Under the pieces are notes generated by a model. It was not told where the DNA came from and ran no database searches. It was given only the letters and a program-made list of their open reading frames with translations. A stretch of 64,000 nt of DNA from Armatimonadota bacterium (lineage in GTDB: Bacteria > Armatimonadota > Fimbriimonadia > Fimbriimonadales > Fimbriimonadaceae): positions 434,001 through 498,000 of the forward strand of contig JAFLBD010000002.1 in assembly GCA_017303935.1 (NCBI GenBank), read 5' to 3'. Made by a program: the position numbers and the translations under genes. This document shows, piece after piece, positions 1-64,000 of this stretch. Within the stretch, counting starts at the first letter, position 1. The number at the start of each line of letters is the position of its first letter.

Positions 1-32
1 GTGCTAGTTTCAAATGGAACTAGCACCTTTTT
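1..32 (+). terminator. Rho-independent terminator of a gene left of the window
   Basis: A 9-bp perfect stem (1-9 with 18-26) and an 8-nt loop are followed by a T-run at 28-32. The orientation suits a plus-strand gene ending before the window starts. Confidence 0.7.
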
Positions 33-46
33 GTTGATCCAGACAT

Positions 47-88
47 AAAAAATCCCGAGCGGGAAGGAGAGGACAAACCCCGCTCGGG
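47..88 (-). terminator. Rho-independent terminator of the fabZ-lpxA-lpxB operon
   Basis: A 10-bp GC-rich perfect stem (54-63 with 79-88) is preceded on the plus strand by six A residues (47-52), which read as a U-run on the minus-strand transcript. It lies about 190 nt downstream of the lpxB stop codon, and no other minus-strand gene lies between. Confidence 0.75.
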
Positions 89-275
89 CAATTGCGTTGC
101 TTCGTGTCGCGTTGTTTAGGTTTCTGGCGAGAAACCTGTTTATGTTGGGTCATTTCGCCCAACCTACTTTTCTTGTTGGATGTTCTGACTCGATTCTTTA
201 GGAACGTGGTTCAAATGGCATCCAGGTTATGCAACACCGGAAACGTCCTTCACGTTCCCATGGGCCCATGAGGTC
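89..275. other. Intergenic stretch with two small hairpins
   Basis: No credible reading frame is seen. Two short stem-loops sit close together: 118-125 with 130-137 (8 bp, 4-nt loop) and 144-149 with 158-163 (6 bp). On the plus strand the second is followed by a pyrimidine-rich tract. They may be part of the lpxB mRNA 3' region or a small RNA, but nothing identifies either. Confidence 0.3.
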
Positions 276-1382
276 CTATTGATTGGCGAATTCTGCGATA
301 AAGTTTGCACTGGAAGTGAGCGCCGCATCGGGCTTGACCAACTCTCTCAATTCGGCCATTTTTTGGGTTTGAGCCTGCCGCTCTTCGCTTCCGGGGTCCA
401 AAAGCAGGGTCAGCCAGTTTGCCATTGCTTCTGAGCTGGCTTCATGCTGAATGAGCTCAGGGAAAGCGCGTTCTTGCAGGATCAAGTTCGGCATGCCGAT
501 GTGGTCAAACTTCGGCCGGACGATTTTGGCCTCAAATTCCATCATTTTTGAACCCTTGTAGACGATCGCGAACGGGCAGCCACAGAGCGCGGCCTCGAGC
601 GTGGCAGTGCCCGAGCATACAATCGCCGCCGCCGCTGTCCGCAGCACCCAATAGCGATCGCGGCTGAGAACGAGTTCCGCCGTACCGTGGTAGTGACGCT
701 GCCACAATTTTCGGATCTCTTCGTCAGAGACTGTGGATGCAACCGGAATCAGAATTCTGTCGATCTGCGAGAGCTTCTCGCAGGCCGCGGCCATCGCGGG
801 CAATGTGTAGTTGATCTCATGGAGTCGGCTGCCAGGCAAAAGCGCAACCGTGGACTCAGACCGAATGACTTCTTGATGCGACTGATCAACAAGCTCTAAG
901 ATTGGGTGTCCGAAGTAATGCACTTTTGCGCCCATTTCGGCGAGGATGTCTCTCGACCACGAAAACGGCGTGATGATCGCATCTGTGATGGTGGGCAAAT
1001 CCCGGCCCTGTTTATGCCTATTCCAACTCCCAGGAGGGATGAAGTACACCACTTTCCAGCCGTATTGCTTCGCCAGCCTGCAGAGCCGGACATTGAGATA
1101 TCCGAAGTCGATCGGAACGAAGATTCCAGGGGAGCCAAACCGGAGGGCGTGTTTCGCGGCCAGCATTCCAGAGTAGATCGTCGGGACTCGCTTGAGGGAC
1201 TCGATGATGCCGATTGCGCCCCACCGGCTAGAATTCGCGACCAGCTTGATGCCGCTTTCATCCGAAAATTTGCCGCCGATTCCTTCGAAAAGTGCTGTTG
1301 GGAACTCGGAACTGAGTCGTCGAACGAGTTCGGAGGCGTACACGTCTCCGCTGGATTCACCCGCCGAAAAAAAGAATCTCAA
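276..1382 (-). CDS. lpxB: Lipid-A-disaccharide synthase
   Basis: LpxB joins UDP-2,3-diacylglucosamine to lipid X, giving the beta-1,6 disaccharide 1-phosphate core of lipid A at the inner membrane. The 368-residue product has the family N-terminus (AGESSGD, residues 7-13), the GIGG turn at 34-37 and a GT-B layout, with the donor-site segment (SGTATLEAALCGCPFAIVYK) in the C-terminal half. It is the last gene of fabZ-lpxA-lpxB, and its start overlaps the lpxA stop by 4 nt, which suggests translational coupling. A minus-strand terminator follows. Length and motifs are normal for the family. Confidence 0.95.
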   Translation of the reverse strand: MRFFFSAGESSGDVYASELVRRLSSEFPTALFEGIGGKFSDESGIKLVANSSRWGAIGIIESLKRVPTIYSGMLAAKHALRFGSPGIFVPIDFGYLNVRLCRLAKQYGWKVVYFIPPGSWNRHKQGRDLPTITDAIITPFSWSRDILAEMGAKVHYFGHPILELVDQSHQEVIRSESTVALLPGSRLHEINYTLPAMAAACEKLSQIDRILIPVASTVSDEEIRKLWQRHYHGTAELVLSRDRYWVLRTAAAAIVCSGTATLEAALCGCPFAIVYKGSKMMEFEAKIVRPKFDHIGMPNLILQERAFPELIQHEASSEAMANWLTLLLDPGSEERQAQTQKMAELRELVKPDAALTSSANFIAEFANQ

Positions 1383-2164
1383 GGTTGATCGCCGCGACCG
1401 TTCTTTCCAGAAAATCTTCGTTGCTCAAACTGCAACATGTACTCAACTTCGGGAGTCAATTCGACGTCTCGCCGGACAATTTCCATCGCGTGAGTGAGCC
1501 CGAGTTGACTCTTAAAAAGAAGCTTGACTGCCTTGTGCAAAGACCGGCGGGCATCCTGAGAGACCCCGATTCGGCGCAGGCCCACAGCGTTGATATCGGC
1601 GACGTGATTGTCGCCTTCCACGATACAAAATGGCGGGACATCGCGTGTGATTCTAGCCATGCCGGCAACCATGGAAGATCGCCCGACGCGGGTCCATTGG
1701 TGAATCCCCGCCATGCCACCGATGTTCGCCATCGGCTCGATGGTCACGTGTCCTGCGCACCCAACATTATTGGTGATCGTCACGTCGTCGGTGATATTGC
1801 AGTCATGCCCAAGATGGACAAAAGCCATCAAATAATTTCGATCTCCGACGGTAGTCTGCTTGCCAGGATATTTGGACCGATGGATCGTGACGTATTCGCG
1901 GATTACATTATCGTCGCCAATGATCACATAGCTCGGTTCTCCTTCAAATCGGCGGTCTTGCGGATCACCACCGAGAATCGCACCTTGCAGGACGCGATTA
2001 TTCTTGCCGAGCGTCGTGCCCGATTTGACCGTTACGTGCGAATCAAGAACGGTTCCAGGCCCAAGCACAACGTCTGCCTCGACGTAGCAAAAAGGTCCAA
2101 TGATGACATCGTCGGCGAGCTGCGCCGAGGAGTGGACTACCGCAGAAGAATGAATGTTTGCCAC
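1379..2164 (-). CDS. lpxA: UDP-N-acetylglucosamine acyltransferase
   Basis: LpxA catalyses the first step of lipid A synthesis, moving a 3-hydroxyacyl chain from ACP to the 3-OH of UDP-GlcNAc. The 261-aa product is a left-handed beta-helix of hexapeptide repeats. It carries the active-site HxxHDC segment (H117 and H120) and the family C-terminal signature GGMAGIHQWTRVG. FabZ, encoded just upstream with a 3-nt gap, competes for the same 3-hydroxyacyl-ACP pool, which explains their common linkage. lpxC and lpxD are not in this window. Confidence 0.95.
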   Translation of the reverse strand: MANIHSSAVVHSSAQLADDVIIGPFCYVEADVVLGPGTVLDSHVTVKSGTTLGKNNRVLQGAILGGDPQDRRFEGEPSYVIIGDDNVIREYVTIHRSKYPGKQTTVGDRNYLMAFVHLGHDCNITDDVTITNNVGCAGHVTIEPMANIGGMAGIHQWTRVGRSSMVAGMARITRDVPPFCIVEGDNHVADINAVGLRRIGVSQDARRSLHKAVKLLFKSQLGLTHAMEIVRRDVELTPEVEYMLQFEQRRFSGKNGRGDQP

Positions 2165-2167
2165 GTT

Positions 2168-2620
2168 CTATTCGGAGGCCTTCTCTCCCTTCTTGATCAA
2201 TTTGAACGTCATTTCCATGCTGGCAGCTTGCTCGTCTTCAACCTTCGCGACGCATCGGATTTTGCCAATTCCGCGCTTGATCCAAAGTAGTTCGACGGTC
2301 GTTCGAAGCTGATCGCCTGGGACGACCGGTCGCCGGAACTTGACGTCATCGATGGCACCAATCACCGGAGTGCAACCTTTGTACTCTTCGTTGCTGAGCA
2401 AGATCACGGCTCCAGCCTGCGCCATGGCCTCAATGATCAACACTCCCGGCATGATCGGGTTTCCGGGGTAGTGGCCTTGGAAGAAAGACTCGTTCATAGT
2501 GACGTTCTTGATTCCCACGCAGCTTTCGGCTTGCATGTCTTCAATCCTGTCCACGAGCAGCATCGGATAGCGATGCGGCAGGCTCTCCATGATTTCGGTA
2601 ATGTTCATGTACGATTTCAT
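2168..2620 (-). CDS. fabZ: 3-hydroxyacyl-ACP dehydratase FabZ
   Basis: FabZ dehydrates 3-hydroxyacyl-ACP in type II fatty-acid synthesis. The hot-dog fold is evident from LPHRYPMLLVDRI near the N-terminus and the catalytic segment GHYPGNPIMPGVLIIEAMAQ, which holds the family's His and Glu. The 150-aa length is typical. A second ATG four codons in (starting MNITEIMESLPHRYP) is an equally good start. It is the first gene of the lipid A operon and diverges from the small membrane protein at 2659. Confidence 0.93.
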   Translation of the reverse strand: MKSYMNITEIMESLPHRYPMLLVDRIEDMQAESCVGIKNVTMNESFFQGHYPGNPIMPGVLIIEAMAQAGAVILLSNEEYKGCTPVIGAIDDVKFRRPVVPGDQLRTTVELLWIKRGIGKIRCVAKVEDEQAASMEMTFKLIKKGEKASE

Positions 2621-2658
2621 TAGTCGTGGCTTCCACAGCCGCCTCCAATTTACCCGTT

Positions 2659-2868
2659 ATGTCTAAATTTGGCCCATTCTTTGAAAAGTGGCGATTGCTG
2701 TCAGATTGGCTTGCAAACGTGCTGGTCGTCGCTTGTGGGTTGATGTGCTTCATTGGTGCGCTGCAAGCGCATCAAGCTGGCGGGCCGGTATGGATTGTGG
2801 GATTGATGGTGGTCGCCGGACTTGTATTGATCTCGGCGATCACCCTTCGTAAGTTTCGCCGGGGCTAG
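2659..2868 (+). CDS. Small two-helix membrane protein, function unknown
   Basis: About 69 residues from the ATG at 2659, with two hydrophobic segments separated by a short polar stretch and a basic C-terminus ending KFRRG. I do not recognise a family. A reading start further upstream (2626) would run into the fabZ 5' region and adds only polar residues, so 2659 is preferred. It diverges from fabZ, and its stop overlaps the stop of the symporter gene on the other strand by 4 nt. Two clean membrane helices make a real gene more likely than not. Confidence 0.5.
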   Translation: MSKFGPFFEKWRLLSDWLANVLVVACGLMCFIGALQAHQAGGPVWIVGLMVVAGLVLISAITLRKFRRG

Positions 2869-4169
2869 CTGGCAGCCTCGGCAGCGGTCGATTCCATCGG
2901 CTCCATTGCTGAGACACAGGTTGCGATGGTCAAATCTCCTACAACATTGACCACGGTTCGGCTCATGTCGAGCACCCGGTCCACACCCATGCAGATTGCA
3001 ATCGCTCCAGGAGGAATCCCGACCGTCGCACAAATGGCCGCGATCATCGGCCACGATCCACCGGGAACACCAGCGGTGCCTACACCGGCCAAAATCGCCA
3101 GCCCAACAACGGTGAGCTGCTGAGGAATTCCAAGCGGAATCCCAAAGAGTTGGGCCAAGAAGAGCACGGTCACACCTTCAAAGAGTGCGGTTCCATTCTG
3201 GTTCGCGGTGGCGCCGAGAGTCAGCACAAAGGAATTCACAGGTCGTGGAATTCCAAGATTTTCTTCGCCGGCTTTCAATGCGGTTGGGAGCGTCGCATTG
3301 CTACTGCTCGTCGCAAATGCCGTGAGCATGACGCCGCGCACGTTTGAAAAGAACCAGGCGGGCAAGCGCTTCGCAATCGCTGCAATAGCCAGTGAGTAAG
3401 TACCAAAAAGGTGAAGCGCGAGGACCACCAATACAAGAGCAGCATATTTGCCCAGAGCCATCAACGCGTCTACTCCAAGTGTTGCCGTAGTGGCAAAGAT
3501 CAACGCAAAAACGCCAATTGGGGCGAACTTCATCGCCATATCGATGAGGTTGAGCGAGACCCCTAAAATTCCTTCAAAGAACTGCTTGACTGGAAGCGCT
3601 TTCTCGGGTTCGAGTTTGAGCAACCCGACTCCGAAGAAAACCGCAAACACCATGAATGGCAGCATTCCGCCGAGCTTGGGCTGTGATGCAGATTCCAGCG
3701 GGTTTTCAGGAACGAATTCAACGATGGTCTGGAGCACACCTTTGGCTTCCTTTGATTTCTCAACGCTAGCAGCAGCATCGTCAGGTTTGCCGAAAGTAGC
3801 TGCGATCTTCGCTGATTGTTCGGGCGAAATGCCCGATCCCGGCTGGACGAGGTTGACCGCTGCAATCGCCAATATCACCGCGACAGAGCTTAGAACCACC
3901 GTCATCAGCAGGGACTTGATTCCCAACCGGCCGAGAACGCGAACTTCGCCAAGATCTGCGATCCCAAGGATGAGCGAGCTGAACAAGAGCGGCACAACGA
4001 CCATAAAGATCAGCCGAAGAAAGAGCTGCCCAAGTGGCTTGAAGATCTCGGAAACAGCCCATCCCAAAGTTGCGTTTTCGCTACCTAAGGTTGCGCGGGC
4101 GATCATGCCGAATGCGATGCCAGCGACAAGGCCCCAACCGATCAAGTGAAACCGGGAATTGGATTTCAT
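2865..4169 (-). CDS. Dicarboxylate/amino acid:cation symporter (DAACS family)
   Basis: A GltP/DctA-type secondary transporter that takes up glutamate, aspartate or C4-dicarboxylates with Na+ or H+ at the inner membrane. About 434 residues from the ATG at 4169, although the frame is open to 4217. The two helical hairpin signatures are present: the serine-rich TSSSNATLPTA and the NQNGTALFEGVT cation/substrate motif. The large hydrophilic loop after the fourth helix is long, about 45 residues and Lys/Glu rich. Substrate cannot be read from sequence. It is monocistronic and convergent with the small membrane protein gene. Confidence 0.9.
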   Translation of the reverse strand: MKSNSRFHLIGWGLVAGIAFGMIARATLGSENATLGWAVSEIFKPLGQLFLRLIFMVVVPLLFSSLILGIADLGEVRVLGRLGIKSLLMTVVLSSVAVILAIAAVNLVQPGSGISPEQSAKIAATFGKPDDAAASVEKSKEAKGVLQTIVEFVPENPLESASQPKLGGMLPFMVFAVFFGVGLLKLEPEKALPVKQFFEGILGVSLNLIDMAMKFAPIGVFALIFATTATLGVDALMALGKYAALVLVVLALHLFGTYSLAIAAIAKRLPAWFFSNVRGVMLTAFATSSSNATLPTALKAGEENLGIPRPVNSFVLTLGATANQNGTALFEGVTVLFLAQLFGIPLGIPQQLTVVGLAILAGVGTAGVPGGSWPMIAAICATVGIPPGAIAICMGVDRVLDMSRTVVNVVGDLTIATCVSAMEPMESTAAEAAS

Positions 4170-4245
4170 TGCCCATTTTGACCCGATAATTGCGTGGTTC
4201 ATCAATCCTGGCATCAAACACGCTCCGTACCCAAGCTAATAGAAC

Positions 4246-6609
4246 ATGAACTTTGCCAAAATAAGGGGTTCAAAGAGTCTTGTCGCCATGCTTTTTCACA
4301 AGGTCCCATACGCCGCTAACTTTGTCTATCCAACATCCTTCGATTCTAAGTCAGGAAAGTTGAGCATCGGCAAACATCATATGTCTGCAAAAATCAATTC
4401 GTTTGCAAGCGATGTTTTCCATATCTCTGTGTCGGGAGAGAACATTGGAACCGAAGACAGAAACCTGGTCGCGATGAATGCGCCTGAAGGTCAGAATTCG
4501 AATTCGTGCAAGCTTGAAATCGACGCTGATTTTTCGATCCAATTGAAGGATGCTGCCGGTGAAGTTTTGCTCTCAACGCCAGCTGGATTCGGGTTTGGCG
4601 TTAGCGGATCCAATAGCGTTTTCACTTTCACTTACAGCAAGTCGATGAAGTTCTACGGCTTGGGCGAAAAGACATACGGCCGCATGGAACTGGGTCAAAC
4701 CCGAAGTCGATTCTGGAATACCGACGCGCTTGGCGATTTTCATTACACGCAATGGGTAGAGCATCCGACCGATCCTTACTACGCTAGCGTGCCCTATGTG
4801 ATCGTGCGGCAGGGCGAGACCTACGTGGGATTACTGCTTCACAACCCATACGAGACTTGGATCGACACCGGGACAGACCCTTCGTTCTTTGGTACTGAAG
4901 ACCAGAACCGCAAAATCGTCCTAGGAGCCGAGGACGGACTCGCTTCGCTTTGGATCATTGTGGGCCCGAGCTTGCAAGAACTAACTCGCAAGCTCCAGAA
5001 ACTCGTCGGTGTGACGCCCCGCCCGCCACTGTGGGCTCTCGGATATCACCAATGCCGATGGGAATACAAAGGCGAAGAGCATCTCAATTGGTTGAACAAG
5101 GAGATGAAAAAGCACAAGATTCCAAATGACGGACTCTGGCTGGACATCGACTATATGGAGGGATACCGGGTGTTCACTTATTCGGCAAGCGCGTTTCCAA
5201 ATGGTGTGCGGCCGTGCCTTGCAAAGCTCAAGGAGGAAGGCCGTAAGGTTGTGCCAATCATCGATCCTGGCGTGAAGCTGGATTCGGCATTCCCGATGTA
5301 CCAAGAAGGGCTCAAGGCAGGACATTTCTGTCTGAACAAGGAAGGCCAACCGTTCGTCGGATTTGTTTGGCCGGGCGAGACTGTCTTCCCCGACTTCTCT
5401 CTCAAAGCGGCGCGTGATTGGTGGGCCGGATATGCCAAGTCGTTCAAGGAGCTTGGATTCGCAGGTGCATGGGTGGACATGAACGATCCGAGCACCGGAG
5501 TTGTGGACCCATACAGCATGCTGTTCCACAACGGCAAATGGCCGCACGGTGCTTTCCGAAATCAGTACGCGCTCGGCATGCAGATGGCTACTCGGGACGG
5601 TTTCCAGCAAGCGTCGCCAAACGAGCGAATCTTCTTGCTTAGCCGAAGCGGTTACACAGGAACGTCTCGGTTTAGCGCGATTTGGACGGGCGACAACGTT
5701 TCCAATCGGTTCTATCTGAAGGGTTCGATCCCGACGACTTTGAATCTGTCCTTGAGCGGAATTCCGTTCAACGGCCCAGATGTTGGTGGGTTCATGAACG
5801 ACACCAACGAACCATTGATGATCGATTGGATGAAAGCAGGGTTCCTGTTCCCATTCTTCCGCAACCATAGCGGAGGTAGCCATCGACGCCAAGAACCTTG
5901 GACTTTCTCAGCGGAAGGCCTCAAGATCATCACGCATTACACGTCGCTTAGATACAAGTTTTTGCCGTATCTCTATAATTTGTTTGTGCAGCAAAACGAG
6001 GAAGGCGATCCGATTTTGCGCCCTGTTCAGTACCACTACCCTGGTGGAGATATCCCGGACGACGTGTTCTTGGTGGGTGATTCGATTCTTCAAGCGCCGT
6101 GCTTGGAAGAGGGCAAGGGCCGCACTGCAGAACTACCTGGTGACGAGCCATGGTTCGACGCAAGGTGGGGCAAATGGGTTTCCGGGACCGTCGAGGCGAT
6201 CTGCTCACCTGAAGAAACCCCACTATTCTTCAAGAATGGTGCGATCATTCCGACGCTTCCTGGAGTTCGAAGGTCAAACGAAAAGGACCTTCGAGATATT
6301 GAACTGCATGTGTTCTTGCACTCTGGAAGCGGGTCAACAACTTACGTGTTCGACGATGGCGAGAGTCTCGACTTTGAAAAGGGCAAGGAGAGCCGGTTGA
6401 AAATCAACGCAACTTCCACCAAGTCTGGAATCGAAATCAAGACCGAACTGGTGAAGAGCGGTTATGGCGATTTAACCGGACTTAAGGTGTTCGTTTACGG
6501 TGCGACCGGATCGGCAATCAAGTTCAATGGTCAGACGGTCAAACCGAAGAAGGAATCGATTGTCTGGACCGGCAAACCGATCAGCGCATTAGCATTCGTC
6601 GTTTCGTAA
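4246..6609 (+). CDS. Glycoside hydrolase family 31 (alpha-glucosidase-like)
   Basis: A retaining alpha-glycosidase of GH31, 787 aa, with the N-terminal beta-sandwich, (beta/alpha)8 barrel and C-terminal sheet domains in the usual order. The nucleophile is D411 in WVDMNDPS; most family members have NEPS, so the E-to-D change after Asn is slightly unusual. The acid/base is D483 in WTGDN. No signal peptide is visible, so it is probably cytoplasmic and acts on imported oligosaccharides. alpha-Glucosidase is the most likely activity, but alpha-xylosidase or a transglycosidase is possible. The next gene begins 12 nt downstream on the same strand. Confidence 0.9.
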   Translation: MNFAKIRGSKSLVAMLFHKVPYAANFVYPTSFDSKSGKLSIGKHHMSAKINSFASDVFHISVSGENIGTEDRNLVAMNAPEGQNSNSCKLEIDADFSIQLKDAAGEVLLSTPAGFGFGVSGSNSVFTFTYSKSMKFYGLGEKTYGRMELGQTRSRFWNTDALGDFHYTQWVEHPTDPYYASVPYVIVRQGETYVGLLLHNPYETWIDTGTDPSFFGTEDQNRKIVLGAEDGLASLWIIVGPSLQELTRKLQKLVGVTPRPPLWALGYHQCRWEYKGEEHLNWLNKEMKKHKIPNDGLWLDIDYMEGYRVFTYSASAFPNGVRPCLAKLKEEGRKVVPIIDPGVKLDSAFPMYQEGLKAGHFCLNKEGQPFVGFVWPGETVFPDFSLKAARDWWAGYAKSFKELGFAGAWVDMNDPSTGVVDPYSMLFHNGKWPHGAFRNQYALGMQMATRDGFQQASPNERIFLLSRSGYTGTSRFSAIWTGDNVSNRFYLKGSIPTTLNLSLSGIPFNGPDVGGFMNDTNEPLMIDWMKAGFLFPFFRNHSGGSHRRQEPWTFSAEGLKIITHYTSLRYKFLPYLYNLFVQQNEEGDPILRPVQYHYPGGDIPDDVFLVGDSILQAPCLEEGKGRTAELPGDEPWFDARWGKWVSGTVEAICSPEETPLFFKNGAIIPTLPGVRRSNEKDLRDIELHVFLHSGSGSTTYVFDDGESLDFEKGKESRLKINATSTKSGIEIKTELVKSGYGDLTGLKVFVYGATGSAIKFNGQTVKPKKESIVWTGKPISALAFVVS

Positions 6610-6621
6610 TTCGAGGATGCC

Positions 6622-7476
6622 ATGGGGAGTGCGGGCCAAGAATTTGAGCAGACCAGAATCTTAGTTCTTGGCCACTCTGGGCTGATTGGTAGCCACTTGG
6701 TGGAATTATGCCCAACTGCGGTGAAAATGCCGGCAGGATGGAGGATCAGTGATCAAAAAACGCTGATTTCGGTGCTTGAAAAAGCGAATCCCAGCGTTAT
6801 TGTGAATGCGGTTGGCGTTTTTCGTGGCAGTGATGCCGAAATTCAGGCGATCAATGGCACTTTATCGCTGTTGGCCTGGATGAATGCCGCAGAAATCTGC
6901 CCAAATGCAAAGAAAATCTGGCTAGGTTCTGCGGCAGAGTACGGTCAAGTGCAATTTTCGCCGGTTACAGAAGATCATCCTTGCGAGCCTTTTTCTGCTT
7001 ACGGGCAGGCGAAATGGATGGTGTCTAGCGCGATTTTGGAGGTCGAAGATCCAAACACGACCATCGTGCGGCCTTCAAACGTGGTCGGTCCGGGGATGAG
7101 CTCTGACCTATTGATCGGAGGATTGGTAAATTCACTTCGCTCAGGCAACACCGCAGTTACCATTAGAAATCCACACGCCAAGCGCGATTATGTCGATGCA
7201 AAAGATGTCGCTCGCGCGATCCTTGAGCTCGCAAAAATACCTGCGCCAGGAATAGTGAACGTCTGCACCCAAACCGAAGTCTCTAACCTTGAGGTGGTCG
7301 ATATCTTGAGAGAGGTCACGCAGATTCCGTTCGAGGTTGAAATTGAGCAATCTGAATCTGGGAAAGTAGAAGTCAGCAGTTTTGTAGCGTCATGCGACAA
7401 ATTGGCAGGGCTCACAGGATTCCGGCCAAGCATCTCTCTCCGCGAGAGCATCCAGAGGATTTGGTCGGGGGGATGA
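6622..7476 (+). CDS. NAD-dependent epimerase/dehydratase (extended SDR)
   Basis: A Rossmann-fold nucleotide-sugar type enzyme, 284 aa. The NAD motif is GHSGLIGSH near residue 18 and the catalytic pair is YGQAK, with a Ser/Ala-rich segment (GSAAEYG) upstream. Members of this group epimerise, dehydrate or reduce NDP-sugars. The substrate cannot be inferred, although the next gene is a glycosyltransferase and a surface-glycan locus starts at 8.5 kb. Its stop overlaps the next start (ATGA at 7473-7476), so the two are probably co-translated. Confidence 0.85.
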   Translation: MGSAGQEFEQTRILVLGHSGLIGSHLVELCPTAVKMPAGWRISDQKTLISVLEKANPSVIVNAVGVFRGSDAEIQAINGTLSLLAWMNAAEICPNAKKIWLGSAAEYGQVQFSPVTEDHPCEPFSAYGQAKWMVSSAILEVEDPNTTIVRPSNVVGPGMSSDLLIGGLVNSLRSGNTAVTIRNPHAKRDYVDAKDVARAILELAKIPAPGIVNVCTQTEVSNLEVVDILREVTQIPFEVEIEQSESGKVEVSSFVASCDKLAGLTGFRPSISLRESIQRIWSGG

Positions 7477-8546
7477 GGCTCGCGCTCCTTTCTAGCCTGG
7501 GTTCGCCTTGGTCATATGAGCTAATCGAGAACATCGCTGCGGCGGGCGCCGAAGTCCATTTGTTTCAACTCGCGCCAGAACCGGGCCAGGCCTATATCGA
7601 TCCGAAATCGCCGGAGTGGCAAGCGCGGTTGGAGCGGATCGACAAAGTCGTTTCGAGGCGAGAAGTTCTGGAGCCAGGCACAGGGATCTTACGATATCCA
7701 AAGTTGGGCTGGATGCTCAGGTCGCGATTGAAGGAGTGCGATCATCTCCTCACGTTGTACGGTGGCGGACTGGCGCTGGCGGCAAAGTGCTCGGGGATCA
7801 AAAAGTACAGCGTGTTCGCTGTCGGCTCGGACATCTTACAGCAAGAAGGTACCGCGTTGAAGGTTTCTAGAGCGTGCCTCGAATCCGCCACGGCGGTGAT
7901 CTGCAACGGCGACCAGCTGATGAAGTCCACGCAGGAGCTTGCGCCGCGTGCGAAGCTCTTTCAGCTTCTCATCGGCGTTAATATTGAACGATTTGCTCCC
8001 GCAGAAATCCCCAGTCAGCACCGCTTGATTTGCACCCGAGGTTTTTTGCCGATTTACAACAACCTCGATATTCTTCGAGCGCTTCCACTTTTGCCGAACG
8101 ATCTGCCGAATTGGGAGATCGTGTTTGCTGCGGGAGGCGACCTGTTGCCTCAAGCTGAGTCGATCGTGGGTGGGCTTCCTGCGGAGCTCGCCTCAAAGGT
8201 GAAGTTTCTGCGTGGGATCAGCGGAGATAGCGTGGTCAAAGAACTGCAGCAGTCGACGATTTTCGTTTCAATGTCTCGAAGCGACGGAACCGCAACCTCG
8301 CTCCTTGAGGCATTGGCCTGCGGCTTGGTTCCGGTGCTCAGCGACATCCCAGCGAATCGCAATTGGGCCAACCCCGGAGCATTGGTGCCGCTGGACGACG
8401 TGGGACAGCTCGCGAAGGCGTTGGAAATGGCAATTCGGCGTCCGATCTCTGAGGACTTGCGAGTGCAAGCACGGCACCAAGTGACCTCACGCGCGAACGC
8501 AAAGGCAAACGCCAAAGAGCTTGTCAATTTGATTTCGAGCCTTTAG
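7473..8546 (+). CDS. Glycosyltransferase, GT-B fold (GT4-like)
   Basis: About 357 aa from the ATG at 7473, which overlaps the previous stop; an upstream in-frame ATG at 7392 lies inside the epimerase gene and is rejected. The C-terminal half carries the GT4-type donor-site pattern SRSDGTATSLLEALACG, the E-x7-E-like region, followed by PVLSDIPANRNW. Donor and acceptor are unknown. The gene converges on the wzx-like gene with a 4-bp overlap of the two stops, so it is not in that operon, but a role in the same surface glycan is plausible. Confidence 0.85.
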   Translation: MRLALLSSLGSPWSYELIENIAAAGAEVHLFQLAPEPGQAYIDPKSPEWQARLERIDKVVSRREVLEPGTGILRYPKLGWMLRSRLKECDHLLTLYGGGLALAAKCSGIKKYSVFAVGSDILQQEGTALKVSRACLESATAVICNGDQLMKSTQELAPRAKLFQLLIGVNIERFAPAEIPSQHRLICTRGFLPIYNNLDILRALPLLPNDLPNWEIVFAAGGDLLPQAESIVGGLPAELASKVKFLRGISGDSVVKELQQSTIFVSMSRSDGTATSLLEALACGLVPVLSDIPANRNWANPGALVPLDDVGQLAKALEMAIRRPISEDLRVQARHQVTSRANAKANAKELVNLISSL

Positions 8547-9853
8547 GCTACGCTTTGCTTGTCTTGCCGCGCCGAGGATAAGAGAGAGCGCATCCAGATA
8601 TAGTCGCCCTTTTTCGGCCAAAGCTGATCACGGATAGGTGCGCGGATGAGTCTGCGCAGGAACCAACCGGCAGCTGCCCAACTTCCAACCGCCGAAAGGG
8701 CACTGGCAACCGCAACCCCGTAAAGCCCGAATTGTGAGCCGAGCGTTGGCAGGAGCCCAAGCATGAGCACCATCTCGATCGCGAGGGCACGAGTGGTCAA
8801 CTGCGGTCTCTCGAGTCCGGCGAAGTAGCTGGACATGGTTCGGAGTTGGATGTGTGCAATCGCGGTCAGCACCACGATCAACGTCACATAATAGGACTCC
8901 TTGAATCCGTGACCAAAAAGAATTGGAATGAGGAAGTAGCCTCCGAGCACCAATGCGGCGGTCAACCCGGCGAGCATCAAACAGCTGAGCCTAAGCGCCT
9001 TGAGGAGGTTGCGGCCAAACTGTTCTGGATCGCTGGCGGATTTGGTCATGACCAACTGGCCCAGCGATGAATGTGGCGCGGTCAACCCTTCCACGATATT
9101 CACCGCGAGAACAAAAATCGACAAATCTCGAGGGCTGAGGTACAACGCGCCGAGTAGCGTCGCGACACGTGCGAGCCCGATATTGAGAATCACGTTTGGC
9201 CAGGATTTCCAGCCATAAACTAGCATCTCTTTTGCTAGCGATTTGTCCCATTTCAACCCGCTGAGAAATGGCGATAACTTCCAGACGAGATAGCTTAGGG
9301 AGAACACCCAAACCGAGCACTGCGCCCAGACCGCGGCGTCTGCGCCTGGCATAAATGCACGGAAAATGAAAAACGGCAAGATGAACGCGCTGCCAGTCAA
9401 AACCTGCAATATTCCAAAGGCTTTGACTTCGCCCAGAGGAATGAGCATCACGCCAAGGTTCATCGCGAGGATCACGACAGGCAAACAGGGCAAAAAGGAG
9501 TTCAGCATCGCTTGGCTGTTCGGGTGGTTGCCAAGTAATGTGGAATTGACAACTGGAACCAGAGCGTAGGCGATCCCGGTGGCAATGATTGAAGATGCCA
9601 ATGCAAGGATCGCTCCAGTTGCGATCACCGTGCCACGGTCGAATTGCTTTTTGCTGGCATAAAACTGGTTCGCCGGAGCCAATCCAAAACTGAGGATTCG
9701 GCTGAGCACCACGGTGGCGTTCAACGCCGCGCCGAACGCACCGAATGCGGCCTCTACGAGCACGCGCGCCAAAACGATGCGGCTGAGTAAGGTCAGCCCC
9801 AAGTTAACGATTTGAAACGTGCTGAGTGTGAGCAGTTGCCGCAGGAACTTCAT
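8543..9853 (-). CDS. Oligosaccharide-lipid flippase (Wzx-like, MOP superfamily)
   Basis: An integral membrane protein of about 436 aa with some 12-14 predicted helices and the MATE/Wzx-like N-terminus (MKFLRQLLTLSTFQIVNLGLT). It should flip undecaprenyl-diphosphate-linked repeat units across the inner membrane. The frame is open further upstream, but the ATG at 9853 overlaps the wzy-like stop in ATGA fashion and gives a clean membrane N-terminus. It is the last gene of the eight-gene nonulosonate/polysaccharide operon. Confidence 0.85.
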   Translation of the reverse strand: MKFLRQLLTLSTFQIVNLGLTLLSRIVLARVLVEAAFGAFGAALNATVVLSRILSFGLAPANQFYASKKQFDRGTVIATGAILALASSIIATGIAYALVPVVNSTLLGNHPNSQAMLNSFLPCLPVVILAMNLGVMLIPLGEVKAFGILQVLTGSAFILPFFIFRAFMPGADAAVWAQCSVWVFSLSYLVWKLSPFLSGLKWDKSLAKEMLVYGWKSWPNVILNIGLARVATLLGALYLSPRDLSIFVLAVNIVEGLTAPHSSLGQLVMTKSASDPEQFGRNLLKALRLSCLMLAGLTAALVLGGYFLIPILFGHGFKESYYVTLIVVLTAIAHIQLRTMSSYFAGLERPQLTTRALAIEMVLMLGLLPTLGSQFGLYGVAVASALSAVGSWAAAGWFLRRLIRAPIRDQLWPKKGDYIWMRSLLSSARQDKQSVA

Positions 9854-11331
9854 GGCGCGAATGTGCTCCTGCGAAGGACTGGCCCTGCCCATAGGTAAAC
9901 CATCAAGAGAATTCCGTTGATCGCGCCGATGGTGAAACTTCCGGCTTGGATCGCGGTAAGGTTTCCGCCGACGGAGTGGACTGCAAAAAGCCACATCAAG
10001 AAACAGATGAAGAATAGTCCGCCGTCCTGGACGGATTTTGCGGTCGCTAGCCGGAACAGCCTCAAACCGACCACAGCAAGAACAAAGTACAGTGCGACGA
10101 GTCCCAAGATTCCGGTTTCAGCGAGGGCGGTAAAAGTCATCGAGTGGGCGTCGCGAAAACCGCGCCGACTGGATTCGCCGAACCCGCCATAACCCTGTCC
10201 CATCACTGGGCTTTGAGTAAACAACCGGAAGCCTTCCATGCGAAGTTGATCTCGCGCGAAGCTATCTTCGCCACCAGGTTTGAGCTTTGATACGATGCTG
10301 CTAGAGCGCGAATTTTCAGTGAGATTAAGACGCTGGAGCCAGACGGTCCCGAGTTGGTCCTTCTGTGGAAAGGCTAGAAACGCGCAAGTGCCCAGCAACA
10401 CAATCCAGATCGTGGTCCGAAATCCTTTGGATATCGAATCCTTAAACACGCTGTAGATTCCGCTGACCGCGAGGATCGGCACAAACATCAATCCGGTTCG
10501 GCTGAGTCCCATGATTGCGGAGGCGAGAAGCAAGATTAGCGCGAAGGCGACCATGAGTGGGCTGATTGCTCGCGCAGCTCGCAAGGCGAATGGCCAAAGC
10601 AGGATGAGATAGGCCAAAACGAGGTTATAGTCCGAAACATTGCGGGTACCGAGAAGGCCGGTCACTCCTCCTAGTGTCATTTCTGATCCCATTCGAATGA
10701 TAGCCAGCGTTCCAACTGTTAGAGTGAGGAATCCGATCAACGCAGAGGCTTCTAACTGGGCAGCAGAGAACTGGCTCGCAGCGAGTTCGCGCTTGATGAA
10801 GAAGTAGTACAGCGGCAACAATATTCCGACCGCGAGGTAGGTCACCAGCGATACAAACTGGTCAGTGGAACCCAAGATCGCTCCCGTAATTCCTATCGCA
10901 TTCACCGCGATGACGAACCCCCATTCGGCGGCAGAAACCTTGACACGTTCGGCTACGTGAGTGCTGACCAAGAAGATCATGACTCCAAGATAGGGTGCGA
11001 TTCGGGAGATCGAACTGGGCCCACCAGGAAGATCCCAACCGAGTCCGACTTGATACAGCTGAGTGAAAATCGGAATCAGCAGGACCAGAGGAAGTCGCAA
11101 GTGCTTTTGGCCCGGAACGAAAAGCATCGTGATCTGAAAATAGACCCAGAAAGCGATTGTATTTCGGGCTACATCTAAGGTTCCAAAGTTCAGAAGATTG
11201 ATTCCAAATGCGTCCAAACACACCGCAAGAATGCCAGCCAAGCCCAGGCAAATTGCAGAGGCTTTAACGAGCTGCTTGACTGCCAATCGGCAGTCATTAG
11301 CGGAGGATTGGAGCAGTTGGAGTGGGATCAT
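9850..11331 (-). CDS. O-antigen polymerase/ligase family membrane protein (Wzy/WaaL-like)
   Basis: About 493 aa with 10 or more transmembrane segments. A large loop in the C-terminal half contains the family-type FTQSPVMGQGYGGFGESS and RDAHSMTFTALAETGILGLV segments, typical of the Wzy_C (O-antigen ligase) family where His and Arg residues serve catalysis. It would polymerise or ligate lipid-linked repeat units on the periplasmic face. The ATG at 11331 overlaps the upstream stop by 4 nt. Polymerase is favoured over ligase because wzx- and wzz-like genes share the operon, but sequence alone does not decide. Confidence 0.85.
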   Translation of the reverse strand: MIPLQLLQSSANDCRLAVKQLVKASAICLGLAGILAVCLDAFGINLLNFGTLDVARNTIAFWVYFQITMLFVPGQKHLRLPLVLLIPIFTQLYQVGLGWDLPGGPSSISRIAPYLGVMIFLVSTHVAERVKVSAAEWGFVIAVNAIGITGAILGSTDQFVSLVTYLAVGILLPLYYFFIKRELAASQFSAAQLEASALIGFLTLTVGTLAIIRMGSEMTLGGVTGLLGTRNVSDYNLVLAYLILLWPFALRAARAISPLMVAFALILLLASAIMGLSRTGLMFVPILAVSGIYSVFKDSISKGFRTTIWIVLLGTCAFLAFPQKDQLGTVWLQRLNLTENSRSSSIVSKLKPGGEDSFARDQLRMEGFRLFTQSPVMGQGYGGFGESSRRGFRDAHSMTFTALAETGILGLVALYFVLAVVGLRLFRLATAKSVQDGGLFFICFLMWLFAVHSVGGNLTAIQAGSFTIGAINGILLMVYLWAGPVLRRSTFAP

Positions 11332-12719
11332 GCCGCTTTGTCGAGTCGTACATTTAGCTCCTTCAAGAGCTCTTCCTTGAGTGCTAAAACTGGATCGGGG
11401 TGCAAGCACTTTTCGACAAGTTCTTTGCGCCCTTGTGATCGAATCGAGCGATCATCAAGTGCCTTCTCGATTTCTCGAACCAGTTCTTGACGAGTTTCAC
11501 AAAACACCCCGGCGTTGCTTGCCAAATAGGTTCGCTGGTGGGTGTAGTTGTAGAAACTCTTACAACTGTCGGTGTAAGGCAAGGTTCGCTCACCGTCATA
11601 AGCCACGCTGACGATTGGCAAGTCCATCGCGGCCGCGTCCAGAACGATCGTACTGGCCGTGTTGACGCACACATCGCAAGCATTGAGAACAGCGTGAAGC
11701 TGCAGCAAATCGTCTGCTGGAGGGACGGTTTGGACGCCGAAGGCTGGCTCGCCGATAGACGGCCAGACCCGGACATTGGGTAGCCGCCGCAAATCGTCGT
11801 AGTCTTCAATCTGGTCGTGCGGATGGCACCGGACAATCATTTGGACATTACAGATTTCGCCGTATTGAATTGCCGAAGCGATTTGTCGCGCAACCACTGG
11901 CTGATCAGGGAACGAAGACGTAGCCGTATTCGCAAAGAGGATCGTCTTCTTACTCGGATCAAGCCCAAGCCGAATGAGATACGAATCTCGCTCCCACTCG
12001 GATGGCAATGGGTTGCTGAAAGCCTGCAACCGTGGTATGCCGACAATCGGGATTTCCCAGTGAGGATATTCGGGATAAAGCTTGAGCATTTCGCTCTGCA
12101 TTGCCTTGTTCCACACGTACACCGCATCAAATTTCGTGAACAAAACACCCTTGCTGGAAAGATTATCCCAGCTCGGAATCATGGTCACGACGCGAATTCC
12201 GAGTGTCTTTGCCCATTTGACCAAAGCGTCTTCGCGGTAATCCACAGGGTTTGTGCAAAACAGAACGTCCGGAAGGTGATCGAGGATCAAAGACGCAGGC
12301 TCTGTCTCGGAATATCGAAGCCGTGAGAACTTCTCGAACAGGGATTTCCCAAAGCCGGTCCCCGCAATCAGCGAAAAGAGAGTGCTTCCGATTTTTTGCA
12401 CCAAGGTTCGTCGACCCCGCTTGCTTGATTTCAGAATCTTCTCGGTGGCTAGTCCGTGCTTTTCGAAAAGCAGCGACTTTTGCGATTGGCGGACCATTCG
12501 GAGGAGCCAACCTTCCTTATACATCGGAATCGGTTGCCAGTCCACTTCGGACAATCCCAATTCTGTGCACAGTTTCTTCAGGTGCACGATTCGATGCTGG
12601 GCGGTCAGTCCGATTACATGGACGTGCGGCGTGATCTCGGCCAGCAAACCGCTATGAATCAGGTTCTTGATGCTCCAATGATTCGGAAAAGTGATGGCGA
12701 TGGTCGGTTTATCGCTCAT
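11328..12719 (-). CDS. GT-B glycosyltransferase-like protein, candidate nonulosonate transferase
   Basis: About 463 aa from the ATG at 12719, which overlaps the neuA stop in ATGA form. The protein has a two-domain GT-B look: an N-terminal half that includes CTNPVDYREDALVKWAK and PSWDNLSSKG, and a C-terminal half with VRCHPHD, NACDVCVNTASTIVLDAA and PIVSVAYDGERT. These patterns resemble surface-carbohydrate and CDP-glycerol transferase type proteins. It follows the CMP-sugar synthetase directly and is the only transferase-like gene in the operon, so it may transfer the activated nonulosonic acid. That assignment is inference. Confidence 0.65.
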   Translation of the reverse strand: MSDKPTIAITFPNHWSIKNLIHSGLLAEITPHVHVIGLTAQHRIVHLKKLCTELGLSEVDWQPIPMYKEGWLLRMVRQSQKSLLFEKHGLATEKILKSSKRGRRTLVQKIGSTLFSLIAGTGFGKSLFEKFSRLRYSETEPASLILDHLPDVLFCTNPVDYREDALVKWAKTLGIRVVTMIPSWDNLSSKGVLFTKFDAVYVWNKAMQSEMLKLYPEYPHWEIPIVGIPRLQAFSNPLPSEWERDSYLIRLGLDPSKKTILFANTATSSFPDQPVVARQIASAIQYGEICNVQMIVRCHPHDQIEDYDDLRRLPNVRVWPSIGEPAFGVQTVPPADDLLQLHAVLNACDVCVNTASTIVLDAAAMDLPIVSVAYDGERTLPYTDSCKSFYNYTHQRTYLASNAGVFCETRQELVREIEKALDDRSIRSQGRKELVEKCLHPDPVLALKEELLKELNVRLDKAA

Positions 12720-13402
12720 GCAGCCACCTTGAGCGATTGTGCCGCTCGCTTCCAATCTTCTGGAGTATCGATGCTGAGAGACTCGCTCTCCGGAATCTCC
12801 ATCGCAAAGCACTTCTTGCCATAAAAGCTGCGTTGTTCGGTGAGCACCGATCTCCGCGTGAGATATACCGTTCCCTCGCGAACATAGGCTTGAGGTGCAT
12901 CTTGTCGCCGGGTGATCTTCTCACCGGACTCCATGAATGGCGTCAAATATCCGTCTTCAATCTTCATGACGTAATGAGGGCAGTGGGTCTTGGGCAATGC
13001 CACAACTGAAACCACGCTGTCGTTGTTCCCAAGCAGAGCGGTGGCTAGTTGTAGGTGGTTCACAGTTCGCAGTGGGCTGGTCGGCTGGAGAAGCATCACT
13101 GCCTGCGGGGAATATCCTTCGCTGTCCAGGTGGGCCAGCGCATGATTGACAACTTCGATCATCGGTGCCTCATCCGTGCACAAATGTGGTGGACGGACAA
13201 ACGGCACTTCGAGCCCGATTTTTTGGGCAGTGGCCATCACTTCAAAATCATCGGTAGAAACGATGATTCGATCCAAAACTCCAGATTCCTGAGCGATCTT
13301 GAATGTTCTCTCAACGAGGCTCATATTGCCGAGCATCCGAGAGTTCTTCTTAGGAACTCCCTTGCTGCCTGATCGCGCAGGAATGATGCCCAGAATCTTC
13401 AT
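12716..13402 (-). CDS. neuA: Acylneuraminate cytidylyltransferase (CMP-nonulosonate synthetase)
   Basis: Activates sialic acid or a related nonulosonic acid with CTP to CMP-sugar in the cytoplasm. 228 aa, with the diagnostic N-terminal loop PARSGSKGVPKKN at residues 8-20 and the LQPTSPLRT segment that contacts the sugar. The length matches the short bacterial NeuA form without a C-terminal esterase domain. It overlaps the methyltransferase upstream and the GT-B gene downstream by 4 nt each. Whether the sugar is Neu5Ac, legionaminic or pseudaminic acid is not settled by this gene alone. Confidence 0.9.
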   Translation of the reverse strand: MKILGIIPARSGSKGVPKKNSRMLGNMSLVERTFKIAQESGVLDRIIVSTDDFEVMATAQKIGLEVPFVRPPHLCTDEAPMIEVVNHALAHLDSEGYSPQAVMLLQPTSPLRTVNHLQLATALLGNNDSVVSVVALPKTHCPHYVMKIEDGYLTPFMESGEKITRRQDAPQAYVREGTVYLTRRSVLTEQRSFYGKKCFAMEIPESESLSIDTPEDWKRAAQSLKVAA

Positions 13403-14316
13403 CGAGAGTTTTGCACCTTCCGAATCTCATTCAAATGGCTTTCAACCCAATCCTGGCGAGGAAGCGAAAACGGTCTTGGATCCACTGGTCGGCAGACATA
13501 GGCGACGTGGAGGTGGTCCGCGCTGTAGCTCTTTCGAATCCACTCGAATCCGTGCGATAAGAACAGAGCCTCTGCGGTTTGCTCGGTCAATGAGAAAACG
13601 TGGTCGATCTTGACGGCTTCTTCCACCGAGTTGTTGCGCAAGTATGCGGCGCGGAAATCGACAATGTCGACGAGGAACAGCCCGTTTGGCGAGATCACTT
13701 CGCGCAGTTTGCTGAGGGTCTTTTGAACGTCCAGAAGATGATCGATGGTCTGGAAGAGTCCGATGACATCGTAGGTTTGACCCAGGTGATCCCACTCTTC
13801 GACGAACCCCGTGATCGTCTCCAGGTTATAGCGATCTGCTTCAGCAATCTCTGCTGGCGCGGGATCAATAATCGTCGGTTTCAGGCCAAACGCCTTCTGG
13901 AATTCGATGGCCACAATCCCCGTCGATCCGCCGACATCGAGCAGAGTCTGATGCCCGGGCGTGATAAACGGTCTCGCGAATTCGATATAGCTTTCCGCGT
14001 AAGAAACTTGCTCGCCTTGGATCGACTTAGCGTCGATCAATCGGCCGTGATAGGCGCTGACCAACGGACGATAGGTGTTGATGTAAAAATCGGTGTATGC
14101 CTCGCTCGTCATTGGCGGATTGAGGCGGGTCAACCCACAATTTGCGCACGTGGTTGCCTTTGCAGGGAACCCGTATCTGTCGCGCTGGGTGATTACGACC
14201 CACCGGTCCGATCCGCAGAGGTTGCAGTTCTGCATCGGCTGCTTGGGTTGGGCCGAGTAGTCGAATTGGAGCGATTCAATTCGCTCAAACTTTGTTGAAG
14301 GGTGTAGGGTGCTCAT
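13399..14316 (-). CDS. SAM-dependent methyltransferase with N-terminal zinc ribbon
   Basis: 305 aa. The N-terminus has two CxxC pairs (C31/C34 and C57/C60) that should bind zinc, followed by a class I Rossmann methyltransferase domain with the SAM motif LLDVGGSTG. Proteins of this build act in sugar clusters as C- or O-methyltransferases. It sits between neuC and neuA with 4-nt overlaps on both sides, which points to methylation of the nonulosonic acid or of another residue in the repeat unit. The site of methylation is unknown. Confidence 0.85.
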   Translation of the reverse strand: MSTLHPSTKFERIESLQFDYSAQPKQPMQNCNLCGSDRWVVITQRDRYGFPAKATTCANCGLTRLNPPMTSEAYTDFYINTYRPLVSAYHGRLIDAKSIQGEQVSYAESYIEFARPFITPGHQTLLDVGGSTGIVAIEFQKAFGLKPTIIDPAPAEIAEADRYNLETITGFVEEWDHLGQTYDVIGLFQTIDHLLDVQKTLSKLREVISPNGLFLVDIVDFRAAYLRNNSVEEAVKIDHVFSLTEQTAEALFLSHGFEWIRKSYSADHLHVAYVCRPVDPRPFSLPRQDWVESHLNEIRKVQNSR

Positions 14317-15491
14317 GCTGCGAGGGGTTCCTTTTCTGTCACGTACGAAAGTTGCTTTTGAGAGTAGAGGGGCGCCTTGAGAAGCGCTTCGACGAATGGC
14401 GCCGACACGTTGCCATCGCCGTAGAGATCAGAGGCCGAATATCGACCATGTTGAAGTTGTTGCTGGATTGCCGAGCAGACTGCGTCGGTTGTCGGTGGCA
14501 CATGGGCGACGTGCTCACTGCGCTCACGACCGGCCTGACGGTTACCGACGAGCACGACGGGGGTACCAAAGTAGCTGGCATCCCGTACGAAGCTGCTGGA
14601 ATTCCCGACTGCGAGACTTGCTCCGGCAAGGACCTTTAAGTAGGTTTCAGGTTCAAAATTGGTAACGATTCGAAGCCAGTTCTCCGTGTTATGTTGCTCG
14701 CGGAACCGCCGAATCGCTTTGCTAATGTGGTCGCTGCCAGCATCAATATTTGGCCAGAGCAAGACCGTAGGAAGGCCGGAAGATTGAAGTCCTACCATCA
14801 CGGCTTGCATTTGCGCGGCTTCGCCACCGAACTCCGTCGTGGTCGGGTGAAACACGCTCAAAGCATAAGGCTGTGTGGTGTCTATCGATGCGCCACTTCC
14901 GAATCGGTTGATTTCATCATCATTTAGCGCGAATTCAAACTGCTTGGCGAGATCGCTTGAGGGGCATCCGATTCCGAGGATCGATTCCGGTTTTTCACCC
15001 ATTTGCACGAGATAATCCGCGGCCCTGCGCGTACTTGGCAGGTGATAGTGGGCAAATTTGGTGATCGCGTGGCGGGCGGATTCGTCGATTGAACCGCTCA
15101 CCTCACCTCCTTGAACGTGAACCAATGTCAGATTCATGTAGGCGGCAGAGATTGCCACCGCGAGCGCTTCATATCGGTCGCCGATCATCAGCACCATTTC
15201 GGGTTGAATTCTGGCGAGCTCGTTGCTAAACTCGATGATGCCCATTCCAACCGACTTCGCCATCGTGGCAGGTGTGGAACCTTCGAGCTCCATGTAAACA
15301 CGGCCGTCGATCGTAAACCCGTCTTCTTGCAAGACTTTGGTGGCATTGCCGAATCTCTCGAGCACCATGGTGCCGCCGCAGATCAAGCTGAACTCAACAT
15401 CCGGGTGATCGCGAAGGACTTCGAGCACTGGCTTGAGCCGGCCGTAGTTCGCGCGGTCTACTAGTACGGCACAAATGCGTCGTTTAAGCAA
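14313..15491 (-). CDS. neuC: UDP-N-acetylglucosamine 2-epimerase (hydrolysing)
   Basis: Converts UDP-GlcNAc to ManNAc plus UDP, the entry to Neu5Ac synthesis, or the equivalent step on a modified UDP- or GDP-sugar. 392 aa with the NeuC pattern: LICGGTMVLERFG near residue 37, MIGDRYEALAVAISA, HVQGGEVSGSIDESARHAITK and the C-terminal GNSSSFVRDASYFGTPVVLVGNR. The length matches NeuC (about 375-390) rather than the non-hydrolysing WecB. It overlaps the neuB stop by 8 nt. Confidence 0.9.
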   Translation of the reverse strand: MLKRRICAVLVDRANYGRLKPVLEVLRDHPDVEFSLICGGTMVLERFGNATKVLQEDGFTIDGRVYMELEGSTPATMAKSVGMGIIEFSNELARIQPEMVLMIGDRYEALAVAISAAYMNLTLVHVQGGEVSGSIDESARHAITKFAHYHLPSTRRAADYLVQMGEKPESILGIGCPSSDLAKQFEFALNDDEINRFGSGASIDTTQPYALSVFHPTTTEFGGEAAQMQAVMVGLQSSGLPTVLLWPNIDAGSDHISKAIRRFREQHNTENWLRIVTNFEPETYLKVLAGASLAVGNSSSFVRDASYFGTPVVLVGNRQAGRERSEHVAHVPPTTDAVCSAIQQQLQHGRYSASDLYGDGNVSAPFVEALLKAPLYSQKQLSYVTEKEPLAA

Positions 15492-16491
15492 CGTGCTTTT
15501 CCTCCAAAAAGGTGTCTGCTCGTAGGGCCAGCTTGAGCTTTTTCCCGACGAATTCGGGAAGGCGGTGAGCAGGAATCCCGGTTCCAGGCTTCTTTTCGAT
15601 CAAATCTTCGAGGGTGAGGACATCGCCCTTCTTTAGATTCCGGCGCACCACAACCGACTTGGTAAAGAGTCCGCGCATCGCCGAAAATTCCTCGGCTAGC
15701 TCATCCTTTTCAACTGGATTCGCGTTCATTGCTTCGATCTCGCGCACACCTTCGATCATCAGCTTGAGTTCGTCTGGAGTGAGCGATGCGACGGTGTCCG
15801 GGCCGAACGCCTGCTTGTGCATCGCCAGATGAACTTCAATCACTGAAACCCCTAACGTGGCAGCGGCGAGAGACGAGAAGATCTTTCCCGTGTGGTCACT
15901 CAGCCCGACTTTGCAACCGAACCTTTGGCGCATCTCTTTGATGACATTGAGCCCAACTTTCTCGGGTGGTGTCGGATACGCGCTGGTGCATTGGAACAGG
16001 GTCAAATCTGCACCTGTTGCGCTAATTCTTTGGACTACGTTCTGGATATCGGTCCACCCGATCATGCCGGTGCTCACCCAGAATGGGAGATCGACCTGGG
16101 ACATGGCATCGAGCATCGCGTTCGAAAACACTTCGCCGCTTGCCACCTTCCAAGCTGGCATTTCAAAATCCTTGAGAATTTCGACAGCCTTGACGCTAAA
16201 TGGGCTGCAAAGGAACTGAATTCCAACCTTTTGGCAATGCTCGTAAAGGCCTTCCCATTGGTCAGGAGTGAATTCCATTCGCTTCCAATAGTCGTATCGG
16301 CATTCATCTTGGAGCGAGAATTTGATGCGCCAAGGTTCTTGCGGCGTGCTTTCTTCTGCCGCAAAGTGCATTTGAAACTTGACTACGTCCGCGCCACTTT
16401 CTGCGGCGAGATCGATGAAAGCGTGGGCCGTTCCCAGGGAGCCATCGTGCGCCTGGGCTACTTCTGCGACAATTAAGCTGCGTTCTGCCAT
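15484..16491 (-). CDS. neuB: N-acetylneuraminate (nonulosonate) synthase
   Basis: Condenses ManNAc, or a related hexosamine, with phosphoenolpyruvate to give the nine-carbon sialic-type acid. 335 aa, with a TIM barrel starting IVAEVAQAHDG and a C-terminal SAF (antifreeze-like) domain after about residue 280 (RNLKKGDVLTLEDLIEKKPG). A good AGGAAG ribosome site sits before the ATG at 16491, inside the end of the wzz-like gene (19-nt overlap). It is unambiguous as a NeuB-family enzyme; the exact product (Neu5Ac, legionaminate or other) is open. Confidence 0.92.
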   Translation of the reverse strand: MAERSLIVAEVAQAHDGSLGTAHAFIDLAAESGADVVKFQMHFAAEESTPQEPWRIKFSLQDECRYDYWKRMEFTPDQWEGLYEHCQKVGIQFLCSPFSVKAVEILKDFEMPAWKVASGEVFSNAMLDAMSQVDLPFWVSTGMIGWTDIQNVVQRISATGADLTLFQCTSAYPTPPEKVGLNVIKEMRQRFGCKVGLSDHTGKIFSSLAAATLGVSVIEVHLAMHKQAFGPDTVASLTPDELKLMIEGVREIEAMNANPVEKDELAEEFSAMRGLFTKSVVVRRNLKKGDVLTLEDLIEKKPGTGIPAHRLPEFVGKKLKLALRADTFLEEKHVA

Positions 16492-17741
16492 GAGTCTTCC
16501 TTGAGTTCTGGGTTTGATTTGCGTCGGTTGCGCTTCGGACCGGAGAGTGAGATCAGGCTCGCGAGAGCAATTCCGAGAACTGCACCGGCGGCGGGTGTGC
16601 GGACGAGGCGCTTGTTAACCGGTTTGTCTTCGACAAAAGCAGGAGACAAAACGCTCCATTGAATCTTCTCGACGTCAGCGGCGAGCTTGGCCTCTTCAAA
16701 CATCATTCGGGTGCGAAGCAGGTTCTTTTGCGCGGCCTTGAGCTGGCGGAATTCATCCGTAAATTGAGTGCTGTTCGCAGGAGCGTTAGAGGTTATTGCT
16801 CGCTGATTGCCCAGCTTGACAGTCAGCTGATTGATCTCTGAATCCAGGTTTGCGATCTGTCGTTGCAGACCTTCGTTAACCGATTGTTTGGCGCGACTGA
16901 GTTCGCGGCTGTACAGTCGATTGATAGAATTCAAATCTTCTTGCAGTTGGACCAGCTCTGGCGCCTCAGGACCCAATACTGCCTTGGCTTGTTGGAGCTT
17001 TGACTCGAGTTCTGCGCGCTGCGAGCGGAGCTTTTCGAGCTCGCCCGATTTTGGTAGCTCGGCATCGCTGAGAGAGCTGTTCAACCGCTTGGCAAGACCG
17101 GAGCGCTGAATCCGCTTTGCACTGAGTTCCGATTCTAGCCGTGTCACTTCTGCGAGTTCGCTGGAGTACTGGCCAGCAGAAGTGATAGTGACTTTCGAGT
17201 TTGCAAGAAACTTTGAGTATCGAATCGCAGCCAATTCAGCTTCGGATTGCTTCGATTCAAGCGCTTCGCCAATCTGTTTGGCACGGGTTGAGGCAACGGT
17301 GACGCTGGCTTCGCGTTCGTAGATTTTCGCTAGTTCGACCGCGCGCCGAGACATCTTCGTCGCTAGTTCGGGATTGGTGGAGTCAACCGTGACCACGATC
17401 TGATTTGAGATCGGGTCTTGTCGAGCGAAGTACATCTTCTCGATGGTTTTGGAATCTAAATTGAATTCTTTGCCCAGTTGTTGCCGAACCGCTTGGCTAT
17501 CGAACACGCCATGGAGCAAGCTCAAGGGCGTAGCGATGTTTCCGGACATCAAGATTGCAGCAGCGCTGGATTGATCTGGCGAAGCGGCGAGCAGCACTTC
17601 GGTGCGGGCTCTCCAAAGTGGAGCTGAAGTCCAAGTGATCGCAAACGCAATCGCGCCGCCGATCAGTCCCCCTGCTAACACCACAGGCCATCGACGCATG
17701 AGTCGATGACCTGTAGTTTCTGCTTGTTCTCCCGAGTGCAT
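16473..17741 (-). CDS. Wzz-type polysaccharide co-polymerase
   Basis: 422 aa. A transmembrane segment near residues 17-38, a long periplasmic region rich in coiled coil (about 150-330), and a second membrane segment near 388-405 give the classic chain-length determinant topology. No cytoplasmic tyrosine-kinase domain is attached; the tail is short and basic. It should set polymer length together with the wzy-like product. It is the first gene of the operon, and a hairpin at 17749-17782 lies in front of it. Confidence 0.85.
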   Translation of the reverse strand: MHSGEQAETTGHRLMRRWPVVLAGGLIGGAIAFAITWTSAPLWRARTEVLLAASPDQSSAAAILMSGNIATPLSLLHGVFDSQAVRQQLGKEFNLDSKTIEKMYFARQDPISNQIVVTVDSTNPELATKMSRRAVELAKIYEREASVTVASTRAKQIGEALESKQSEAELAAIRYSKFLANSKVTITSAGQYSSELAEVTRLESELSAKRIQRSGLAKRLNSSLSDAELPKSGELEKLRSQRAELESKLQQAKAVLGPEAPELVQLQEDLNSINRLYSRELSRAKQSVNEGLQRQIANLDSEINQLTVKLGNQRAITSNAPANSTQFTDEFRQLKAAQKNLLRTRMMFEEAKLAADVEKIQWSVLSPAFVEDKPVNKRLVRTPAAGAVLGIALASLISLSGPKRNRRKSNPELKEDSWQNAA

Positions 17742-17748
17742 TCCCTAA

Positions 17749-17782
17749 ATAAATCCGTAGGCAGGTTGCCTAGTAGATTTAT
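17749..17782 (-). terminator. Hairpin between the lysozyme-fold gene and the wzz operon
   Basis: Two stacked stems: 17749-17755 with 17776-17782 (7 bp) and 17758-17763 with 17767-17772 (6 bp, 3-nt loop). It covers the stop codon of the upstream secreted-protein gene and stops about 8 nt before the wzz-like start. It is AT-rich without a proper U-run, so it is either a weak terminator or a leader element that meters read-through into the polysaccharide operon. Confidence 0.45.
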
Positions 17783-19185
17783 CGGGAAGATCGATCGCGA
17801 AATGGAGGGCGAACTTCAGAAGAATTGTTAGGTTTTTCAGTTGGCTGACTTAATGTGGTGTCTGAAAGATAGTCTTTTCGCCACTTCACGCCCCGAACGA
17901 CTTCGGCTTCATAAGCACTAGCTTCTGCCAAAGTATTCAGCTTGTACTTTCGAATCACGTTTGTGAGCACCGTCGTCAAGTTGCCAAAGGTGCCAGTGTT
18001 GACCTTCCGGTCCATCAAGGTTGCCATTCCAGCTTCTGACTTGATGAACTCCTTGACCTTAGCCGTGTAAAGCTTGCCGTCCACAGTGACCAAGACTTGG
18101 TCGTCTGCCGGATAGTACAGCGCCTTTGCGACCCGAAGCTGGGCCAGCCGGTTCGGAACGCTGACTCTGCCCGCTCGCTGGAACACGGCGATCAGTCGCT
18201 TGTCCTGAATAATCTGTGCTGCGGCGTTCGAACCAAACGTGGATTCTCCCGTATCGAGGTTCAAAGCGATCAATTCGCCCTTTGGAGTCACGTCGATTCC
18301 GCGACTCTTGAAATCGTTGTCGTAGGCAGCGGGATCGTTTTGCTTTTGCGACAGGAGCACTTGACCGAGGCTCCCTGCGCCTCCGGAGAGGCATGCAAAC
18401 TGGATGAATCCAACGCTGACAAATCCGGTGTCGTAAGTGTTCACGCTATCAAATCCACCTTCTAGGATCGAGACAGCAGTGAAGACTTTGCGTTCACTTT
18501 CACTAATCCCTGCGGAGACCAGCAGCTTCTGGATTTCGTTGGACGGCATGTTGCGCATGGCCTGGCCGCCATCCATCACGCCTTCCCTAAATCGGTAGTA
18601 GGCGAACTTTGCACGCATGTTCGGGTTGTCTTCAAACTCGTGCTTGCAATCCGGGAAGATGATCAAGTGTCGCTGAGGGGTGACGACTTCTGCAAATTCG
18701 GGCGGATTTGGCATGATTTGGACCAAGTCAGCCGGAATCGGTCCTGGATCCTGTGCGAATTCGGGCACGGGTTGGGCAAGACCTTGAATCTCTTGGTTGC
18801 GGGATTGGGCTACTTGAGCGCAATTCGCCCGGTCAAACTTGATCTTTCCTTCGACCCAAGCGTCCCACCGAGTCTTCATTTCGGCAGTGACGGTGATGTT
18901 CGTGGCTGGGGCGACCTTGCCTCTTCCCACGTTTCGTTCGTAGTTCCAAATCCATTTTGAGGCTTCCGGGTTCAATCGGACTTGCCAGTAACCGACTTTC
19001 GAGGCGTTCGCTGGTGCGCCAACAACGTACGTAACCGTGTCTGCCCAGTAGCGCCGAATGCCCAGAGCGGCGGATTCAGAGAATCCTTTCCGCGCTTTAG
19101 CTTCGCTGATACTTGGGATACCAGACAACAGCGCAAGGGCAAGAGTCGAGATCCCGAATGTGAACTTCAATTGAGCCAACCTCAT
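17779..19185 (-). CDS. Secreted lysozyme-fold protein (putative peptidoglycan hydrolase)
   Basis: 468 aa with an N-terminal signal peptide (hydrophobic residues 8-22, cleavage likely after SEA near 29). The central segment SILEGGFDSVNTYDTGFVSV, followed by GFIQF and a glycine-rich stretch, resembles lysozyme-superfamily domains in which the Glu (here E242) is catalytic. That match is recognition by eye, not a search result. The N-terminal 150 residues and the C-terminal 120 are unassigned. It is secreted and lies directly upstream of the surface-polysaccharide operon on the same strand, so a role in opening the wall for glycan or envelope assembly is possible. Confidence 0.6.
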   Translation of the reverse strand: MRLAQLKFTFGISTLALALLSGIPSISEAKARKGFSESAALGIRRYWADTVTYVVGAPANASKVGYWQVRLNPEASKWIWNYERNVGRGKVAPATNITVTAEMKTRWDAWVEGKIKFDRANCAQVAQSRNQEIQGLAQPVPEFAQDPGPIPADLVQIMPNPPEFAEVVTPQRHLIIFPDCKHEFEDNPNMRAKFAYYRFREGVMDGGQAMRNMPSNEIQKLLVSAGISESERKVFTAVSILEGGFDSVNTYDTGFVSVGFIQFACLSGGAGSLGQVLLSQKQNDPAAYDNDFKSRGIDVTPKGELIALNLDTGESTFGSNAAAQIIQDKRLIAVFQRAGRVSVPNRLAQLRVAKALYYPADDQVLVTVDGKLYTAKVKEFIKSEAGMATLMDRKVNTGTFGNLTTVLTNVIRKYKLNTLAEASAYEAEVVRGVKWRKDYLSDTTLSQPTEKPNNSSEVRPPFRDRSSR

Positions 19186-19246
19186 AGTAAGAGCATTGGC
19201 TCAATATTAGCGGAAATTCATCCAAGAGTGCTAATTTTGCTGGGAT

Positions 19247-20476
19247 TTAGGCTCGAATCAATGGAAGATGCTCGAACTTTCCAGCCAGCACTTTCTGGCT
19301 ATCGCCGCCCATCCAGCTATCGAGCGCCGTAGCGTAAACCTGCCTAAAGTCAACCGCAAACTGGACGTCGCCATCATTTAGATTCTGCAAGTCTGGGATC
19401 GGGCCATAGAATCCGCCCTTGACCGGCTTGCCCACCACGAACATCGGAGCCGCGGCACCATGGTCGGTTCCCATGCTGGCATTTTCGTAACTTCGTCGGC
19501 CAAATTCGGAGAAGACGAGCACGACAACTTTGTCCGCTTTGCCGATCGCTTCCATTTCTCGCATGAATGCGAGCAAGGAGTCGCCAAATCCTTTCATCAG
19601 ATTCTGGTGAGACTCTGCTTGTTTGGCGTGGGTGTCGAATCCGCCTGCGCTAAAGTACAGCACTCTCGTCGCTGGGGAAGTCGCGATAAGCTGCGATATC
19701 TGCTTGAATCCTGCGCCAAAGGCACCATCAGGATAAATCTGCTTTGGTGAGAAGGTTTTGAGCTTATCGCGCAATGTGGCCATCGCGTCCAGTGCGGATT
19801 TGTTGGCCGCTTGGACCACGCCCTCACCGCCAGAAGCAGCAGAGCCTTGAATCTCCCGAAGCATTTTCTCGACATCTGGATCACCGACCATCGACTGGAT
19901 ATCGGCGAGAGACGCAAAGCATGGGATCGAAACATCATCTGCTTGAAGTGCTCGCGGCTTGTCGGTCGAAAGCCCCAATGCGTAAACCGGGTTGAGCGCG
20001 CCCTTTTCGCTCATGAGGTCGAGGTGGCGACCAATCCAGCCGTAAGGAAGCGCGGTCTCTGGCGATGCCGATTGCCAGATTTCCATGCTCTTGAAATGGC
20101 TTCGATTCGGGCGGGGATAACCACAACCGTTCACAACGGCGACTTTGCCTTCTTTATAGAGGGTCTCAAGGCCAGTCAGCGCTGGGTGAAGTCCCATCTT
20201 GTCCGAGATTCGAAGGACCTTGTCAGCAGGAATTCCGAGCGTCGGTCGAAGCGTGTAGTAGCGCGGATCGGTGTAGGGAATGACGGTGTTCAGACCATCG
20301 TTTCCGCCCGAAAGTTGGCACACCACGAGGATGCCATCCGGGTCGATATTCTTGCCTTGTGCGGTTCGAATAACATCGGACTTTGCAATCGCGCTCAACC
20401 ACGCGGGCGCGGCCAGTCCTACCGCAATCATCGTGCCCTTTTTCAGCACATCTCGTCTTGACATCGAGTCGCTCAT
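19247..20476 (-). CDS. DUF1501 family protein with Tat signal
   Basis: 409 aa. The N-terminus SRRDVLKKGTMIAVGLAAPA is a twin-arginine signal, so the protein is exported folded. The body has the DUF1501 hallmarks: VVCQLSGGNDGLNTVIPY, the NRSHFKSMEIWQ segment, VLVFSEFGRR and TDHGAAAPMFVVG, which is the sulfatase/alkaline-phosphatase-like metal-site pattern. Function is unknown for the family. DUF1501 genes are often paired with DUF1800, but none is seen here. An AT-rich promoter-like stretch (TATAAG on the minus strand) and a GAGG ribosome site precede the start. Confidence 0.88.
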   Translation of the reverse strand: MSDSMSRRDVLKKGTMIAVGLAAPAWLSAIAKSDVIRTAQGKNIDPDGILVVCQLSGGNDGLNTVIPYTDPRYYTLRPTLGIPADKVLRISDKMGLHPALTGLETLYKEGKVAVVNGCGYPRPNRSHFKSMEIWQSASPETALPYGWIGRHLDLMSEKGALNPVYALGLSTDKPRALQADDVSIPCFASLADIQSMVGDPDVEKMLREIQGSAASGGEGVVQAANKSALDAMATLRDKLKTFSPKQIYPDGAFGAGFKQISQLIATSPATRVLYFSAGGFDTHAKQAESHQNLMKGFGDSLLAFMREMEAIGKADKVVVLVFSEFGRRSYENASMGTDHGAAAPMFVVGKPVKGGFYGPIPDLQNLNDGDVQFAVDFRQVYATALDSWMGGDSQKVLAGKFEHLPLIRA

Positions 20477-20517
20477 AATTTGATCCTCGCTAGAACTTAT
20501 CTTATATCGAAACTGTT

Positions 20518-20982
20518 GTGAATAGTGACGGATGCCTAGGACCGAAGTTCACTGGTATAACCCAAGAAACAATTTTGAACCGCCTCACCCAGTCTATTTT
20601 TGCTTCGTTGGTGCTGACCGCACTCACGATGGGAGTCTTTTCAGCCGCACAGTCTGTTGGCCCGGAGAGTGTTGTGCGCCGCTGGATTCGCGCCGTTCAA
20701 TCAGGTGATGCTTCGTCGGCGTCGGTGCTGATCAACCAACCGCTTCAATCGCAATATTCCGGTTGGCTGATCGACGCTGCCGCTACGTTGCCAGCGGGAT
20801 CATCTACACGTTTGGTGAGTAAGCAACGAAGCGGATCGCTGGTGATCTTGACCACCGAGCACCGAGTGAATCCGACCATGGCGGCGGCACGGTATTGGGT
20901 GCTCCAGCGAGAAGGCGGAAAATGGCGGATTGACCCCCAACGCACTTACCAATTTGTCGACCAAGCCGTACGTATGCCTTGA
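20518..20982 (+). CDS. Exported protein, NTF2-like fold suspected
   Basis: Up to 154 aa. The frame opens at GTG 20518; an internal TTG at 20575 would give a tidier signal peptide (NRLTQSIFASLVLTALTMGVFS then AQS). The mature part begins with a VVRRWIRAVQSGDASSA segment and ends in a YWVLQREGGKWRIDP strand, which is reminiscent of NTF2/DUF4878-like domains that form a cone around a ligand pocket. It precedes a second small protein of similar architecture at 21010. Function is unknown. Confidence 0.6.
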   Translation: MNSDGCLGPKFTGITQETILNRLTQSIFASLVLTALTMGVFSAAQSVGPESVVRRWIRAVQSGDASSASVLINQPLQSQYSGWLIDAAATLPAGSSTRLVSKQRSGSLVILTTEHRVNPTMAAARYWVLQREGGKWRIDPQRTYQFVDQAVRMP

Positions 20983-21009
20983 TAGGTCACAATAGAAGCG
21001 CTCGAAGTT

Positions 21010-21462
21010 ATGCAAAATCGCTCGCGAATTCGAAATGGAAGAGCTAATCCCATCGTGGTGTTGGGTTTGGCTGGTCTTTTGGTCATCGGCGGATTCCTGC
21101 TATTCAATCAAGAATCGCCGGATTCGGCGGGTGCGAAGTTCATGTTTGCTCTTGCCAAAGGTGACTCGGCCAAGCTGACTGATCTCAGTTACATCAGCGG
21201 TGCATCGAAAGAGGATATCAAGAAGCAATGGGATTACGCTACGAAGGTGGCGGCGCCTCATTATCTGTTCGCGTTTCGCCTGAATGGGTCCAGCCAGTCG
21301 AGCCCGGATGAAGCTTCGGTTAAGGTGATGATGTTCCGCAACGTCGGCGATCCCGGTTCATACGAAGAGAAGTTTGAACTTCCGATGGTGCGAAAAGAAG
21401 GTCGTTGGCTGGTCGACGTCGCAGGCATCAATCGTGGGCTTTATCCGGCGCTGCCCAGATAA
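21010..21462 (+). CDS. Membrane-anchored small protein, NTF2-like fold suspected
   Basis: 150 aa. A basic N-terminus (QNRSRIRNGR), one transmembrane segment at about residues 13-31, then an extracytoplasmic domain with AKFMFALAKGDSAKLTDLSY and an ending EGRWLVDVAGINRGLYP. The outline (helix bundle first, then strands with a GRWLVD/GKWRID edge) repeats that of the protein encoded at 20518, so the two may be distant duplicates. Function is unknown. It starts 27 nt after the previous stop. Confidence 0.65.
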   Translation: MQNRSRIRNGRANPIVVLGLAGLLVIGGFLLFNQESPDSAGAKFMFALAKGDSAKLTDLSYISGASKEDIKKQWDYATKVAAPHYLFAFRLNGSSQSSPDEASVKVMMFRNVGDPGSYEEKFELPMVRKEGRWLVDVAGINRGLYPALPR

Positions 21463-21474
21463 CCGCGCCTGACT

Positions 21475-22428
21475 ATGATTTTTCGCATTGAATCTCCAGG
21501 GGCGCACTCGGTTTCGTTTGCCAGCGACCTTTTTGGATGGGATCGACCCAGGCCGATGAAGCGTGCCGGGGATCACTGGGAGCTCTCGGTGGATCTCCCA
21601 GACGATTCCCGCGTTGAATATCAATTCGTGGTGGATGGACATTGGACGCTTGATCCGACGCATGACACCCACGTCAGTAACGGCATCGGGGGATTCAATA
21701 GCGTTTTTGAAGGCAAGGCATACCGATACGATTGCCCCAACGACACTCCAAAGCAAACCATCCTTCGTTATGCGCGGCAAGTCGCTGGGCACGCGGATGC
21801 GCGAACCATCACGGTTTTTGCCCCGGAATCCGCCAAACAGGACCTGCCGATTTTCATTTATGCCGATGGCGGCGATTACGAGACTTTCTGCAAACCGCAG
21901 AACATCTTTGCAAATCTCGGACTAGAAGTGGCCACGGTTCTTGTGCCGCCTTGCAACCGAATGTCGGAGTATTGGAAGTCGAGCGCTCCATACGAGGAGT
22001 ACATCGTTCACGACGTCCTTCCTGCGGTCAGAAACCTCGTTCGGAAGGCGTCCAAGGCGCCACAAGACGTCTATGTTGGCGGCGCGAGCCTCGGAGGATT
22101 GATTAGCATGCGAATCGCCCAGCGCTATCCGGACATTGTTCAAGGTGGAGTACACAGTCAGTCCGGAGCTTTTTGGGCTTCGCCAGGGGTCTTGGCGATT
22201 TCTGCGCTCAAACGGCTGCATCCAGACCTTAAGCTCTTTTTTGATTGGGGACGATTTGAGGGTGTTTTGACCGTCTCGAACGACCGAATGACGGATGCGC
22301 TCCGACGGTTGGAGAAGCCTCACGGAGTGGCGATTTCGAACGAGGGCCACAACTGGACGGCTTGGCGAGCGAGATTTGCGGCCGGCGCAAACTATTTGTG
22401 CTCGGATAACTCTAAGAAATCGCTTTAG
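21475..22428 (+). CDS. Esterase with N-terminal CBM48/E-set-like domain
   Basis: 317 aa without a signal peptide. Residues 1-80 form a beta-sandwich of the glycogen-binding/CBM48 type (DLFGWDRPRPMKRAGDHWEL, then YQFVVDGHWTLDP). Residues about 95-310 are an esterase-D/Fes-like alpha/beta hydrolase, with nucleophile S205 in GGASLGG and a probable catalytic His in EGHNW near 296. Similar two-domain proteins act on siderophore esters or on acetylated and feruloylated saccharides. The substrate is unknown, and cytoplasmic location speaks against a polymer-degrading role outside the cell. Confidence 0.8.
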   Translation: MIFRIESPGAHSVSFASDLFGWDRPRPMKRAGDHWELSVDLPDDSRVEYQFVVDGHWTLDPTHDTHVSNGIGGFNSVFEGKAYRYDCPNDTPKQTILRYARQVAGHADARTITVFAPESAKQDLPIFIYADGGDYETFCKPQNIFANLGLEVATVLVPPCNRMSEYWKSSAPYEEYIVHDVLPAVRNLVRKASKAPQDVYVGGASLGGLISMRIAQRYPDIVQGGVHSQSGAFWASPGVLAISALKRLHPDLKLFFDWGRFEGVLTVSNDRMTDALRRLEKPHGVAISNEGHNWTAWRARFAAGANYLCSDNSKKSL

Positions 22429-22476
22429 GTTTGCCAATCATTTCAATAACCCACGATTTTTGCGGGGTTGGCAAAC
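22429..22476 (+). promoter_or_regulatory. Bulged inverted repeat in front of the Wza-type gene
   Basis: Arms 22429-22437 and 22468-22476 match perfectly over 9 bp, with a second pairing inside (AACCC with GGGTT). It starts right after the esterase stop and ends 3 nt before the ATG at 22480, so it would cover the ribosome-binding region. No U-run follows. It could be an operator or a translation-control hairpin. Confidence 0.45.
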
Positions 22477-22479
22477 GAT

Positions 22480-23868
22480 ATGAAACGATCTCTCATCGCC
22501 CTTTCAATGGTGTCGGCACTCGCGTGCGCTCAAACTCTGGGCCAGGCCAATGTGTTTCGATTTAAGCCCGGCGATGGATTGAAGGTCGTTGTTCTCGGAT
22601 TCTCCGAGTATCAGGGCGACTATGTGGTTCTCAGCGACGGAACTGTGAGCGGAATCGGATTTGGCAACCTCAAGCTCGAAGGATTGACGATTTCTCAAGC
22701 TCAGGACCAGATCACAACGCGGATGAAGCGCTATGTCCGAGATCCCAAAGTCTCCATTGTCATCACCCAAGAACGTCAACAGGCGGTCTTTGTGGTCCGA
22801 GGTGACGGTGATGCTTCCGCTTCAACATCTGGTGGCGGTGGATACCCGTTCCAGCCTAACCTCGAACTTCGACAAGTCATCGCGATGAGCAAAATGCCAT
22901 CGCCGCTCGACATGTTTGAAACTCGAATCTATCGGCAAGGCAAACAGGTTGCCACAGTTGATTTGGCAAAACTCATGAAGGGCGACGGTGCCCAATGGAA
23001 TGGCCCAATGCAACCCGGCGATTTGGTGACGATTATGCCTGTCCCACTTGTGCGCGTTTGGGTGCTCGGACTGGTTCGATCACCGGGCGAAAAGCGCATC
23101 CGTTCGGGCGCAGATATTTTCCAAGCGATCGCTAGCGCGGGAGAAATCACCGCTGAGCCTTCAGTTTTTGATGAAATCGAAATCACCGTTCGACGCGGTC
23201 CAGAGAACTACACCTTTGCGCCGAGAAGAGATTTTGGCAACAACGAGTTCATGCTCCAAGACGGCGATACGGTCGTCGTTCAGCCTCCACAGCGCCTGAA
23301 AGTTTCGGTGAGCGGTTATGTGGCGAAGCCCGGAGATTTTGGCGTTCGCGAAGGAACGACCCTTCCCCAACTTGTTGGCGCAACCGCTGGTGGCGTCACT
23401 CAAGATGGAACGGGGGAAGGCGTGCTGATTTTCAGAAATGGTGAAGTGTTGGTAGGCAACGCAAACCCAAGCCCAACTGAACCGGGCATGCCGATTTTGA
23501 ACGGCGATTCGGTTTATGTTTTGCGCAATGAGCGCGGATTTTATGTGATGGGCAAAGTCATAAAGCCAGGGCTTGTGCCGATGATTGACGGCAGAAATTA
23601 CCGATTGATCGACGCGATTGGCGCCTCTGGAGGGCTCGATCCATCCGGCTCGTTGCACCGAGTCACCTTGATGACTAACGAAGGCGGCAAACTGGTGGCC
23701 AAGGAATACCATTTGGACAAATTTGTCAAAGATGGTGACTTGAGCCAAAACCCAGCCCTCAAAGATGACGACGTTGTTTTTGTCGGCACACCTAAGGGAA
23801 TCACGTTGCAAGGTGTCAGCCAAGCACTCAGCGGCGCGCTAGTCGTCGAATCTTTACTAAGGCGATAA
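22480..23868 (+). CDS. Polysaccharide export protein with SLBB domains (Wza-like)
   Basis: About 462 aa from the ATG at 22480; an in-frame TTG at 22468 is an alternative. A Sec signal peptide is present (KRSLIALSMVSALACAQTLG), followed by a poly_export domain (FRFKPGDGLKVVVLGFSEYQGDYVVLSDGTV, split here over several strands) and at least two SLBB domains (VWVLGLVRSPGEKRI; VSVSGYVAKPGDFGV; FYVMGKVIKPGLVPM). It should form the periplasmic/outer-membrane exit of a Wzy-dependent glycan. The Ala-Cys in the signal region does not make a convincing lipobox. It stands 5 kb away from the wzx/wzy/wzz genes. Confidence 0.85.
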   Translation: MKRSLIALSMVSALACAQTLGQANVFRFKPGDGLKVVVLGFSEYQGDYVVLSDGTVSGIGFGNLKLEGLTISQAQDQITTRMKRYVRDPKVSIVITQERQQAVFVVRGDGDASASTSGGGGYPFQPNLELRQVIAMSKMPSPLDMFETRIYRQGKQVATVDLAKLMKGDGAQWNGPMQPGDLVTIMPVPLVRVWVLGLVRSPGEKRIRSGADIFQAIASAGEITAEPSVFDEIEITVRRGPENYTFAPRRDFGNNEFMLQDGDTVVVQPPQRLKVSVSGYVAKPGDFGVREGTTLPQLVGATAGGVTQDGTGEGVLIFRNGEVLVGNANPSPTEPGMPILNGDSVYVLRNERGFYVMGKVIKPGLVPMIDGRNYRLIDAIGASGGLDPSGSLHRVTLMTNEGGKLVAKEYHLDKFVKDGDLSQNPALKDDDVVFVGTPKGITLQGVSQALSGALVVESLLRR

Positions 23869-23906
23869 CAACGCCGCATTTGCTTCGCGGGCCATAATCA
23901 CCATAT

Positions 23907-24437
23907 ATGAGCGTGGTGGTTCTGGATGCGCAGGCGATGAAACGGACTTTGGGCCGTTTGGCGCACGAGATTTTGGAGGCCAATGGAGGCGGCCAGAACT
24001 TGGTAGTGCTCGGAATCCTGAAAAAAGGTTGGCCGGTCGCCAAGCGTCTCGCCTTTCTGATGGCGCAGATCGAAGACAGCCCGATATCTCACGGGAAACT
24101 CGATATTTCGGGCGCGCGCGACGACCGCGAATCCTCCGATCAAAACCAAAGCGAAGTCCCGTTTTCGATCACTGGAAAGAACGTCGTCTTGGTGGACGAA
24201 GTGATTTACACCGGTCGCACGATCCGGGCGGCGCTCAACGAAATGCTCAAATATGGTCGTCCGGCCAGCGTCAAATTGGCAGTATTGATCGATCGTGGCC
24301 ATCGCGAACTGCCGATCCAGCCTGATTACTGCGGCAAGTCGATCGTCACTGCGCCAAACGACTTTATCGAGATGAAACTTGCAGAATTTGACGGCGAAGA
24401 CGCCGTGATTCATTATTCGGAAGGAGAGAGAGCATGA
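23907..24437 (+). CDS. pyrR: Bifunctional pyr operon regulator / uracil phosphoribosyltransferase
   Basis: PyrR senses UMP/PRPP and, in many bacteria, binds pyr mRNA leaders to control attenuation; it also has uracil phosphoribosyltransferase activity. 176 aa with the PRPP-binding loop VVLVDEVIYTGRT at residues 93-105 and the RDDRES segment near 71. It heads pyrR-pyrB-pyrC with 4-nt overlaps. Only 38 nt separate it from the previous stop, and I see no PyrR-type leader hairpin there, so attenuation would have to act elsewhere or not at all. Confidence 0.92.
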   Translation: MSVVVLDAQAMKRTLGRLAHEILEANGGGQNLVVLGILKKGWPVAKRLAFLMAQIEDSPISHGKLDISGARDDRESSDQNQSEVPFSITGKNVVLVDEVIYTGRTIRAALNEMLKYGRPASVKLAVLIDRGHRELPIQPDYCGKSIVTAPNDFIEMKLAEFDGEDAVIHYSEGERA

Positions 24438-25354
24438 GTCGAAATCTAACCAGCATTCGAAACCTCAAGCAAAGCGAGATTCAAGACTTGCTGAAGCTTG
24501 CGGCAGAGTTCAAAAAGGGCATCAATCACGACACGCCGATGAAGTCACACGGCAACAAGGTGATCGGCCTTCTGTTCTTTGAAAACAGCACGCGAACACG
24601 GGTTAGCTTCGAGCAAGCGGCAAACTACCTTGGCTACCGCGTGAGCAGTTTTGCCGCGCAAAGCTCATCGCTTTCGAAAGGGGAAACGCTGAAAGATACG
24701 CTGCTGACACTCAAAGGCGAGCGATTGGATGCCTTGGTGATGCGTCATCGTTCCAGCGGCTCGGCGAATCTTGCGGCTCGATTCTTTGGAGGCCCGATCG
24801 TCAACGCAGGTGATGGCGAGCACGAGCACCCCACGCAAGCTCTCGGCGATGCATTGACCATCCTGGAAAAGAAACGACATTTTCAGGGTCTCAAAGTCGC
24901 CATCGTGGGTGATATCTTGCACTCGCGGGTCGCTCGTTCGAACGCTTGGCTCCTCAGCAAAATGGGTGCTGAATTGCACTTTGTTGGCCCCAAGATGCTG
25001 ATGCCAACCGATGGTGGAAGGCTTCCAGGTGCGATCCACCACGATCTTCTCGCTGGAATCGAAGGCGCCGACGTGATCATGTGCTTACGCCTACAAAAGG
25101 AACGGATGTCAGACGGACTGCTGAGCTCTGTCGGTGAATTCCGCCGGATGTACCAAGTCAATCGAGAAACTCTAAAGGTGGCCAAAGATGATTGTCTGGT
25201 AATGCACCCAGGCCCGCTTAATCGTGGAATTGAGCTGGATGACTTTGCCGCAGACGGACCGAATTCGGTCATCCACCGGCAAGTCGAAAATGGAATTTTT
25301 GTTCGCATGGCGGCCTTGCACTGGGTGTTTGAAGGCAACGGAGAATCGAAATGA
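24434..25354 (+). CDS. pyrB: Aspartate carbamoyltransferase catalytic subunit
   Basis: Second step of de novo pyrimidine synthesis, forming N-carbamoyl-aspartate from carbamoyl phosphate and aspartate. 306 aa with the carbamoyl-phosphate site STRTR (residues 52-56), the SSLSKGET loop, MRHRSSGS and HPTQALGDA. No regulatory pyrI gene is present, in keeping with PyrR-containing operons. The start overlaps the pyrR stop by 4 nt, and the gene's own stop overlaps pyrC by 4 nt. Confidence 0.95.
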   Translation: MSRNLTSIRNLKQSEIQDLLKLAAEFKKGINHDTPMKSHGNKVIGLLFFENSTRTRVSFEQAANYLGYRVSSFAAQSSSLSKGETLKDTLLTLKGERLDALVMRHRSSGSANLAARFFGGPIVNAGDGEHEHPTQALGDALTILEKKRHFQGLKVAIVGDILHSRVARSNAWLLSKMGAELHFVGPKMLMPTDGGRLPGAIHHDLLAGIEGADVIMCLRLQKERMSDGLLSSVGEFRRMYQVNRETLKVAKDDCLVMHPGPLNRGIELDDFAADGPNSVIHRQVENGIFVRMAALHWVFEGNGESK

Positions 25355-26676
25355 AAATCATTCTGAAAAACGGTCGAATCCTTGACCCTTCGCAAGAACT
25401 CGACGTGATCGGCAACGTGATCATCGAGGACGAGGTCGTTGTCGAAGTTGGTTCAGACGTCGAGGTTGAAGAAGACGCTGACGAAATCATCGACTGCACG
25501 GGCCTTTGGATCACGCCAGGTTTGGTGGACATGCACGTCCACCTCCGAGAGCCGGGCGAAGAGCAAAAAGAGACGATCGCAACCGCGACTCAGGCAGCTG
25601 CCGCAGGGGGATTTACCACCGTTTGTTGCATGCCAAACACCAATCCGCCGCTCGATAACGCGGCGCTGATTGACTTCATCCTAGATCGCGCTGCGAGTCC
25701 ATTGGCTGGAGGCGTCTTTGTGGCTCCAGTCGGATCGCTCACCGAAGGCAATCGTGGGGACCGCATTTCGAATCTTGAAGCGATGCGAAAGGCCGGAATT
25801 GTCGCCGCTAGCGATGAAGGGTGTGCGACACAGAACTCCAAGGTGATGAACCGGGCGATGGAGTACTGCAACCAGCTCGATCTTCCGATCTTGGCCCACT
25901 GCGAAGACTACACGCTCAGCGATGGCGGAGTGATGAATGAAGGCGCAGTGAGTGCCATGCTCGGACTCAAGGGGATGCCGCGCAGCGCCGAAGAAGTCAT
26001 GGTGATGCGAAATTGCCTCCTCTCGCTCCACACTGGGTGCCAGGTTCACATCATGCGGGTTTCGACCTGGGGCGCCGTCGAGATGATTCGCCAAGCCAAA
26101 TATCTGGGCGCGCGCGTGACGTGTGAAACTTGTCCGCAGTACCTTTGCCTCACCGAAGAGATGATGGCGGACTTCGCACCTGAATTCAAAACGACTCCGC
26201 CGCTTCGAACTCAAGTCGATATTGATCTTCTGATGCAAGCCTTGGCCGATGGGACAATCGATGTAATCGCAAGCGACCACTCGCCACACGCGGACTATGA
26301 GGTTCAGGTTCCGTTTGATGAAGCACCGTTTGGGATGGCCGGGTTGGAATCTTGCTTGAGCGTGACGCTGACCCATGTGACCCATTCGGGAGTGCTTTCG
26401 CCGCTAGAAACCATTCGCAAGCTTTCTACGGCACCTGCGAAGATTTTGCGGTTGGATGCCGGCACCCTTCGCCCTGGGGACAGCCCTGTAGCGCAGGTGA
26501 CATTGATTGATCCCGAGCTGAAGTGGAAGTTTGACGTTCAAAAGACCTTTAGCAAAGGGAAGAACACCCCATTCAACGGCATGGAATTGAAGGGCAAAGC
26601 CGTACTAACCATTTCGGGAAGCGAAATCTACCGCGATGCGTCCTTTGACAATGCTCGAGTAACCTCCATCAATTGA
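25351..26676 (+). CDS. pyrC: Dihydroorotase (type I)
   Basis: Third step of pyrimidine synthesis, cyclising carbamoyl-aspartate to dihydroorotate. 441 aa amidohydrolase with the zinc motif DMHVHLREPG (H62, H64), a later HCED metal-site segment and the catalytic Asp in ASDHSPH. The length fits the longer class I enzymes found next to a PyrB. The stop overlaps a TTG start of the following gene (TTGA). Confidence 0.95.
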   Translation: MKIILKNGRILDPSQELDVIGNVIIEDEVVVEVGSDVEVEEDADEIIDCTGLWITPGLVDMHVHLREPGEEQKETIATATQAAAAGGFTTVCCMPNTNPPLDNAALIDFILDRAASPLAGGVFVAPVGSLTEGNRGDRISNLEAMRKAGIVAASDEGCATQNSKVMNRAMEYCNQLDLPILAHCEDYTLSDGGVMNEGAVSAMLGLKGMPRSAEEVMVMRNCLLSLHTGCQVHIMRVSTWGAVEMIRQAKYLGARVTCETCPQYLCLTEEMMADFAPEFKTTPPLRTQVDIDLLMQALADGTIDVIASDHSPHADYEVQVPFDEAPFGMAGLESCLSVTLTHVTHSGVLSPLETIRKLSTAPAKILRLDAGTLRPGDSPVAQVTLIDPELKWKFDVQKTFSKGKNTPFNGMELKGKAVLTISGSEIYRDASFDNARVTSIN

Positions 26677-27488
26677 CCACAAATAATAACGAAAAAATAG
26701 TCGAAAAAGCGAATCGCTCCACTCCGGGGTTTGCGCTTTTTTCGACTATTTTTATTGTTATTTTGCTATTTTTCGCGAGTTTTTTGGTGATGTCGGACGA
26801 TGTCCCGCCGGACCCAAACAATCCGTCTCTCAATGAAAATAATTCGCTGGAAATTGTTGAGAAAAATATCAAGCGAGGTTATTTTCAACTTTACACGCGG
26901 CAATTGGCCCATGAAATATCCGTCGAAAATCGCGACAAAATGTTCGTGAAATTCGCGCGCGAACAAGCTACGTATCTACGACCAGTGGCAGGAACAGAGG
27001 TCGCCTACCGAGTTGGTGAAGTGTTCCGCACGGCGCAGTTGTGGCGAGAAGCGGAGATTGCTTTTCGGCGAAGCCTGAAGGAATATGGCACCGATCCGGA
27101 TCGGCGCGTGAACGATAGCCTGCGGCTTGCACTCTGTCTTGCAAAGCAGGGAAACCCAACCGATGCGATTACCTTGACTAAGGGTACTTTTTCGGCACCC
27201 CCAGGAAACAAGCCTCCGATTTTGCTTGCCGTGTATTTGGAAATTGCGCCGGCATTAGAAGGCCAAGTTCCAAATAGGGAAATTGCAACGCTCATTCGAG
27301 AAGCGGTTCAACAACATCGATTGGCAGTGGTGGTGCGAGAATCTGAGGCCGGACAACAGTTCGAAATGGTGCGAGATTTTCACATCAACAAAGCTCTCCG
27401 GTATGCGGACAAGCTAGACCCAAAACCGGTTGCTGAGACCGGAGATTCGGTCGCAAGCGAGAGCAAAATCGGAAACGAGCGGCCCTGA
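26673..27488 (+). CDS. Membrane-anchored TPR-like protein, function unknown
   Basis: 271 aa from a TTG that overlaps the pyrC stop. One transmembrane segment at about residues 20-39 (FALFSTIFIVILLFFASFLV) is followed by an acidic linker and helical-repeat sequence (VGEVFRTAQLWREAEIAFRR; LRLALCLAKQGNPTDAI). The first 90 codons are clearly richer in A and T than the rest of the gene and its neighbours. The next ATG (26790) would remove the membrane helix. Its last 75 nt overlap the 3' end of the kinase gene on the other strand. No family name can be given. Confidence 0.7.
   Translation: MTTNNNEKIVEKANRSTPGFALFSTIFIVILLFFASFLVMSDDVPPDPNNPSLNENNSLEIVEKNIKRGYFQLYTRQLAHEISVENRDKMFVKFAREQATYLRPVAGTEVAYRVGEVFRTAQLWREAEIAFRRSLKEYGTDPDRRVNDSLRLALCLAKQGNPTDAITLTKGTFSAPPGNKPPILLAVYLEIAPALEGQVPNREIATLIREAVQQHRLAVVVRESEAGQQFEMVRDFHINKALRYADKLDPKPVAETGDSVASESKIGNERP
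26685..26762. repeat. Near-perfect 26-bp inverted repeat at the pyrC 3' junction
   Basis: Arms 26685-26711 and 26734-26762 pair over about 26 bp with one bulged base on two occasions (26737 and 26754) and one G-T pair; the loop is 22 nt. The arms are AT-rich. It starts 9 nt after the pyrC stop codon and lies inside the first 30 codons of the next gene. As RNA it would be a long, U-rich stem that could end or stabilise the pyr transcript or control translation of the gene it overlaps. Confidence 0.8.
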
Positions 27489-28223
27489 TCCGATCGCGCA
27501 CAATTCTGTAATTGCGCGCGCCCATCCCCAAATTCTGTTCGGATCGAGTTCACATTGGATTGCAATCTGCTCAATTGCTTGCCCCAGATCGATATCAGTG
27601 GGTTGTGGAATCGGGTTTCGAAGAATTGCCGCCGCTTCCATGCAAGGGTCGGCCACGAGCCCCTTTGGGTCAATCACAACGGTTTCTCGCCCGTCGAAAA
27701 GGATGTTGTAGTGGTGCAAATCGCCATGTACTGCACAGACCTCCTTCGTGGTGTCCAACATTTTGGTCAGGAACGGATTACGGAGTTCCTCATCACTAAA
27801 GAATGAGTGCGCCTCTGCTAACCCATCGAAGTTGCCAATCTCTCTGAACCGGTTCGCGTGGGAACAGAAAACAGTGATCGCCTCTTCGGTAGGAAGAGAC
27901 GATATGTCCGTTCCTGGCCTGATTCGCGGCATCAGAATCGCTCCATCCTGTTGATCTTCGATGGCAATGACGCCGTGCCCTTGTGCCAGCGTCAGGAATC
28001 TCGTTCCAGAGTCGGCTTCCTCGCCAAGCAGAACCACCTTGATCACGTGATTTTCACCAGCAGAAATCACCAGGCTCGTCGACGCGCCAGGGAGGTAATC
28101 TCCCAGCGCTAAATCGTGCTTGGACGCCAAGTATTCTGCGGATTTTCGCCCTGATTCTATGGCGCGAATAAATTCGCTTTCCGAACTAAAATTGCTCCGC
28201 AGAAGTTCTAACGGGTCAGCCAT
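27414..28223 (-). CDS. Aminoglycoside/hydroxyurea phosphotransferase-like small-molecule kinase
   Basis: 269 aa with the APH-type kinase fold. The catalytic loop is HGDLHHYNIL (D168 base, N173), the metal-binding Asp is D185 in VVIDPKGL, and a short nucleotide-binding lobe includes HVIKVVLL. The VIDPKG form resembles the streptomycin-6-phosphotransferase branch, whose members include metabolic kinases. Its start overlaps the kbl stop by 8 nt, so the two are probably translated together. An amino-alcohol, sugar or other small substrate is more likely than an antibiotic, but nothing proves it. Confidence 0.75.
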   Translation of the reverse strand: MADPLELLRSNFSSESEFIRAIESGRKSAEYLASKHDLALGDYLPGASTSLVISAGENHVIKVVLLGEEADSGTRFLTLAQGHGVIAIEDQQDGAILMPRIRPGTDISSLPTEEAITVFCSHANRFREIGNFDGLAEAHSFFSDEELRNPFLTKMLDTTKEVCAVHGDLHHYNILFDGRETVVIDPKGLVADPCMEAAAILRNPIPQPTDIDLGQAIEQIAIQCELDPNRIWGWARAITELCAIGSGPLVSDFALACDRISGLSNRFWV

Positions 28224-29412
28224 TGGCGAGCTTGTCGCGAACCTTAATGAATGCTTTTAGTGCAAATTCAAGGTCGTCTTGGCTGTGCGCCGCACTCGGC
28301 ATTGTTCGGAGTCTAGCCTTGCCCAACCCAACCGTTGGATACACGATGCTCAGTGCATAAACGCCTTCGTCCCATAGCATGCGTTCCATCAGCTGGGCTT
28401 TGCCTTCATCGCCCACATAGACTGGCGTGATCGGGGTTTCGCTGCCCATCGTATCAAATCCGTTTTGCGCCAAGTTCTCCTTCCACCATTTGGTGTTTGC
28501 CCACAATTTTTGCATCGGCTCAGGATCATTTTCCATGACATCCAGTGCAGCGATCAGGGCGGCTGCGACCATCGGAGGGTGCGCAGTAGAGAAGAGGTAC
28601 GGCCTTCCTCGATTGATCAACCATTCTTTGAGCGGGGCAGAACCAGCGATGTATCCACCCACTACTCCAAGAGCCTTACTGAGCGTGCCGAGTTGAATGT
28701 CCACGCGACCATAGAGGTCAAAATGTGACGCCGTACCGGCACCATTTTTCCCCAAAACTCCGCTAGCATGAGCGTCATCCACCATCACGAATGCGTTGTA
28801 CTTTTCTGCCAACTCGACGATCTTGGGAAGAGGTGCGATATCTCCGTCCATGCTAAAGACACCATCCGTAATGATCATTCGTTTCTCGAACGATTGTGTC
28901 TTACTGAGGATCTCTTCAAGGTGCGCCATGTCTTTGTGGTTGTAAACAAACCCTTCAGACTTCTTATATTTCGCAGGCGAGAGTCGAACGCCATCAATAA
29001 TGGAGGCGTGATTAAGCTCGTCACTGATGACCACATCTTTGTTGGTCAGGACGGCTGGAATACACCCTGAATTCGCCGTAAATCCACCAGTGAAGACCAG
29101 CACCGCATCAACTTTCTTGAATTTCGCTAAGCGTTGCTCGAGCTCATCGTGAACGCCCATCGTGCCGCCGATCCATCGCACAGCTCCTGCCCCGACGCCC
29201 CACTTTTCGATGGCATCTAGTGCGGCCTGTCGAACGGCGGGGTGGTTTGCAAGTCCAAGATAGTTGTTCGAGGACAAATTGACGACCGATTTCCCGTCCA
29301 TTGTCACCCGCCCACCAGCTGGCGATTCCAGAATTCGCGGCTTCTTATAAAGATTTTGCGACTTGAGTGATTCAATTTCAGTTTGGAGCCACGCGGTGAG
29401 CGACGTATTCAT
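28216..29412 (-). CDS. kbl: Glycine C-acetyltransferase (2-amino-3-ketobutyrate CoA ligase)
   Basis: A PLP enzyme that splits 2-amino-3-ketobutyrate with CoA into glycine and acetyl-CoA, the second half of threonine degradation. 398 aa; the PLP lysine is K246 in LGTLSKALG, with the DELNHASIIDG and VDDAHASGVLG segments of the alpha-oxoamine synthase family. KBL is favoured over 8-amino-7-oxononanoate synthase or serine palmitoyltransferase because tdh lies 2 kb away on the same strand. A terminator (29453-29488) isolates it from the TPR gene upstream, so it must have its own promoter. Confidence 0.88.
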   Translation of the reverse strand: MNTSLTAWLQTEIESLKSQNLYKKPRILESPAGGRVTMDGKSVVNLSSNNYLGLANHPAVRQAALDAIEKWGVGAGAVRWIGGTMGVHDELEQRLAKFKKVDAVLVFTGGFTANSGCIPAVLTNKDVVISDELNHASIIDGVRLSPAKYKKSEGFVYNHKDMAHLEEILSKTQSFEKRMIITDGVFSMDGDIAPLPKIVELAEKYNAFVMVDDAHASGVLGKNGAGTASHFDLYGRVDIQLGTLSKALGVVGGYIAGSAPLKEWLINRGRPYLFSTAHPPMVAAALIAALDVMENDPEPMQKLWANTKWWKENLAQNGFDTMGSETPITPVYVGDEGKAQLMERMLWDEGVYALSIVYPTVGLGKARLRTMPSAAHSQDDLEFALKAFIKVRDKLANG

Positions 29413-29452
29413 AGCGTAAGTTTAACTGATTCACTGAGGGTCGAAGGTGCAC

Positions 29453-29488
29453 AAAAAAGAACTCCCGCGACAACAGTCGCGGGAGTTC
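29453..29488 (-). terminator. Rho-independent terminator after the TPR gene
   Basis: A perfect 13-bp GC-rich stem (29459-29471 with 29476-29488) has a 4-nt loop. Six A residues at 29453-29458 read as a U-run on the minus strand. It lies 22 nt past the stop of the TPR gene. Confidence 0.9.
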
Positions 29489-29510
29489 GAGCTCAGCAGA
29501 AACTTCGAAG

Positions 29511-31343
29511 TTAGCCTTCCATTTCGGCGAGCAACGGTTCAAGTTCTTGATTCTCACCAATGGCTTGCCGGATTTGAGCGGCTAGCCCTTGAGCTTCTTC
29601 CTTGCGGCCCAATCGAGCTGCAGCCAAGCCAAGGTTGATCGCGATCGGAAGCGACTGCGGCATAAACGTGATCGCATAGCGCATCGCGTTGTATTGCTCT
29701 TCGTGCTTGCCCTGCGGTGCGAGCGCATTGGCCAACTCCACAAACCCGATCTCGTTTCCAGGGAAGAGGTTGATCAGTCGTGTTGCGGCATCTTCAGCAT
29801 CTCGGTGGTCTCCAATTCGGTTCAATGCAGCCGCGTAAAGTGCCCACATCTTCCAGTAATCGGCGAGCCAGTTGCGCATCGGGCGAAGAATCTTGACCGC
29901 AGCTTCAAACTCCTCGGTTTGCATTTTCTCTTCAGCTTGCTGAACAGATTCAACGCGCTTCGGTTGCTCCAATTCGACGAGCCAAGCAAGCACCTGGGCG
30001 CGAGTGTTTGGATCAGGGTTTGCGCCCAAAACATCCCGGAGAACCTTTGGCACTTCAAAACTGCGACCAGCTCCCTGTAGGGTCTGCGCATATTCGATTT
30101 GAGTCTGAACATCGGTCGGATTTTCATCCAACAGATCTTCGTACAGGTCCATCGCCTTGTCCCATTCTTGGAGGCTAGCCAGCGCCGGAGCATAGAATCG
30201 CTTGATGACATTCTTGTCTTCCGACTTTTCCAGACCTTCTTCGAAAACGCGAAGCGCTTCAGCAGTGTTTTGAACCTGCATCAAGCTTGCGCCGAGGTTA
30301 GCCCACGCGTGGCTGTTGCTTGGGTTGCTGTCCACGATGGATCGCCAGAGTGGTGGTACTTCGTGGGCGCGTTCCTGCTGGCTGATAACCTGCGCGAGGA
30401 ATCCCATCGAAGGCTTGTCGTCAGGTTCCATCTCGACCGCCTTTCGGAAATTCTGCTCGGCATTGGCGAGCATTCCGAGAGATTGTTGCGCGATGCCGAT
30501 ACGGGTGATGAGCGCCGGTTCTTTGTCGTCGATCTTCAAAGCGGCTTCGAGAACTTCGATCGCTTCATTGAATCGTGAGGTCGACTGATACAACTCGGCG
30601 AGGACAGCTGGTCCGCGAACATCGTCGTTGACGGTTTCGTTCGCCTTTTTCAAGGAAGCTTCGATGTCGTTTGGATCACCGATGCGCAAGTTCATCGCTG
30701 CTCGGCAGAGCTGCAATAGGGTGGCGTATGGAGCCTCCCAATCGTTGTCCAAGCTGATGGCTTCGTTCAGCGCATTGTAGGCGAAAGAAGGATTGAAATC
30801 AGGGATGACTTGGCCTTGAGTCTTGTCGATGTATTGGAGCGCATCGTAACCTTCCAAGAACCGAACGAATGCTCGGCTGTTGGTCGTGCCAAACAGGTCT
30901 TCGTCGGTCGAGGCTTCGCTTGGCAACGGAGTGCCGCCTCTTTGTGCGATCTCTTCGACGAGCTTCCGCATCGATGGGAAGACATTCTCTTCGGTGAAAT
31001 CGAAGGTCTCTTCGTAGAGCGGCTTCTCATCATCTCGCGAGAAAACTCGAACGGTGAGTTTGAGGTTGCCATTTTCTTCAACCAGCAAACCATCGACGGC
31101 GACATTCGCTTCCGCCTGACCAAAGAGCTGCTTGACAAATTCTGGTTCCGACAAGGATTCGGCCGGGTTGGCATTCGCAAATCGTGGTGGGTTGCTTTCA
31201 TCTATCCGAACGAGATAGTTGACAGAGTGGACCTCCGACCCGGTGCGCGCGCGTACGATCTCGGCGGCGAAGTTTGCAAATTGCCGAGCAAGGGTAGCAC
31301 GTGTGTTTGGTCCAGCATTAAACGGCAGAACAGCAACGCTCAT
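29511..31343 (-). CDS. TolB-like domain plus tetratricopeptide-repeat protein
   Basis: 610 aa without a signal peptide. Residues 1-120 begin VAVLPFNAGPNTRATLARQF, like the TolB-type N-terminal module found in front of TPRs in adenylate-cyclase and CadC-like proteins. From about residue 190 onward the sequence is a chain of TPR-type helix pairs (for example AEQNFRKAVEMEPDDKPSMG; HAWANLGASLMQVQNTAEAL). It is probably a scaffold or sensor of unknown partner. It lies between tdh and kbl on the same strand, but a terminator cuts it off from kbl. Confidence 0.75.
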   Translation of the reverse strand: MSVAVLPFNAGPNTRATLARQFANFAAEIVRARTGSEVHSVNYLVRIDESNPPRFANANPAESLSEPEFVKQLFGQAEANVAVDGLLVEENGNLKLTVRVFSRDDEKPLYEETFDFTEENVFPSMRKLVEEIAQRGGTPLPSEASTDEDLFGTTNSRAFVRFLEGYDALQYIDKTQGQVIPDFNPSFAYNALNEAISLDNDWEAPYATLLQLCRAAMNLRIGDPNDIEASLKKANETVNDDVRGPAVLAELYQSTSRFNEAIEVLEAALKIDDKEPALITRIGIAQQSLGMLANAEQNFRKAVEMEPDDKPSMGFLAQVISQQERAHEVPPLWRSIVDSNPSNSHAWANLGASLMQVQNTAEALRVFEEGLEKSEDKNVIKRFYAPALASLQEWDKAMDLYEDLLDENPTDVQTQIEYAQTLQGAGRSFEVPKVLRDVLGANPDPNTRAQVLAWLVELEQPKRVESVQQAEEKMQTEEFEAAVKILRPMRNWLADYWKMWALYAAALNRIGDHRDAEDAATRLINLFPGNEIGFVELANALAPQGKHEEQYNAMRYAITFMPQSLPIAINLGLAAARLGRKEEAQGLAAQIRQAIGENQELEPLLAEMEG

Positions 31344-31404
31344 AACTCAGGAATTGTACCTGCCAGCGCGCCTATCAGCATCAGACCTAGTGCGAATACT
31401 GGGG

Positions 31405-32445
31405 CTAGTTTCGGGCCGATGAAAAATCAAGCACGACTTTGCCCGCTTCGCCTCGCTCCAAAATCTCCATGGCGTGGTTCACATCTCGGAAATCCATCTT
31501 GTGGGTGACCACCGCGGACACGTCGAGATTCTTGTTTTGCAGTAGGTCGATCATCTGATCCCAAGTCTCCCAAATCTTGCGTCCGATGATGCCATTTACT
31601 TTTAGTCCTCGCATGATCATAGCGTTCAACTCGATCTGCTGAACGCTCTTGGGATACAGCCCTAGCAAGCTGATGCGTCCGCCAGGCCGAGTGTGCCGGA
31701 TTGCGAGCGGAAGCGCAGATTCGTGGCCGCTCATTTCGAGGCTACCGTCCACACCATCCGGTGCGATGCGAGAAAGCACTGCATCGGCATCTTCTTGGGT
31801 TGGGTCGATGATCACATCGGCTCCTAACTTTTCTGCAAGCTGTTTTCGATACGGCCGCACTTCGGTGACAATCACCTTTTCGGCGCCCCACGCCTTAGCA
31901 ACAGCGATGCTGAAAAGCCCGATCGGTCCCATCCCGGTGATTAGCAATGTCTGACCAGCCACTGGGCCGTCGGCAACCGTGTGCACCGCGTTTCCGAGCG
32001 CGTCCAGCATGGATGCCACTTCATGAGGGACAACACGCGGCGTGGTGCGTGCATTTTGCGCGGGCATCACGGCCCAGCCGCCAAATCCGCCATCCACATC
32101 AATCCCGAGGAGCCGAGTGTTCGCACAGACGTGGCCTTGCCCCATTTGGCACTGGCGGCAGGTCCCACAAACAATGTGCGATTCGCTGCTGATGAACTCG
32201 CCAATACGACTTGGATCGACGCCTTCTCCGACTTCAATGATCTCGCCGCAGAATTCGTGCCCGATGATTCGAGGAGGGTGGATTCGGGATTGCGAGAAGG
32301 CATCCCATTGGTGGATGTGGAGGTCGGTGCCACAAATAGAACCTCCTAAAATCTCGACTTTGACGTGCCCTGGTTTGATCTTTGGAGTGTCGACTTCGAC
32401 AATGTCAACGCCAGGGGCAGGCTGCATCTTTGCAACGGCAAACAC
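31405..32445 (-). CDS. tdh: L-threonine 3-dehydrogenase
   Basis: An NAD-dependent zinc dehydrogenase that oxidises threonine to 2-amino-3-ketobutyrate, the substrate of Kbl. 346 aa MDR-family protein with catalytic-zinc residues in SICGTDLHIHQWD and GHEFCGEI, the structural four-Cys loop (CGTCRQCQMGQGHVC), and the Rossmann glycines in LITGMGPIGLFS. The length and the GTDLHI form fit threonine dehydrogenase, and kbl nearby supports the call. It follows the DprA-like gene by 36 nt. Confidence 0.9.
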   Translation of the reverse strand: MFAVAKMQPAPGVDIVEVDTPKIKPGHVKVEILGGSICGTDLHIHQWDAFSQSRIHPPRIIGHEFCGEIIEVGEGVDPSRIGEFISSESHIVCGTCRQCQMGQGHVCANTRLLGIDVDGGFGGWAVMPAQNARTTPRVVPHEVASMLDALGNAVHTVADGPVAGQTLLITGMGPIGLFSIAVAKAWGAEKVIVTEVRPYRKQLAEKLGADVIIDPTQEDADAVLSRIAPDGVDGSLEMSGHESALPLAIRHTRPGGRISLLGLYPKSVQQIELNAMIMRGLKVNGIIGRKIWETWDQMIDLLQNKNLDVSAVVTHKMDFRDVNHAMEILERGEAGKVVLDFSSARN

Positions 32446-32481
32446 GACCTGATGGTACCGCCGAATGACGGATGAATTGGG

Positions 32482-33552
32482 TCATGCGCCAGCAGCAGAA
32501 AACGGCAATTGGGGCTGGATGCCTAACTCGGCCTCGCGGATAGCATCGGCAAGACCCGTGTCACGCACCGCATGATCCATGCCGAAATTGCCAAATCCGA
32601 GCGCTCTAAATGCGCGATAAGCCATGTTGTCGGGCTCTTCGGCGACGAGCAACGGGCAGAGCTTGCGCTGGTGGGCAGATAACGCACCGTGCCATGTGCC
32701 ACCGACCTTAAATCGAGGTTGGACCACTAGTGTGCACTCGGCTGCGGCATAAATCAGCTGGTTGCGCTCCATCGCGGCGGAGGTGCTAAATGAAGCGCCA
32801 GACGGGCGCAGAGATAACACATTATCGGCAGACACTGCGCCGTGGCGGGCGATGAAGGGCACCTGATCAGGCTCCGCGTCATGCGTATCCGAACGCACAT
32901 GCGTAGAAATGGCACAGCAAACCGCGCGTAATCCATGAAACCCGCACATCGGCACGATATTCAGCACTGGCGCGCCGAGCAGCCGTGCGGTTTTGGCCGC
33001 CGCCGCATCCACCCCGGAAGCCCCGCCCGTCACAATGCCGTAGCCCAGCGAGGTCGCTTGACGCACGGCATCGGACACCAGGCGCAAAGAATCTGCTGAA
33101 GGGCAACGCGACCCTACGACACCAAACCACCGTTTCGGCGAGCGACCCATGTGATACGCAGGACCGCCAGCGCCAACAGCCAGCGTCGGCGCACCCCACA
33201 AGACCAATGGTGCGCTAGTGCCCATGCTGGTGAGCCACCGGGCAGGATATGCAGAGTCACCGACCATGCAGATTGAGTCCGCGGCGTGTTTCATGAAATC
33301 CTGGCACCTAGATTGCGCGCCCAAAATGGCGGCCTCCGTATCGAAGCCGTGCTGACGCAGCACGCCACGCGCCGCCTTCACAAATGCGTCGAAGTCACCC
33401 TGGGAGCAAGAGTCTCCCGAGAGCACAGGCAGATGGACACGCAGGCAATGGAGCACCTGATGGGCGCGATGCCGCGGCGCCCTGGCAAAGCCGTCGCCAG
33501 CATCCAAATACAAGCACGCCAGCAATGCGCGCATCCATACTGCATCACTCAT
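32482..33552 (-). CDS. DprA/Smf-like SLOG-fold protein, probably acquired
   Basis: About 356 aa from the ATG at 33552; the frame stays open to 33630, and another ATG lies six codons upstream. A DprA-type Rossmann core is visible: FGVVGSRCPSADSL, GYGIVTGGASGVDAAAAKTA, FSTSAAMERNQLIYAAAECT and VVQPRFKVGGTWHGALSAHQ. DprA binds ssDNA and loads RecA during transformation; relatives occur in other nucleotide-sensing roles. The core is diverged, and neither a winged-helix tail nor a clear N-terminal SAM domain is seen. Codon use differs from neighbours, and an AT-rich upstream patch (33553-33600) adds to the foreign look. Confidence 0.7.
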   Translation of the reverse strand: MSDAVWMRALLACLYLDAGDGFARAPRHRAHQVLHCLRVHLPVLSGDSCSQGDFDAFVKAARGVLRQHGFDTEAAILGAQSRCQDFMKHAADSICMVGDSAYPARWLTSMGTSAPLVLWGAPTLAVGAGGPAYHMGRSPKRWFGVVGSRCPSADSLRLVSDAVRQATSLGYGIVTGGASGVDAAAAKTARLLGAPVLNIVPMCGFHGLRAVCCAISTHVRSDTHDAEPDQVPFIARHGAVSADNVLSLRPSGASFSTSAAMERNQLIYAAAECTLVVQPRFKVGGTWHGALSAHQRKLCPLLVAEEPDNMAYRAFRALGFGNFGMDHAVRDTGLADAIREAELGIQPQLPFSAAGA

Positions 33553-33644
33553 CACCAACCATAATAACATATAACTAACAACAATACATATCCATCTACC
33601 ACAAGCGAAGGCACCTTGGGTGTATAACACTAGCCAGCCTCATC

Positions 33645-36600
33645 ATGCAAAAGCACCCGACCTTGACGTTAAACCGCATCGCCCGAATGCACCAGTTGCA
33701 AATCAAAGAATGCCTGATTGTCGCACGGCAACCCCTTTCGATTGAGTTTTGCGACGTTGAGCATCCAGACGAAAAATCGGCGCGCAAACACGGTCCTTGG
33801 GTGCCTGTTCAGGCAGGACATAGCTATGGGCCAGCGTATCGCACCTTCTGGTTCCGCATCACCGGCACAGTGCCTAAAGATTGGGCGGGAAAGGAAGTCG
33901 GAATGATGGCCGAGATTGGCGGCGAGCGCACGGTATGGATCGGCAATACACCTGAACGCGGCATCGATGGCCCACACGCGGTGTACCGGCTCGCTGATGA
34001 AGCAAAAGGTGGGGAGAAAATCGATCTCGCGATCCAGGTGTATTCCGGGAATCCAAGCGTGAGGCTGATCGGAGACACGCCACCACGTAAAGAACTCACC
34101 GAGACGGTGAAATCCGCCGAACTCGTGCTCGTGGACACTCACCTCACACAGCTTCACTTTGATATCGAATTCACGCTGAGTCTGATGAAGACCTTGCCGG
34201 AGAACGACCCGGCTTACTCAACCCTCCTGCGAGCGCTAAACAGTGTTTGCAACGTATTCGATCCCAGCCAACGAGACACGATTCGCGCCGCCCGCAAGCT
34301 CATCAAAGACGCCTTGGGGAGCCTGAATTCCGAGCTCAAACACCAGATCACCGCGGTCGGACACGCTCACCTGGACACGGCATGGCTCTGGCCGCTCCAC
34401 ATCACGCATCTGAAGATGGCGCACACCACGGCGAACCAGCTCTATCTGCTCGAGAGGTACCCCGATTACGTGTTTGTCCACTCTCAGGCAAGTCAATACG
34501 AATGGCTCGAAGACGAGAATCCCGCACTGTTTGAGCGTCTAAAGTCCGCGATTGATGCCAAACGATGGGAAGTCGTAGGGAGCATGTGGGTCGAAGCGGA
34601 TTGCAACATCACCGGCGGCGAGAGCTTGATCCGGCAATTCCTCTATGGCCGGCAATACTTCGAAGAAAAGTTGGGCGTCGTCACCGACGACATGTGGCTG
34701 CCAGACGTTTTCGGCTATGCCGCCGCATTGCCGCAGATTCTGAAAAAATTCGGCATCAAGTATTTCTTGACGCAAAAAATCAGCTGGAATCAGACCAACA
34801 AGTTCCCACACAACACCTTCCTTTGGAAGGGGATCGACGGCACCTCGATCTGGTCCCATTTCCCACCCGCAGACACGTATGTCGGTAACGGCACACCACA
34901 AGAAATAATTGAGAGTGTCCGAAAGCACAAGGACCAAGCCCGAAGCGACCAATCACTGTACATTTTCGGGCATGGTGATGGCGGCGGAGGCCCAACCGAA
35001 GAACACTTGGAGCTGCTCAAGCGCGGCCGAACTGCGCCGTATATGCCAGAAATCGAGCTCGGCAAACAAGCGATACAGTTCTTCCGCGAGGCGAAAGCGC
35101 GGAGCCGCGACCTCACCACTTGGTCGGGAGAGTTGTATCTCGAAATGCACCGAGGTACCTACACCAGTCAAGCGAACAACAAGAAGTGGAATCGACAATC
35201 CGAATTCCTGATGCGCGACGCAGAATGGCTTTGGTGCTTTGCAGGTGATCTGCCCAAGAAGTACCCACAGGCAGAAATCGAAAGGCTGTGGAAGCTTGTG
35301 CTACTCAATCAATTCCACGACATCATCCCGGGCTCTTCCGTTCGAGAAGTTTACGAAGACTCGGATCGCGATTACGCTGACATCCTCACCGGAGGGCAGG
35401 CGCTCGTTGATCAGGCACTACAAACGATTGGTGAAAAGCTTGGCGCGGGGCCGGATTCAGTGGCTCTGTTTGCCAACAGCTCCGTCCCGAGCCAAGCGTC
35501 GATTCCGTGGGAGAAAGATGAAGCCCCAACGAGTATTCAGGTTGGCAACTCGATCTATCCAGTGCAATTGATCGAGCAGTTTGACGAGCGTCAATTGATC
35601 TTCGAAACCCCAGAAGCAGCGATGGGGTCCGTTGCCGTTGGCCAGTTCTCCGACACGCCGATCACGACACGTGCTCGGCTCAAAGTTCGAGAACGAAAAA
35701 TCGAGAATGGGGAGTGGTCGGTCCGGTTTGACACTAACGGAAATATCACCAGCATCACCGCGATTGATGACTCGAATACGGAGTTCGTGGAGGCTGACAA
35801 ACTCGCCAACGTGTTCCAAATCTTCGACGATAGACCGAATTTCTGGGGCGCATGGGATGTCGATCCGTGGACCATGGAGACCGAACGGTCTTTGTTCAAG
35901 GCGGAGTCTGTCGAAGTCGTCGAACGCGGTCCGGTCCGGGTCGCAATTGAAGTCGTACGGCGTATCAGCGATGTCAGCTGGATTCGACAACGCATCAGCC
36001 TCGGGCCAACACCGGGGATTCGGTTTGATACGGAGATCGAATGGAGAGAAGCGCACAAACTGCTCAAGGTGGCGTTCCCACTCAATGTCAACGCCAACCG
36101 TGCCACCTACGAAATTCAGTTTGGGCATGTCGAAAGACCAACCCATCAAAACACCAGCTGGGATACCGCTCGGTTCGAAGTGCCTGCCCAAAAATGGGTA
36201 GATGTGAGCCAAGGTGACCTCGGTGTGGCTCTGCTTAATGACTCCAAGTACGGATTTGACTGTGTTGGATCAACGCTGAGAATGTCGCTCCTGCGCGCCC
36301 CAAAGGCTCCAGATCCAGAGTGCGATATGGGCCGGCACCGGTTCAGCTATGTGCTCCTGCCACACTATGATGGTCTTCAGCAAAGCGACGTCGTTGCTGC
36401 GGCATACGCGCTGAATTCGCCGCTTCGACACAAGGCACTGAATCCAAGCCAAGGTGTGGCCGACCGACTGCCGAAACTGGTGGGCATCGACACACGAAAT
36501 TTGATCATCGAGACGGTCAAGAAGGCGGAGCGATCCAATCACATCATCGTCCGGCTGTACGAATGCCACAACTCGCGCGGAGTGGCAAGTCTGACGTGCG

Positions 36601-36731
36601 CACGGCCGATCCAGCGGGCGTTCATAGTGAACTTGGAAGAGCGCGAACCCCGCGAAATTGAGCTTGTGGACGGCATGGTGCCGATCAGCTACCTGCCGTT
36701 TGAGATCATCACTTTGATGCTTGAGGTTTGA
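33645..36731 (+). CDS. Alpha-mannosidase (GH38)
   Basis: 1028 aa from the ATG at 33645; a second ATG at 33687 (MHQLQIKE) may be the native start, as no ribosome site favours either. GH38 retaining alpha-mannosidase, with the N-terminal catalytic domain starting AVGHAHLDTAWLWPL (zinc His and Asp), nucleophile D319 in EADCNITGGES and the WLPDVFGYAAALPQIL loop, and then the C-terminal beta domains. No signal peptide is seen, so it is likely cytosolic, degrading imported mannosides. Its stop lies in a hairpin shared with the convergent ABC gene. Confidence 0.92.
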   Translation: MQKHPTLTLNRIARMHQLQIKECLIVARQPLSIEFCDVEHPDEKSARKHGPWVPVQAGHSYGPAYRTFWFRITGTVPKDWAGKEVGMMAEIGGERTVWIGNTPERGIDGPHAVYRLADEAKGGEKIDLAIQVYSGNPSVRLIGDTPPRKELTETVKSAELVLVDTHLTQLHFDIEFTLSLMKTLPENDPAYSTLLRALNSVCNVFDPSQRDTIRAARKLIKDALGSLNSELKHQITAVGHAHLDTAWLWPLHITHLKMAHTTANQLYLLERYPDYVFVHSQASQYEWLEDENPALFERLKSAIDAKRWEVVGSMWVEADCNITGGESLIRQFLYGRQYFEEKLGVVTDDMWLPDVFGYAAALPQILKKFGIKYFLTQKISWNQTNKFPHNTFLWKGIDGTSIWSHFPPADTYVGNGTPQEIIESVRKHKDQARSDQSLYIFGHGDGGGGPTEEHLELLKRGRTAPYMPEIELGKQAIQFFREAKARSRDLTTWSGELYLEMHRGTYTSQANNKKWNRQSEFLMRDAEWLWCFAGDLPKKYPQAEIERLWKLVLLNQFHDIIPGSSVREVYEDSDRDYADILTGGQALVDQALQTIGEKLGAGPDSVALFANSSVPSQASIPWEKDEAPTSIQVGNSIYPVQLIEQFDERQLIFETPEAAMGSVAVGQFSDTPITTRARLKVRERKIENGEWSVRFDTNGNITSITAIDDSNTEFVEADKLANVFQIFDDRPNFWGAWDVDPWTMETERSLFKAESVEVVERGPVRVAIEVVRRISDVSWIRQRISLGPTPGIRFDTEIEWREAHKLLKVAFPLNVNANRATYEIQFGHVERPTHQNTSWDTARFEVPAQKWVDVSQGDLGVALLNDSKYGFDCVGSTLRMSLLRAPKAPDPECDMGRHRFSYVLLPHYDGLQQSDVVAAAYALNSPLRHKALNPSQGVADRLPKLVGIDTRNLIIETVKKAERSNHIIVRLYECHNSRGVASLTCARPIQRAFIVNLEEREPREIELVDGMVPISYLPFEIITLMLEV

Positions 36732-36744
36732 CCTCAAGCATCAA
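36714..36744. terminator. Hairpin spanning both stop codons of convergent genes
   Basis: A 14-bp perfect stem (36714-36727 with 36731-36744) has a 3-nt loop. It contains the last codons and stop of the mannosidase and the stop of the ABC exporter on the other strand. No strong U-run follows on either side, so it is a possible two-way terminator or 3'-end stabiliser. Confidence 0.55.
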
Positions 36745-38549
36745 TTCGGAAGCAATTGTTCTGACTTGAACTGCTCGTTGTACAGCTTTGCATACTCACC
36801 TTCGAGGGCGAGAAGTTCGCTGTGAGTGCCTCGCTCGACGATCTGCCCTGCACGCATCACCAGGATCAAGTCGGCAGCCAAGATGGTGCTTAGACGGTGA
36901 GCGATGGCGAAAGTCGTGCGACCTTCCATCAACTCGTTTAGGGAGTTTTGGATGATCCGTTCGCTCACCGTGTCGAGCGCGCTGGTTGCTTCGTCGAGAA
37001 TGAGGATTCGGGGGTTTTTGAGAATGGTGCGAGCGATGGCAAGGCGTTGTTTTTCGCCGCCACTCAGCTTGTAGCCGCGTTCGCCAACCACCGTGTCGTA
37101 TCCATCCGCTAATCCGGCGATATGATCGTGAATCGCCGCCTTTTTGCACGCGTCGATGATCTCCGCATCGGTGGCATCTGGCCTCGCCACGCGCATGTTC
37201 TCCTTGATGGTGGTGTGCATCAAGTAGGTCTCTTGGGTGACTGCGCCGATCACTCTGGTCAGCGATTGCAACGTGTAGTCCTGCAAAGGCGCGCCGTCGA
37301 TTTTGACCTGACCCTTGTCAGGATCGTAGAACCTTGGAATGAGATAGGTCATCGTGGTCTTACCGGCACCGCTATGACCCACCAACGCAACCAATTGGCC
37401 CGGTTTCGCTTCGAAACTCACGTCGGAGAGCGTCCACTGAGTTTCCTCGCCTTCGGTGGATTCGTAAGCAAACCATACATTTTCGAAGGAGACTTCGCCG
37501 CGCACATCCTCCGGTCGCAGATCGCGAGCACCTTGGGTGTCGTTGATATCCCGAGGCATGTCCAAGTATTCGAAAATGCGGCTAAAGAGAGCGAAACTGC
37601 TCATGATCTCGACCTGCGCTCTCAGCAACCCTGTCATCGGGAAGAACAATCGCACCTGCAAGCCGGTAAACGCCATCAGCTTTCCGACCGTAATAGAGCT
37701 ATCCCCGTGAGTCACCATCAAGTACCCAGCCAGCCAGTAAACGAGCGTCGGAGCCAGTTGGGTGATCATTCGGATCATGCCGAAGAACAAGTATTGAACG
37801 ACCGAGTTCTTGATCTGCCATCGGGCGAGCTCTTTGTTTTCCTGAGCGAATTGGGACGCCAGCACATCAACGTGTCCAGCGGTTTTAGTTAGCAAGATCC
37901 CGCTCACCGAGAGCGTTTCTTGCATCACGGAATTCAGGTCGCTGGTTTTCTCTTGGACACCAGTGCGGACCTTGCGAGCAAATTCACCCACCCATTTGCC
38001 AACCACCATGAACACGGGCACCATGGCCAGCGAGAGCAATGTCAGCCTCCAATCGAGCCAGAACATCGCGATCAAAGCGCTGATGACGATGCCAATATTC
38101 GATAACTGGTCGGTGAGCGTGTTGCTTACGACGTTTTGAATCCCGCCAACATCGCTGATCATTCGGGTCTGAATCTCGCCGGTCCGAGTGGAGGTGAAGA
38201 ACCGGAGGCTCATTCCTTGCAAGTGAACATAGAGCTTCTGGCGCAGTTCACACATGATCTCCTGGCCGATGATCACACTCCAGTAACCGTATAGCAAGGT
38301 CATACCGGCTCCGGCCAAGACCGCAATCAGAGTCAATCCAGAATAGGTTGCGATCACGTTGAGGTTGCCCTTCGAAAGACCGTCGTCAACGATATGCTGA
38401 ACCAAAAAAGGAGGCACAATGCCTAGAACCACACCAATGATCACCGCAAAGATCGTTCGTATGACCTGGACGCGATGAGGCGCAAAGAGGCCCAGAATTC
38501 GGCGAAGCAATGCGCGATCAAGCTGCCTTTGCGGCTTTTGGGGATTCAT
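36741..38549 (-). CDS. ABC exporter, fused membrane and ATPase domains
   Basis: About 602 aa from the ATG at 38549 (the frame is open to 38603). Six transmembrane helices in the first 320 residues are followed by an ATPase with Walker A VGHSGAGKTTM, signature LSGGEKQRLAIARTI, Walker B ILILDEATSALD and H-loop AIAHRLST. It works as a dimer in the inner membrane; the substrate (lipid, peptide or drug) is not readable. It diverges from the MmgE/PrpD gene with only 25 nt between starts, so their promoters must overlap. Confidence 0.9.
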   Translation of the reverse strand: MNPQKPQRQLDRALLRRILGLFAPHRVQVIRTIFAVIIGVVLGIVPPFLVQHIVDDGLSKGNLNVIATYSGLTLIAVLAGAGMTLLYGYWSVIIGQEIMCELRQKLYVHLQGMSLRFFTSTRTGEIQTRMISDVGGIQNVVSNTLTDQLSNIGIVISALIAMFWLDWRLTLLSLAMVPVFMVVGKWVGEFARKVRTGVQEKTSDLNSVMQETLSVSGILLTKTAGHVDVLASQFAQENKELARWQIKNSVVQYLFFGMIRMITQLAPTLVYWLAGYLMVTHGDSSITVGKLMAFTGLQVRLFFPMTGLLRAQVEIMSSFALFSRIFEYLDMPRDINDTQGARDLRPEDVRGEVSFENVWFAYESTEGEETQWTLSDVSFEAKPGQLVALVGHSGAGKTTMTYLIPRFYDPDKGQVKIDGAPLQDYTLQSLTRVIGAVTQETYLMHTTIKENMRVARPDATDAEIIDACKKAAIHDHIAGLADGYDTVVGERGYKLSGGEKQRLAIARTILKNPRILILDEATSALDTVSERIIQNSLNELMEGRTTFAIAHRLSTILAADLILVMRAGQIVERGTHSELLALEGEYAKLYNEQFKSEQLLPN

Positions 38550-38574
38550 GGCTTTGAGGGTACCCTCATAAGTT

Positions 38575-40164
38575 ATGAGCAACTCCGTATTGCTGGCGCG
38601 CAACTCGAATCAGGCCCTCGGCATCGGCCAATTCGCGATCGACTTTATGGCTGGAAAGCTTGGCCCTGGTCCGAGCGCAGCGGTGCTGGAACGCACGCGG
38701 TTGTTCCACACCGATTCGGTTCTTTGCGGTCTCTCGGCATTAGCGCTACAGACCAACGCGCCGACTATCTTGCGGCAAGAAGCGCTGGAGTATCGGTGCG
38801 ATGATCCCGAGCGGGCGGCATTCGTCTTCGGTAGCAACCAGGGTGTTGTCGCCGAAAAGGCGATCGTCGCTAATAGTGCAGCAGTACGGGAATGGGATAG
38901 TAACGGAACCAACTTTGGATACCGACCTGAACTTGGATTCATCGCCGGTGAGTTCGGACACAACGACTTTTATCCTGTCGTGATCGCCGCATGCCAGCAA
39001 AAGGGGCTTGACGGAGGGACGGCCCTGCGCGCGATGGTTTTGCTCGATGAGATACGCGGACGATTAGCAGAAGTCTTCTCGCTCAAAACATACAAGATCG
39101 ACCACGTCGTGCATGGTGCGATTGGCAGCGCGGCGACTTATGGCGCGTTGATGGGTGCAACCGCAGAGCAGATTGAAAGCGCGATCGGAATGTTCGTGGC
39201 TCACTACATTCCATGGCGCGCGATCCGCGCTGGGAAGCAACTTTCAGACAGTAAGGGAGCGAGCGCGGCCATCAGTACCGAAGCGGCAATCCTCTGCATG
39301 AAGAGGTCGATGAACGGATTCATTGGTCCGAAAGATATCTTCCGAAATCCAGAAGCAATTTGGAGATTTTTTGAACCGACGACCTCAGGAGCGGAGCGGT
39401 GGAAGGAGAGCGGCGACAGTCCGTTTGACCTTCATCTCAGCCACAGCGGTGATGATTTCGCCGTCATGGGAATGCACTTCAAGCTCGGCCTCTATGAGCA
39501 CCAATCTGCGGGGGCGTTGCAGGGACTGATCGATCTGTTGCGCGCAAATCCAAGCTTGCTGGACGATCCAAATGGCGGCGCAATTGATAAGATCGTGATC
39601 AAGGCATACGAACCAGCATTCGGCATCATTGGCAACCCGATGAAGCGTGAGCCAAAGACGCGCCAGTCCGCAGACCACTCGATGGTCTACATCATTTGTA
39701 CGTTGTTGCGAAAGGCGCTGGAGAACCCAGAGGCGGTGATAGGGGCCGCCGATCAAAATGAGATTTGGAAGTCGCTAATGCTTGATCCGCATGATTTCCA
39801 TGCCAGCGCGATCTTCAACGAAAAAACGCACCAGCTGATCGCCAAAGTGGAGTTTGAGCATGGCGGCCCAGAATATGATGCCAACTATCCAGACGGAATC
39901 CCGACAAGCTTGGTGATCCACTCGGGTGGTGCATCGCTGGACTCGGGCCTTGTGATGTATCCGTCGGGACACGCAAGAAATAAGACGGCCGATTTGCACG
40001 GAATCTTGGCGCACAAGTTCGAGTTGCTCGGCAAGATCGCCTTCGCCGATGGTGCCGATGTTAAGGCCGAAGTGGCAAAACTGGAAGCGATCGCCGATAC
40101 CACAGCATTTGATCTGCCTCACCTGTACGACTTTGTGATCGAATCTCGGCCTGGTTACGAATAA
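38575..40164 (+). CDS. MmgE/PrpD family protein (2-methylcitrate dehydratase-like)
   Basis: 529 aa. The family includes PrpD (2-methylcitrate dehydratase), aconitate decarboxylase and iminodisuccinate epimerase. Visible hallmarks are the helical N-terminal half with VVHGAIGSAATYGALMGATA and AIRAGKQLSDSKGASAAIS, and the C-terminal MRE domain with KIVIKAYEPA and KREPKTRQSADHSMVYI. No prpB or prpC neighbours are present, so a propionate role is not shown. A terminator follows its stop. Confidence 0.85.
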   Translation: MSNSVLLARNSNQALGIGQFAIDFMAGKLGPGPSAAVLERTRLFHTDSVLCGLSALALQTNAPTILRQEALEYRCDDPERAAFVFGSNQGVVAEKAIVANSAAVREWDSNGTNFGYRPELGFIAGEFGHNDFYPVVIAACQQKGLDGGTALRAMVLLDEIRGRLAEVFSLKTYKIDHVVHGAIGSAATYGALMGATAEQIESAIGMFVAHYIPWRAIRAGKQLSDSKGASAAISTEAAILCMKRSMNGFIGPKDIFRNPEAIWRFFEPTTSGAERWKESGDSPFDLHLSHSGDDFAVMGMHFKLGLYEHQSAGALQGLIDLLRANPSLLDDPNGGAIDKIVIKAYEPAFGIIGNPMKREPKTRQSADHSMVYIICTLLRKALENPEAVIGAADQNEIWKSLMLDPHDFHASAIFNEKTHQLIAKVEFEHGGPEYDANYPDGIPTSLVIHSGGASLDSGLVMYPSGHARNKTADLHGILAHKFELLGKIAFADGADVKAEVAKLEAIADTTAFDLPHLYDFVIESRPGYE

Positions 40165-40180
40165 GAAACGGCGGATAACA

Positions 40181-40221
40181 AAAAAATCGGGTGAGCCAAA
40201 CTTGGCTCACCCGATTTTGTT
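40181..40221. terminator. Bidirectional terminator between prpD-like and RRM genes
   Basis: A 17-bp perfect stem (40183-40199 with 40202-40218) has an A-run on its left and T-rich sequence on its right. It therefore works as a U-tailed terminator for the plus-strand MmgE/PrpD gene and, more strongly, for the minus-strand RRM gene. Confidence 0.88.
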
Positions 40222-40239
40222 TAGCTTAAAAACTGGTGA

Positions 40240-40677
40240 TTACCAGCCTCGGCCGCCGCCGCCGCCACGACCATTGTCGCGACCTCGGCCACCGCCTCCG
40301 CCTCCGCGTCCGCCGCCGCCACCAAAGCCGCCGCGTCCACCGCCGCCGCCATCACGGCCACCGCCGCCTCCGCCAAAGCCGCCGCGTCCACCGCCGCCGC
40401 CTCCGCCGAAGCCACCGCGTCCACCACCGCCGCCACCGGCTGGTCGATCTTCGCGTGGTCGAGCTTCGTCAACTTTGATTGGTCGGCCCTTCAAAACGGA
40501 ACCGTCCATCGCTTCAATAGCGGCTGCCAATTGATCTTCTGCGATGTCGATGAATGCAATACCGCGATCGGCCATCACGCGGGCGTTGCTGGGTTGATAG
40601 TCTCCGAAGTGCATCAACACTTCTTCTTCCGTTGCCGAGTAGGCAAGGTTTCCGATAAATAGGCGCTTTGTGCTCAT
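40240..40677 (-). CDS. Glycine-rich RRM RNA-binding protein
   Basis: 145 aa. An RRM domain at residues 1-75 has RNP2 RLFIGNLAY and an RNP1-like RGIAFIDI. It is followed by a 65-residue tail of Gly with Arg and Phe (RGG/FGG-type repeats). This is the architecture of bacterial and plant cold-inducible RNA-binding proteins, expected to chaperone RNA and perhaps to condense. The tail is coded by simple GCC/GCG-type repeats (about 40250-40440). It is monocistronic, with a strong promoter about 160 nt upstream and a strong terminator. Confidence 0.9.
   Translation of the reverse strand: MSTKRLFIGNLAYSATEEEVLMHFGDYQPSNARVMADRGIAFIDIAEDQLAAAIEAMDGSVLKGRPIKVDEARPREDRPAGGGGGGRGGFGGGGGGGRGGFGGGGGGRDGGGGGRGGFGGGGGRGGGGGGRGRDNGRGGGGGRGW
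40252..40440. repeat. Low-complexity GC-rich triplet repeats coding the Gly/Arg tail
   Basis: An imperfect run of GCC/CCG-type triplets forms the 3' half of the RRM gene. Slippage here would change the number of Gly residues without shifting the frame when it occurs in threes. The opposite strand reads as an open polyproline frame by chance. Confidence 0.8.
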
Positions 40678-40833
40678 TTTCTATGCTTCTTGCAGCATTG
40701 CAGGTTACCGACTAACGGCCTGCCCCATGGATAACGAACGGATGACGACTTAATTGAAATGAGCGCCTACGAGCGGAATTACCATCAGGACCATACAAGG
40801 CTGACGTTCGAAACTGGGTTTATCACCCAATTA
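40678..40833 (-). other. Long 5' leader of the RRM gene
   Basis: No reading frame is seen between the predicted transcription start and the RRM ATG. The stretch has several short inverted repeats but no hairpin with a U-run. A role in temperature-dependent or autogenous control is an inference from the gene type. Confidence 0.4.
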
Positions 40834-40868
40834 CGAGTCAAGTATAGCTGAATTCAACCAGAATGCAA
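40834..40868 (-). promoter_or_regulatory. Sigma-70-like promoter of the RRM gene
   Basis: On the minus strand a -35 box TTGCAT (40868-40863) and a -10 box TATACT (40846-40841) are separated by 16 nt. Transcription would begin near 40834 and give a leader of about 155 nt, long for this compact genome and reminiscent of cold-shock mRNAs. Confidence 0.6.
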
Positions 40869-40893
40869 CAACTTCGGGGGATAATTAGCGGCT

Positions 40894-42027
40894 GTGAATC
40901 AAATTGGGCCTCAGCGCCAACTCCTCGCCGCTAGTGGTTTCATTTGGTTTTTCCTCATGGGATGCTTTGTCACCATGAGCGGGCCGGCGGGAATTGCCTT
41001 GATTCGAAAGTTTGGCTTGCCTCTCGATTCGGCCCCCCAAGTCGCCACAAGCTTCTTCATCGGATCGATGGGAGTCATTTTCGCGTCCGCAGTATTCTCG
41101 AGGCTTTTTGCCGGTGTTTGGGTGCCAAGGGTTTGTGCTGCTCTGTACTTCGCGGGGGCACTCATCGCGTCACTTTCGACTCAATGGAACGCGCTCCTTC
41201 TTGGGGTCGGAATGATCGGAGCCGCCAACGGTGGTCTATCAATCTGGTTCAACGCCGAAGTCGCCAAACAATTCGATGGCCCAAAAGTTGGAATGTGGTT
41301 GACCATCGTCAACGGATTTTGGGCAGTTGGCGCGATTTGCGGACCTTACCTTTTGTCCCAATTTAGCCAGACCCCTCAGATCCCATTTTGGTTTCTGTGT
41401 GGGAGCGCGGGAATCGGATTGTTGATGACCTTCGGTCTCAGGCAAACCGATCAGATGGAATCCGAATCACATGATCAAACCTCAAAGCTTCCAGGCCGTG
41501 TTTTCGGCCTCAGCCTCCTGCTGGGGATGTATGTCGGAACAGAAAGCTCCTGCATCGTCTGGATGACCCAGCATTTGATCTCGGCGCACGGAATGAAGCT
41601 AGAATCTGCGGCCCAGATCGGATCGATGGTTTGGCTAGCGTTTGCGGTCGGCCGATTTGGAAGCGGCAAGATGCTACAGCGTCTCGGTGCACCAATCTTC
41701 GTGGCGACTTGCATGGCGGTGGCGTGCGGCGGGCTTCTGTTGACGATGAGTTCAACAACGGTCGTCGCCGGATATATTTTGCTTGGCTTGGCGATGGGGC
41801 CGACGTTTCCTTCGGTGATCCTCTGGGGGACGAGCCTGACCACGCAAACGCACAAAGCGACCTCGATCATGGTGATCGGCGCGGCCATCGCGGCTGCCGT
41901 GTTTCCGAACCTCGTCGGTTCAATCGTAGCCAACCAAATGTCACAATTGCCGATCGTGCTGATCGTAGGATTTGGGTTGATCGTGGCCCTCGCCACGGCC
42001 TGGCGAAAGGACTTTGTTCGAGCTTAA
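40894..42027 (+). CDS. MFS transporter
   Basis: 377 aa from a GTG with a GGGGG ribosome site about 12 nt before it. Twelve hydrophobic segments in two halves of six are joined by a charged loop near residues 185-200 (RQTDQMESESHDQTSK). The shape resembles FucP- or sugar-type MFS permeases, but motif A (GxxxDRxGRR) is weak and the substrate cannot be told. It is divergent from the RRM gene and lies 29 nt before asnS on the same strand. Confidence 0.82.
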   Translation: MNQIGPQRQLLAASGFIWFFLMGCFVTMSGPAGIALIRKFGLPLDSAPQVATSFFIGSMGVIFASAVFSRLFAGVWVPRVCAALYFAGALIASLSTQWNALLLGVGMIGAANGGLSIWFNAEVAKQFDGPKVGMWLTIVNGFWAVGAICGPYLLSQFSQTPQIPFWFLCGSAGIGLLMTFGLRQTDQMESESHDQTSKLPGRVFGLSLLLGMYVGTESSCIVWMTQHLISAHGMKLESAAQIGSMVWLAFAVGRFGSGKMLQRLGAPIFVATCMAVACGGLLLTMSSTTVVAGYILLGLAMGPTFPSVILWGTSLTTQTHKATSIMVIGAAIAAAVFPNLVGSIVANQMSQLPIVLIVGFGLIVALATAWRKDFVRA

Positions 42028-42056
42028 CCTAGCTCCGGTACAATCCTGCTTGAACG

Positions 42057-43454
42057 ATGGATTATCGACGCCAGTACATCAAACAACTTTTTGAACTTGC
42101 CCCCGGCACAGAAGTTTCGGCCTACGGATGGGTGAAAACCCGTCGTGATAGCAAGGAAGTGACCTTCGTCCAACTGAATGACGGGTCTTGCTTCCAAGAC
42201 CTTCAGGTCGTGATCCCGAATGGTGCCGTTTCAGACGAGATCGTCAAGAAGATGACGACGGGTGCAAGTGTTTGCCTGTCTGGAAAGATCGTCGAGAGCC
42301 CAGCCGCCGGGCAAGCGGTCGAACTGCTTTGTAGCTCGGCAGAGCTGTTTGGAGAAGCCGATCCAGCCACCTATCCGCTGCAGAAGAAGGGCGCGACGAT
42401 GGAGTTCTTGCGCGAAATTGCGCACCTGCGTGGTCGAGGAAACACGTTTGGCGCGGTGTACCGCGTGCGAGCAAGAGCAAGCTACGCCATTCACAAGTTC
42501 TTCTCAGAGCGAGGCTTTCACAACATCCACACGCCGATCATTACCGCTAGCGATTGCGAAGGTGCCGGTGCAATGTTTGCCGTCACGACTTTGCTCGAGC
42601 AAGGACATCCTGATTTTCCAGCCAAGCTCAAGCTAACCGATTACAAAGAAGACTTCTTTGGTAAGCCTTCTTACCTCACGGTGAGCGGCCAGCTTGAAGC
42701 GGAAACGATGGCGCTGGGCATGACAAACGTGTACACGTTTGGACCGACTTTCCGCGCTGAAAACAGTTCAACCAGCCGGCACTTGGCCGAGTTTTGGATG
42801 ATCGAACCGGAGATGGCGTTCTGCGATTTGGAAGGCGATATGAACCTCGCCGAAGAGTTTCTGAAGACGGTCATCGCCGACATCATGGACCACTGTTCTG
42901 CCGATCTCGACTTCTTCAACAAGCGGATCGAACCAGAATTGCTCTCCACGCTCAACCACGTGGTGGAATCCGGTTTCGAGCGAATGACCTACACCGAAGC
43001 GGTGAAGCATTTGCAGGCAAGTGGTGAGAACTTCGAGTTCCCGGTGGAGTGGGGCACTGACCTTCAGAGTGAGCACGAACGATGGCTCACCGAAGTCAAA
43101 GTCGGTCGCCCAGTGATTCTCACCGACTATCCAAAGGACATCAAAGCGTTTTATATGCGCCTGAACGATGACAACAAGACCGTCCGCGCAATGGACGTGT
43201 TGGCGCCGCGCATTGGCGAGATCATCGGGGGTTCGCAGCGCGAGGACCGACTGGACGTCTTGGAGCGCAGAATCTTGGAAATGGGACTTCCTCTCGAAGC
43301 GTACTGGTGGTACCTCGACTTGCGCCGATTTGGATCGGTGCCACACGCCGGATTTGGGCTTGGGTTCGAGCGGCTGCTCATGTATGTGACAGGAATGAAA
43401 AATATCCGCGACGTGATTCCGTACCACCGCGTTCCGGGATCGGCGGAGTTCTAA
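42057..43454 (+). CDS. asnS: Asparaginyl-tRNA synthetase
   Basis: Charges tRNA-Asn with asparagine. 465 aa class II synthetase with an N-terminal OB-fold anticodon-binding domain ([20 protein letters not shown]), motif 2 ([21 protein letters not shown]) and motif 3 ([12 protein letters not shown]). The AsnRS identity is supported by the insert pattern [20 protein letters not shown] and by [12 protein letters not shown]. The length is normal. Confidence 0.94.
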
Positions 43455-43457
43455 AAT

Positions 43458-44927
43458 TTGGCTGAAAGGCTCCTCGATAAATCGGCTTTTCTGAATGGAC
43501 TGACGTGCCCGAAGAAACTCTGGCTGAGCATTCATTCGCCTGAAATTGCGGAGCCGATCAGCGAAGGAGGCCGATTCCGGATGGAGATCGGTCGCGAAGT
43601 CGGCGAACTCGCGCGACTTCGATTCCCGCAGGGTGCTTTTCTGCAGGGGCTTTACCTAGAGGATTGCCCCGGCGACGTGGCGTTTGAGGTCACGTTTCAA
43701 TCTGAGAACTTTCGCGCGCGTACCGATATCTTGCGGAGAAATGGCACCGGTTGGGATCTCATAGAAGTCAAGTCTTCGAAGCGAGAATCCACCTCACACC
43801 TGTATGACCTCGCGTTCCAGGCGATGGTGATGAAGCAGGCTGGCATTGAGCCAATTCGCTGCTTGTTACTGCTGGTTAATGGCGATTATGTGCTGCCGGA
43901 ATCGGGCAAGATCGACCCGGAACAGTTCTTTACTCAGGTTGACTTGACTGAAGAAGTTCTTGCTGCTCAGCCGAAGGTCGAGGTGCTCGCGAACCAATTT
44001 CATCATCTGATTCAGTTGGAACATAAGGAGCCGCCAACGCCCGACTTTTTCGCCGCTTGCAAGGAATGTAGCTTCAAGAGCTATTGCTCGGAGTCCTGGC
44101 CAGAGCATCCGGTTTCGGTTTATCTTTCGCGGAGCAAGAAGCAGATCGAGAATTTTCGATCCAAGGGGATCATTGATTTTCGGGACGTGCCACAAGGCGA
44201 ATTGACTACATCCATCCAAAGGAGCTGGCACCGCGTGCTCACGAACGATTCGATGGAAGTCGACCCCGACCTGGCCGATAGGATCGCGAACCTCGAGTAT
44301 CCAGTGTACTGCATCGACTTCGAGACGGTAGGCCACTTTTTGCCTTGGATCGCGGCAGTTCCTTCGTACCAAAAGTTGCCTGTCCAGTTTTCTTGTCACC
44401 GCATCAATGCGCCCTACATCAATGGCGTTCATCCAACGGTAGACCATTTTGAATACATCTTCCGAGGGGATGGCGACCCAAGAGAGGAATTCGTCAAAGC
44501 GCTTTCGGACGTACTCGGAGATCACGGTTCGGTGATGCATTACTCTGCCGCCGAAAAAACCGAGTTGAGAAACTTAGAGACGGCTGAAATTCCTGGAGCG
44601 AAGGAGCTATCCGATCGACTCATACCAAGATTCGTGGACCTCGAAAAGTGGATCAAGGACTACTTCTGGCATCCAGGGCTCGCGGCAAAGTCTTCGATCA
44701 AGAAAGTGCTACCAATCTTAGCTCCCGATCTTAGTTACGACAGCCTGGAAATCAATAGCGGTGAGACAGCAATGGTCCGGTATCAACGAGCGATCACGGG
44801 CAAGTTGCCAACTGCGCAAGCCGAAAAGACCTTCCAAGACCTTCTGGAATACTGCAAGCTTGATACTTGGGCGATGGTCCGGATCATATGGGCGTTGCAA
44901 GACGCGCTGGCTGGAAAGAAGTTCTAG
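43458..44927 (+). CDS. DUF2779 protein: Fe-S PD-(D/E)XK nuclease plus DEDD-type exonuclease motifs
   Basis: 489 aa from a TTG with a GGAG site 8 nt before it. The N-terminal half has a Cas4/AddB-like plan: C17 (LTCPKKLW), nuclease residues D90 (RTDIL) and E103-x-K105 (EVKSSK), and C201, C204 and C210 (CKECSFKSYC), which with C17 could hold a 4Fe-4S cluster. The C-terminal half is DUF2779 with D287/E289 (CIDFETVGHF) and Y465-x3-D469 (YCKLDT), the first and third motifs of DEDD exonucleases. It is probably a DNA- or RNA-processing enzyme; its process is unknown. The neighbours asnS and deoC give no hint. Confidence 0.8.
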   Translation: MAERLLDKSAFLNGLTCPKKLWLSIHSPEIAEPISEGGRFRMEIGREVGELARLRFPQGAFLQGLYLEDCPGDVAFEVTFQSENFRARTDILRRNGTGWDLIEVKSSKRESTSHLYDLAFQAMVMKQAGIEPIRCLLLLVNGDYVLPESGKIDPEQFFTQVDLTEEVLAAQPKVEVLANQFHHLIQLEHKEPPTPDFFAACKECSFKSYCSESWPEHPVSVYLSRSKKQIENFRSKGIIDFRDVPQGELTTSIQRSWHRVLTNDSMEVDPDLADRIANLEYPVYCIDFETVGHFLPWIAAVPSYQKLPVQFSCHRINAPYINGVHPTVDHFEYIFRGDGDPREEFVKALSDVLGDHGSVMHYSAAEKTELRNLETAEIPGAKELSDRLIPRFVDLEKWIKDYFWHPGLAAKSSIKKVLPILAPDLSYDSLEINSGETAMVRYQRAITGKLPTAQAEKTFQDLLEYCKLDTWAMVRIIWALQDALAGKKF

Positions 44928-44938
44928 CGAACTGCTTC

Positions 44939-45916
44939 TCAACCCATTGGATGCCGGTTGAACGCAGAGTATCTGCCGGTGATCGAGTGCTCGAGTTGCC
45001 GCTCGATGTCCGAAAGAAGCGTGCTCGCGCCAAGCCGGAAAAGATCGGGCTGAACCCAACGAACGCCGAGTTCCTCCTTCATCATGATCAGCCAATCGCA
45101 AGCTTGTTTGGCAGTGCGGATTCCGCCAGCCGGCTTAAATCCGATCATGTAGCCTGTTTTCTCGTGGTAGCCACGAATCTGCCGCGCCATCACGATTCCG
45201 ACGGGAAGAGTTGCGTTGGCCGTCTCTTTACCGGTGGATGTTTTGATGAAATCGCTTCCCGCCATCATGGCTACCAGACTTGCCCGGGCCACATTGGTAA
45301 GGGTGGAAAGTTCGCCAGTCGCTAGAATCGACTTCAAGTGAGCTTCACCGCAAGCTTCGCGGAACATCTGAACTTCGTCGTACAGGGCTTGCCAATTTTC
45401 ATTGAGAACATGTTGCCGGCTGATCACGATGTCGATCTCGGTGGCACCAGCGGCCACGCTGGCTTTGATCTCGTGGATGCGCTCTCGCAGAGGCGAAAGT
45501 CCGTGCGGGAATCCTGCCGCCACAGCCGCAACCGGAATATTTGTTCCTTGAAGTGCCTTGACCGCGACTTCGACAAACTCGTGGTAGACACAAACTGCCG
45601 CCGTGGTGAGATTGAGGTCTTGTGCGTCGAGGGCCTCCAACAGTTCTGCGCGAACAGGATGCTTCGCCTTGTCGCAAAGTCGCCGTACAGTGCCGGGAGT
45701 ATCGTCTCCGCTCAAGGTGGTCAAGTCCATCAAACTTATAGCCTTTAGGAGATAAGCGGCTTGATGGTTTTTCTTGACGGTGCGTCGACCAGGAAGAGTG
45801 GCGGCGCGTCGTTCGGCGGCACTTCGATTGACCACCGTTCTCTCCACCCAATCGAGATCCAGCGGCATGCCAGGATTTCGAGTGACGTGAAGCTGCTTGT
45901 TCTCGACGCGGGCCAT
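44939..45916 (-). CDS. deoC: Deoxyribose-phosphate aldolase
   Basis: Splits 2-deoxyribose-5-phosphate into acetaldehyde and glyceraldehyde-3-phosphate through a lysine Schiff base. 325 aa, with the active-site segment DFIKTSTGKE and the second lysine in GFKPAGGIRTAKQA; both are standard. The first 70 residues (basic, ending near NHQAAYLLKAISLMDLTTL) extend beyond short bacterial DeoC and match the long form. It is convergent with the DUF2779 gene and follows the unknown gene at 45928 by about 11 nt. Confidence 0.92.
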   Translation of the reverse strand: MARVENKQLHVTRNPGMPLDLDWVERTVVNRSAAERRAATLPGRRTVKKNHQAAYLLKAISLMDLTTLSGDDTPGTVRRLCDKAKHPVRAELLEALDAQDLNLTTAAVCVYHEFVEVAVKALQGTNIPVAAVAAGFPHGLSPLRERIHEIKASVAAGATEIDIVISRQHVLNENWQALYDEVQMFREACGEAHLKSILATGELSTLTNVARASLVAMMAGSDFIKTSTGKETANATLPVGIVMARQIRGYHEKTGYMIGFKPAGGIRTAKQACDWLIMMKEELGVRWVQPDLFRLGASTLLSDIERQLEHSITGRYSAFNRHPMG

Positions 45917-45927
45917 AGGCTTCTATT

Positions 45928-46470
45928 TTATCCGAGCAAGGGCGAAATCAATGACTTTGCCTCAAGATTCGTCAAAACCCGGTAGGCCGGACGGTACTTC
46001 GATTCGTACTTCGGGGAATGGTGGATCGCGGGGAAATCGAGTTGCTGGACCTTTTCGTTGAGCGCAATCCAAGCTTCGTGCTGGAGGTCAAACAACTCGT
46101 CCGCGCGAAGCCTGTTGCCCAAATTTTGCCAACAACTCCGCAGAAGTTCTTTGTCTGGAATAACGCTTTGCGCCGAGCGAACAAATGCCTGGAGGAGCGC
46201 TTCAGGTTCTCCGCCTGCTTGCTTATACGGTCTCAGATTGAGGCGCACCAAGCCGCCACCATGGACCAATTCGACCAGATGTGGCTCTTCATCCAGCGGA
46301 GCGTCAAGCGTCTCCCATTCTCGTTCTAGCCACCGCCTGGGTCCTTCGTCCGAAGTGATCGCATGGTCAGCCCCACAAGCGGCGTGCAACAGCCACTTGT
46401 AGGCATCTTGCACCTGCAAGTCAGGCGTCAATGACCACTGCTCGATCGCGAAATCGAGCAAATTATCCAA
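45928..46470 (-). CDS. Conserved-looking protein of unknown function
   Basis: 180 aa, soluble, no signal peptide and no motif I recognise. The N-terminal half is rich in Trp, His and Asp (DAYKWLLHAACGADHAI; RRWLEREWETL; LVELVHGGGLVRLNLRPYK), the kind of residues that often line an active site. The last part is polar and helical. It sits between an M42 peptidase (8-nt overlap) and deoC on the same strand, so the three may form one transcript, perhaps of salvage or turnover function. Confidence 0.7.
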   Translation of the reverse strand: MDNLLDFAIEQWSLTPDLQVQDAYKWLLHAACGADHAITSDEGPRRWLEREWETLDAPLDEEPHLVELVHGGGLVRLNLRPYKQAGGEPEALLQAFVRSAQSVIPDKELLRSCWQNLGNRLRADELFDLQHEAWIALNEKVQQLDFPAIHHSPKYESKYRPAYRVLTNLEAKSLISPLLG

Positions 46471-47554
46471 GGCGCGGGGTGAAATCGGTGTCGGGTTTCA
46501 CTAGTCGGCAATAGGCCGCCATCAACCTAGCGCAGTTCTCAACGTCAGTGAGAGAGAGCAACTCTACCGGAGTGTGCATGTAGCGTAGCGCAACGCCCAA
46601 AATCCCAACCGCCATTCCACCGCGACTGATTTGCATCGCATTGCCATCGGTGCCTGTTCCACCGGGTGCCACGTCAACTTGGTACGGAATGTTCTCCTTT
46701 GCAGCGCCCTCTTCAATCATTCGGAAGACGACCGGACTCGCATTGGCGCCGCGCATCACGCTCGGGCCCTTGCCAACGTCAAGCTGACCATATTTGGTTT
46801 TTGGAACACCCGGGTAATCGACCGCGTGGTTGACGTCCACGGCCAAGCCAGATTGAGGATCGATGGCAAAGGCAGCAGTTCGTGCGCCACGCAATCCGAT
46901 CTCTTCCTGAACTGTTGCGACGGCATACACGCCAACGTTAGGATCGAGTCCGCCTTCTTCCTTTAGCAATCGCAATGCTTCGGAAACGATGAACGTGCCC
47001 ATCTTGTTATCGAATCCGCGCGCGCTGGCTCGATCTCCCATCAGCATCTGGAACTCATATTGATAGGTGGCCACATCGCCCAATCGGACCACGGCTTCGG
47101 CTTCGGCTCGGGTCGAGGCTCCGATGTCGATCCACATCTCGTGGAGCTCTGGCTTCTTCTTGCGCTCTTCTTCGGTGAGCAGGTGAATCGCTTTACGTCC
47201 GATGATGCCAGCGATCTTTTCCTTTCCGTGTACCCACACGCGCTGACCAATCGGAACCATCGTGTCGTGCCCGCCTACGCCGCTAAAGTACAAAAGCCCC
47301 TGATCGTCGATGTAATGCACGATGAATCCGATCTCGTCCATGTGACCCGCCAACATGATCTTCATCGAAGCATCGGGGTTGAGCACCGCCCATGAATTAC
47401 CATGGCTATCGGTGTGCTGGGTGTGGCTGAATCCGGAGGTGTAGGACCGGAAGACTTGTGCCGCTTTTTCTTCGTAACCGCTCGGGCTAGGTGTATTGAC
47501 GATTTCTTTGAAGAACTCAAGAGATTCAGTGCGCATTGGCTCAAGCATACTCAA
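46463..47554 (-). CDS. M42 family metallo-aminopeptidase
   Basis: 363 aa. A dinuclear-metal aminopeptidase of the glutamyl/tetrahedral aminopeptidase family, often annotated as endoglucanase or FrvX. Metal ligands and base are visible in AGHMDEIGF, ARGFDNKMG, VQEEIGLRG and the C-terminal MHTPVELLS. It should trim peptides in the cytosol as a dodecamer. It is divergent from the fatty-acid hydroxylase-family gene and overlaps the downstream unknown gene by 8 nt. Confidence 0.9.
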   Translation of the reverse strand: MSMLEPMRTESLEFFKEIVNTPSPSGYEEKAAQVFRSYTSGFSHTQHTDSHGNSWAVLNPDASMKIMLAGHMDEIGFIVHYIDDQGLLYFSGVGGHDTMVPIGQRVWVHGKEKIAGIIGRKAIHLLTEEERKKKPELHEMWIDIGASTRAEAEAVVRLGDVATYQYEFQMLMGDRASARGFDNKMGTFIVSEALRLLKEEGGLDPNVGVYAVATVQEEIGLRGARTAAFAIDPQSGLAVDVNHAVDYPGVPKTKYGQLDVGKGPSVMRGANASPVVFRMIEEGAAKENIPYQVDVAPGGTGTDGNAMQISRGGMAVGILGVALRYMHTPVELLSLTDVENCARLMAAYCRLVKPDTDFTPRLG

Positions 47555-47640
47555 GCCAGCGAACCGAAGGCAGGTCAGAAGAACTTTGGACCTAATCGCG
47601 CCGTTTGTACGTGTTTAACCTTAGGGCGGAGAGTTTCATT

Positions 47641-48561
47641 TTGCAATTATTAGAAGAACCAGAAATCAAGATCGAAGAGCCAGCTGAGCCAGTGCTCGCA
47701 ACTATGGAGGGTCGGTTCAATTTCGGTCCGTTCTTCTTTTGGACTGCGGCGCAGTTTGCCGTCGTGGTTGGTCTATTCGCCTGGCTCATGCCGGCGATGT
47801 TCCGGCAGGAACTCTCGATGCCGCTGCAAATCGTCGGGTGGACATTTGCGCTGGGTTTGCCGCTGAGCCTGTTCGAATATCTCTACCACCGATATCTGCT
47901 CCATTCCGCTGTGCTTCCGTTCCTTGGGATCATGCATCAATGCCACTCTGACCACCATGGGTTGACGAATGTGAAGGCTCCGGTTTCTCCGAAGACACCC
48001 GATAAGCTGGTGGAAGTCGACAGCAGGTACCCGATCGTACACGAGCACCAAGAAGAGTCGATGCAGTTCCCGCTGTTTGCGATCTCGATTTTCTTTGTCA
48101 TTTTTCTGGTTCTTCTGGCCGTGCCAGCAAAGCTCATCTGGCCCGATCAGCCAGTAGTGCTCGCCACCATCTGCACCGCGACGTTGTCCTACGGACTCTA
48201 TGAGTTCTGGCATGCGATTTTGCACTTGCCGTTTGACAAGTACTGGCAGCCTGCGATGAACCATCGTGTGTTCGGAAAGTTGGTGCGATACACCTATGGC
48301 TTCCACTTGATGCATCACTGGCGACCCACGACCAATCTAGCAGTCGTTGGATTCTGGGGGATTGCGATCTGGGATCACCTTTTCCGTACCCATCGTCGCC
48401 CAGAAAACATGCCGCTCGACAAAGCACAAGTGAGCTATAACGACGCCAAAATCGCTCGCCCGATCTGGCCGATCAGCCTTTTGGATAAGTGGCAGCCTGG
48501 AATGTATAAGGGTTCGCGCAAAATCGAGCGGAGTCTTGCCAAATTGTTTGGGATCAAATAG
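47641..48561 (+). CDS. Fatty acid hydroxylase / sterol desaturase family membrane protein
   Basis: About 306 aa. A TTG at 47641 is preferred because GGCGGAGAG lies 7 nt before it; TTG 47605 or GTG 47611 are possible. Four to six transmembrane helices and the histidine clusters of the non-heme diiron family are present: HRYLLH, HQCHSDHHG, HAILH, HLMHHW. It would hydroxylate or desaturate a lipid such as a fatty acid, hopanoid or carotenoid. Lipid A-type 2-hydroxylation is only one of several options. Confidence 0.85.
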   Translation: MQLLEEPEIKIEEPAEPVLATMEGRFNFGPFFFWTAAQFAVVVGLFAWLMPAMFRQELSMPLQIVGWTFALGLPLSLFEYLYHRYLLHSAVLPFLGIMHQCHSDHHGLTNVKAPVSPKTPDKLVEVDSRYPIVHEHQEESMQFPLFAISIFFVIFLVLLAVPAKLIWPDQPVVLATICTATLSYGLYEFWHAILHLPFDKYWQPAMNHRVFGKLVRYTYGFHLMHHWRPTTNLAVVGFWGIAIWDHLFRTHRRPENMPLDKAQVSYNDAKIARPIWPISLLDKWQPGMYKGSRKIERSLAKLFGIK

Positions 48562-48623
48562 GCTCAAATTGCACGAGCGAAGCGGTTCACGCTTCATAAT
48601 GGAACCAACAATCGGAACCAACC

Positions 48624-50954
48624 ATGACCGTCAAAGAGATTTTTGAGAATTTGGATTACGGCACCGCGCCCGAGTCTCCTGATTTGGCCAAAGAATGGAT
48701 TTCAAAGCATGGGCCAGTCATGCCGCAATACATCGGTGGCGAGTGGGTGGTCGCAGATGAAAGCTTTGACTCTCTCTGCCCAGCGACAACCGAGCCGTTG
48801 ACCAAGATCTCCCAAGGTTCCGACGCAAACGTAGATGCTGCAGTGAAGGCCGCTCGAAAGGCATCAGTCAGTTGGCAAAAACTCAGCGGTTTCGAGCGAG
48901 CGAGATTTCTCTATGCTATCGCGCGGCAGATTCAAAAGCACTCGCGGCTATTTTCCGTTCTGGAGTCTCTCGACAATGGCAAACCGATCCGCGAAACGAG
49001 GGATTTAGATATACCGCTTGTCATTCGCCATTTCTATGCTCATGCAGGATGGGCTCAGCTTCTGGACCGCGAGTTCCCAGAATACGAAAGCGTCGGAGTT
49101 TGCGGTCAGATCATTCCGTGGAATTTTCCGCTCTTGATGCTATCTTGGAAGATCGCGCCGGCTCTGGCAGCAGGGAACACGGTGGTGTTGAAGCCTGCCG
49201 AATTCACCTCATTGACCGCGATTCTCTTTGCCGAGATTTGCGATTCGGTTGGACTGCCAAAGGGCGTCGTCAACATCGTGACGGGTGACGGCCGTACAGG
49301 CAAGGCGATCGTTGAGCATCCCGACATCGACAAAGTGGCCTTCACCGGCAGCACCGAAGTGGGACGTATTTTGCGCAAGGCTACGGCCGGCTCCGGCAAG
49401 AAGTTGAGCCTGGAACTCGGCGGGAAATCGCCGTTCATCGTGTTTGCAGATGCTGACTTGGATGGTGCGGTCGAAGGCTTGGTTGACGCGATTTGGTTCA
49501 ACCAAGGTCAAGTGTGCTGCGCAGGTTCGCGACTATTGGTTCAAGAAGGAATTGCGGACAAGTTCCACAAGAAGGTCAAGGCTCGAATGGAGCAGTTGCG
49601 GCTCGGACATCCGCTGGAAAAAGGGATCGACATCGGAGCTGTGGTCGATAAAGTGCAGTTGGAGCGGATTGCTGGGCTCGTCAAGCAAGGCGTAGAGCAA
49701 GGCGCCGAACTGCACCAACCCTCAACGCAATGCCCGACTAGCGGGTGGTTCTATCCGCCGACTTTGCTCACAAATGTGAGTCCGTCGAACATCGTTGCGC
49801 AGGAAGAGATTTTTGGACCAGTGCTGGTGAGCATGACCTTCCGAACTCATGCCGAAGCGATCGCCCTCGCCAACAACACGGTTTACGGATTGGCATCCAG
49901 CGTTTGGACGGAAAACCTCAACTTGGCACACGATGTTGCCTCAAAGATCAAGGCGGGCACCGTTTGGGTGAACTGCTCAAACCAGTTTGACGCCAACTGT
50001 GGATTTGGCGGTTATCGCGAATCTGGATACGGACGTGAAGGCGGCAAAGAAGGGTTATACGAATACCTCAAGCCAAAGTCGATGTTCGGCTCACCAATTC
50101 AATCGAAGCCGGTGCAACCGATCTCCACAAGCGAGAAAATCGACCGCACGCACAAGAACTATGTCGGTGGCAAACAAGCGCGTCCCGACGGCGGATACAG
50201 CCTGACCATCAAAACCAAATCAGGATTTGAAGAGGTTGGGCGCGGCAATCGAAAAGATATCCGCAATGCAGTCGAAGCCGCGGAATCTGCCCTTTCCGCC
50301 TGGAGTAACCTCGCCGGTCACAGTCGAGCGCAAATCATTTATTACATCGCAGAGAATTTGGCCGCCGAGCGACAGCTTTTTGTCAACGCTCTCGGAGGTG
50401 ACTCCGCCGCCGAGGAAGAGTTTGATGCTAGCCTCGATCGATGCTTCTATTACGCGGCTTGGGCTGACAAATACGATGGCGCAGTTCACAACACCCCTAT
50501 GCGAGCCGTGAACTACACGCGGAATGAAGCCATCGGTTCCTGCGGCGTGGTTTGCCCCGAAGAACGGCCACTGCTCGGATTCTTGAGCACCGTTCTCCCG
50601 CTAGTGAGTATGGGGAATACCGTTGTCGCAATTCCAAGTGAGTCGAATCCAATCGTCGCTTGTGAGCTTTATCGCGTGTTTGATCAGTGCGATCTTCCAG
50701 GCGGTGTGATCAACATTGTGACTGGGCTCCACTCGGAGGTCGTCCCGAGCCTCGCGGAGCACGACACGCTGCAATGCGTTTGGCATTTTGGCGACGCTGA
50801 AACGGGCAAGGCGATTGAACTTGCGAGTATCGGCAACCTCAAACAGACTTGGTGCAGCTTGGGCAAATCGGTGGATTGGATGGCCGCCCCGAATCCTGAG
50901 TTCTTGAGACGAGCCGTTCAAGTCAAAAACATCTGGGTTCCTTACGGAGCTTAA
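48624..50954 (+). CDS. Two-domain aldehyde dehydrogenase (ALDH16-like)
   Basis: 776 aa. Residues 1-500 form a full ALDH with general base E264 (LELGGKSP) and catalytic C298 (QVCCAGSR). From about 510 a second ALDH-like domain follows, which keeps GVINIVTG but has SLGKSVDW in place of the base motif and lacks a catalytic Cys. The order catalytic domain then degenerate domain is that of the ALDH16 family. It oxidises aldehydes with NAD(P)+; the natural substrate is unknown. Upstream, a 9-nt unit (GGAACCAAC) occurs twice just before the ATG. Confidence 0.88.
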   Translation: MTVKEIFENLDYGTAPESPDLAKEWISKHGPVMPQYIGGEWVVADESFDSLCPATTEPLTKISQGSDANVDAAVKAARKASVSWQKLSGFERARFLYAIARQIQKHSRLFSVLESLDNGKPIRETRDLDIPLVIRHFYAHAGWAQLLDREFPEYESVGVCGQIIPWNFPLLMLSWKIAPALAAGNTVVLKPAEFTSLTAILFAEICDSVGLPKGVVNIVTGDGRTGKAIVEHPDIDKVAFTGSTEVGRILRKATAGSGKKLSLELGGKSPFIVFADADLDGAVEGLVDAIWFNQGQVCCAGSRLLVQEGIADKFHKKVKARMEQLRLGHPLEKGIDIGAVVDKVQLERIAGLVKQGVEQGAELHQPSTQCPTSGWFYPPTLLTNVSPSNIVAQEEIFGPVLVSMTFRTHAEAIALANNTVYGLASSVWTENLNLAHDVASKIKAGTVWVNCSNQFDANCGFGGYRESGYGREGGKEGLYEYLKPKSMFGSPIQSKPVQPISTSEKIDRTHKNYVGGKQARPDGGYSLTIKTKSGFEEVGRGNRKDIRNAVEAAESALSAWSNLAGHSRAQIIYYIAENLAAERQLFVNALGGDSAAEEEFDASLDRCFYYAAWADKYDGAVHNTPMRAVNYTRNEAIGSCGVVCPEERPLLGFLSTVLPLVSMGNTVVAIPSESNPIVACELYRVFDQCDLPGGVINIVTGLHSEVVPSLAEHDTLQCVWHFGDAETGKAIELASIGNLKQTWCSLGKSVDWMAAPNPEFLRRAVQVKNIWVPYGA

Positions 50955-51892
50955 CAGAGAAGTCCGAGGCCGGATTCTGCGATCAGTTGCGGATCAACAT
51001 CGCTGGGGTGCCCGTTGCCCCGCAGGACGACGCCGCGCTTGGTGTACGGTCTGTAACGCGCTACCGCCAGCTCGTCCGGGCCAAAGAGCGAAACCACGGG
51101 CGTTCCGACCGCGGCTGCAATGTGCCCTGTTCCGGTGTCCGTCGCGACGTGAAGCGCGCTTGCTCGGATAGCTTCCAGGCTGCCACGGAGGCTAAAGGCT
51201 CCGACTCGGTCGATCACTCCATCCATTTGGAGGGCAGGGTCTTTCGGACCACCGACGGTGACGACAGGAAATCCGGCTTCGACGAATTTCGCGGCGATTG
51301 CTTGCCATTGTTCTTTGGACAGCTGCTTCTTTGCAGAACTTCCACCAGTGCAGATGGTGACGAACTTACTTTCGGGCAACTGCTCTGGTACCGCAGAATG
51401 GGGCATCAGCGGCAGAGTGACGTCAGCAAAATCGTCCAGTGTGCGAATCACCTTCATGTGGTGATCCACCCAATGTGTGTCTTTGGGTCGAGGAATCGGT
51501 ACCGGGTTTAACCGCTGTGAAAGGGCGTCGGTCGCGTGCACTGCAACTCGGACTGGCGCACCAGATAGCCGGACCAATAGTGCCGTTTTCGAATGACCTT
51601 GAAAGTCGATGGCGACATCAAACTTGAATTTCCGGATTCGAAGGTAGTGGTTTAGCTGGTCTTGCCACGTGCGCAATGAGTATCGTTCTCGCTTCCACTT
51701 GTCGCGAGGGAAGCGCATGATCTTCTGCGTGAGCGCTTGATGGTCTATCACCGAAGCGCAGGCAGGTTCGGTCGCCCAAGCTATCCAAGCATCGGGATAT
51801 TTTTCTCGAATTGATGTGATCGGCCACGCCGCCATAACGCAATCTCCGATGGCGCGAAACCGCACAACCAGGATTCGTTTAGGGGCATTCAT
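50951..51892 (-). CDS. Glycosyltransferase family 9 (heptosyltransferase-like)
   Basis: 313 aa. The GT9 N-terminus (RILVVRFRAIGDCVMAAWPI) and the donor-site pattern ATDTGTGHIAAAVGTPVVSLFG are clear. GT9 enzymes add heptose or GlcNAc to the LPS inner core. It is the last gene of a minus-strand run zinc-finger/STN/lpxK/lpxL/GT9, with a 4-nt overlap to the acyltransferase, in keeping with a role in lipid A-core assembly. Its stop overlaps the ALDH stop on the other strand by 4 nt. Confidence 0.9.
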   Translation of the reverse strand: MNAPKRILVVRFRAIGDCVMAAWPITSIREKYPDAWIAWATEPACASVIDHQALTQKIMRFPRDKWKRERYSLRTWQDQLNHYLRIRKFKFDVAIDFQGHSKTALLVRLSGAPVRVAVHATDALSQRLNPVPIPRPKDTHWVDHHMKVIRTLDDFADVTLPLMPHSAVPEQLPESKFVTICTGGSSAKKQLSKEQWQAIAAKFVEAGFPVVTVGGPKDPALQMDGVIDRVGAFSLRGSLEAIRASALHVATDTGTGHIAAAVGTPVVSLFGPDELAVARYRPYTKRGVVLRGNGHPSDVDPQLIAESGLGLLC

Positions 51893-52788
51893 AGCATGCC
51901 TTTTCCGCGCGCACTACGCCACCGATCGTGGAACCAGAGCCACTGCTCGGGGTGCTCGGTGATGATCGCTTCGAGGGTGCGATGGATCGCTCGCATCATG
52001 CCCTCGCCTTTGGTTTCATATCCCGGGTCTGGAACAAGCGGCGGCAAAAAGACCGTTCGATATTTGCCTCCGCCAAGCCGGATACAAAAACCAGGGATGA
52101 CCGGAGCGTGTGTTCGGTCGTGCAGAACTCCAGGTCCGAGCACCGTACCTGCTGGATGGCCGAAAAACGGAATGTAGACTTCCTTCGAGTTTTGATCGGG
52201 CAAGATGCCCACAATCTCGTTAGCTCGGAGCTTTTCGAGGATCGGCCGCGCCGCGTTTCCTCGGGCCAAAACCTTCGTGCCGCTGTTCATGCGCATTTGA
52301 TTGAGAATCCCGTTGACCCCTTCGTCGTCCGCATCACGAGCAACTACCGTGAGTGGGTAGCCATTCAGACTAAGCCAATTCGCGAGACGTTCCCAGTTTC
52401 CAAAATGCCCGGTGATCAGAAGTGCGCCATTGCCGCCGGCCAGCGCACCATCCAGGTGTTCAAGTCCAACCACTTCCATGCTCGCGTTGATCTCGGACTT
52501 GGTGAGCTTGTCGGATCTCAAGAAGTCTGCTGAAACGATGCCGAAGTGTTCGAATACCTTTTCTGCGGTCGACTCGCGCTTCTCTTCGGACCAGTCCGGA
52601 AATGCCAGCTTTAGATTTTCCTTAGCGCGCTCGAATCGCTTTTTGCCAACCCGCCGAATGAGGCGACCGAGTTTTGCACCCGTTTCTTCCGCTTGGGTAG
52701 CCGACTTTCTTCTCAGACGCTTTTGAACATAGCGGAGGGCGGCTGCCCCCAGCTTGCCTTCAAGCTCCTTTTGCTTTTTTGATTTCAT
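51889..52788 (-). CDS. Lipid A late acyltransferase (LpxL/HtrB-like)
   Basis: About 299 aa from the ATG at 52788; an upstream frame start at 52875 lies well inside lpxK and is rejected. The catalytic H-x4-E pattern is HFGNWE in the segment ALLITGHFGNWERLANWL, followed by the PDQNSKEVYIPFFG segment typical of the family. It transfers a secondary acyl chain to Kdo-lipid A at the inner membrane. It overlaps the 3' end of lpxK by 29 nt. Acyl specificity (LpxL, LpxM or LpxP type) cannot be told. Confidence 0.88.
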   Translation of the reverse strand: MKSKKQKELEGKLGAAALRYVQKRLRRKSATQAEETGAKLGRLIRRVGKKRFERAKENLKLAFPDWSEEKRESTAEKVFEHFGIVSADFLRSDKLTKSEINASMEVVGLEHLDGALAGGNGALLITGHFGNWERLANWLSLNGYPLTVVARDADDEGVNGILNQMRMNSGTKVLARGNAARPILEKLRANEIVGILPDQNSKEVYIPFFGHPAGTVLGPGVLHDRTHAPVIPGFCIRLGGGKYRTVFLPPLVPDPGYETKGEGMMRAIHRTLEAIITEHPEQWLWFHDRWRSARGKGML

Positions 52789-53803
52789 GCAGTCTCGGCG
52801 CCAAAGTGTCTTCAACGAATCTCGGCGGATTGATTTTAGCAGGGAGATGCACAATTCGAACATTAAACTGCCCAATATCAGTGCGTTCCCGCAGTTTCAC
52901 CCAGTCTTTTGCGGTGGTGATGATGGGGATTTTGGGATCAAATTCTTTGAGCAATCCAGGCTCCTGGAGCGGATGATGGTCAGGATAGTTTCGGCCATGA
53001 ACAACAGTCAGCCCCAAAGTTTCGGCGGTCACCATCAGCCGGAATGGGTTGGCAATGGCAGTAATGATCTGCACCTTTGAACCTGCATCGAGGGGCGCGG
53101 GGCTGAGGTTCGCGTCAACCAGCCCATAGCCTGAGAAGTCAAGTTCAATATCGTCGGGCAGCAGAAAGTCCGCTCGAGAGCGATGGGATTTTGGCTCCCG
53201 GTAGGGCCCGGCGGGCAAACAAAGTGGGTTGGCGACCTTTGGTGGGTCGATCAAAATCGAAATATCTTTCTTGAGCGGCTTATGCTGAAAGCCGTCATCC
53301 ATCAGGAGAACGGCGTCAGGGAATTGCTTGGCGCAAAGCTCGGCGGCTTTGACTCTAGCCCTCCCTACGATGATCGGAATTTCCGGCAGAAGCCAACGGA
53401 TCATCGCCGGTTCATCACCCCATTCCAACGGATTCAGCGGGCCGTCCGGCGCAAGCGAAGCGCCTTGACTTCGAGGAGAACCGTACCCGCTAGCACCGAT
53501 CACAACTTGGAATCCTGCTCGAACCAAATCCGATGCAAGGGCGATGGTCAGTGGAGACTTGCCCATACCGCCTACTGTTAGATTGCCTACGCAAATGATT
53601 GGCGAATGAGGTTTCTGCGGTGATTTTATGCCGAGAGCGTAGGCTAATTCGTAGGTCTGCCACCCGAGATAGTACAGTAGGCTCAACGGCGACAATGCGA
53701 AGCTTTGAATGTCTAAACGATGGTGGCTGAGTTCCAATGCCGAGAGTTTGGCAGACTCAGAAATGAATCTGCCCAGCTTGTCATCTTTCGACAAGCTAGG
53801 CAA
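52760..53803 (-). CDS. lpxK: Tetraacyldisaccharide 4'-kinase
   Basis: Phosphorylates the 4' position of the lipid A disaccharide using ATP, after LpxB. 347 aa with the modified Walker A GNLTVGGMGKSP and the DDGFQHKPLKKDISIL segment in the middle. The length fits the family. It follows the STN-domain gene by 19 nt and runs into the acyltransferase gene. The LpxA/LpxB genes are 50 kb away, so the pathway is split over the chromosome. Confidence 0.93.
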   Translation of the reverse strand: MPSLSKDDKLGRFISESAKLSALELSHHRLDIQSFALSPLSLLYYLGWQTYELAYALGIKSPQKPHSPIICVGNLTVGGMGKSPLTIALASDLVRAGFQVVIGASGYGSPRSQGASLAPDGPLNPLEWGDEPAMIRWLLPEIPIIVGRARVKAAELCAKQFPDAVLLMDDGFQHKPLKKDISILIDPPKVANPLCLPAGPYREPKSHRSRADFLLPDDIELDFSGYGLVDANLSPAPLDAGSKVQIITAIANPFRLMVTAETLGLTVVHGRNYPDHHPLQEPGLLKEFDPKIPIITTAKDWVKLRERTDIGQFNVRIVHLPAKINPPRFVEDTLAPRLHEIKKAKGA

Positions 53804-53822
53804 GGATTTTGGTTAGGCCGAT

Positions 53823-54521
53823 TTAATCGGGAATGATTTCGAATTTCTCGACCGGTTCTTCGACTTTCGGAACGATCAGAAGGGTCTGTCGATCGGTAAA
53901 GACGACTTCCAGTTTGAGTTTCTCCTTCAGCACGCGCAAAGCGTAACCGAGCGAAGTGGCGTTCAACTTGAAGTCGAGCTTGTACTTTGGAACCGACGGG
54001 TCGACTTCGATCGTGATTTTGGCTTGCTCACCGAGACGTTTGAAAACGTCGGCGACGGTGGCTTTGGTAAAAGTACCGCTTACCGATCGCTTAAGGACTT
54101 CCTCGGAAAGTTTTCCGGTTCGGACTGGGGCGATAGGTTGAGGCTTTGAGACGGTCGAATTGCTGTTGGGAGTGTTGTTGGAGTGAGTCGTCGGCGTGCT
54201 ACCGGGACGTTTCTTCGAGATGTAGTAAATATCGTTCTGTACTTCATAGGTTAGGCCAGCCAAGCGACATACGATTTCCACCGTTTCATCAAAATCCATC
54301 GAACTGAGGGACAAGAAGAGTTCTGTGCGTGGAACCGATTCGATAACGTAATTTTTCTTCGCTTGTGTAAAGAGGTCGTGAAGAACCGCTCGAACATCGC
54401 TTCCCTTGGCGCTGATTGATATTGACGTCGGGGACGTTTTGACGGTTCCTTCGTCCACTGAAAGGCCCATAGCCGTCAGCGGAAGCAGGATCAAGATTGC
54501 GATTGTTGTGAGGATTTTCAT
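53823..54521 (-). CDS. Exported protein with two secretin/TonB short N-terminal (STN)-like domains
   Basis: 232 aa with a signal peptide (LTTIAILILLPLTAMGLS). Residues about 35-105 and 145-225 each look like an STN/secretin N0 domain (AVLHDLFTQAKKNYVIES; VFKRLGEQAKITIEVDPS and LGYALRVLKEKLKLEVVF), joined by a Ser/Thr/Asn/Pro linker. No secretin pore or TonB receptor barrel follows, so the protein is a free-standing periplasmic interaction module. It lies between the zinc-finger protein and lpxK with short gaps (24 and 19 nt). Confidence 0.75.
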   Translation of the reverse strand: MKILTTIAILILLPLTAMGLSVDEGTVKTSPTSISISAKGSDVRAVLHDLFTQAKKNYVIESVPRTELFLSLSSMDFDETVEIVCRLAGLTYEVQNDIYYISKKRPGSTPTTHSNNTPNSNSTVSKPQPIAPVRTGKLSEEVLKRSVSGTFTKATVADVFKRLGEQAKITIEVDPSVPKYKLDFKLNATSLGYALRVLKEKLKLEVVFTDRQTLLIVPKVEEPVEKFEIIPD

Positions 54522-54545
54522 GGGTTTGATTTTCCAATTGAGGGT

Positions 54546-55253
54546 TTATAGTCGATTTCCGTTTTCGTCATAAACGGTGATGCCGCCAGGGACGGCTTGC
54601 TTTGGCTGCGGTTTTGCCGCAGGTTTGGTTTGAGCCTTAGCCGGAGATTTTCTGGCGACGGTCGCTCGGCGAACGGGCCGGCTGATGGGTTGTTGCCGAA
54701 TGACTCGTGTTTTGGGCTTAGGAGTGGCAGCCGGCTCTGAGACAGGCTTAGTGTCTTCGATCGGCTTTTGCTCGGCGACCGCGCTAGCAACAACCGGTTT
54801 CGGGGTTGGCTTTGCGGCTGGGGTTGGATTCTGGGCGGGGGTTTTTGCAGATGATCCAGGGCTGTTGGTGAGAACTCGTTCACCGAAAAGTTTGGTGGGA
54901 TTGTTGGCGAGCGTGCTCATCAAGAGCAAAACGCCAGCCAGGACGACGCTGTAGATGAGCGTCTTTTGATTCGCGTTGAGATTCAGCCCGAACTTCCCGA
55001 ACTTCTTGGTTGCCGGAGTTGGGCTATTCATCTCATTTTCTCGGGACTGAACCACGGCCTGCGCCGGGGCATCCGGGTTTGGGACATGGTTTAGCGACTG
55101 CACCGAACGTTGGCAATCCAAACATTCGACGAGATGAGCTTCCAACGCTTCCAGTGCCTCATCCGAAAGCTTGGCACCGGCGGTATACCGCTTGAGCTGC
55201 GCCATTGCTAACTGACATTCGAGGTTTTTTAGTTGCATTTCCTGACAATCCAC
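54546..55253 (-). CDS. Membrane protein with anti-sigma-type zinc finger and Pro/Lys-rich tail
   Basis: 235 aa from a GTG at 55253; an ATG five codons in is possible and no ribosome site decides. The cytoplasmic N-terminus has a zinc-finger pattern (HLVECLDC, H-x3-C-x2-C, plus upstream Cys) as in ZAS anti-sigma factors. A single membrane helix is at about residues 90-106, followed by an Ala/Pro/Lys-rich periplasmic tail like that of TonB or FtsN-type spanners. No partner sigma gene is adjacent. It probably senses or links across the envelope and starts the operon that includes lpxK. Confidence 0.7.
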   Translation of the reverse strand: MDCQEMQLKNLECQLAMAQLKRYTAGAKLSDEALEALEAHLVECLDCQRSVQSLNHVPNPDAPAQAVVQSRENEMNSPTPATKKFGKFGLNLNANQKTLIYSVVLAGVLLLMSTLANNPTKLFGERVLTNSPGSSAKTPAQNPTPAAKPTPKPVVASAVAEQKPIEDTKPVSEPAATPKPKTRVIRQQPISRPVRRATVARKSPAKAQTKPAAKPQPKQAVPGGITVYDENGNRL

Positions 55254-55321
55254 TTTAGGTTTGGGACCCTAAAACCAGGGCACCTGTTAGGATTGTCGGG
55301 TACGACTTTAGTGGACTTTAG
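55244..55321. promoter_or_regulatory. Repeat-rich intergenic control region
   Basis: An 8-bp inverted repeat (55244-55251 and 55290-55297) and three copies of ACTTTAG (55252, 55305, 55315) lie in the short gap in front of the zinc-finger gene. They may be binding sites for a regulator of the zinc-finger/STN/lpxK operon. There is no direct proof. Confidence 0.35.
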
Positions 55322-55328
55322 GGCGATT

Positions 55329-56444
55329 TTAGATTTCGCGACAAATTATCGCGCGAATCGATTTTTGAACCCGAAAAAGGACAACAATGCACTCTTGATC
55401 GCCTTTCAGAATCCACTTCTTTCGCAGGGCAATCAAATCCTGTTCTGTGCCGCGCTGCTTGATCTCCGGCGTTTTTGAATCGAGCTTCTTGAGCGTGGAC
55501 TTGATATCGCTCACATCAAACCGGCCGTACCAAAGAACTCGGTAACGACGAAGCCAAGGCGATTCGATGGAGTGATCGGCGGTCAGATATCCTGGCGAGT
55601 CTCCTAGTGCTGCGGCGTTAAAGTTGCCAAGAGCATGCGCACGAACCGCAGCTGGATCCGCATCATACAGGAATTCGCCCGGCTCATCTATGACCGCGGT
55701 GATTGGCCGGCTAGCGAGCGATTCGCCCGATTCAATGTGAACACAGCTCACCGAGTAATCGCGATCTGGAGACTTCCAAACACAGGCTTCGCGGCACTCT
55801 CGGCCAAAACTGACGAATTCCGTCCTTCCACCAAGCGATTCTAAGTACGAATCCGGAACGACTGGACTGAGTTTGATGCCGAGCAAAGACAGGTGCGAGC
55901 CTCGAGAGGCGATCTCCGACGGATTGGGCAGATATTCATCGGGATCGACGATCCTCTTGCCGCCTTGCCGCCTGCCAGGATCAGCAAAGGCGAATTCAAA
56001 ATTCGGGTGAAGCTCATAAGAGTCGATGCAACGGATTTCGCCATTCAACGACATCGCTTCGAGATTGAACTCTGCGTAGAACGCTCGCTCGGGATCAAGT
56101 TCGGCACCGACAAGATCGCAGTGTTTTGCAAGGGCCATTGAATCAGCACCGATCCCGCAAGTCATATCGAGGACTCGGACGCCAGGTGGAAACCGATCGG
56201 CGTGATAGTCCGATACACGGTGATGAGTCGCTTGTTCAAGGGCTTCTTTGGTGAAGAGGAGCCTCTCGGGGTGAACAAATTTTGCCCCCGCTTTTTTGCG
56301 GAGTTCTGATTGTTGAACCGCCCAAAGGGCTGATTCCTGCCCAAATTGACGGGTCAATTTCTGTATAAATGCTGGCGAAATTTTGTTGCCTTCGCAAGCT
56401 TCTAGAGCCAAAAAGCCGTTCAAAGGGGGTGCAAATGAGTTCAA
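55329..56444 (-). CDS. Class I SAM methyltransferase with THUMP-like C-terminal domain
   Basis: 371 aa. The SAM-binding loop is VLDMTCGIGADSMALAK, with acidic E/D after VGAELDPERA and the FADPGRRQGGKRI motif, which plays the part of the NPPY-type catalytic loop in this family. The C-terminal 100 residues fit the THUMP-like domain. Relatives are mostly uncharacterised and suspected to act on RNA. The start at 56444 is the only ATG in front of the fold. Confidence 0.8.
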   Translation of the reverse strand: MNSFAPPLNGFLALEACEGNKISPAFIQKLTRQFGQESALWAVQQSELRKKAGAKFVHPERLLFTKEALEQATHHRVSDYHADRFPPGVRVLDMTCGIGADSMALAKHCDLVGAELDPERAFYAEFNLEAMSLNGEIRCIDSYELHPNFEFAFADPGRRQGGKRIVDPDEYLPNPSEIASRGSHLSLLGIKLSPVVPDSYLESLGGRTEFVSFGRECREACVWKSPDRDYSVSCVHIESGESLASRPITAVIDEPGEFLYDADPAAVRAHALGNFNAAALGDSPGYLTADHSIESPWLRRYRVLWYGRFDVSDIKSTLKKLDSKTPEIKQRGTEQDLIALRKKWILKGDQECIVVLFRVQKSIRAIICREI

Positions 56445-56451
56445 AGTGGCT

Positions 56452-56481
56452 AAAAACCCCCGTAATTCAGCGGGTGTTTTT
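56452..56481. promoter_or_regulatory. Terminator-like hairpin in the flagellin leader
   Basis: An 11-bp stem with one mismatch (56452-56462 with 56471-56481) ends in five T residues, so it would behave as a terminator or attenuator on the plus strand, about 135 nt before the flagellin ATG. No plus-strand gene precedes it, because the neighbour is divergent. Confidence 0.45.
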
Positions 56482-56615
56482 GAACCCTGGTAATTCGATC
56501 AGGATTGATCCTGGTAGTTCGACGGAAGAAAAGACGTGTCCGATGCTGGAAACAGCGAGGGCAAACGTGGGAGGCCAGGGATTGGCCCGCATCTTCACGG
56601 AGGAACTCAAAACTT

Positions 56616-58049
56616 ATGTCGTTTAGAATCAACACAAACATTTCATCGATGACGGCGATGCGCAACCTGTCAGAGACTAGTTCAGCAATGAACACGTCGA
56701 TGACTCGATTGTCTACCGGTCTTCGAATCAACTCGGCAGCCGATGATCCAGCGGGTCTTATCGTCTCCGAGTCGTTCCGCGCTCAAATTTCGGGAATTGA
56801 TCAAGCGGTTCGCAACAACCAGAATGCCACAAACTACGCCAAGACTGCCGAAGGCGCCTTGAACGAAGTTAACAAGCTTCTGACTGATGCCCGATCGTTG
56901 GCAGTTGCTAGCGGCAACGGTGCCGTTCTCAACGATAGTCAGCGACAAGCAAACCAGCAACAATTGAGCTCGATCGTGGGTTCGATTAACCGAATTGCAA
57001 GCCAAACCAGCTTTGCTGGCAAGAAGTTGCTTGACGGTTCGGCTGGTGTGACCGCAGGCGTCGCGAATACTTCTAAGTATGGTTCGATCAGCCTCAGCGG
57101 TAACTTCGGTGGAACAGCGATCACCGGTGGATCGTTGGTCACGGTCAACGTTACGACTGTTGCTGAACAAGCAACTGTGAACTCGACTGCTACTTTCGCG
57201 TCTCTTTCGAGCACGATCACCAATGCTTCGACTTTGTCGGTTAACGGCGTCTCGTTCAACGTGACTGCTGGTCAAACGGTATCGTCGCTGCTCAGCGCGA
57301 TCAATGGTGCTTCGGATCAAACCGGCGTCACTGCTTCGCTCAACGCATCGAACACGCTTCAGTTCAACACTAAAGCTTACGGTGCAGATGCAAAGGTGAC
57401 CGTCGTTGACGGTTCCGCGAACCTCTTCAGCGCTCCAGCAACCGATGCTGGTGTCAACGCTGTCGCCGACGTCTCGATCGACGTCAACGGTTCGACATCG
57501 GGTGGTTTGACCACAGTTACCTTTAATGCAGGTAGCGGTCTGACTCTCCGAGACACCGCAGGAAACGCGATCACACTCTCTAGCGTTGGTAACGCCACTG
57601 GTGCTACCCTCGCTGGTCAAACTCAGGTTGGTTCTGCCAACTTCCAGATCGGTGCTAATGCCGGCGAAACCGCAGCATTGTCGATCGGCAACTTTGCCGC
57701 TTCTTCAATCGGTACTGGCGCAGTTTCTGGTAAGACAATGGCGAACATTGACCTGCTGTCCGACAGCGGAGCTACTGATGCTCTGTCGGTGATTGACAAA
57801 GCAATCGCTGACATCAGCTCGGCCCGAGGCCAAATCGGTAACTTCGTTAAGAACACGCTGGAAACGAACGTTCGATCGCTGAGCGTCGCTCGAGAAAACT
57901 TGAGCGCAACAGAATCGGCCATTCGCGACGTGGACGTTGCTCAGGAAATGACCAACTTCACGAAGCTGCAGATCCTTCAACAGAGCGGTATGTCGATGCT
58001 TGCTCAAGCGAACTCTGCACCGCAATCGGTTCTGTCGCTACTGCGATAA
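56616..58049 (+). CDS. fliC: Flagellin
   Basis: The filament protein of the flagellum, 477 aa from the ATG at 56616; an upstream frame start at 56505 adds only basic non-flagellin residues. D0/D1 helices are at both ends (SFRINTNISSMTAMRNL; LARENLSATESAIRDVDVAQ region; C-terminus QANSAPQSVLSLLR). The middle 250 residues, rich in Ala, Ser and Thr, form the variable surface region and include a flagellin IN motif (LSVNGVSFNVTAGQTVSSLL). A GGAGG ribosome site lies 12 nt before the ATG. No other flagellar gene is in the window. Confidence 0.93.
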   Translation: MSFRINTNISSMTAMRNLSETSSAMNTSMTRLSTGLRINSAADDPAGLIVSESFRAQISGIDQAVRNNQNATNYAKTAEGALNEVNKLLTDARSLAVASGNGAVLNDSQRQANQQQLSSIVGSINRIASQTSFAGKKLLDGSAGVTAGVANTSKYGSISLSGNFGGTAITGGSLVTVNVTTVAEQATVNSTATFASLSSTITNASTLSVNGVSFNVTAGQTVSSLLSAINGASDQTGVTASLNASNTLQFNTKAYGADAKVTVVDGSANLFSAPATDAGVNAVADVSIDVNGSTSGGLTTVTFNAGSGLTLRDTAGNAITLSSVGNATGATLAGQTQVGSANFQIGANAGETAALSIGNFAASSIGTGAVSGKTMANIDLLSDSGATDALSVIDKAIADISSARGQIGNFVKNTLETNVRSLSVARENLSATESAIRDVDVAQEMTNFTKLQILQQSGMSMLAQANSAPQSVLSLLR

Positions 58050-58119
58050 TCAAGTCGTCTCCTAGTGACGTTCAGGACAGCCGCCAGACTCCTGGCATCT
58101 AGGAAAAACAAAATATTCG

Positions 58120-58150
58120 CCATGGCTAGCCCCCCGAAGGCTCGCCATGG
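58120..58150. repeat. Inverted repeat downstream of flagellin
   Basis: Arms 58120-58131 and 58139-58150 match in 11 of 12 positions with a 7-nt loop. It lies between the flagellin stop and the main terminator and has no U-run, so it may protect the flagellin mRNA 3' end. Confidence 0.6.
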
Positions 58151-58171
58151 TGCGTGAACGATGTAGCACGG

Positions 58172-58211
58172 ACGCCACGCTCCTTCTGACCGGAAGAGGC
58201 GTGGCGTTTTT
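58172..58211 (+). terminator. Rho-independent terminator of the flagellin gene
   Basis: A 9-bp GC-rich stem (58172-58180 with 58199-58207) with partial inner pairing is followed by a T-run from 58207. It separates flagellin from the ABC exporter gene. Confidence 0.82.
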
Positions 58212-58229
58212 ACGTATACTACGAGAGTC

Positions 58230-60227
58230 TTGCGCCTTGCCCTGCCAAAGTTTTTTCGCATCGATCCTCGAATAGCTGGCTCGCTTCGAGATCAGCGGGC
58301 ATCCATTGTAAAAGGGCTCATTTGTGTCGGCATCAGCTCGCTCCTCACCGCCTCGATGATCCCGCTCACTGAGCGCGCGATCCGAGCGATCAGCAATTCG
58401 GCACCCGTACGGTCCGCCGCTGTGCCATTTTTGAGCGAACTCAAACAGGAACTCGGCGTTGACGAAAAGCCGTTGCGTGAGGCACTCACCACGCAACGCT
58501 ACGAACCAAGCAAGCTGCTACCGCCTGCGGCTGATCTGGCTAACCGACTGCAACTGCCGGTCGAAAAGGTAGAAGCGGCGTATCGAAACCTTGCTCCTCG
58601 CGAATCAGAAGCTGAATCGAAGCAGCGGCAAGACGCCGCCCTGAACGATCTTGGGTTCATCTGCTTGAGCGTAGTTGGGCTGTTTATCGCCAAGTATTGG
58701 TTCACTCGCGGGCAGGCATATTATCTCACTCGGGCAGCCAACCGCCTCGCCGCGGACCTGCGCATACGGCTTTTTTCGAAGCTCCAAAGGCTCCCGATTC
58801 AGTACTACTCAAACAAGCGGATCGGCAGTATTCAGAGCGTCCTCACCAACGATGTCAACGTTTACCAGACCGCTGTGAATTTGATTCGGGACAGCATTGA
58901 CGGGCCGTTCAAGGCCATCGCCGCTTTGGTCACTATCTTCACTATTCAATGGCAACTCGCTCTGATCGCGATGCTCTTCATCCCCGTTTTGGCAGCATTC
59001 GTCCACCGAAACGGTCAGAAAATGAAGCAAGATCAGGGCGCGGTTCAATCCGATCTTGCCGTTTTGACTGGGATGGCTTCGGAAGCACTGAGCGGCATAC
59101 GCGTCGTTAAGGCGTTCGCCGCAGAACAGCGAATGGTCGGCATCTATCAAGGACTTGTCGAATCTTCGTTTACGAGCCAGATGCGCGCCGCAAAGCGATT
59201 TGCCCAGCTGCGGCCGATGGTCGAACTCGTCGGAGCGATTAGCCTTGCGACGATCCTCTATATCTGCGGTCATCTCGCGAAGGTCGGCACTTTGGAGATC
59301 AGTCAGATTGTTGCGCTCACTTTTGCGCTCGATATCATCAACCAAGGTGCGCGAGCACTTTCGAATGTCAACAACACCTTCAATCAGGTTCAAGCCGCGG
59401 CCGATCGGATTTACTCAGAAGTTCTCGACTGCCCGGATGAAGTGATGGCTTCTGGCACGAAAGTGCTTGAAAACCCGGGGATTCGAATCGAGTTTCGTGA
59501 CGTCTGCTTCGATTATCCGGACGGGACCCGTGCGCTCTCGAACGTCAGTTTCGTCATCGAACAAAACAGCTCGCTGGCGTTAGTTGGGCCGAGCGGCGCA
59601 GGTAAGACGACCATCGCCGACCTGATGCTGAGGTTTTATGATCCGACTTCCGGTCAAATCCTGTTTGATGGCGTGGATATCCGCGAACTTGATCTGAAGT
59701 GGCTTCGTGGCCAGTTCGGCGTGGTCCCTCAACAGACATTTTTGTTCGCTGGTAGCATTGGCGACAACATCATGCTGGGCAAGCCGGATGCCACTGAAGC
59801 CGAGCTTGAACGGGCCGCAGACATGGCCCATGCAGGAGTGTTTATTCAGCGACTTCCCGAACGGTTTGGCGGCATGATCGGGGAACGTGGAGCAAAAGTC
59901 AGCGGCGGAGAGGGTCAGCGGTTGGCGATCGCGCGAGCAATCATTCGCGAGCCAAAAATCCTGCTGCTAGACGAAGCGACTAGCAACCTTGATACAGAAA
60001 GTGAACGCGCGGTAACCGAAGCCCTAGACGTTGCAATGCAGCATAGGACGACGCTATTCATCGCGCACCGCCTCAGTACAGCCATGCGCGCGACGCGGAT
60101 ATTGGTCCTGCGCCGTGGAGAAGTAGTCGAAGTCGGGACCCCGTCAGAGCTGATTTCGCGCGGCGAAGCATTCGCCAAGATGTACCAGGCGTACAACTCC
60201 GGACTGATCGAAGATGGCGTCGGATAG
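58230..60227 (+). CDS. MsbA-like ABC exporter with extended N-terminal loop
   Basis: 665 aa from a TTG. It has six transmembrane helices and an ATPase with Walker A VGPSGAGKTT, signature VSGGEGQRLAIARAI, Walker B ILLLDEATSNLD and FIAHRLST. Between the first and second helices about 90 soluble residues are inserted (roughly 50-140: LKQELGVDEKPLREAL, then LANRLQLPVEKVEAAYRN), far more than the usual short periplasmic loop, and predicted helical. The coupling region LQRLPIQYYSNKRIGSIQSV is family-typical. Lipid A or another envelope lipid is a likely cargo by similarity. Its 3' end overlaps the next gene by 14 nt. Confidence 0.88.
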   Translation: MRLALPKFFRIDPRIAGSLRDQRASIVKGLICVGISSLLTASMIPLTERAIRAISNSAPVRSAAVPFLSELKQELGVDEKPLREALTTQRYEPSKLLPPAADLANRLQLPVEKVEAAYRNLAPRESEAESKQRQDAALNDLGFICLSVVGLFIAKYWFTRGQAYYLTRAANRLAADLRIRLFSKLQRLPIQYYSNKRIGSIQSVLTNDVNVYQTAVNLIRDSIDGPFKAIAALVTIFTIQWQLALIAMLFIPVLAAFVHRNGQKMKQDQGAVQSDLAVLTGMASEALSGIRVVKAFAAEQRMVGIYQGLVESSFTSQMRAAKRFAQLRPMVELVGAISLATILYICGHLAKVGTLEISQIVALTFALDIINQGARALSNVNNTFNQVQAAADRIYSEVLDCPDEVMASGTKVLENPGIRIEFRDVCFDYPDGTRALSNVSFVIEQNSSLALVGPSGAGKTTIADLMLRFYDPTSGQILFDGVDIRELDLKWLRGQFGVVPQQTFLFAGSIGDNIMLGKPDATEAELERAADMAHAGVFIQRLPERFGGMIGERGAKVSGGEGQRLAIARAIIREPKILLLDEATSNLDTESERAVTEALDVAMQHRTTLFIAHRLSTAMRATRILVLRRGEVVEVGTPSELISRGEAFAKMYQAYNSGLIEDGVG

Positions 60228-60981
60228 CTTTTCCGTAACAGATTTTTCGGTGGGATACGACCGTCAATCGGTCCTGTCTGGGTTCAATTGCGAGATTCAA
60301 CCGGGGCAAAGCGTGGCACTTTTGGGGCCAAATGGAAGTGGTAAGTCGAGCATTCTTAAGTCCTTAATTGGCAACCTCCCGCCGATCCAAGGCATTGCAC
60401 GTTATAAAAGCGAAGATCTTATCCGGATGTCTTCTACCCAGCGCGCGAAGTACCTCTCGTTCGTACCGCAAGGCGAGCCACCAATCTTCGGATTCTCCGT
60501 GATCGAGGCAGTTCTGATGGGCAGGCACGCTGCTCTAGCGGGAGCGGTGGAAACCGATGAGGACATTCAAAAGGCGAGAGCGGCTCTGGAACAAGTTGAT
60601 GCCTTGCACCTCGGTGACCGCGTCATCACCGAACTCAGCGGCGGTGAATATCAGCGAGTTCTGCTGGCAAGGGCGATCGCTCAAGAAGCCCCCGTACTGT
60701 TGCTCGATGAACCGACAGCTCATCTTGATTTGAGGCACCAGTTGGAGCTCACCGGAATCTTCAACGATTTAAGGAAAGCTGGCAAAATGCTTCTTTGCGC
60801 TATCCACGATCTAAACATCGCGCTCCAGTTCTGTGATCAGTGCATCTGCCTCAGCGACAAAGTAGCCGGGGAGCAAAAGCCGATTCGAGAGGCAATCAAT
60901 TCAGGTGAAGTCGGGCGATGCCTCGGAGTCAACTTCGAGTGGCTCCAAGGTTCAAGACGGGACTGGGTAACGCCGGTCTAA
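60214..60981 (+). CDS. ABC transporter ATPase (FecE/BtuD-like)
   Basis: 255 aa stand-alone nucleotide-binding protein with Walker A LGPNGSGKSS, signature LSGGEYQRVLLARAI, Walker B VLLLDEPTAHLD and H-loop AIHDLN. The sequence style is that of iron-siderophore, heme or cobalamin importers, but no permease or binding protein is next to it. Its start overlaps the exporter gene by 14 nt, so the two are translated together although they probably serve different transporters. Confidence 0.85.
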   Translation: MASDSFSVTDFSVGYDRQSVLSGFNCEIQPGQSVALLGPNGSGKSSILKSLIGNLPPIQGIARYKSEDLIRMSSTQRAKYLSFVPQGEPPIFGFSVIEAVLMGRHAALAGAVETDEDIQKARAALEQVDALHLGDRVITELSGGEYQRVLLARAIAQEAPVLLLDEPTAHLDLRHQLELTGIFNDLRKAGKMLLCAIHDLNIALQFCDQCICLSDKVAGEQKPIREAINSGEVGRCLGVNFEWLQGSRRDWVTPV

Positions 60982-60985
60982 AGCT

Positions 60986-61360
60986 CTAGCGGCCAGACGC
61001 TTCTTCGGTGTACCATTGACTTCCTGTTCGCCCGCCTTCTGGCGGTGGTGCTGGCTTCGAGAGGTCCCGAGCTGGCACAGTCGGCTCACCTCGCCCTGGA
61101 AACGAGCCAGGAGACGTGACTTTGCCCTTCGTGTCCGCCCCGACTTCCTTTAGCGCGTTTTTCATATCCTGCTGGCGTTGAGAATCCGACATGGTTGGAC
61201 CAGGAGTAGCGAGGGGTTGTGCCTCTTCGGCTTCATGCTCATGCCCCATGTGGTCCAAGTTTCCGCCAGCAGTCGCCTGCTGGGTGTTGTAGAATCCTAT
61301 GCCGCCAACAAGTGCGGTAATAATGAGGATAGGAATAATCGGTTTCTTTTTTCGTCGCAT
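60986..61360 (-). CDS. Membrane-anchored proline-rich small protein
   Basis: About 124 aa from the ATG at 61360; an upstream frame start at 61402 is less likely. A basic start RRKKK is followed by a membrane helix (PIIPILIITALVGGIGF), then a His/Glu-rich stretch (HMGHEHEAEEAQ) that could bind metal, and a Pro/Gly-rich disordered tail. I recognise no family. It is convergent with the ABC ATPase (4-nt gap) and divergent from the glycosyltransferase gene. Confidence 0.6.
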   Translation of the reverse strand: MRRKKKPIIPILIITALVGGIGFYNTQQATAGGNLDHMGHEHEAEEAQPLATPGPTMSDSQRQQDMKNALKEVGADTKGKVTSPGSFPGRGEPTVPARDLSKPAPPPEGGRTGSQWYTEEASGR

Positions 61361-61420
61361 CCGATTGACTGAAGCTCCAAAGAATATGATCGTTTTGCGC
61401 AAACAGGAAGTTCCAACGCA

Positions 61421-62512
61421 ATGAAGAAGGTACCCGGAATTGCGATTGATGCACGGTTATATAACGGGTTGAGCACCGGAGATTCCACTTATTGGACCCA
61501 ACTGATCAATCATCTGCTGAGCAAAGATCGCCCCTTCCGAATTGGATTGTTCTCTGATCGGCCCGCACCTGAGATCGCGCCGAAGGTTGTAAAGCAGCAT
61601 TGGAGGGTCGTGCGAGCCATCCATCCGAGAGTTTGGAGCCTGCTCGCCTTTCCACTTGCCGCGCGACGACTAGGCTACAAACTCATTCACACCCAGTACT
61701 CCGTTTCGCCATTTGCTCCAGCGGGAAGCATCAGCACGATCCACGATATCAGCTTCAAAATCGGTCCGGAGTGGTTTCAGTCCGGCGACTTGAAGGTGCT
61801 GAATACTTCGATTCCGATCACCATTCGAGATGCGGGCGCGATCATCACAGTGTCCGAAAATTCGAAACGGGAAATCGAACTGTTTTATCCCAATGCGGTT
61901 GGGAAGACACACGCGATCCACAACGGTCGGAACTTAAATCTGACTCGAATCCCAAAGGATGAGGCGCTTCGAATCGTCAAGACCGCCGGAATCCCGACAC
62001 CATTTGTGCTTTCGGTGTGTTCGATTTGGCCACGAAAGAACATCGCCCATATCATCAAAGCGGTGGACGCATTGCCGGTCGATGTACCACACCGGCTTGT
62101 TCTTACTGGCAGGAAGCACTACGGCGAGCTCCCGATGAGCAACCGAGCGCACTTTACGGGATATGTCGATGAAGGATTGCTTTCTGCTCTTTACTGCGCA
62201 GCGGACTTGTACCTTTGTCCGAGCTTGCACGAGGGATTTGGAATTCCACTGCTTGAAGCTTTTCATGCCGGCTGTCCCGTGATCTGTAGTGATCGCGGCG
62301 CATTGCCAGAAGTCGCGGGCGAGGCATGCGAGATCGTCGGGCTAGAATCGGTTCAGGATTGGACGGCGGCGATTCGGAACCTGTTGGCTGATTCCGGTAA
62401 GCTAGAAGACTATCGTCAAAAGGGGTTTGAGCGCGCGGCGCATTTTGACTGGGAAACCGCCGCAGATCAAACTGCAAAAATCTATGAATCCTGCCTTCAA
62501 GATCGAGCCTGA
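61421..62512 (+). CDS. Glycosyltransferase family 4
   Basis: 363 aa GT-B enzyme. The family pattern KNIAHIIKAVDALP, then VDEGLLSALYCAADLYLCPS, HEGFGIPLLEAFHAGCPVIC and SDRGALPEVAGEA is complete. It should add a sugar, often mannose or galactose, to a lipid-linked or LPS acceptor. Its 3' end overlaps the Trm112-like gene by 29 nt, starting a GT4/Trm112-like/aroQ/pepP run. Confidence 0.9.
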   Translation: MKKVPGIAIDARLYNGLSTGDSTYWTQLINHLLSKDRPFRIGLFSDRPAPEIAPKVVKQHWRVVRAIHPRVWSLLAFPLAARRLGYKLIHTQYSVSPFAPAGSISTIHDISFKIGPEWFQSGDLKVLNTSIPITIRDAGAIITVSENSKREIELFYPNAVGKTHAIHNGRNLNLTRIPKDEALRIVKTAGIPTPFVLSVCSIWPRKNIAHIIKAVDALPVDVPHRLVLTGRKHYGELPMSNRAHFTGYVDEGLLSALYCAADLYLCPSLHEGFGIPLLEAFHAGCPVICSDRGALPEVAGEACEIVGLESVQDWTAAIRNLLADSGKLEDYRQKGFERAAHFDWETAADQTAKIYESCLQDRA

Positions 62513-62678
62513 ATTGTTGCGCACGGTGGCCTGCCCACGGTGCGACCATCGGCCCGGTTTGACCCAGAAGGATCAGTATTTGGTCTGCCCGGATTGTGGC
62601 GCGAAGTACCCAATTGTCGATGGAATCCCGCAGCTTCTCCCAGAAGACGCCGAGTTTGAGAATCAATCAAAGTCATGA
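62484..62678 (+). CDS. Trm112-like zinc-ribbon protein
   Basis: 64 aa from the ATG at 62484. Two CxxC pairs (CPRCDH and CPDCGA) and the ending [17 protein letters not shown] are the YcaR/Trm112 small-protein signature. Such proteins bind and activate methyltransferases or other enzymes. It is sandwiched between a glycosyltransferase and aroQ with overlaps on both sides. Confidence 0.85.
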
Positions 62679-63130
62679 GTGCCAAAACGCTTCAAATCTT
62701 GATCTTGCACGGTCCAAACCTAAACCTAACGGGTTTTAGGGAGCCGGATATCTATGGCAAAAAGCCGTTAAGCGATATCGACGAGATGGTTCGCAATGCC
62801 GCCGAGAAACTCAAAGTAGACGTGCGGATTTTGCAGTCAAACCACGAGGGAATCCTCATCGATGCTATCCAAGAACACCGAACCTGGGCGGACGCAATCA
62901 TCATCAATGCGGGTGCGCTAACACACTATTCGTACGCGCTCCGGGACGCCCTCGCAAGCGTTCGATTGCCGGTCGTCGAAGTCCACCTGAGCAACGTCTA
63001 TTCCCGCGAAGAATTCCGGCACAAAAGCGTGATCAGCCCCGTGGTTGTTGGTCAGATCGCCGGGTTCGGCGGCTTTGGCTATGTGCTGGCCATCGAAGCG
63101 CTTCAGAACCTGCAAATCGAAGTCATATGA
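62675..63130 (+). CDS. aroQ: 3-dehydroquinate dehydratase, type II
   Basis: Third step of the shikimate pathway, dehydrating 3-dehydroquinate. 151 aa with [18 protein letters not shown] (the Arg and Tyr of the active-site lid), [13 protein letters not shown], the [16 protein letters not shown] loop and [17 protein letters not shown]. The usual ending [11 protein letters not shown] is intact. It overlaps both neighbours by 4 nt. Confidence 0.94.
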
Positions 63131-64000
63131 GCCAACTCAAGCGTTTACAATCTGCCATGACCGCCGCTGGCGTGGAGCATTTGCAAATCCACGAACCCGC
63201 CACCTTGCAATGGCTAGCCGGTTTCACTGGGAGCTTCGGAATTGCACTCGTCACCCCGAATGAAGGCGTTTTCATCACCGATAGTCGGTACACGATACAG
63301 GCCAAGAATCAAGTCAAGGAACTCGACGTCATCCCGCATGACCCCAGCAAGGTCATTCAAGATGTTGTTGCGGACCAAGTGAAGCGACTCGGCGCCAAGC
63401 AACTCGCCTTTGAGTCCAGCGCGAGCTACGCGCAGGTCGAAGCCTGGCGGGCGAAATACGATGGGGTTGAACTTGTTTCCTGCAAGAACTTGTTGACCGA
63501 TCTTTTCAAGATCAAAACCGCTGATGAGATTGCTCTGATCAAAGAAGCCTGCAAGCTCGGCGACGCCTGCATGCAACGCGCAATTTCGATGATCCAAGTC
63601 GGCGTCTCCGAGTACGACATCGGACTTGATATCGAATTCTTCTTCAGGAAGCAAGGCGCGAAGATTGGGTTTGATCCGATCGTGGCCAGCGGTCCAAATA
63701 GTGCGCTGCCTCACGCAAGACCTTCGGAGCGAAAGATCGAACGCGGAGAATTCGTGACCCTTGATCTGGGGTGCAGTTTGGACGGCTATTGTTCAGACAT
63801 CACTCGCACGGTTGTGGTGAGCGAATGCTCCGATCGGCATCGAGATATCTATGAGCAGGTGCTCCGCGCCGAAGAAGAATGCTGTGCGGCACTCGTTCCT
63901 GGTGCAAACGGCAAGGATGTAGACCAGCTTGCGCGAGACATCTTGAATGAAAAGGACCTCGCACAGTACTTTGGGCACAGCCTCGGCCACGGGCTCGGCA
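63127..64000 (+). CDS. M24 family aminopeptidase (Xaa-Pro type), cut by the window end
   Basis: The reading frame starts at the ATG at 63127 (overlapping the aroQ stop) and is still open at 64000, so about 291 codons are seen. A creatinase-like N-terminal domain is followed by the pita-bread catalytic domain with the first metal ligands in [20 protein letters not shown], preceded by [12 protein letters not shown]. The remaining ligands (His and two Glu) lie near or beyond the edge; GHSLGHGLG is visible at the very end. It most resembles Xaa-Pro aminopeptidase or dipeptidase. Confidence 0.88.

Follow-up and report, generated by a model that had tools for sequence, protein, structure and literature searches.

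A DUF2779-family protein joining a Cas4-like domain and a DEDDy exonuclease domain in an Armatimonadota genome

The gene described here lies in a 64,000-nt stretch of an Armatimonadota contig, referred to below as the window, where it directly follows the gene for asparaginyl-tRNA synthetase. The open reading frame extends exactly from a TTG codon at 43458 to a stop codon ending at 44927 on the forward strand and encodes 489 amino acids.

42057..43454, forward strand: asnS, asparaginyl-tRNA synthetase (tRNA-synt_2, 1.5e-63), ending 3 nt upstream of the next gene
43458..44927, forward strand: gene for a Cas4-like/DEDDy fusion protein of the DUF2779 family (TTG start, stop codon included, 489 aa)

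A GGAG sequence is located about 9 nt upstream of the TTG at 43458, and no promoter-like site was found between asnS and the DUF2779 gene in a scan that was at chance level overall. The two genes are probably carried on one transcript. The downstream gene, encoding a DeoC-type aldolase, is on the opposite strand. No Rfam families or tRNAs were detected within the 64,000-nt window. A family scan of ten window genes between 36744 and 50951, two of which matched no family, gave no helicase, in agreement with the sequence-only reading, which had seen no helicase nearby. Elsewhere in the window, a 776-aa protein (48624-50954, forward strand) carries two aldehyde dehydrogenase stretches in a single chain, and a small RRM protein (40240-40677, reverse strand) has a long Gly/Arg-rich tail coded by a GC-rich imperfect repeat (40278-40438).

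The domains and conserved residues of the DUF2779 protein are distributed as follows, with counts referring to the 92 rows of the alignment named A3.

43458..44105, forward strand: N-terminal Cas4-like PD-(D/E)XK domain, residues 1-216 (Pfam Cas_Cas4, VIA, Foldseek)
43506..43508, forward strand: C17, first Fe-S cysteine (C in 86/92)
43725..43727, forward strand: D90, aspartate of the PD-(D/E)XK site (92/92)
43764..43772, forward strand: E103-V-K105, (D/E)XK motif (E103 and K105 each 92/92)
43818..43820, forward strand: Q121, RecB-family Q motif (Q in 74/92, T in 18/92)
44058..44087, forward strand: C201-x2-C204-x5-C210, the other Fe-S cysteines (84/92, 89/92 and 78/92)
44295..44918, forward strand: C-terminal RNase H-like DEDDy exonuclease domain, residues 280-487 (Pfam DUF2779, VIA)
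44316..44324, forward strand: D287/E289, exonuclease motif I (DFET; 92/92)
44553..44555, forward strand: E366, exonuclease motif II acid at a helix start (91/92; helix 365-375)
44637..44639, forward strand: D394, conserved Asp after strand 392-394 (92/92)
44850..44864, forward strand: Y465-x3-D469, exonuclease motif III of the DEDDy type (91/92 each)

Profile searches assigned residues 16-211 to Pfam Cas_Cas4 (1.9e-9; 38.3 bits against a gathering score of 22.7) and residues 284-413 to Pfam DUF2779 (PF11074; 9.7e-20; 71.6 bits against 23.3). Two NCBIfam models stayed below threshold. The TM0106 family (TIGR03491, COG2251) resembles the window protein in combining Cas4-like and RNase H-like domains in one chain, but the window protein scores 36.5 bits against its cut-off of 97.45; the cas4 equivalog (TIGR00372) gave 30.6 bits against 65. 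With PADLOC 2.0.0, Cas4 models were matched and no other listed defence protein. A Cas4 structure was reached by sequence profile alone only at E 0.46. Across A3, profile matches to DUF2779 were obtained in 92/92 rows, to Cas_Cas4 in 38/92 and to RNase_H_2 in 31/92.

Alignment A3 comprises the window protein, 75 genome loci and 16 viral-contig loci. It was drawn from 102 loci tried (L059-L160), of which L106 was dropped because it had no called match; L073, L074, L076, L078 and L080 were omitted by choice as divergent or split, and L079, L083, L091 and L151 (length) and L122 (edge) by script. The sequence-only reading had numbered C17, D90, E103, K105, C201, C204, C210, D287, E289, Y465 and D469, and all of these residues occupy those positions. 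Its assignment of the four cysteines with D90/E103/K105 to the Cas4 plan, and of D287/E289 and Y465-x3-D469 to two DEDD motifs, is borne out by their conservation among the DUF2779 homologues: the acids and the lysine of the first site are present in all rows, motif I is likewise invariant, and the only exception at Y465/D469 is one row truncated at that point. S413 and K415 are also invariant (92/92).

The motif II acid, overlooked in that reading, is E366, since this residue stands at a helix start, aligns with the motif II Asp that is invariant in PF13482 proteins from the same phylum in a weak profile comparison (E 0.1), and falls at a position of the motif II helix where D and E are the sole residues according to the available part of Majorek et al. 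2014 (PMC3985635). The same weak alignment (E 0.1) places D287/E289 and D469 opposite motifs I and III of PF13482. With E366 as motif II and a Yx3D motif III, the domain is of the DEDDy type, and the complete set of DxE, motif II acid and Yx3D (D287/E289, E366, Y465/D469) is intact in 90/92 rows.

The cysteines vary more. All four are present in 72/92 rows by strict column and in 75/92 by a looser pattern; at least one is gone in 20/92 rows (strict column), and two or more are missing in some rows, with both catalytic sets retained. Because cysteines are lost where the catalytic residues remain, both active sites are more constrained than the Fe-S cluster, which is a probable feature of the N-terminal domain, as judged from its cysteines, and would appear dispensable in parts of the DUF2779 family. 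Among Cas4 proteins, Cys mutations in Pcal_0546 left DNA cleavage intact and cluster disruption inactivated SSO0001, as far as the available parts of the respective reports describe them. Loci L018, L019, L070 and L071 have lost most Fe-S cysteines and retain both active sites; a type I restriction methylase gene adjoins the L019 gene (observed in L176).

An AlphaFold2 model built on A3 reached a pLDDT of 95.2 and a pTM of 0.91, with no segment below 50. In a Foldseek search against the PDB, the top six rows were all Cas4 chains (8d3l twice, 7mi4, 4r5q, 7mi5 and 4ic1), with E values from 3.7e-6 (8d3l_I) to 4.8e-4, followed by human MGME1 and then RecE at E 7.9e-3. Using VIA-align, residues 1-216 were superposed on Cas4 7mi4_A with Z 15.4 and rmsd 3.3 over 186 aligned residues, and residues 280-487 on 8g99_A with Z 16.0 and rmsd 2.5 over 175. 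The latter segment matched DNA polymerase alpha and archaeal family B polymerases with Z 14-16, over polymerase residues that we take to be the exonuclease domain. In family B polymerases, the exonuclease motifs are DxE and Yx3D, and the motif II acid is Asp. The C-terminal domain thus resembles them in fold and in both of these motifs; it differs in its Glu at motif II, and no polymerase is present here. We infer the metal-site geometry of both centres. By computation, the chain consists of an N-terminal domain of the Cas4/RecB type and, at the C-terminus, a DEDDy domain of the proofreading type known from family B polymerases, both with catalytic residues under near-absolute constraint. Family profiles, conservation and the high-confidence model agree on the two nuclease centres in one chain that had been proposed from the sequence.

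The architecture itself is known. In the available part of Majorek et al. 2014 (PMC3985635), DUF2779 is placed in the exonuclease clade of RNase H-like proteins as family F.17, 3'-5' exonuclease activity is presumed for it, and a fusion to DUF83 (Cas4) is recorded. The window protein shares with F.17, as described there, both the C-terminal domain and the DUF83 (Cas4-like) partner, and shows no architectural difference from it. It is one more member of a known, under-studied family and, since the domain pair was described in 2014 (PMC3985635), not a newly seen combination; what is new here is E366 as motif II, the full-chain model and the neighbour statistics. In the literature searched, with subscription papers and preprints outside its scope, neither a published activity of DUF2779-Cas4 proteins nor a paper joining Cas4-like, RNase H and anti-phage was found. 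The word "uncharacterised", used in the sequence-only reading, can thus be kept for the activity, but not for the domain pair. In the portion of PathFams available, DUF2779 ranks among the domains with the highest scores for association with pathogens and for low lineage specificity, with its function given as unknown, and a mutant table for Mycoplasma bovis contains a transposon mutant in a DUF2779 gene.

The likeness to Cas4 (PF01930; Pcal_0546, I-C Cas4) extends over the PD-(D/E)XK fold, the four cysteines and their C-terminal spacing. The C-x2-C-x5-C spacing is that of C200/C203/C209 in Pcal_0546, and the D-to-E distance is 13 in both proteins; Pcal_0546 is described, in the source text available, as a crystallised Cas4 with 5'-3' ssDNA exonuclease activity. 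With such a profile and fold, the protein might be taken for a CRISPR adaptation nuclease with true Cas4 function. That reading is improbable in the extreme, given the additional C-terminal exonuclease domain, the score below the cas4 equivalog cut-off (30.6 against 65) and the lack of Cas1: PF01867 gave 0 matches in the whole source genome (99.21% complete), with control matches in 9/14 genomes. A CRISPR role was rejected on the absence of Cas1 from the source genome, in line with the earlier remark that no CRISPR lies nearby.

The position of the gene, on the same strand as asnS at a distance of 3 nt, could also point to an RNA- or tRNA-processing enzyme coupled to asnS, as DEDD domains can act on RNA. 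We consider this very unlikely, because the gene occurs at 0/17 asnS loci of relatives, its neighbours vary among relatives, and Cas4 is a DNA nuclease family. The search of these loci (tblastn, 1e-5) extended no further than 1.5 kb to either side and would overlook a copy lying farther away; the window neighbours deoC and MFS were also not found beside asnS, and the search is therefore no proof of an empty site. On the 0/17 count, the asnS operon was rejected as a functional link. The sequence-only reading had ended on a "DNA or RNA" "processing system". Its DNA half is favoured, both domains being closest to DNA-acting folds, and the RNA half is left without specific support; the notion of a system is unsupported for the window, as there is no conserved partner gene in it and the link to asnS was seen in none of the 17 relatives.

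The family is patchily distributed. It was found in 15/41 relatives and in 43/291 genomes of Armatimonadota, whereas the related PF13482 was present in 55/61. Plasmids contributed 30 records with a DUF2779 protein, all below 60% identity, and viral contigs 22 DUF2779 loci, while a tblastn search of 50,697 phage records gave no match. From species genomes, at least 541 confirmed loci were obtained, of which 80 were kept; archaea, Patescibacteria and many phyla are among the genome loci listed. In the source genome, the gene is single copy, with a GC content of 0.525 against 0.540 (sd 0.018) and a GC3 of 0.618 against 0.604, native values that do not point to a recent import.

A quick, unbootstrapped tree was built from 92 rows, namely the phylum loci, those on plasmids and alternate loci of the genome set. 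In this tree, 42/44 phylum rows fall in one starred set, so most copies appear to be old residents of the phylum; L175 and L176 group with other phyla. A recent import from another phylum is unsupported, considering the native composition and this single set. The window protein is placed beside the copies of G116, G130, G113 and G084 (SH-aLRT 91), a group drawn from different genera and from one further family within the phylum, and the copies of its congeners G001, G003 and G004 make up a separate starred group apart from it. The copies of three congeners are only 31-33% identical to the window protein, whereas asnS of one such congener is 85% identical to that of the window. At locus L169 of that congener, the DUF2779 gene sits behind the mannosidase corresponding to window positions 33645-36731, which lies about 6.7 kb from the DUF2779 gene in the window; the flanking block 29511-36731 is otherwise collinear. 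We read this as a single gene frequently moved or lost inside the phylum, and an old duplication with differential loss may be an alternative to transfer inside the phylum.

These data bear on the reading of the protein as a host nuclease for DNA repair or replication ends, comparable to a helicase-free RecB/AddB end processor and with no link to defence. The resemblance of both domains to repair and proofreading nucleases, the native composition and the 42/44 phylum rows in one starred set argue for it. The patchiness even inside family and genus, congener copies that are not the nearest relatives of the window copy, and the presence on plasmids (30 records) and in viral contigs argue against it, and we place this reading somewhat below even odds.

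For the neighbour analysis, 154 of 159 loci were used, with L058 and L106 lacking a called match and L081-L083 dropped as repeats of L192, L186 and L180. In this set, one viral contig carries both L063 and L077, which are counted as two loci, and genomes G116 and G159 each give several loci. Neighbour genes were called by longest ORF, and for this reason some neighbours are wrong in GC-rich loci. Within the phylum, 27/46 copies start no more than 50 nt after a same-strand upstream gene; the upstream gene varies between most phylum loci, and no neighbour gene common to most of them was seen.

WYL-cluster genes occur in 24/154 loci (19/76 genome, 4/10 plasmid, 1/22 viral and 0/46 window-phylum loci), and an adjacent WYL gene was observed 11 times against 4.6 expected when positions were shuffled inside each locus (p 0.002). 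Restriction-type clusters are present in 19/154 loci. Taken together, a WYL, restriction-type or twin-AAA gene is found in 43/154 loci as a raw count, leaving 111/154 with none; in the window phylum, 41/46 loci have none. At several plasmid loci, AAA/STAND-type ATPases, a GHKL ATPase, PLD proteins, helicases and WYL regulators adjoin the gene, and other plasmid loci have none of these neighbours. A PADLOC scan of neighbours, with random samples of 90/244 near genes and 90/305 far genes, the latter a poor control, gave a weak excess (126 near against 72 far families matched); among the matches listed, WYL accounted for 4 near against 1 far, of 90 proteins. On the viral contig of L063 and L077, which is 55 kb long and carries two DUF2779 genes, SNF2/ResIII helicase and N6/N4 methylase genes lie beside one of them.

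A parallel is offered by the UvrD-Cas4 fusions, which, according to the available part of Hudaiberdiev et al. 2017 (PMC5704561), have WYL and type III restriction genes as neighbours and are read there as defence components; no mention of the DUF2779 fusion was found in that part. Both are non-CRISPR Cas4-like nucleases near WYL or restriction genes in some lineages, but the partner there is a helicase, as far as that text describes it, and here a DEDDy exonuclease. The protein could accordingly be pictured as an accessory anti-phage or anti-plasmid nuclease, a helicase-free counterpart of those fusions. The frequency of adjacent WYL genes above chance, the occurrence of restriction, ATPase and PLD genes near plasmid-borne and genomic copies, the 43/154 raw count and the parallel contexts of UvrD-Cas4 (PMC5704561, available part) are consistent with this picture; the majority of loci without such genes, including 41/46 in the window phylum, where WYL is absent (0/46), is not. 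Support for defence comes from other phyla and not from this window, and we hold this reading as possible but tentative.

Considering all evidence, the best explanation is a helicase-free DNA exonuclease with two sites, accessory in DNA-end processing or defence, to which we give a probability of roughly 0.7. That the protein is a DNA nuclease is the most secure part of this explanation and very likely in its own right; the defence part is considerably more doubtful. The enzyme would cleave DNA in a metal-dependent manner at two separate active sites of one chain and would have no motor. Its Cas4 domain may cut or chew ssDNA, probably from 5' ends or internally, and its DEDDy domain would take nucleotides off 3' ends by a two-metal mechanism; acting together in this way, the two could shorten both strands at a DNA end, or the enzyme could degrade DNA opened by another enzyme. 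Its single gene seems to be frequently lost or relocated, the enzyme is presumably accessory and non-essential, and its expression may occur by read-through from the gene ahead, here asnS. With less certainty, destruction of incoming DNA, in company with WYL-regulated and restriction-type genes, may be its task in some lineages. The family is widespread and carries two conserved nuclease sites in a chain of about 490 residues; motor-free degradation of both strands starting at an end, if true, would be an unusual mode of DNA processing. The scattered spread and the WYL neighbours make a defence role directly testable.

A broader idea, which we regard as unlikely, is that DUF2779-Cas4 forms an interchangeable module against foreign DNA in bacteria, archaea, plasmids and viruses, in which one strand would be opened or resected by Cas4 and the second by the DEDDy domain; WYL proteins would regulate the module in certain lineages, and in others, this one included, it would stand alone downstream of host genes. 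In one genome, the DUF2779 protein has a C-terminal 5'-nucleotidase fusion (L091:9989-12406, forward strand; PF06189, 5.1e-133), and the fused enzyme could strip released nucleotides. A 5'-nucleotidase is also annotated beside DUF2779 at a Sphingobium plasmid locus (L057). Another DUF2779 protein (L079:8657-11476, forward strand) carries an N-terminal extension of about 450 residues with no Pfam match at 0.01.
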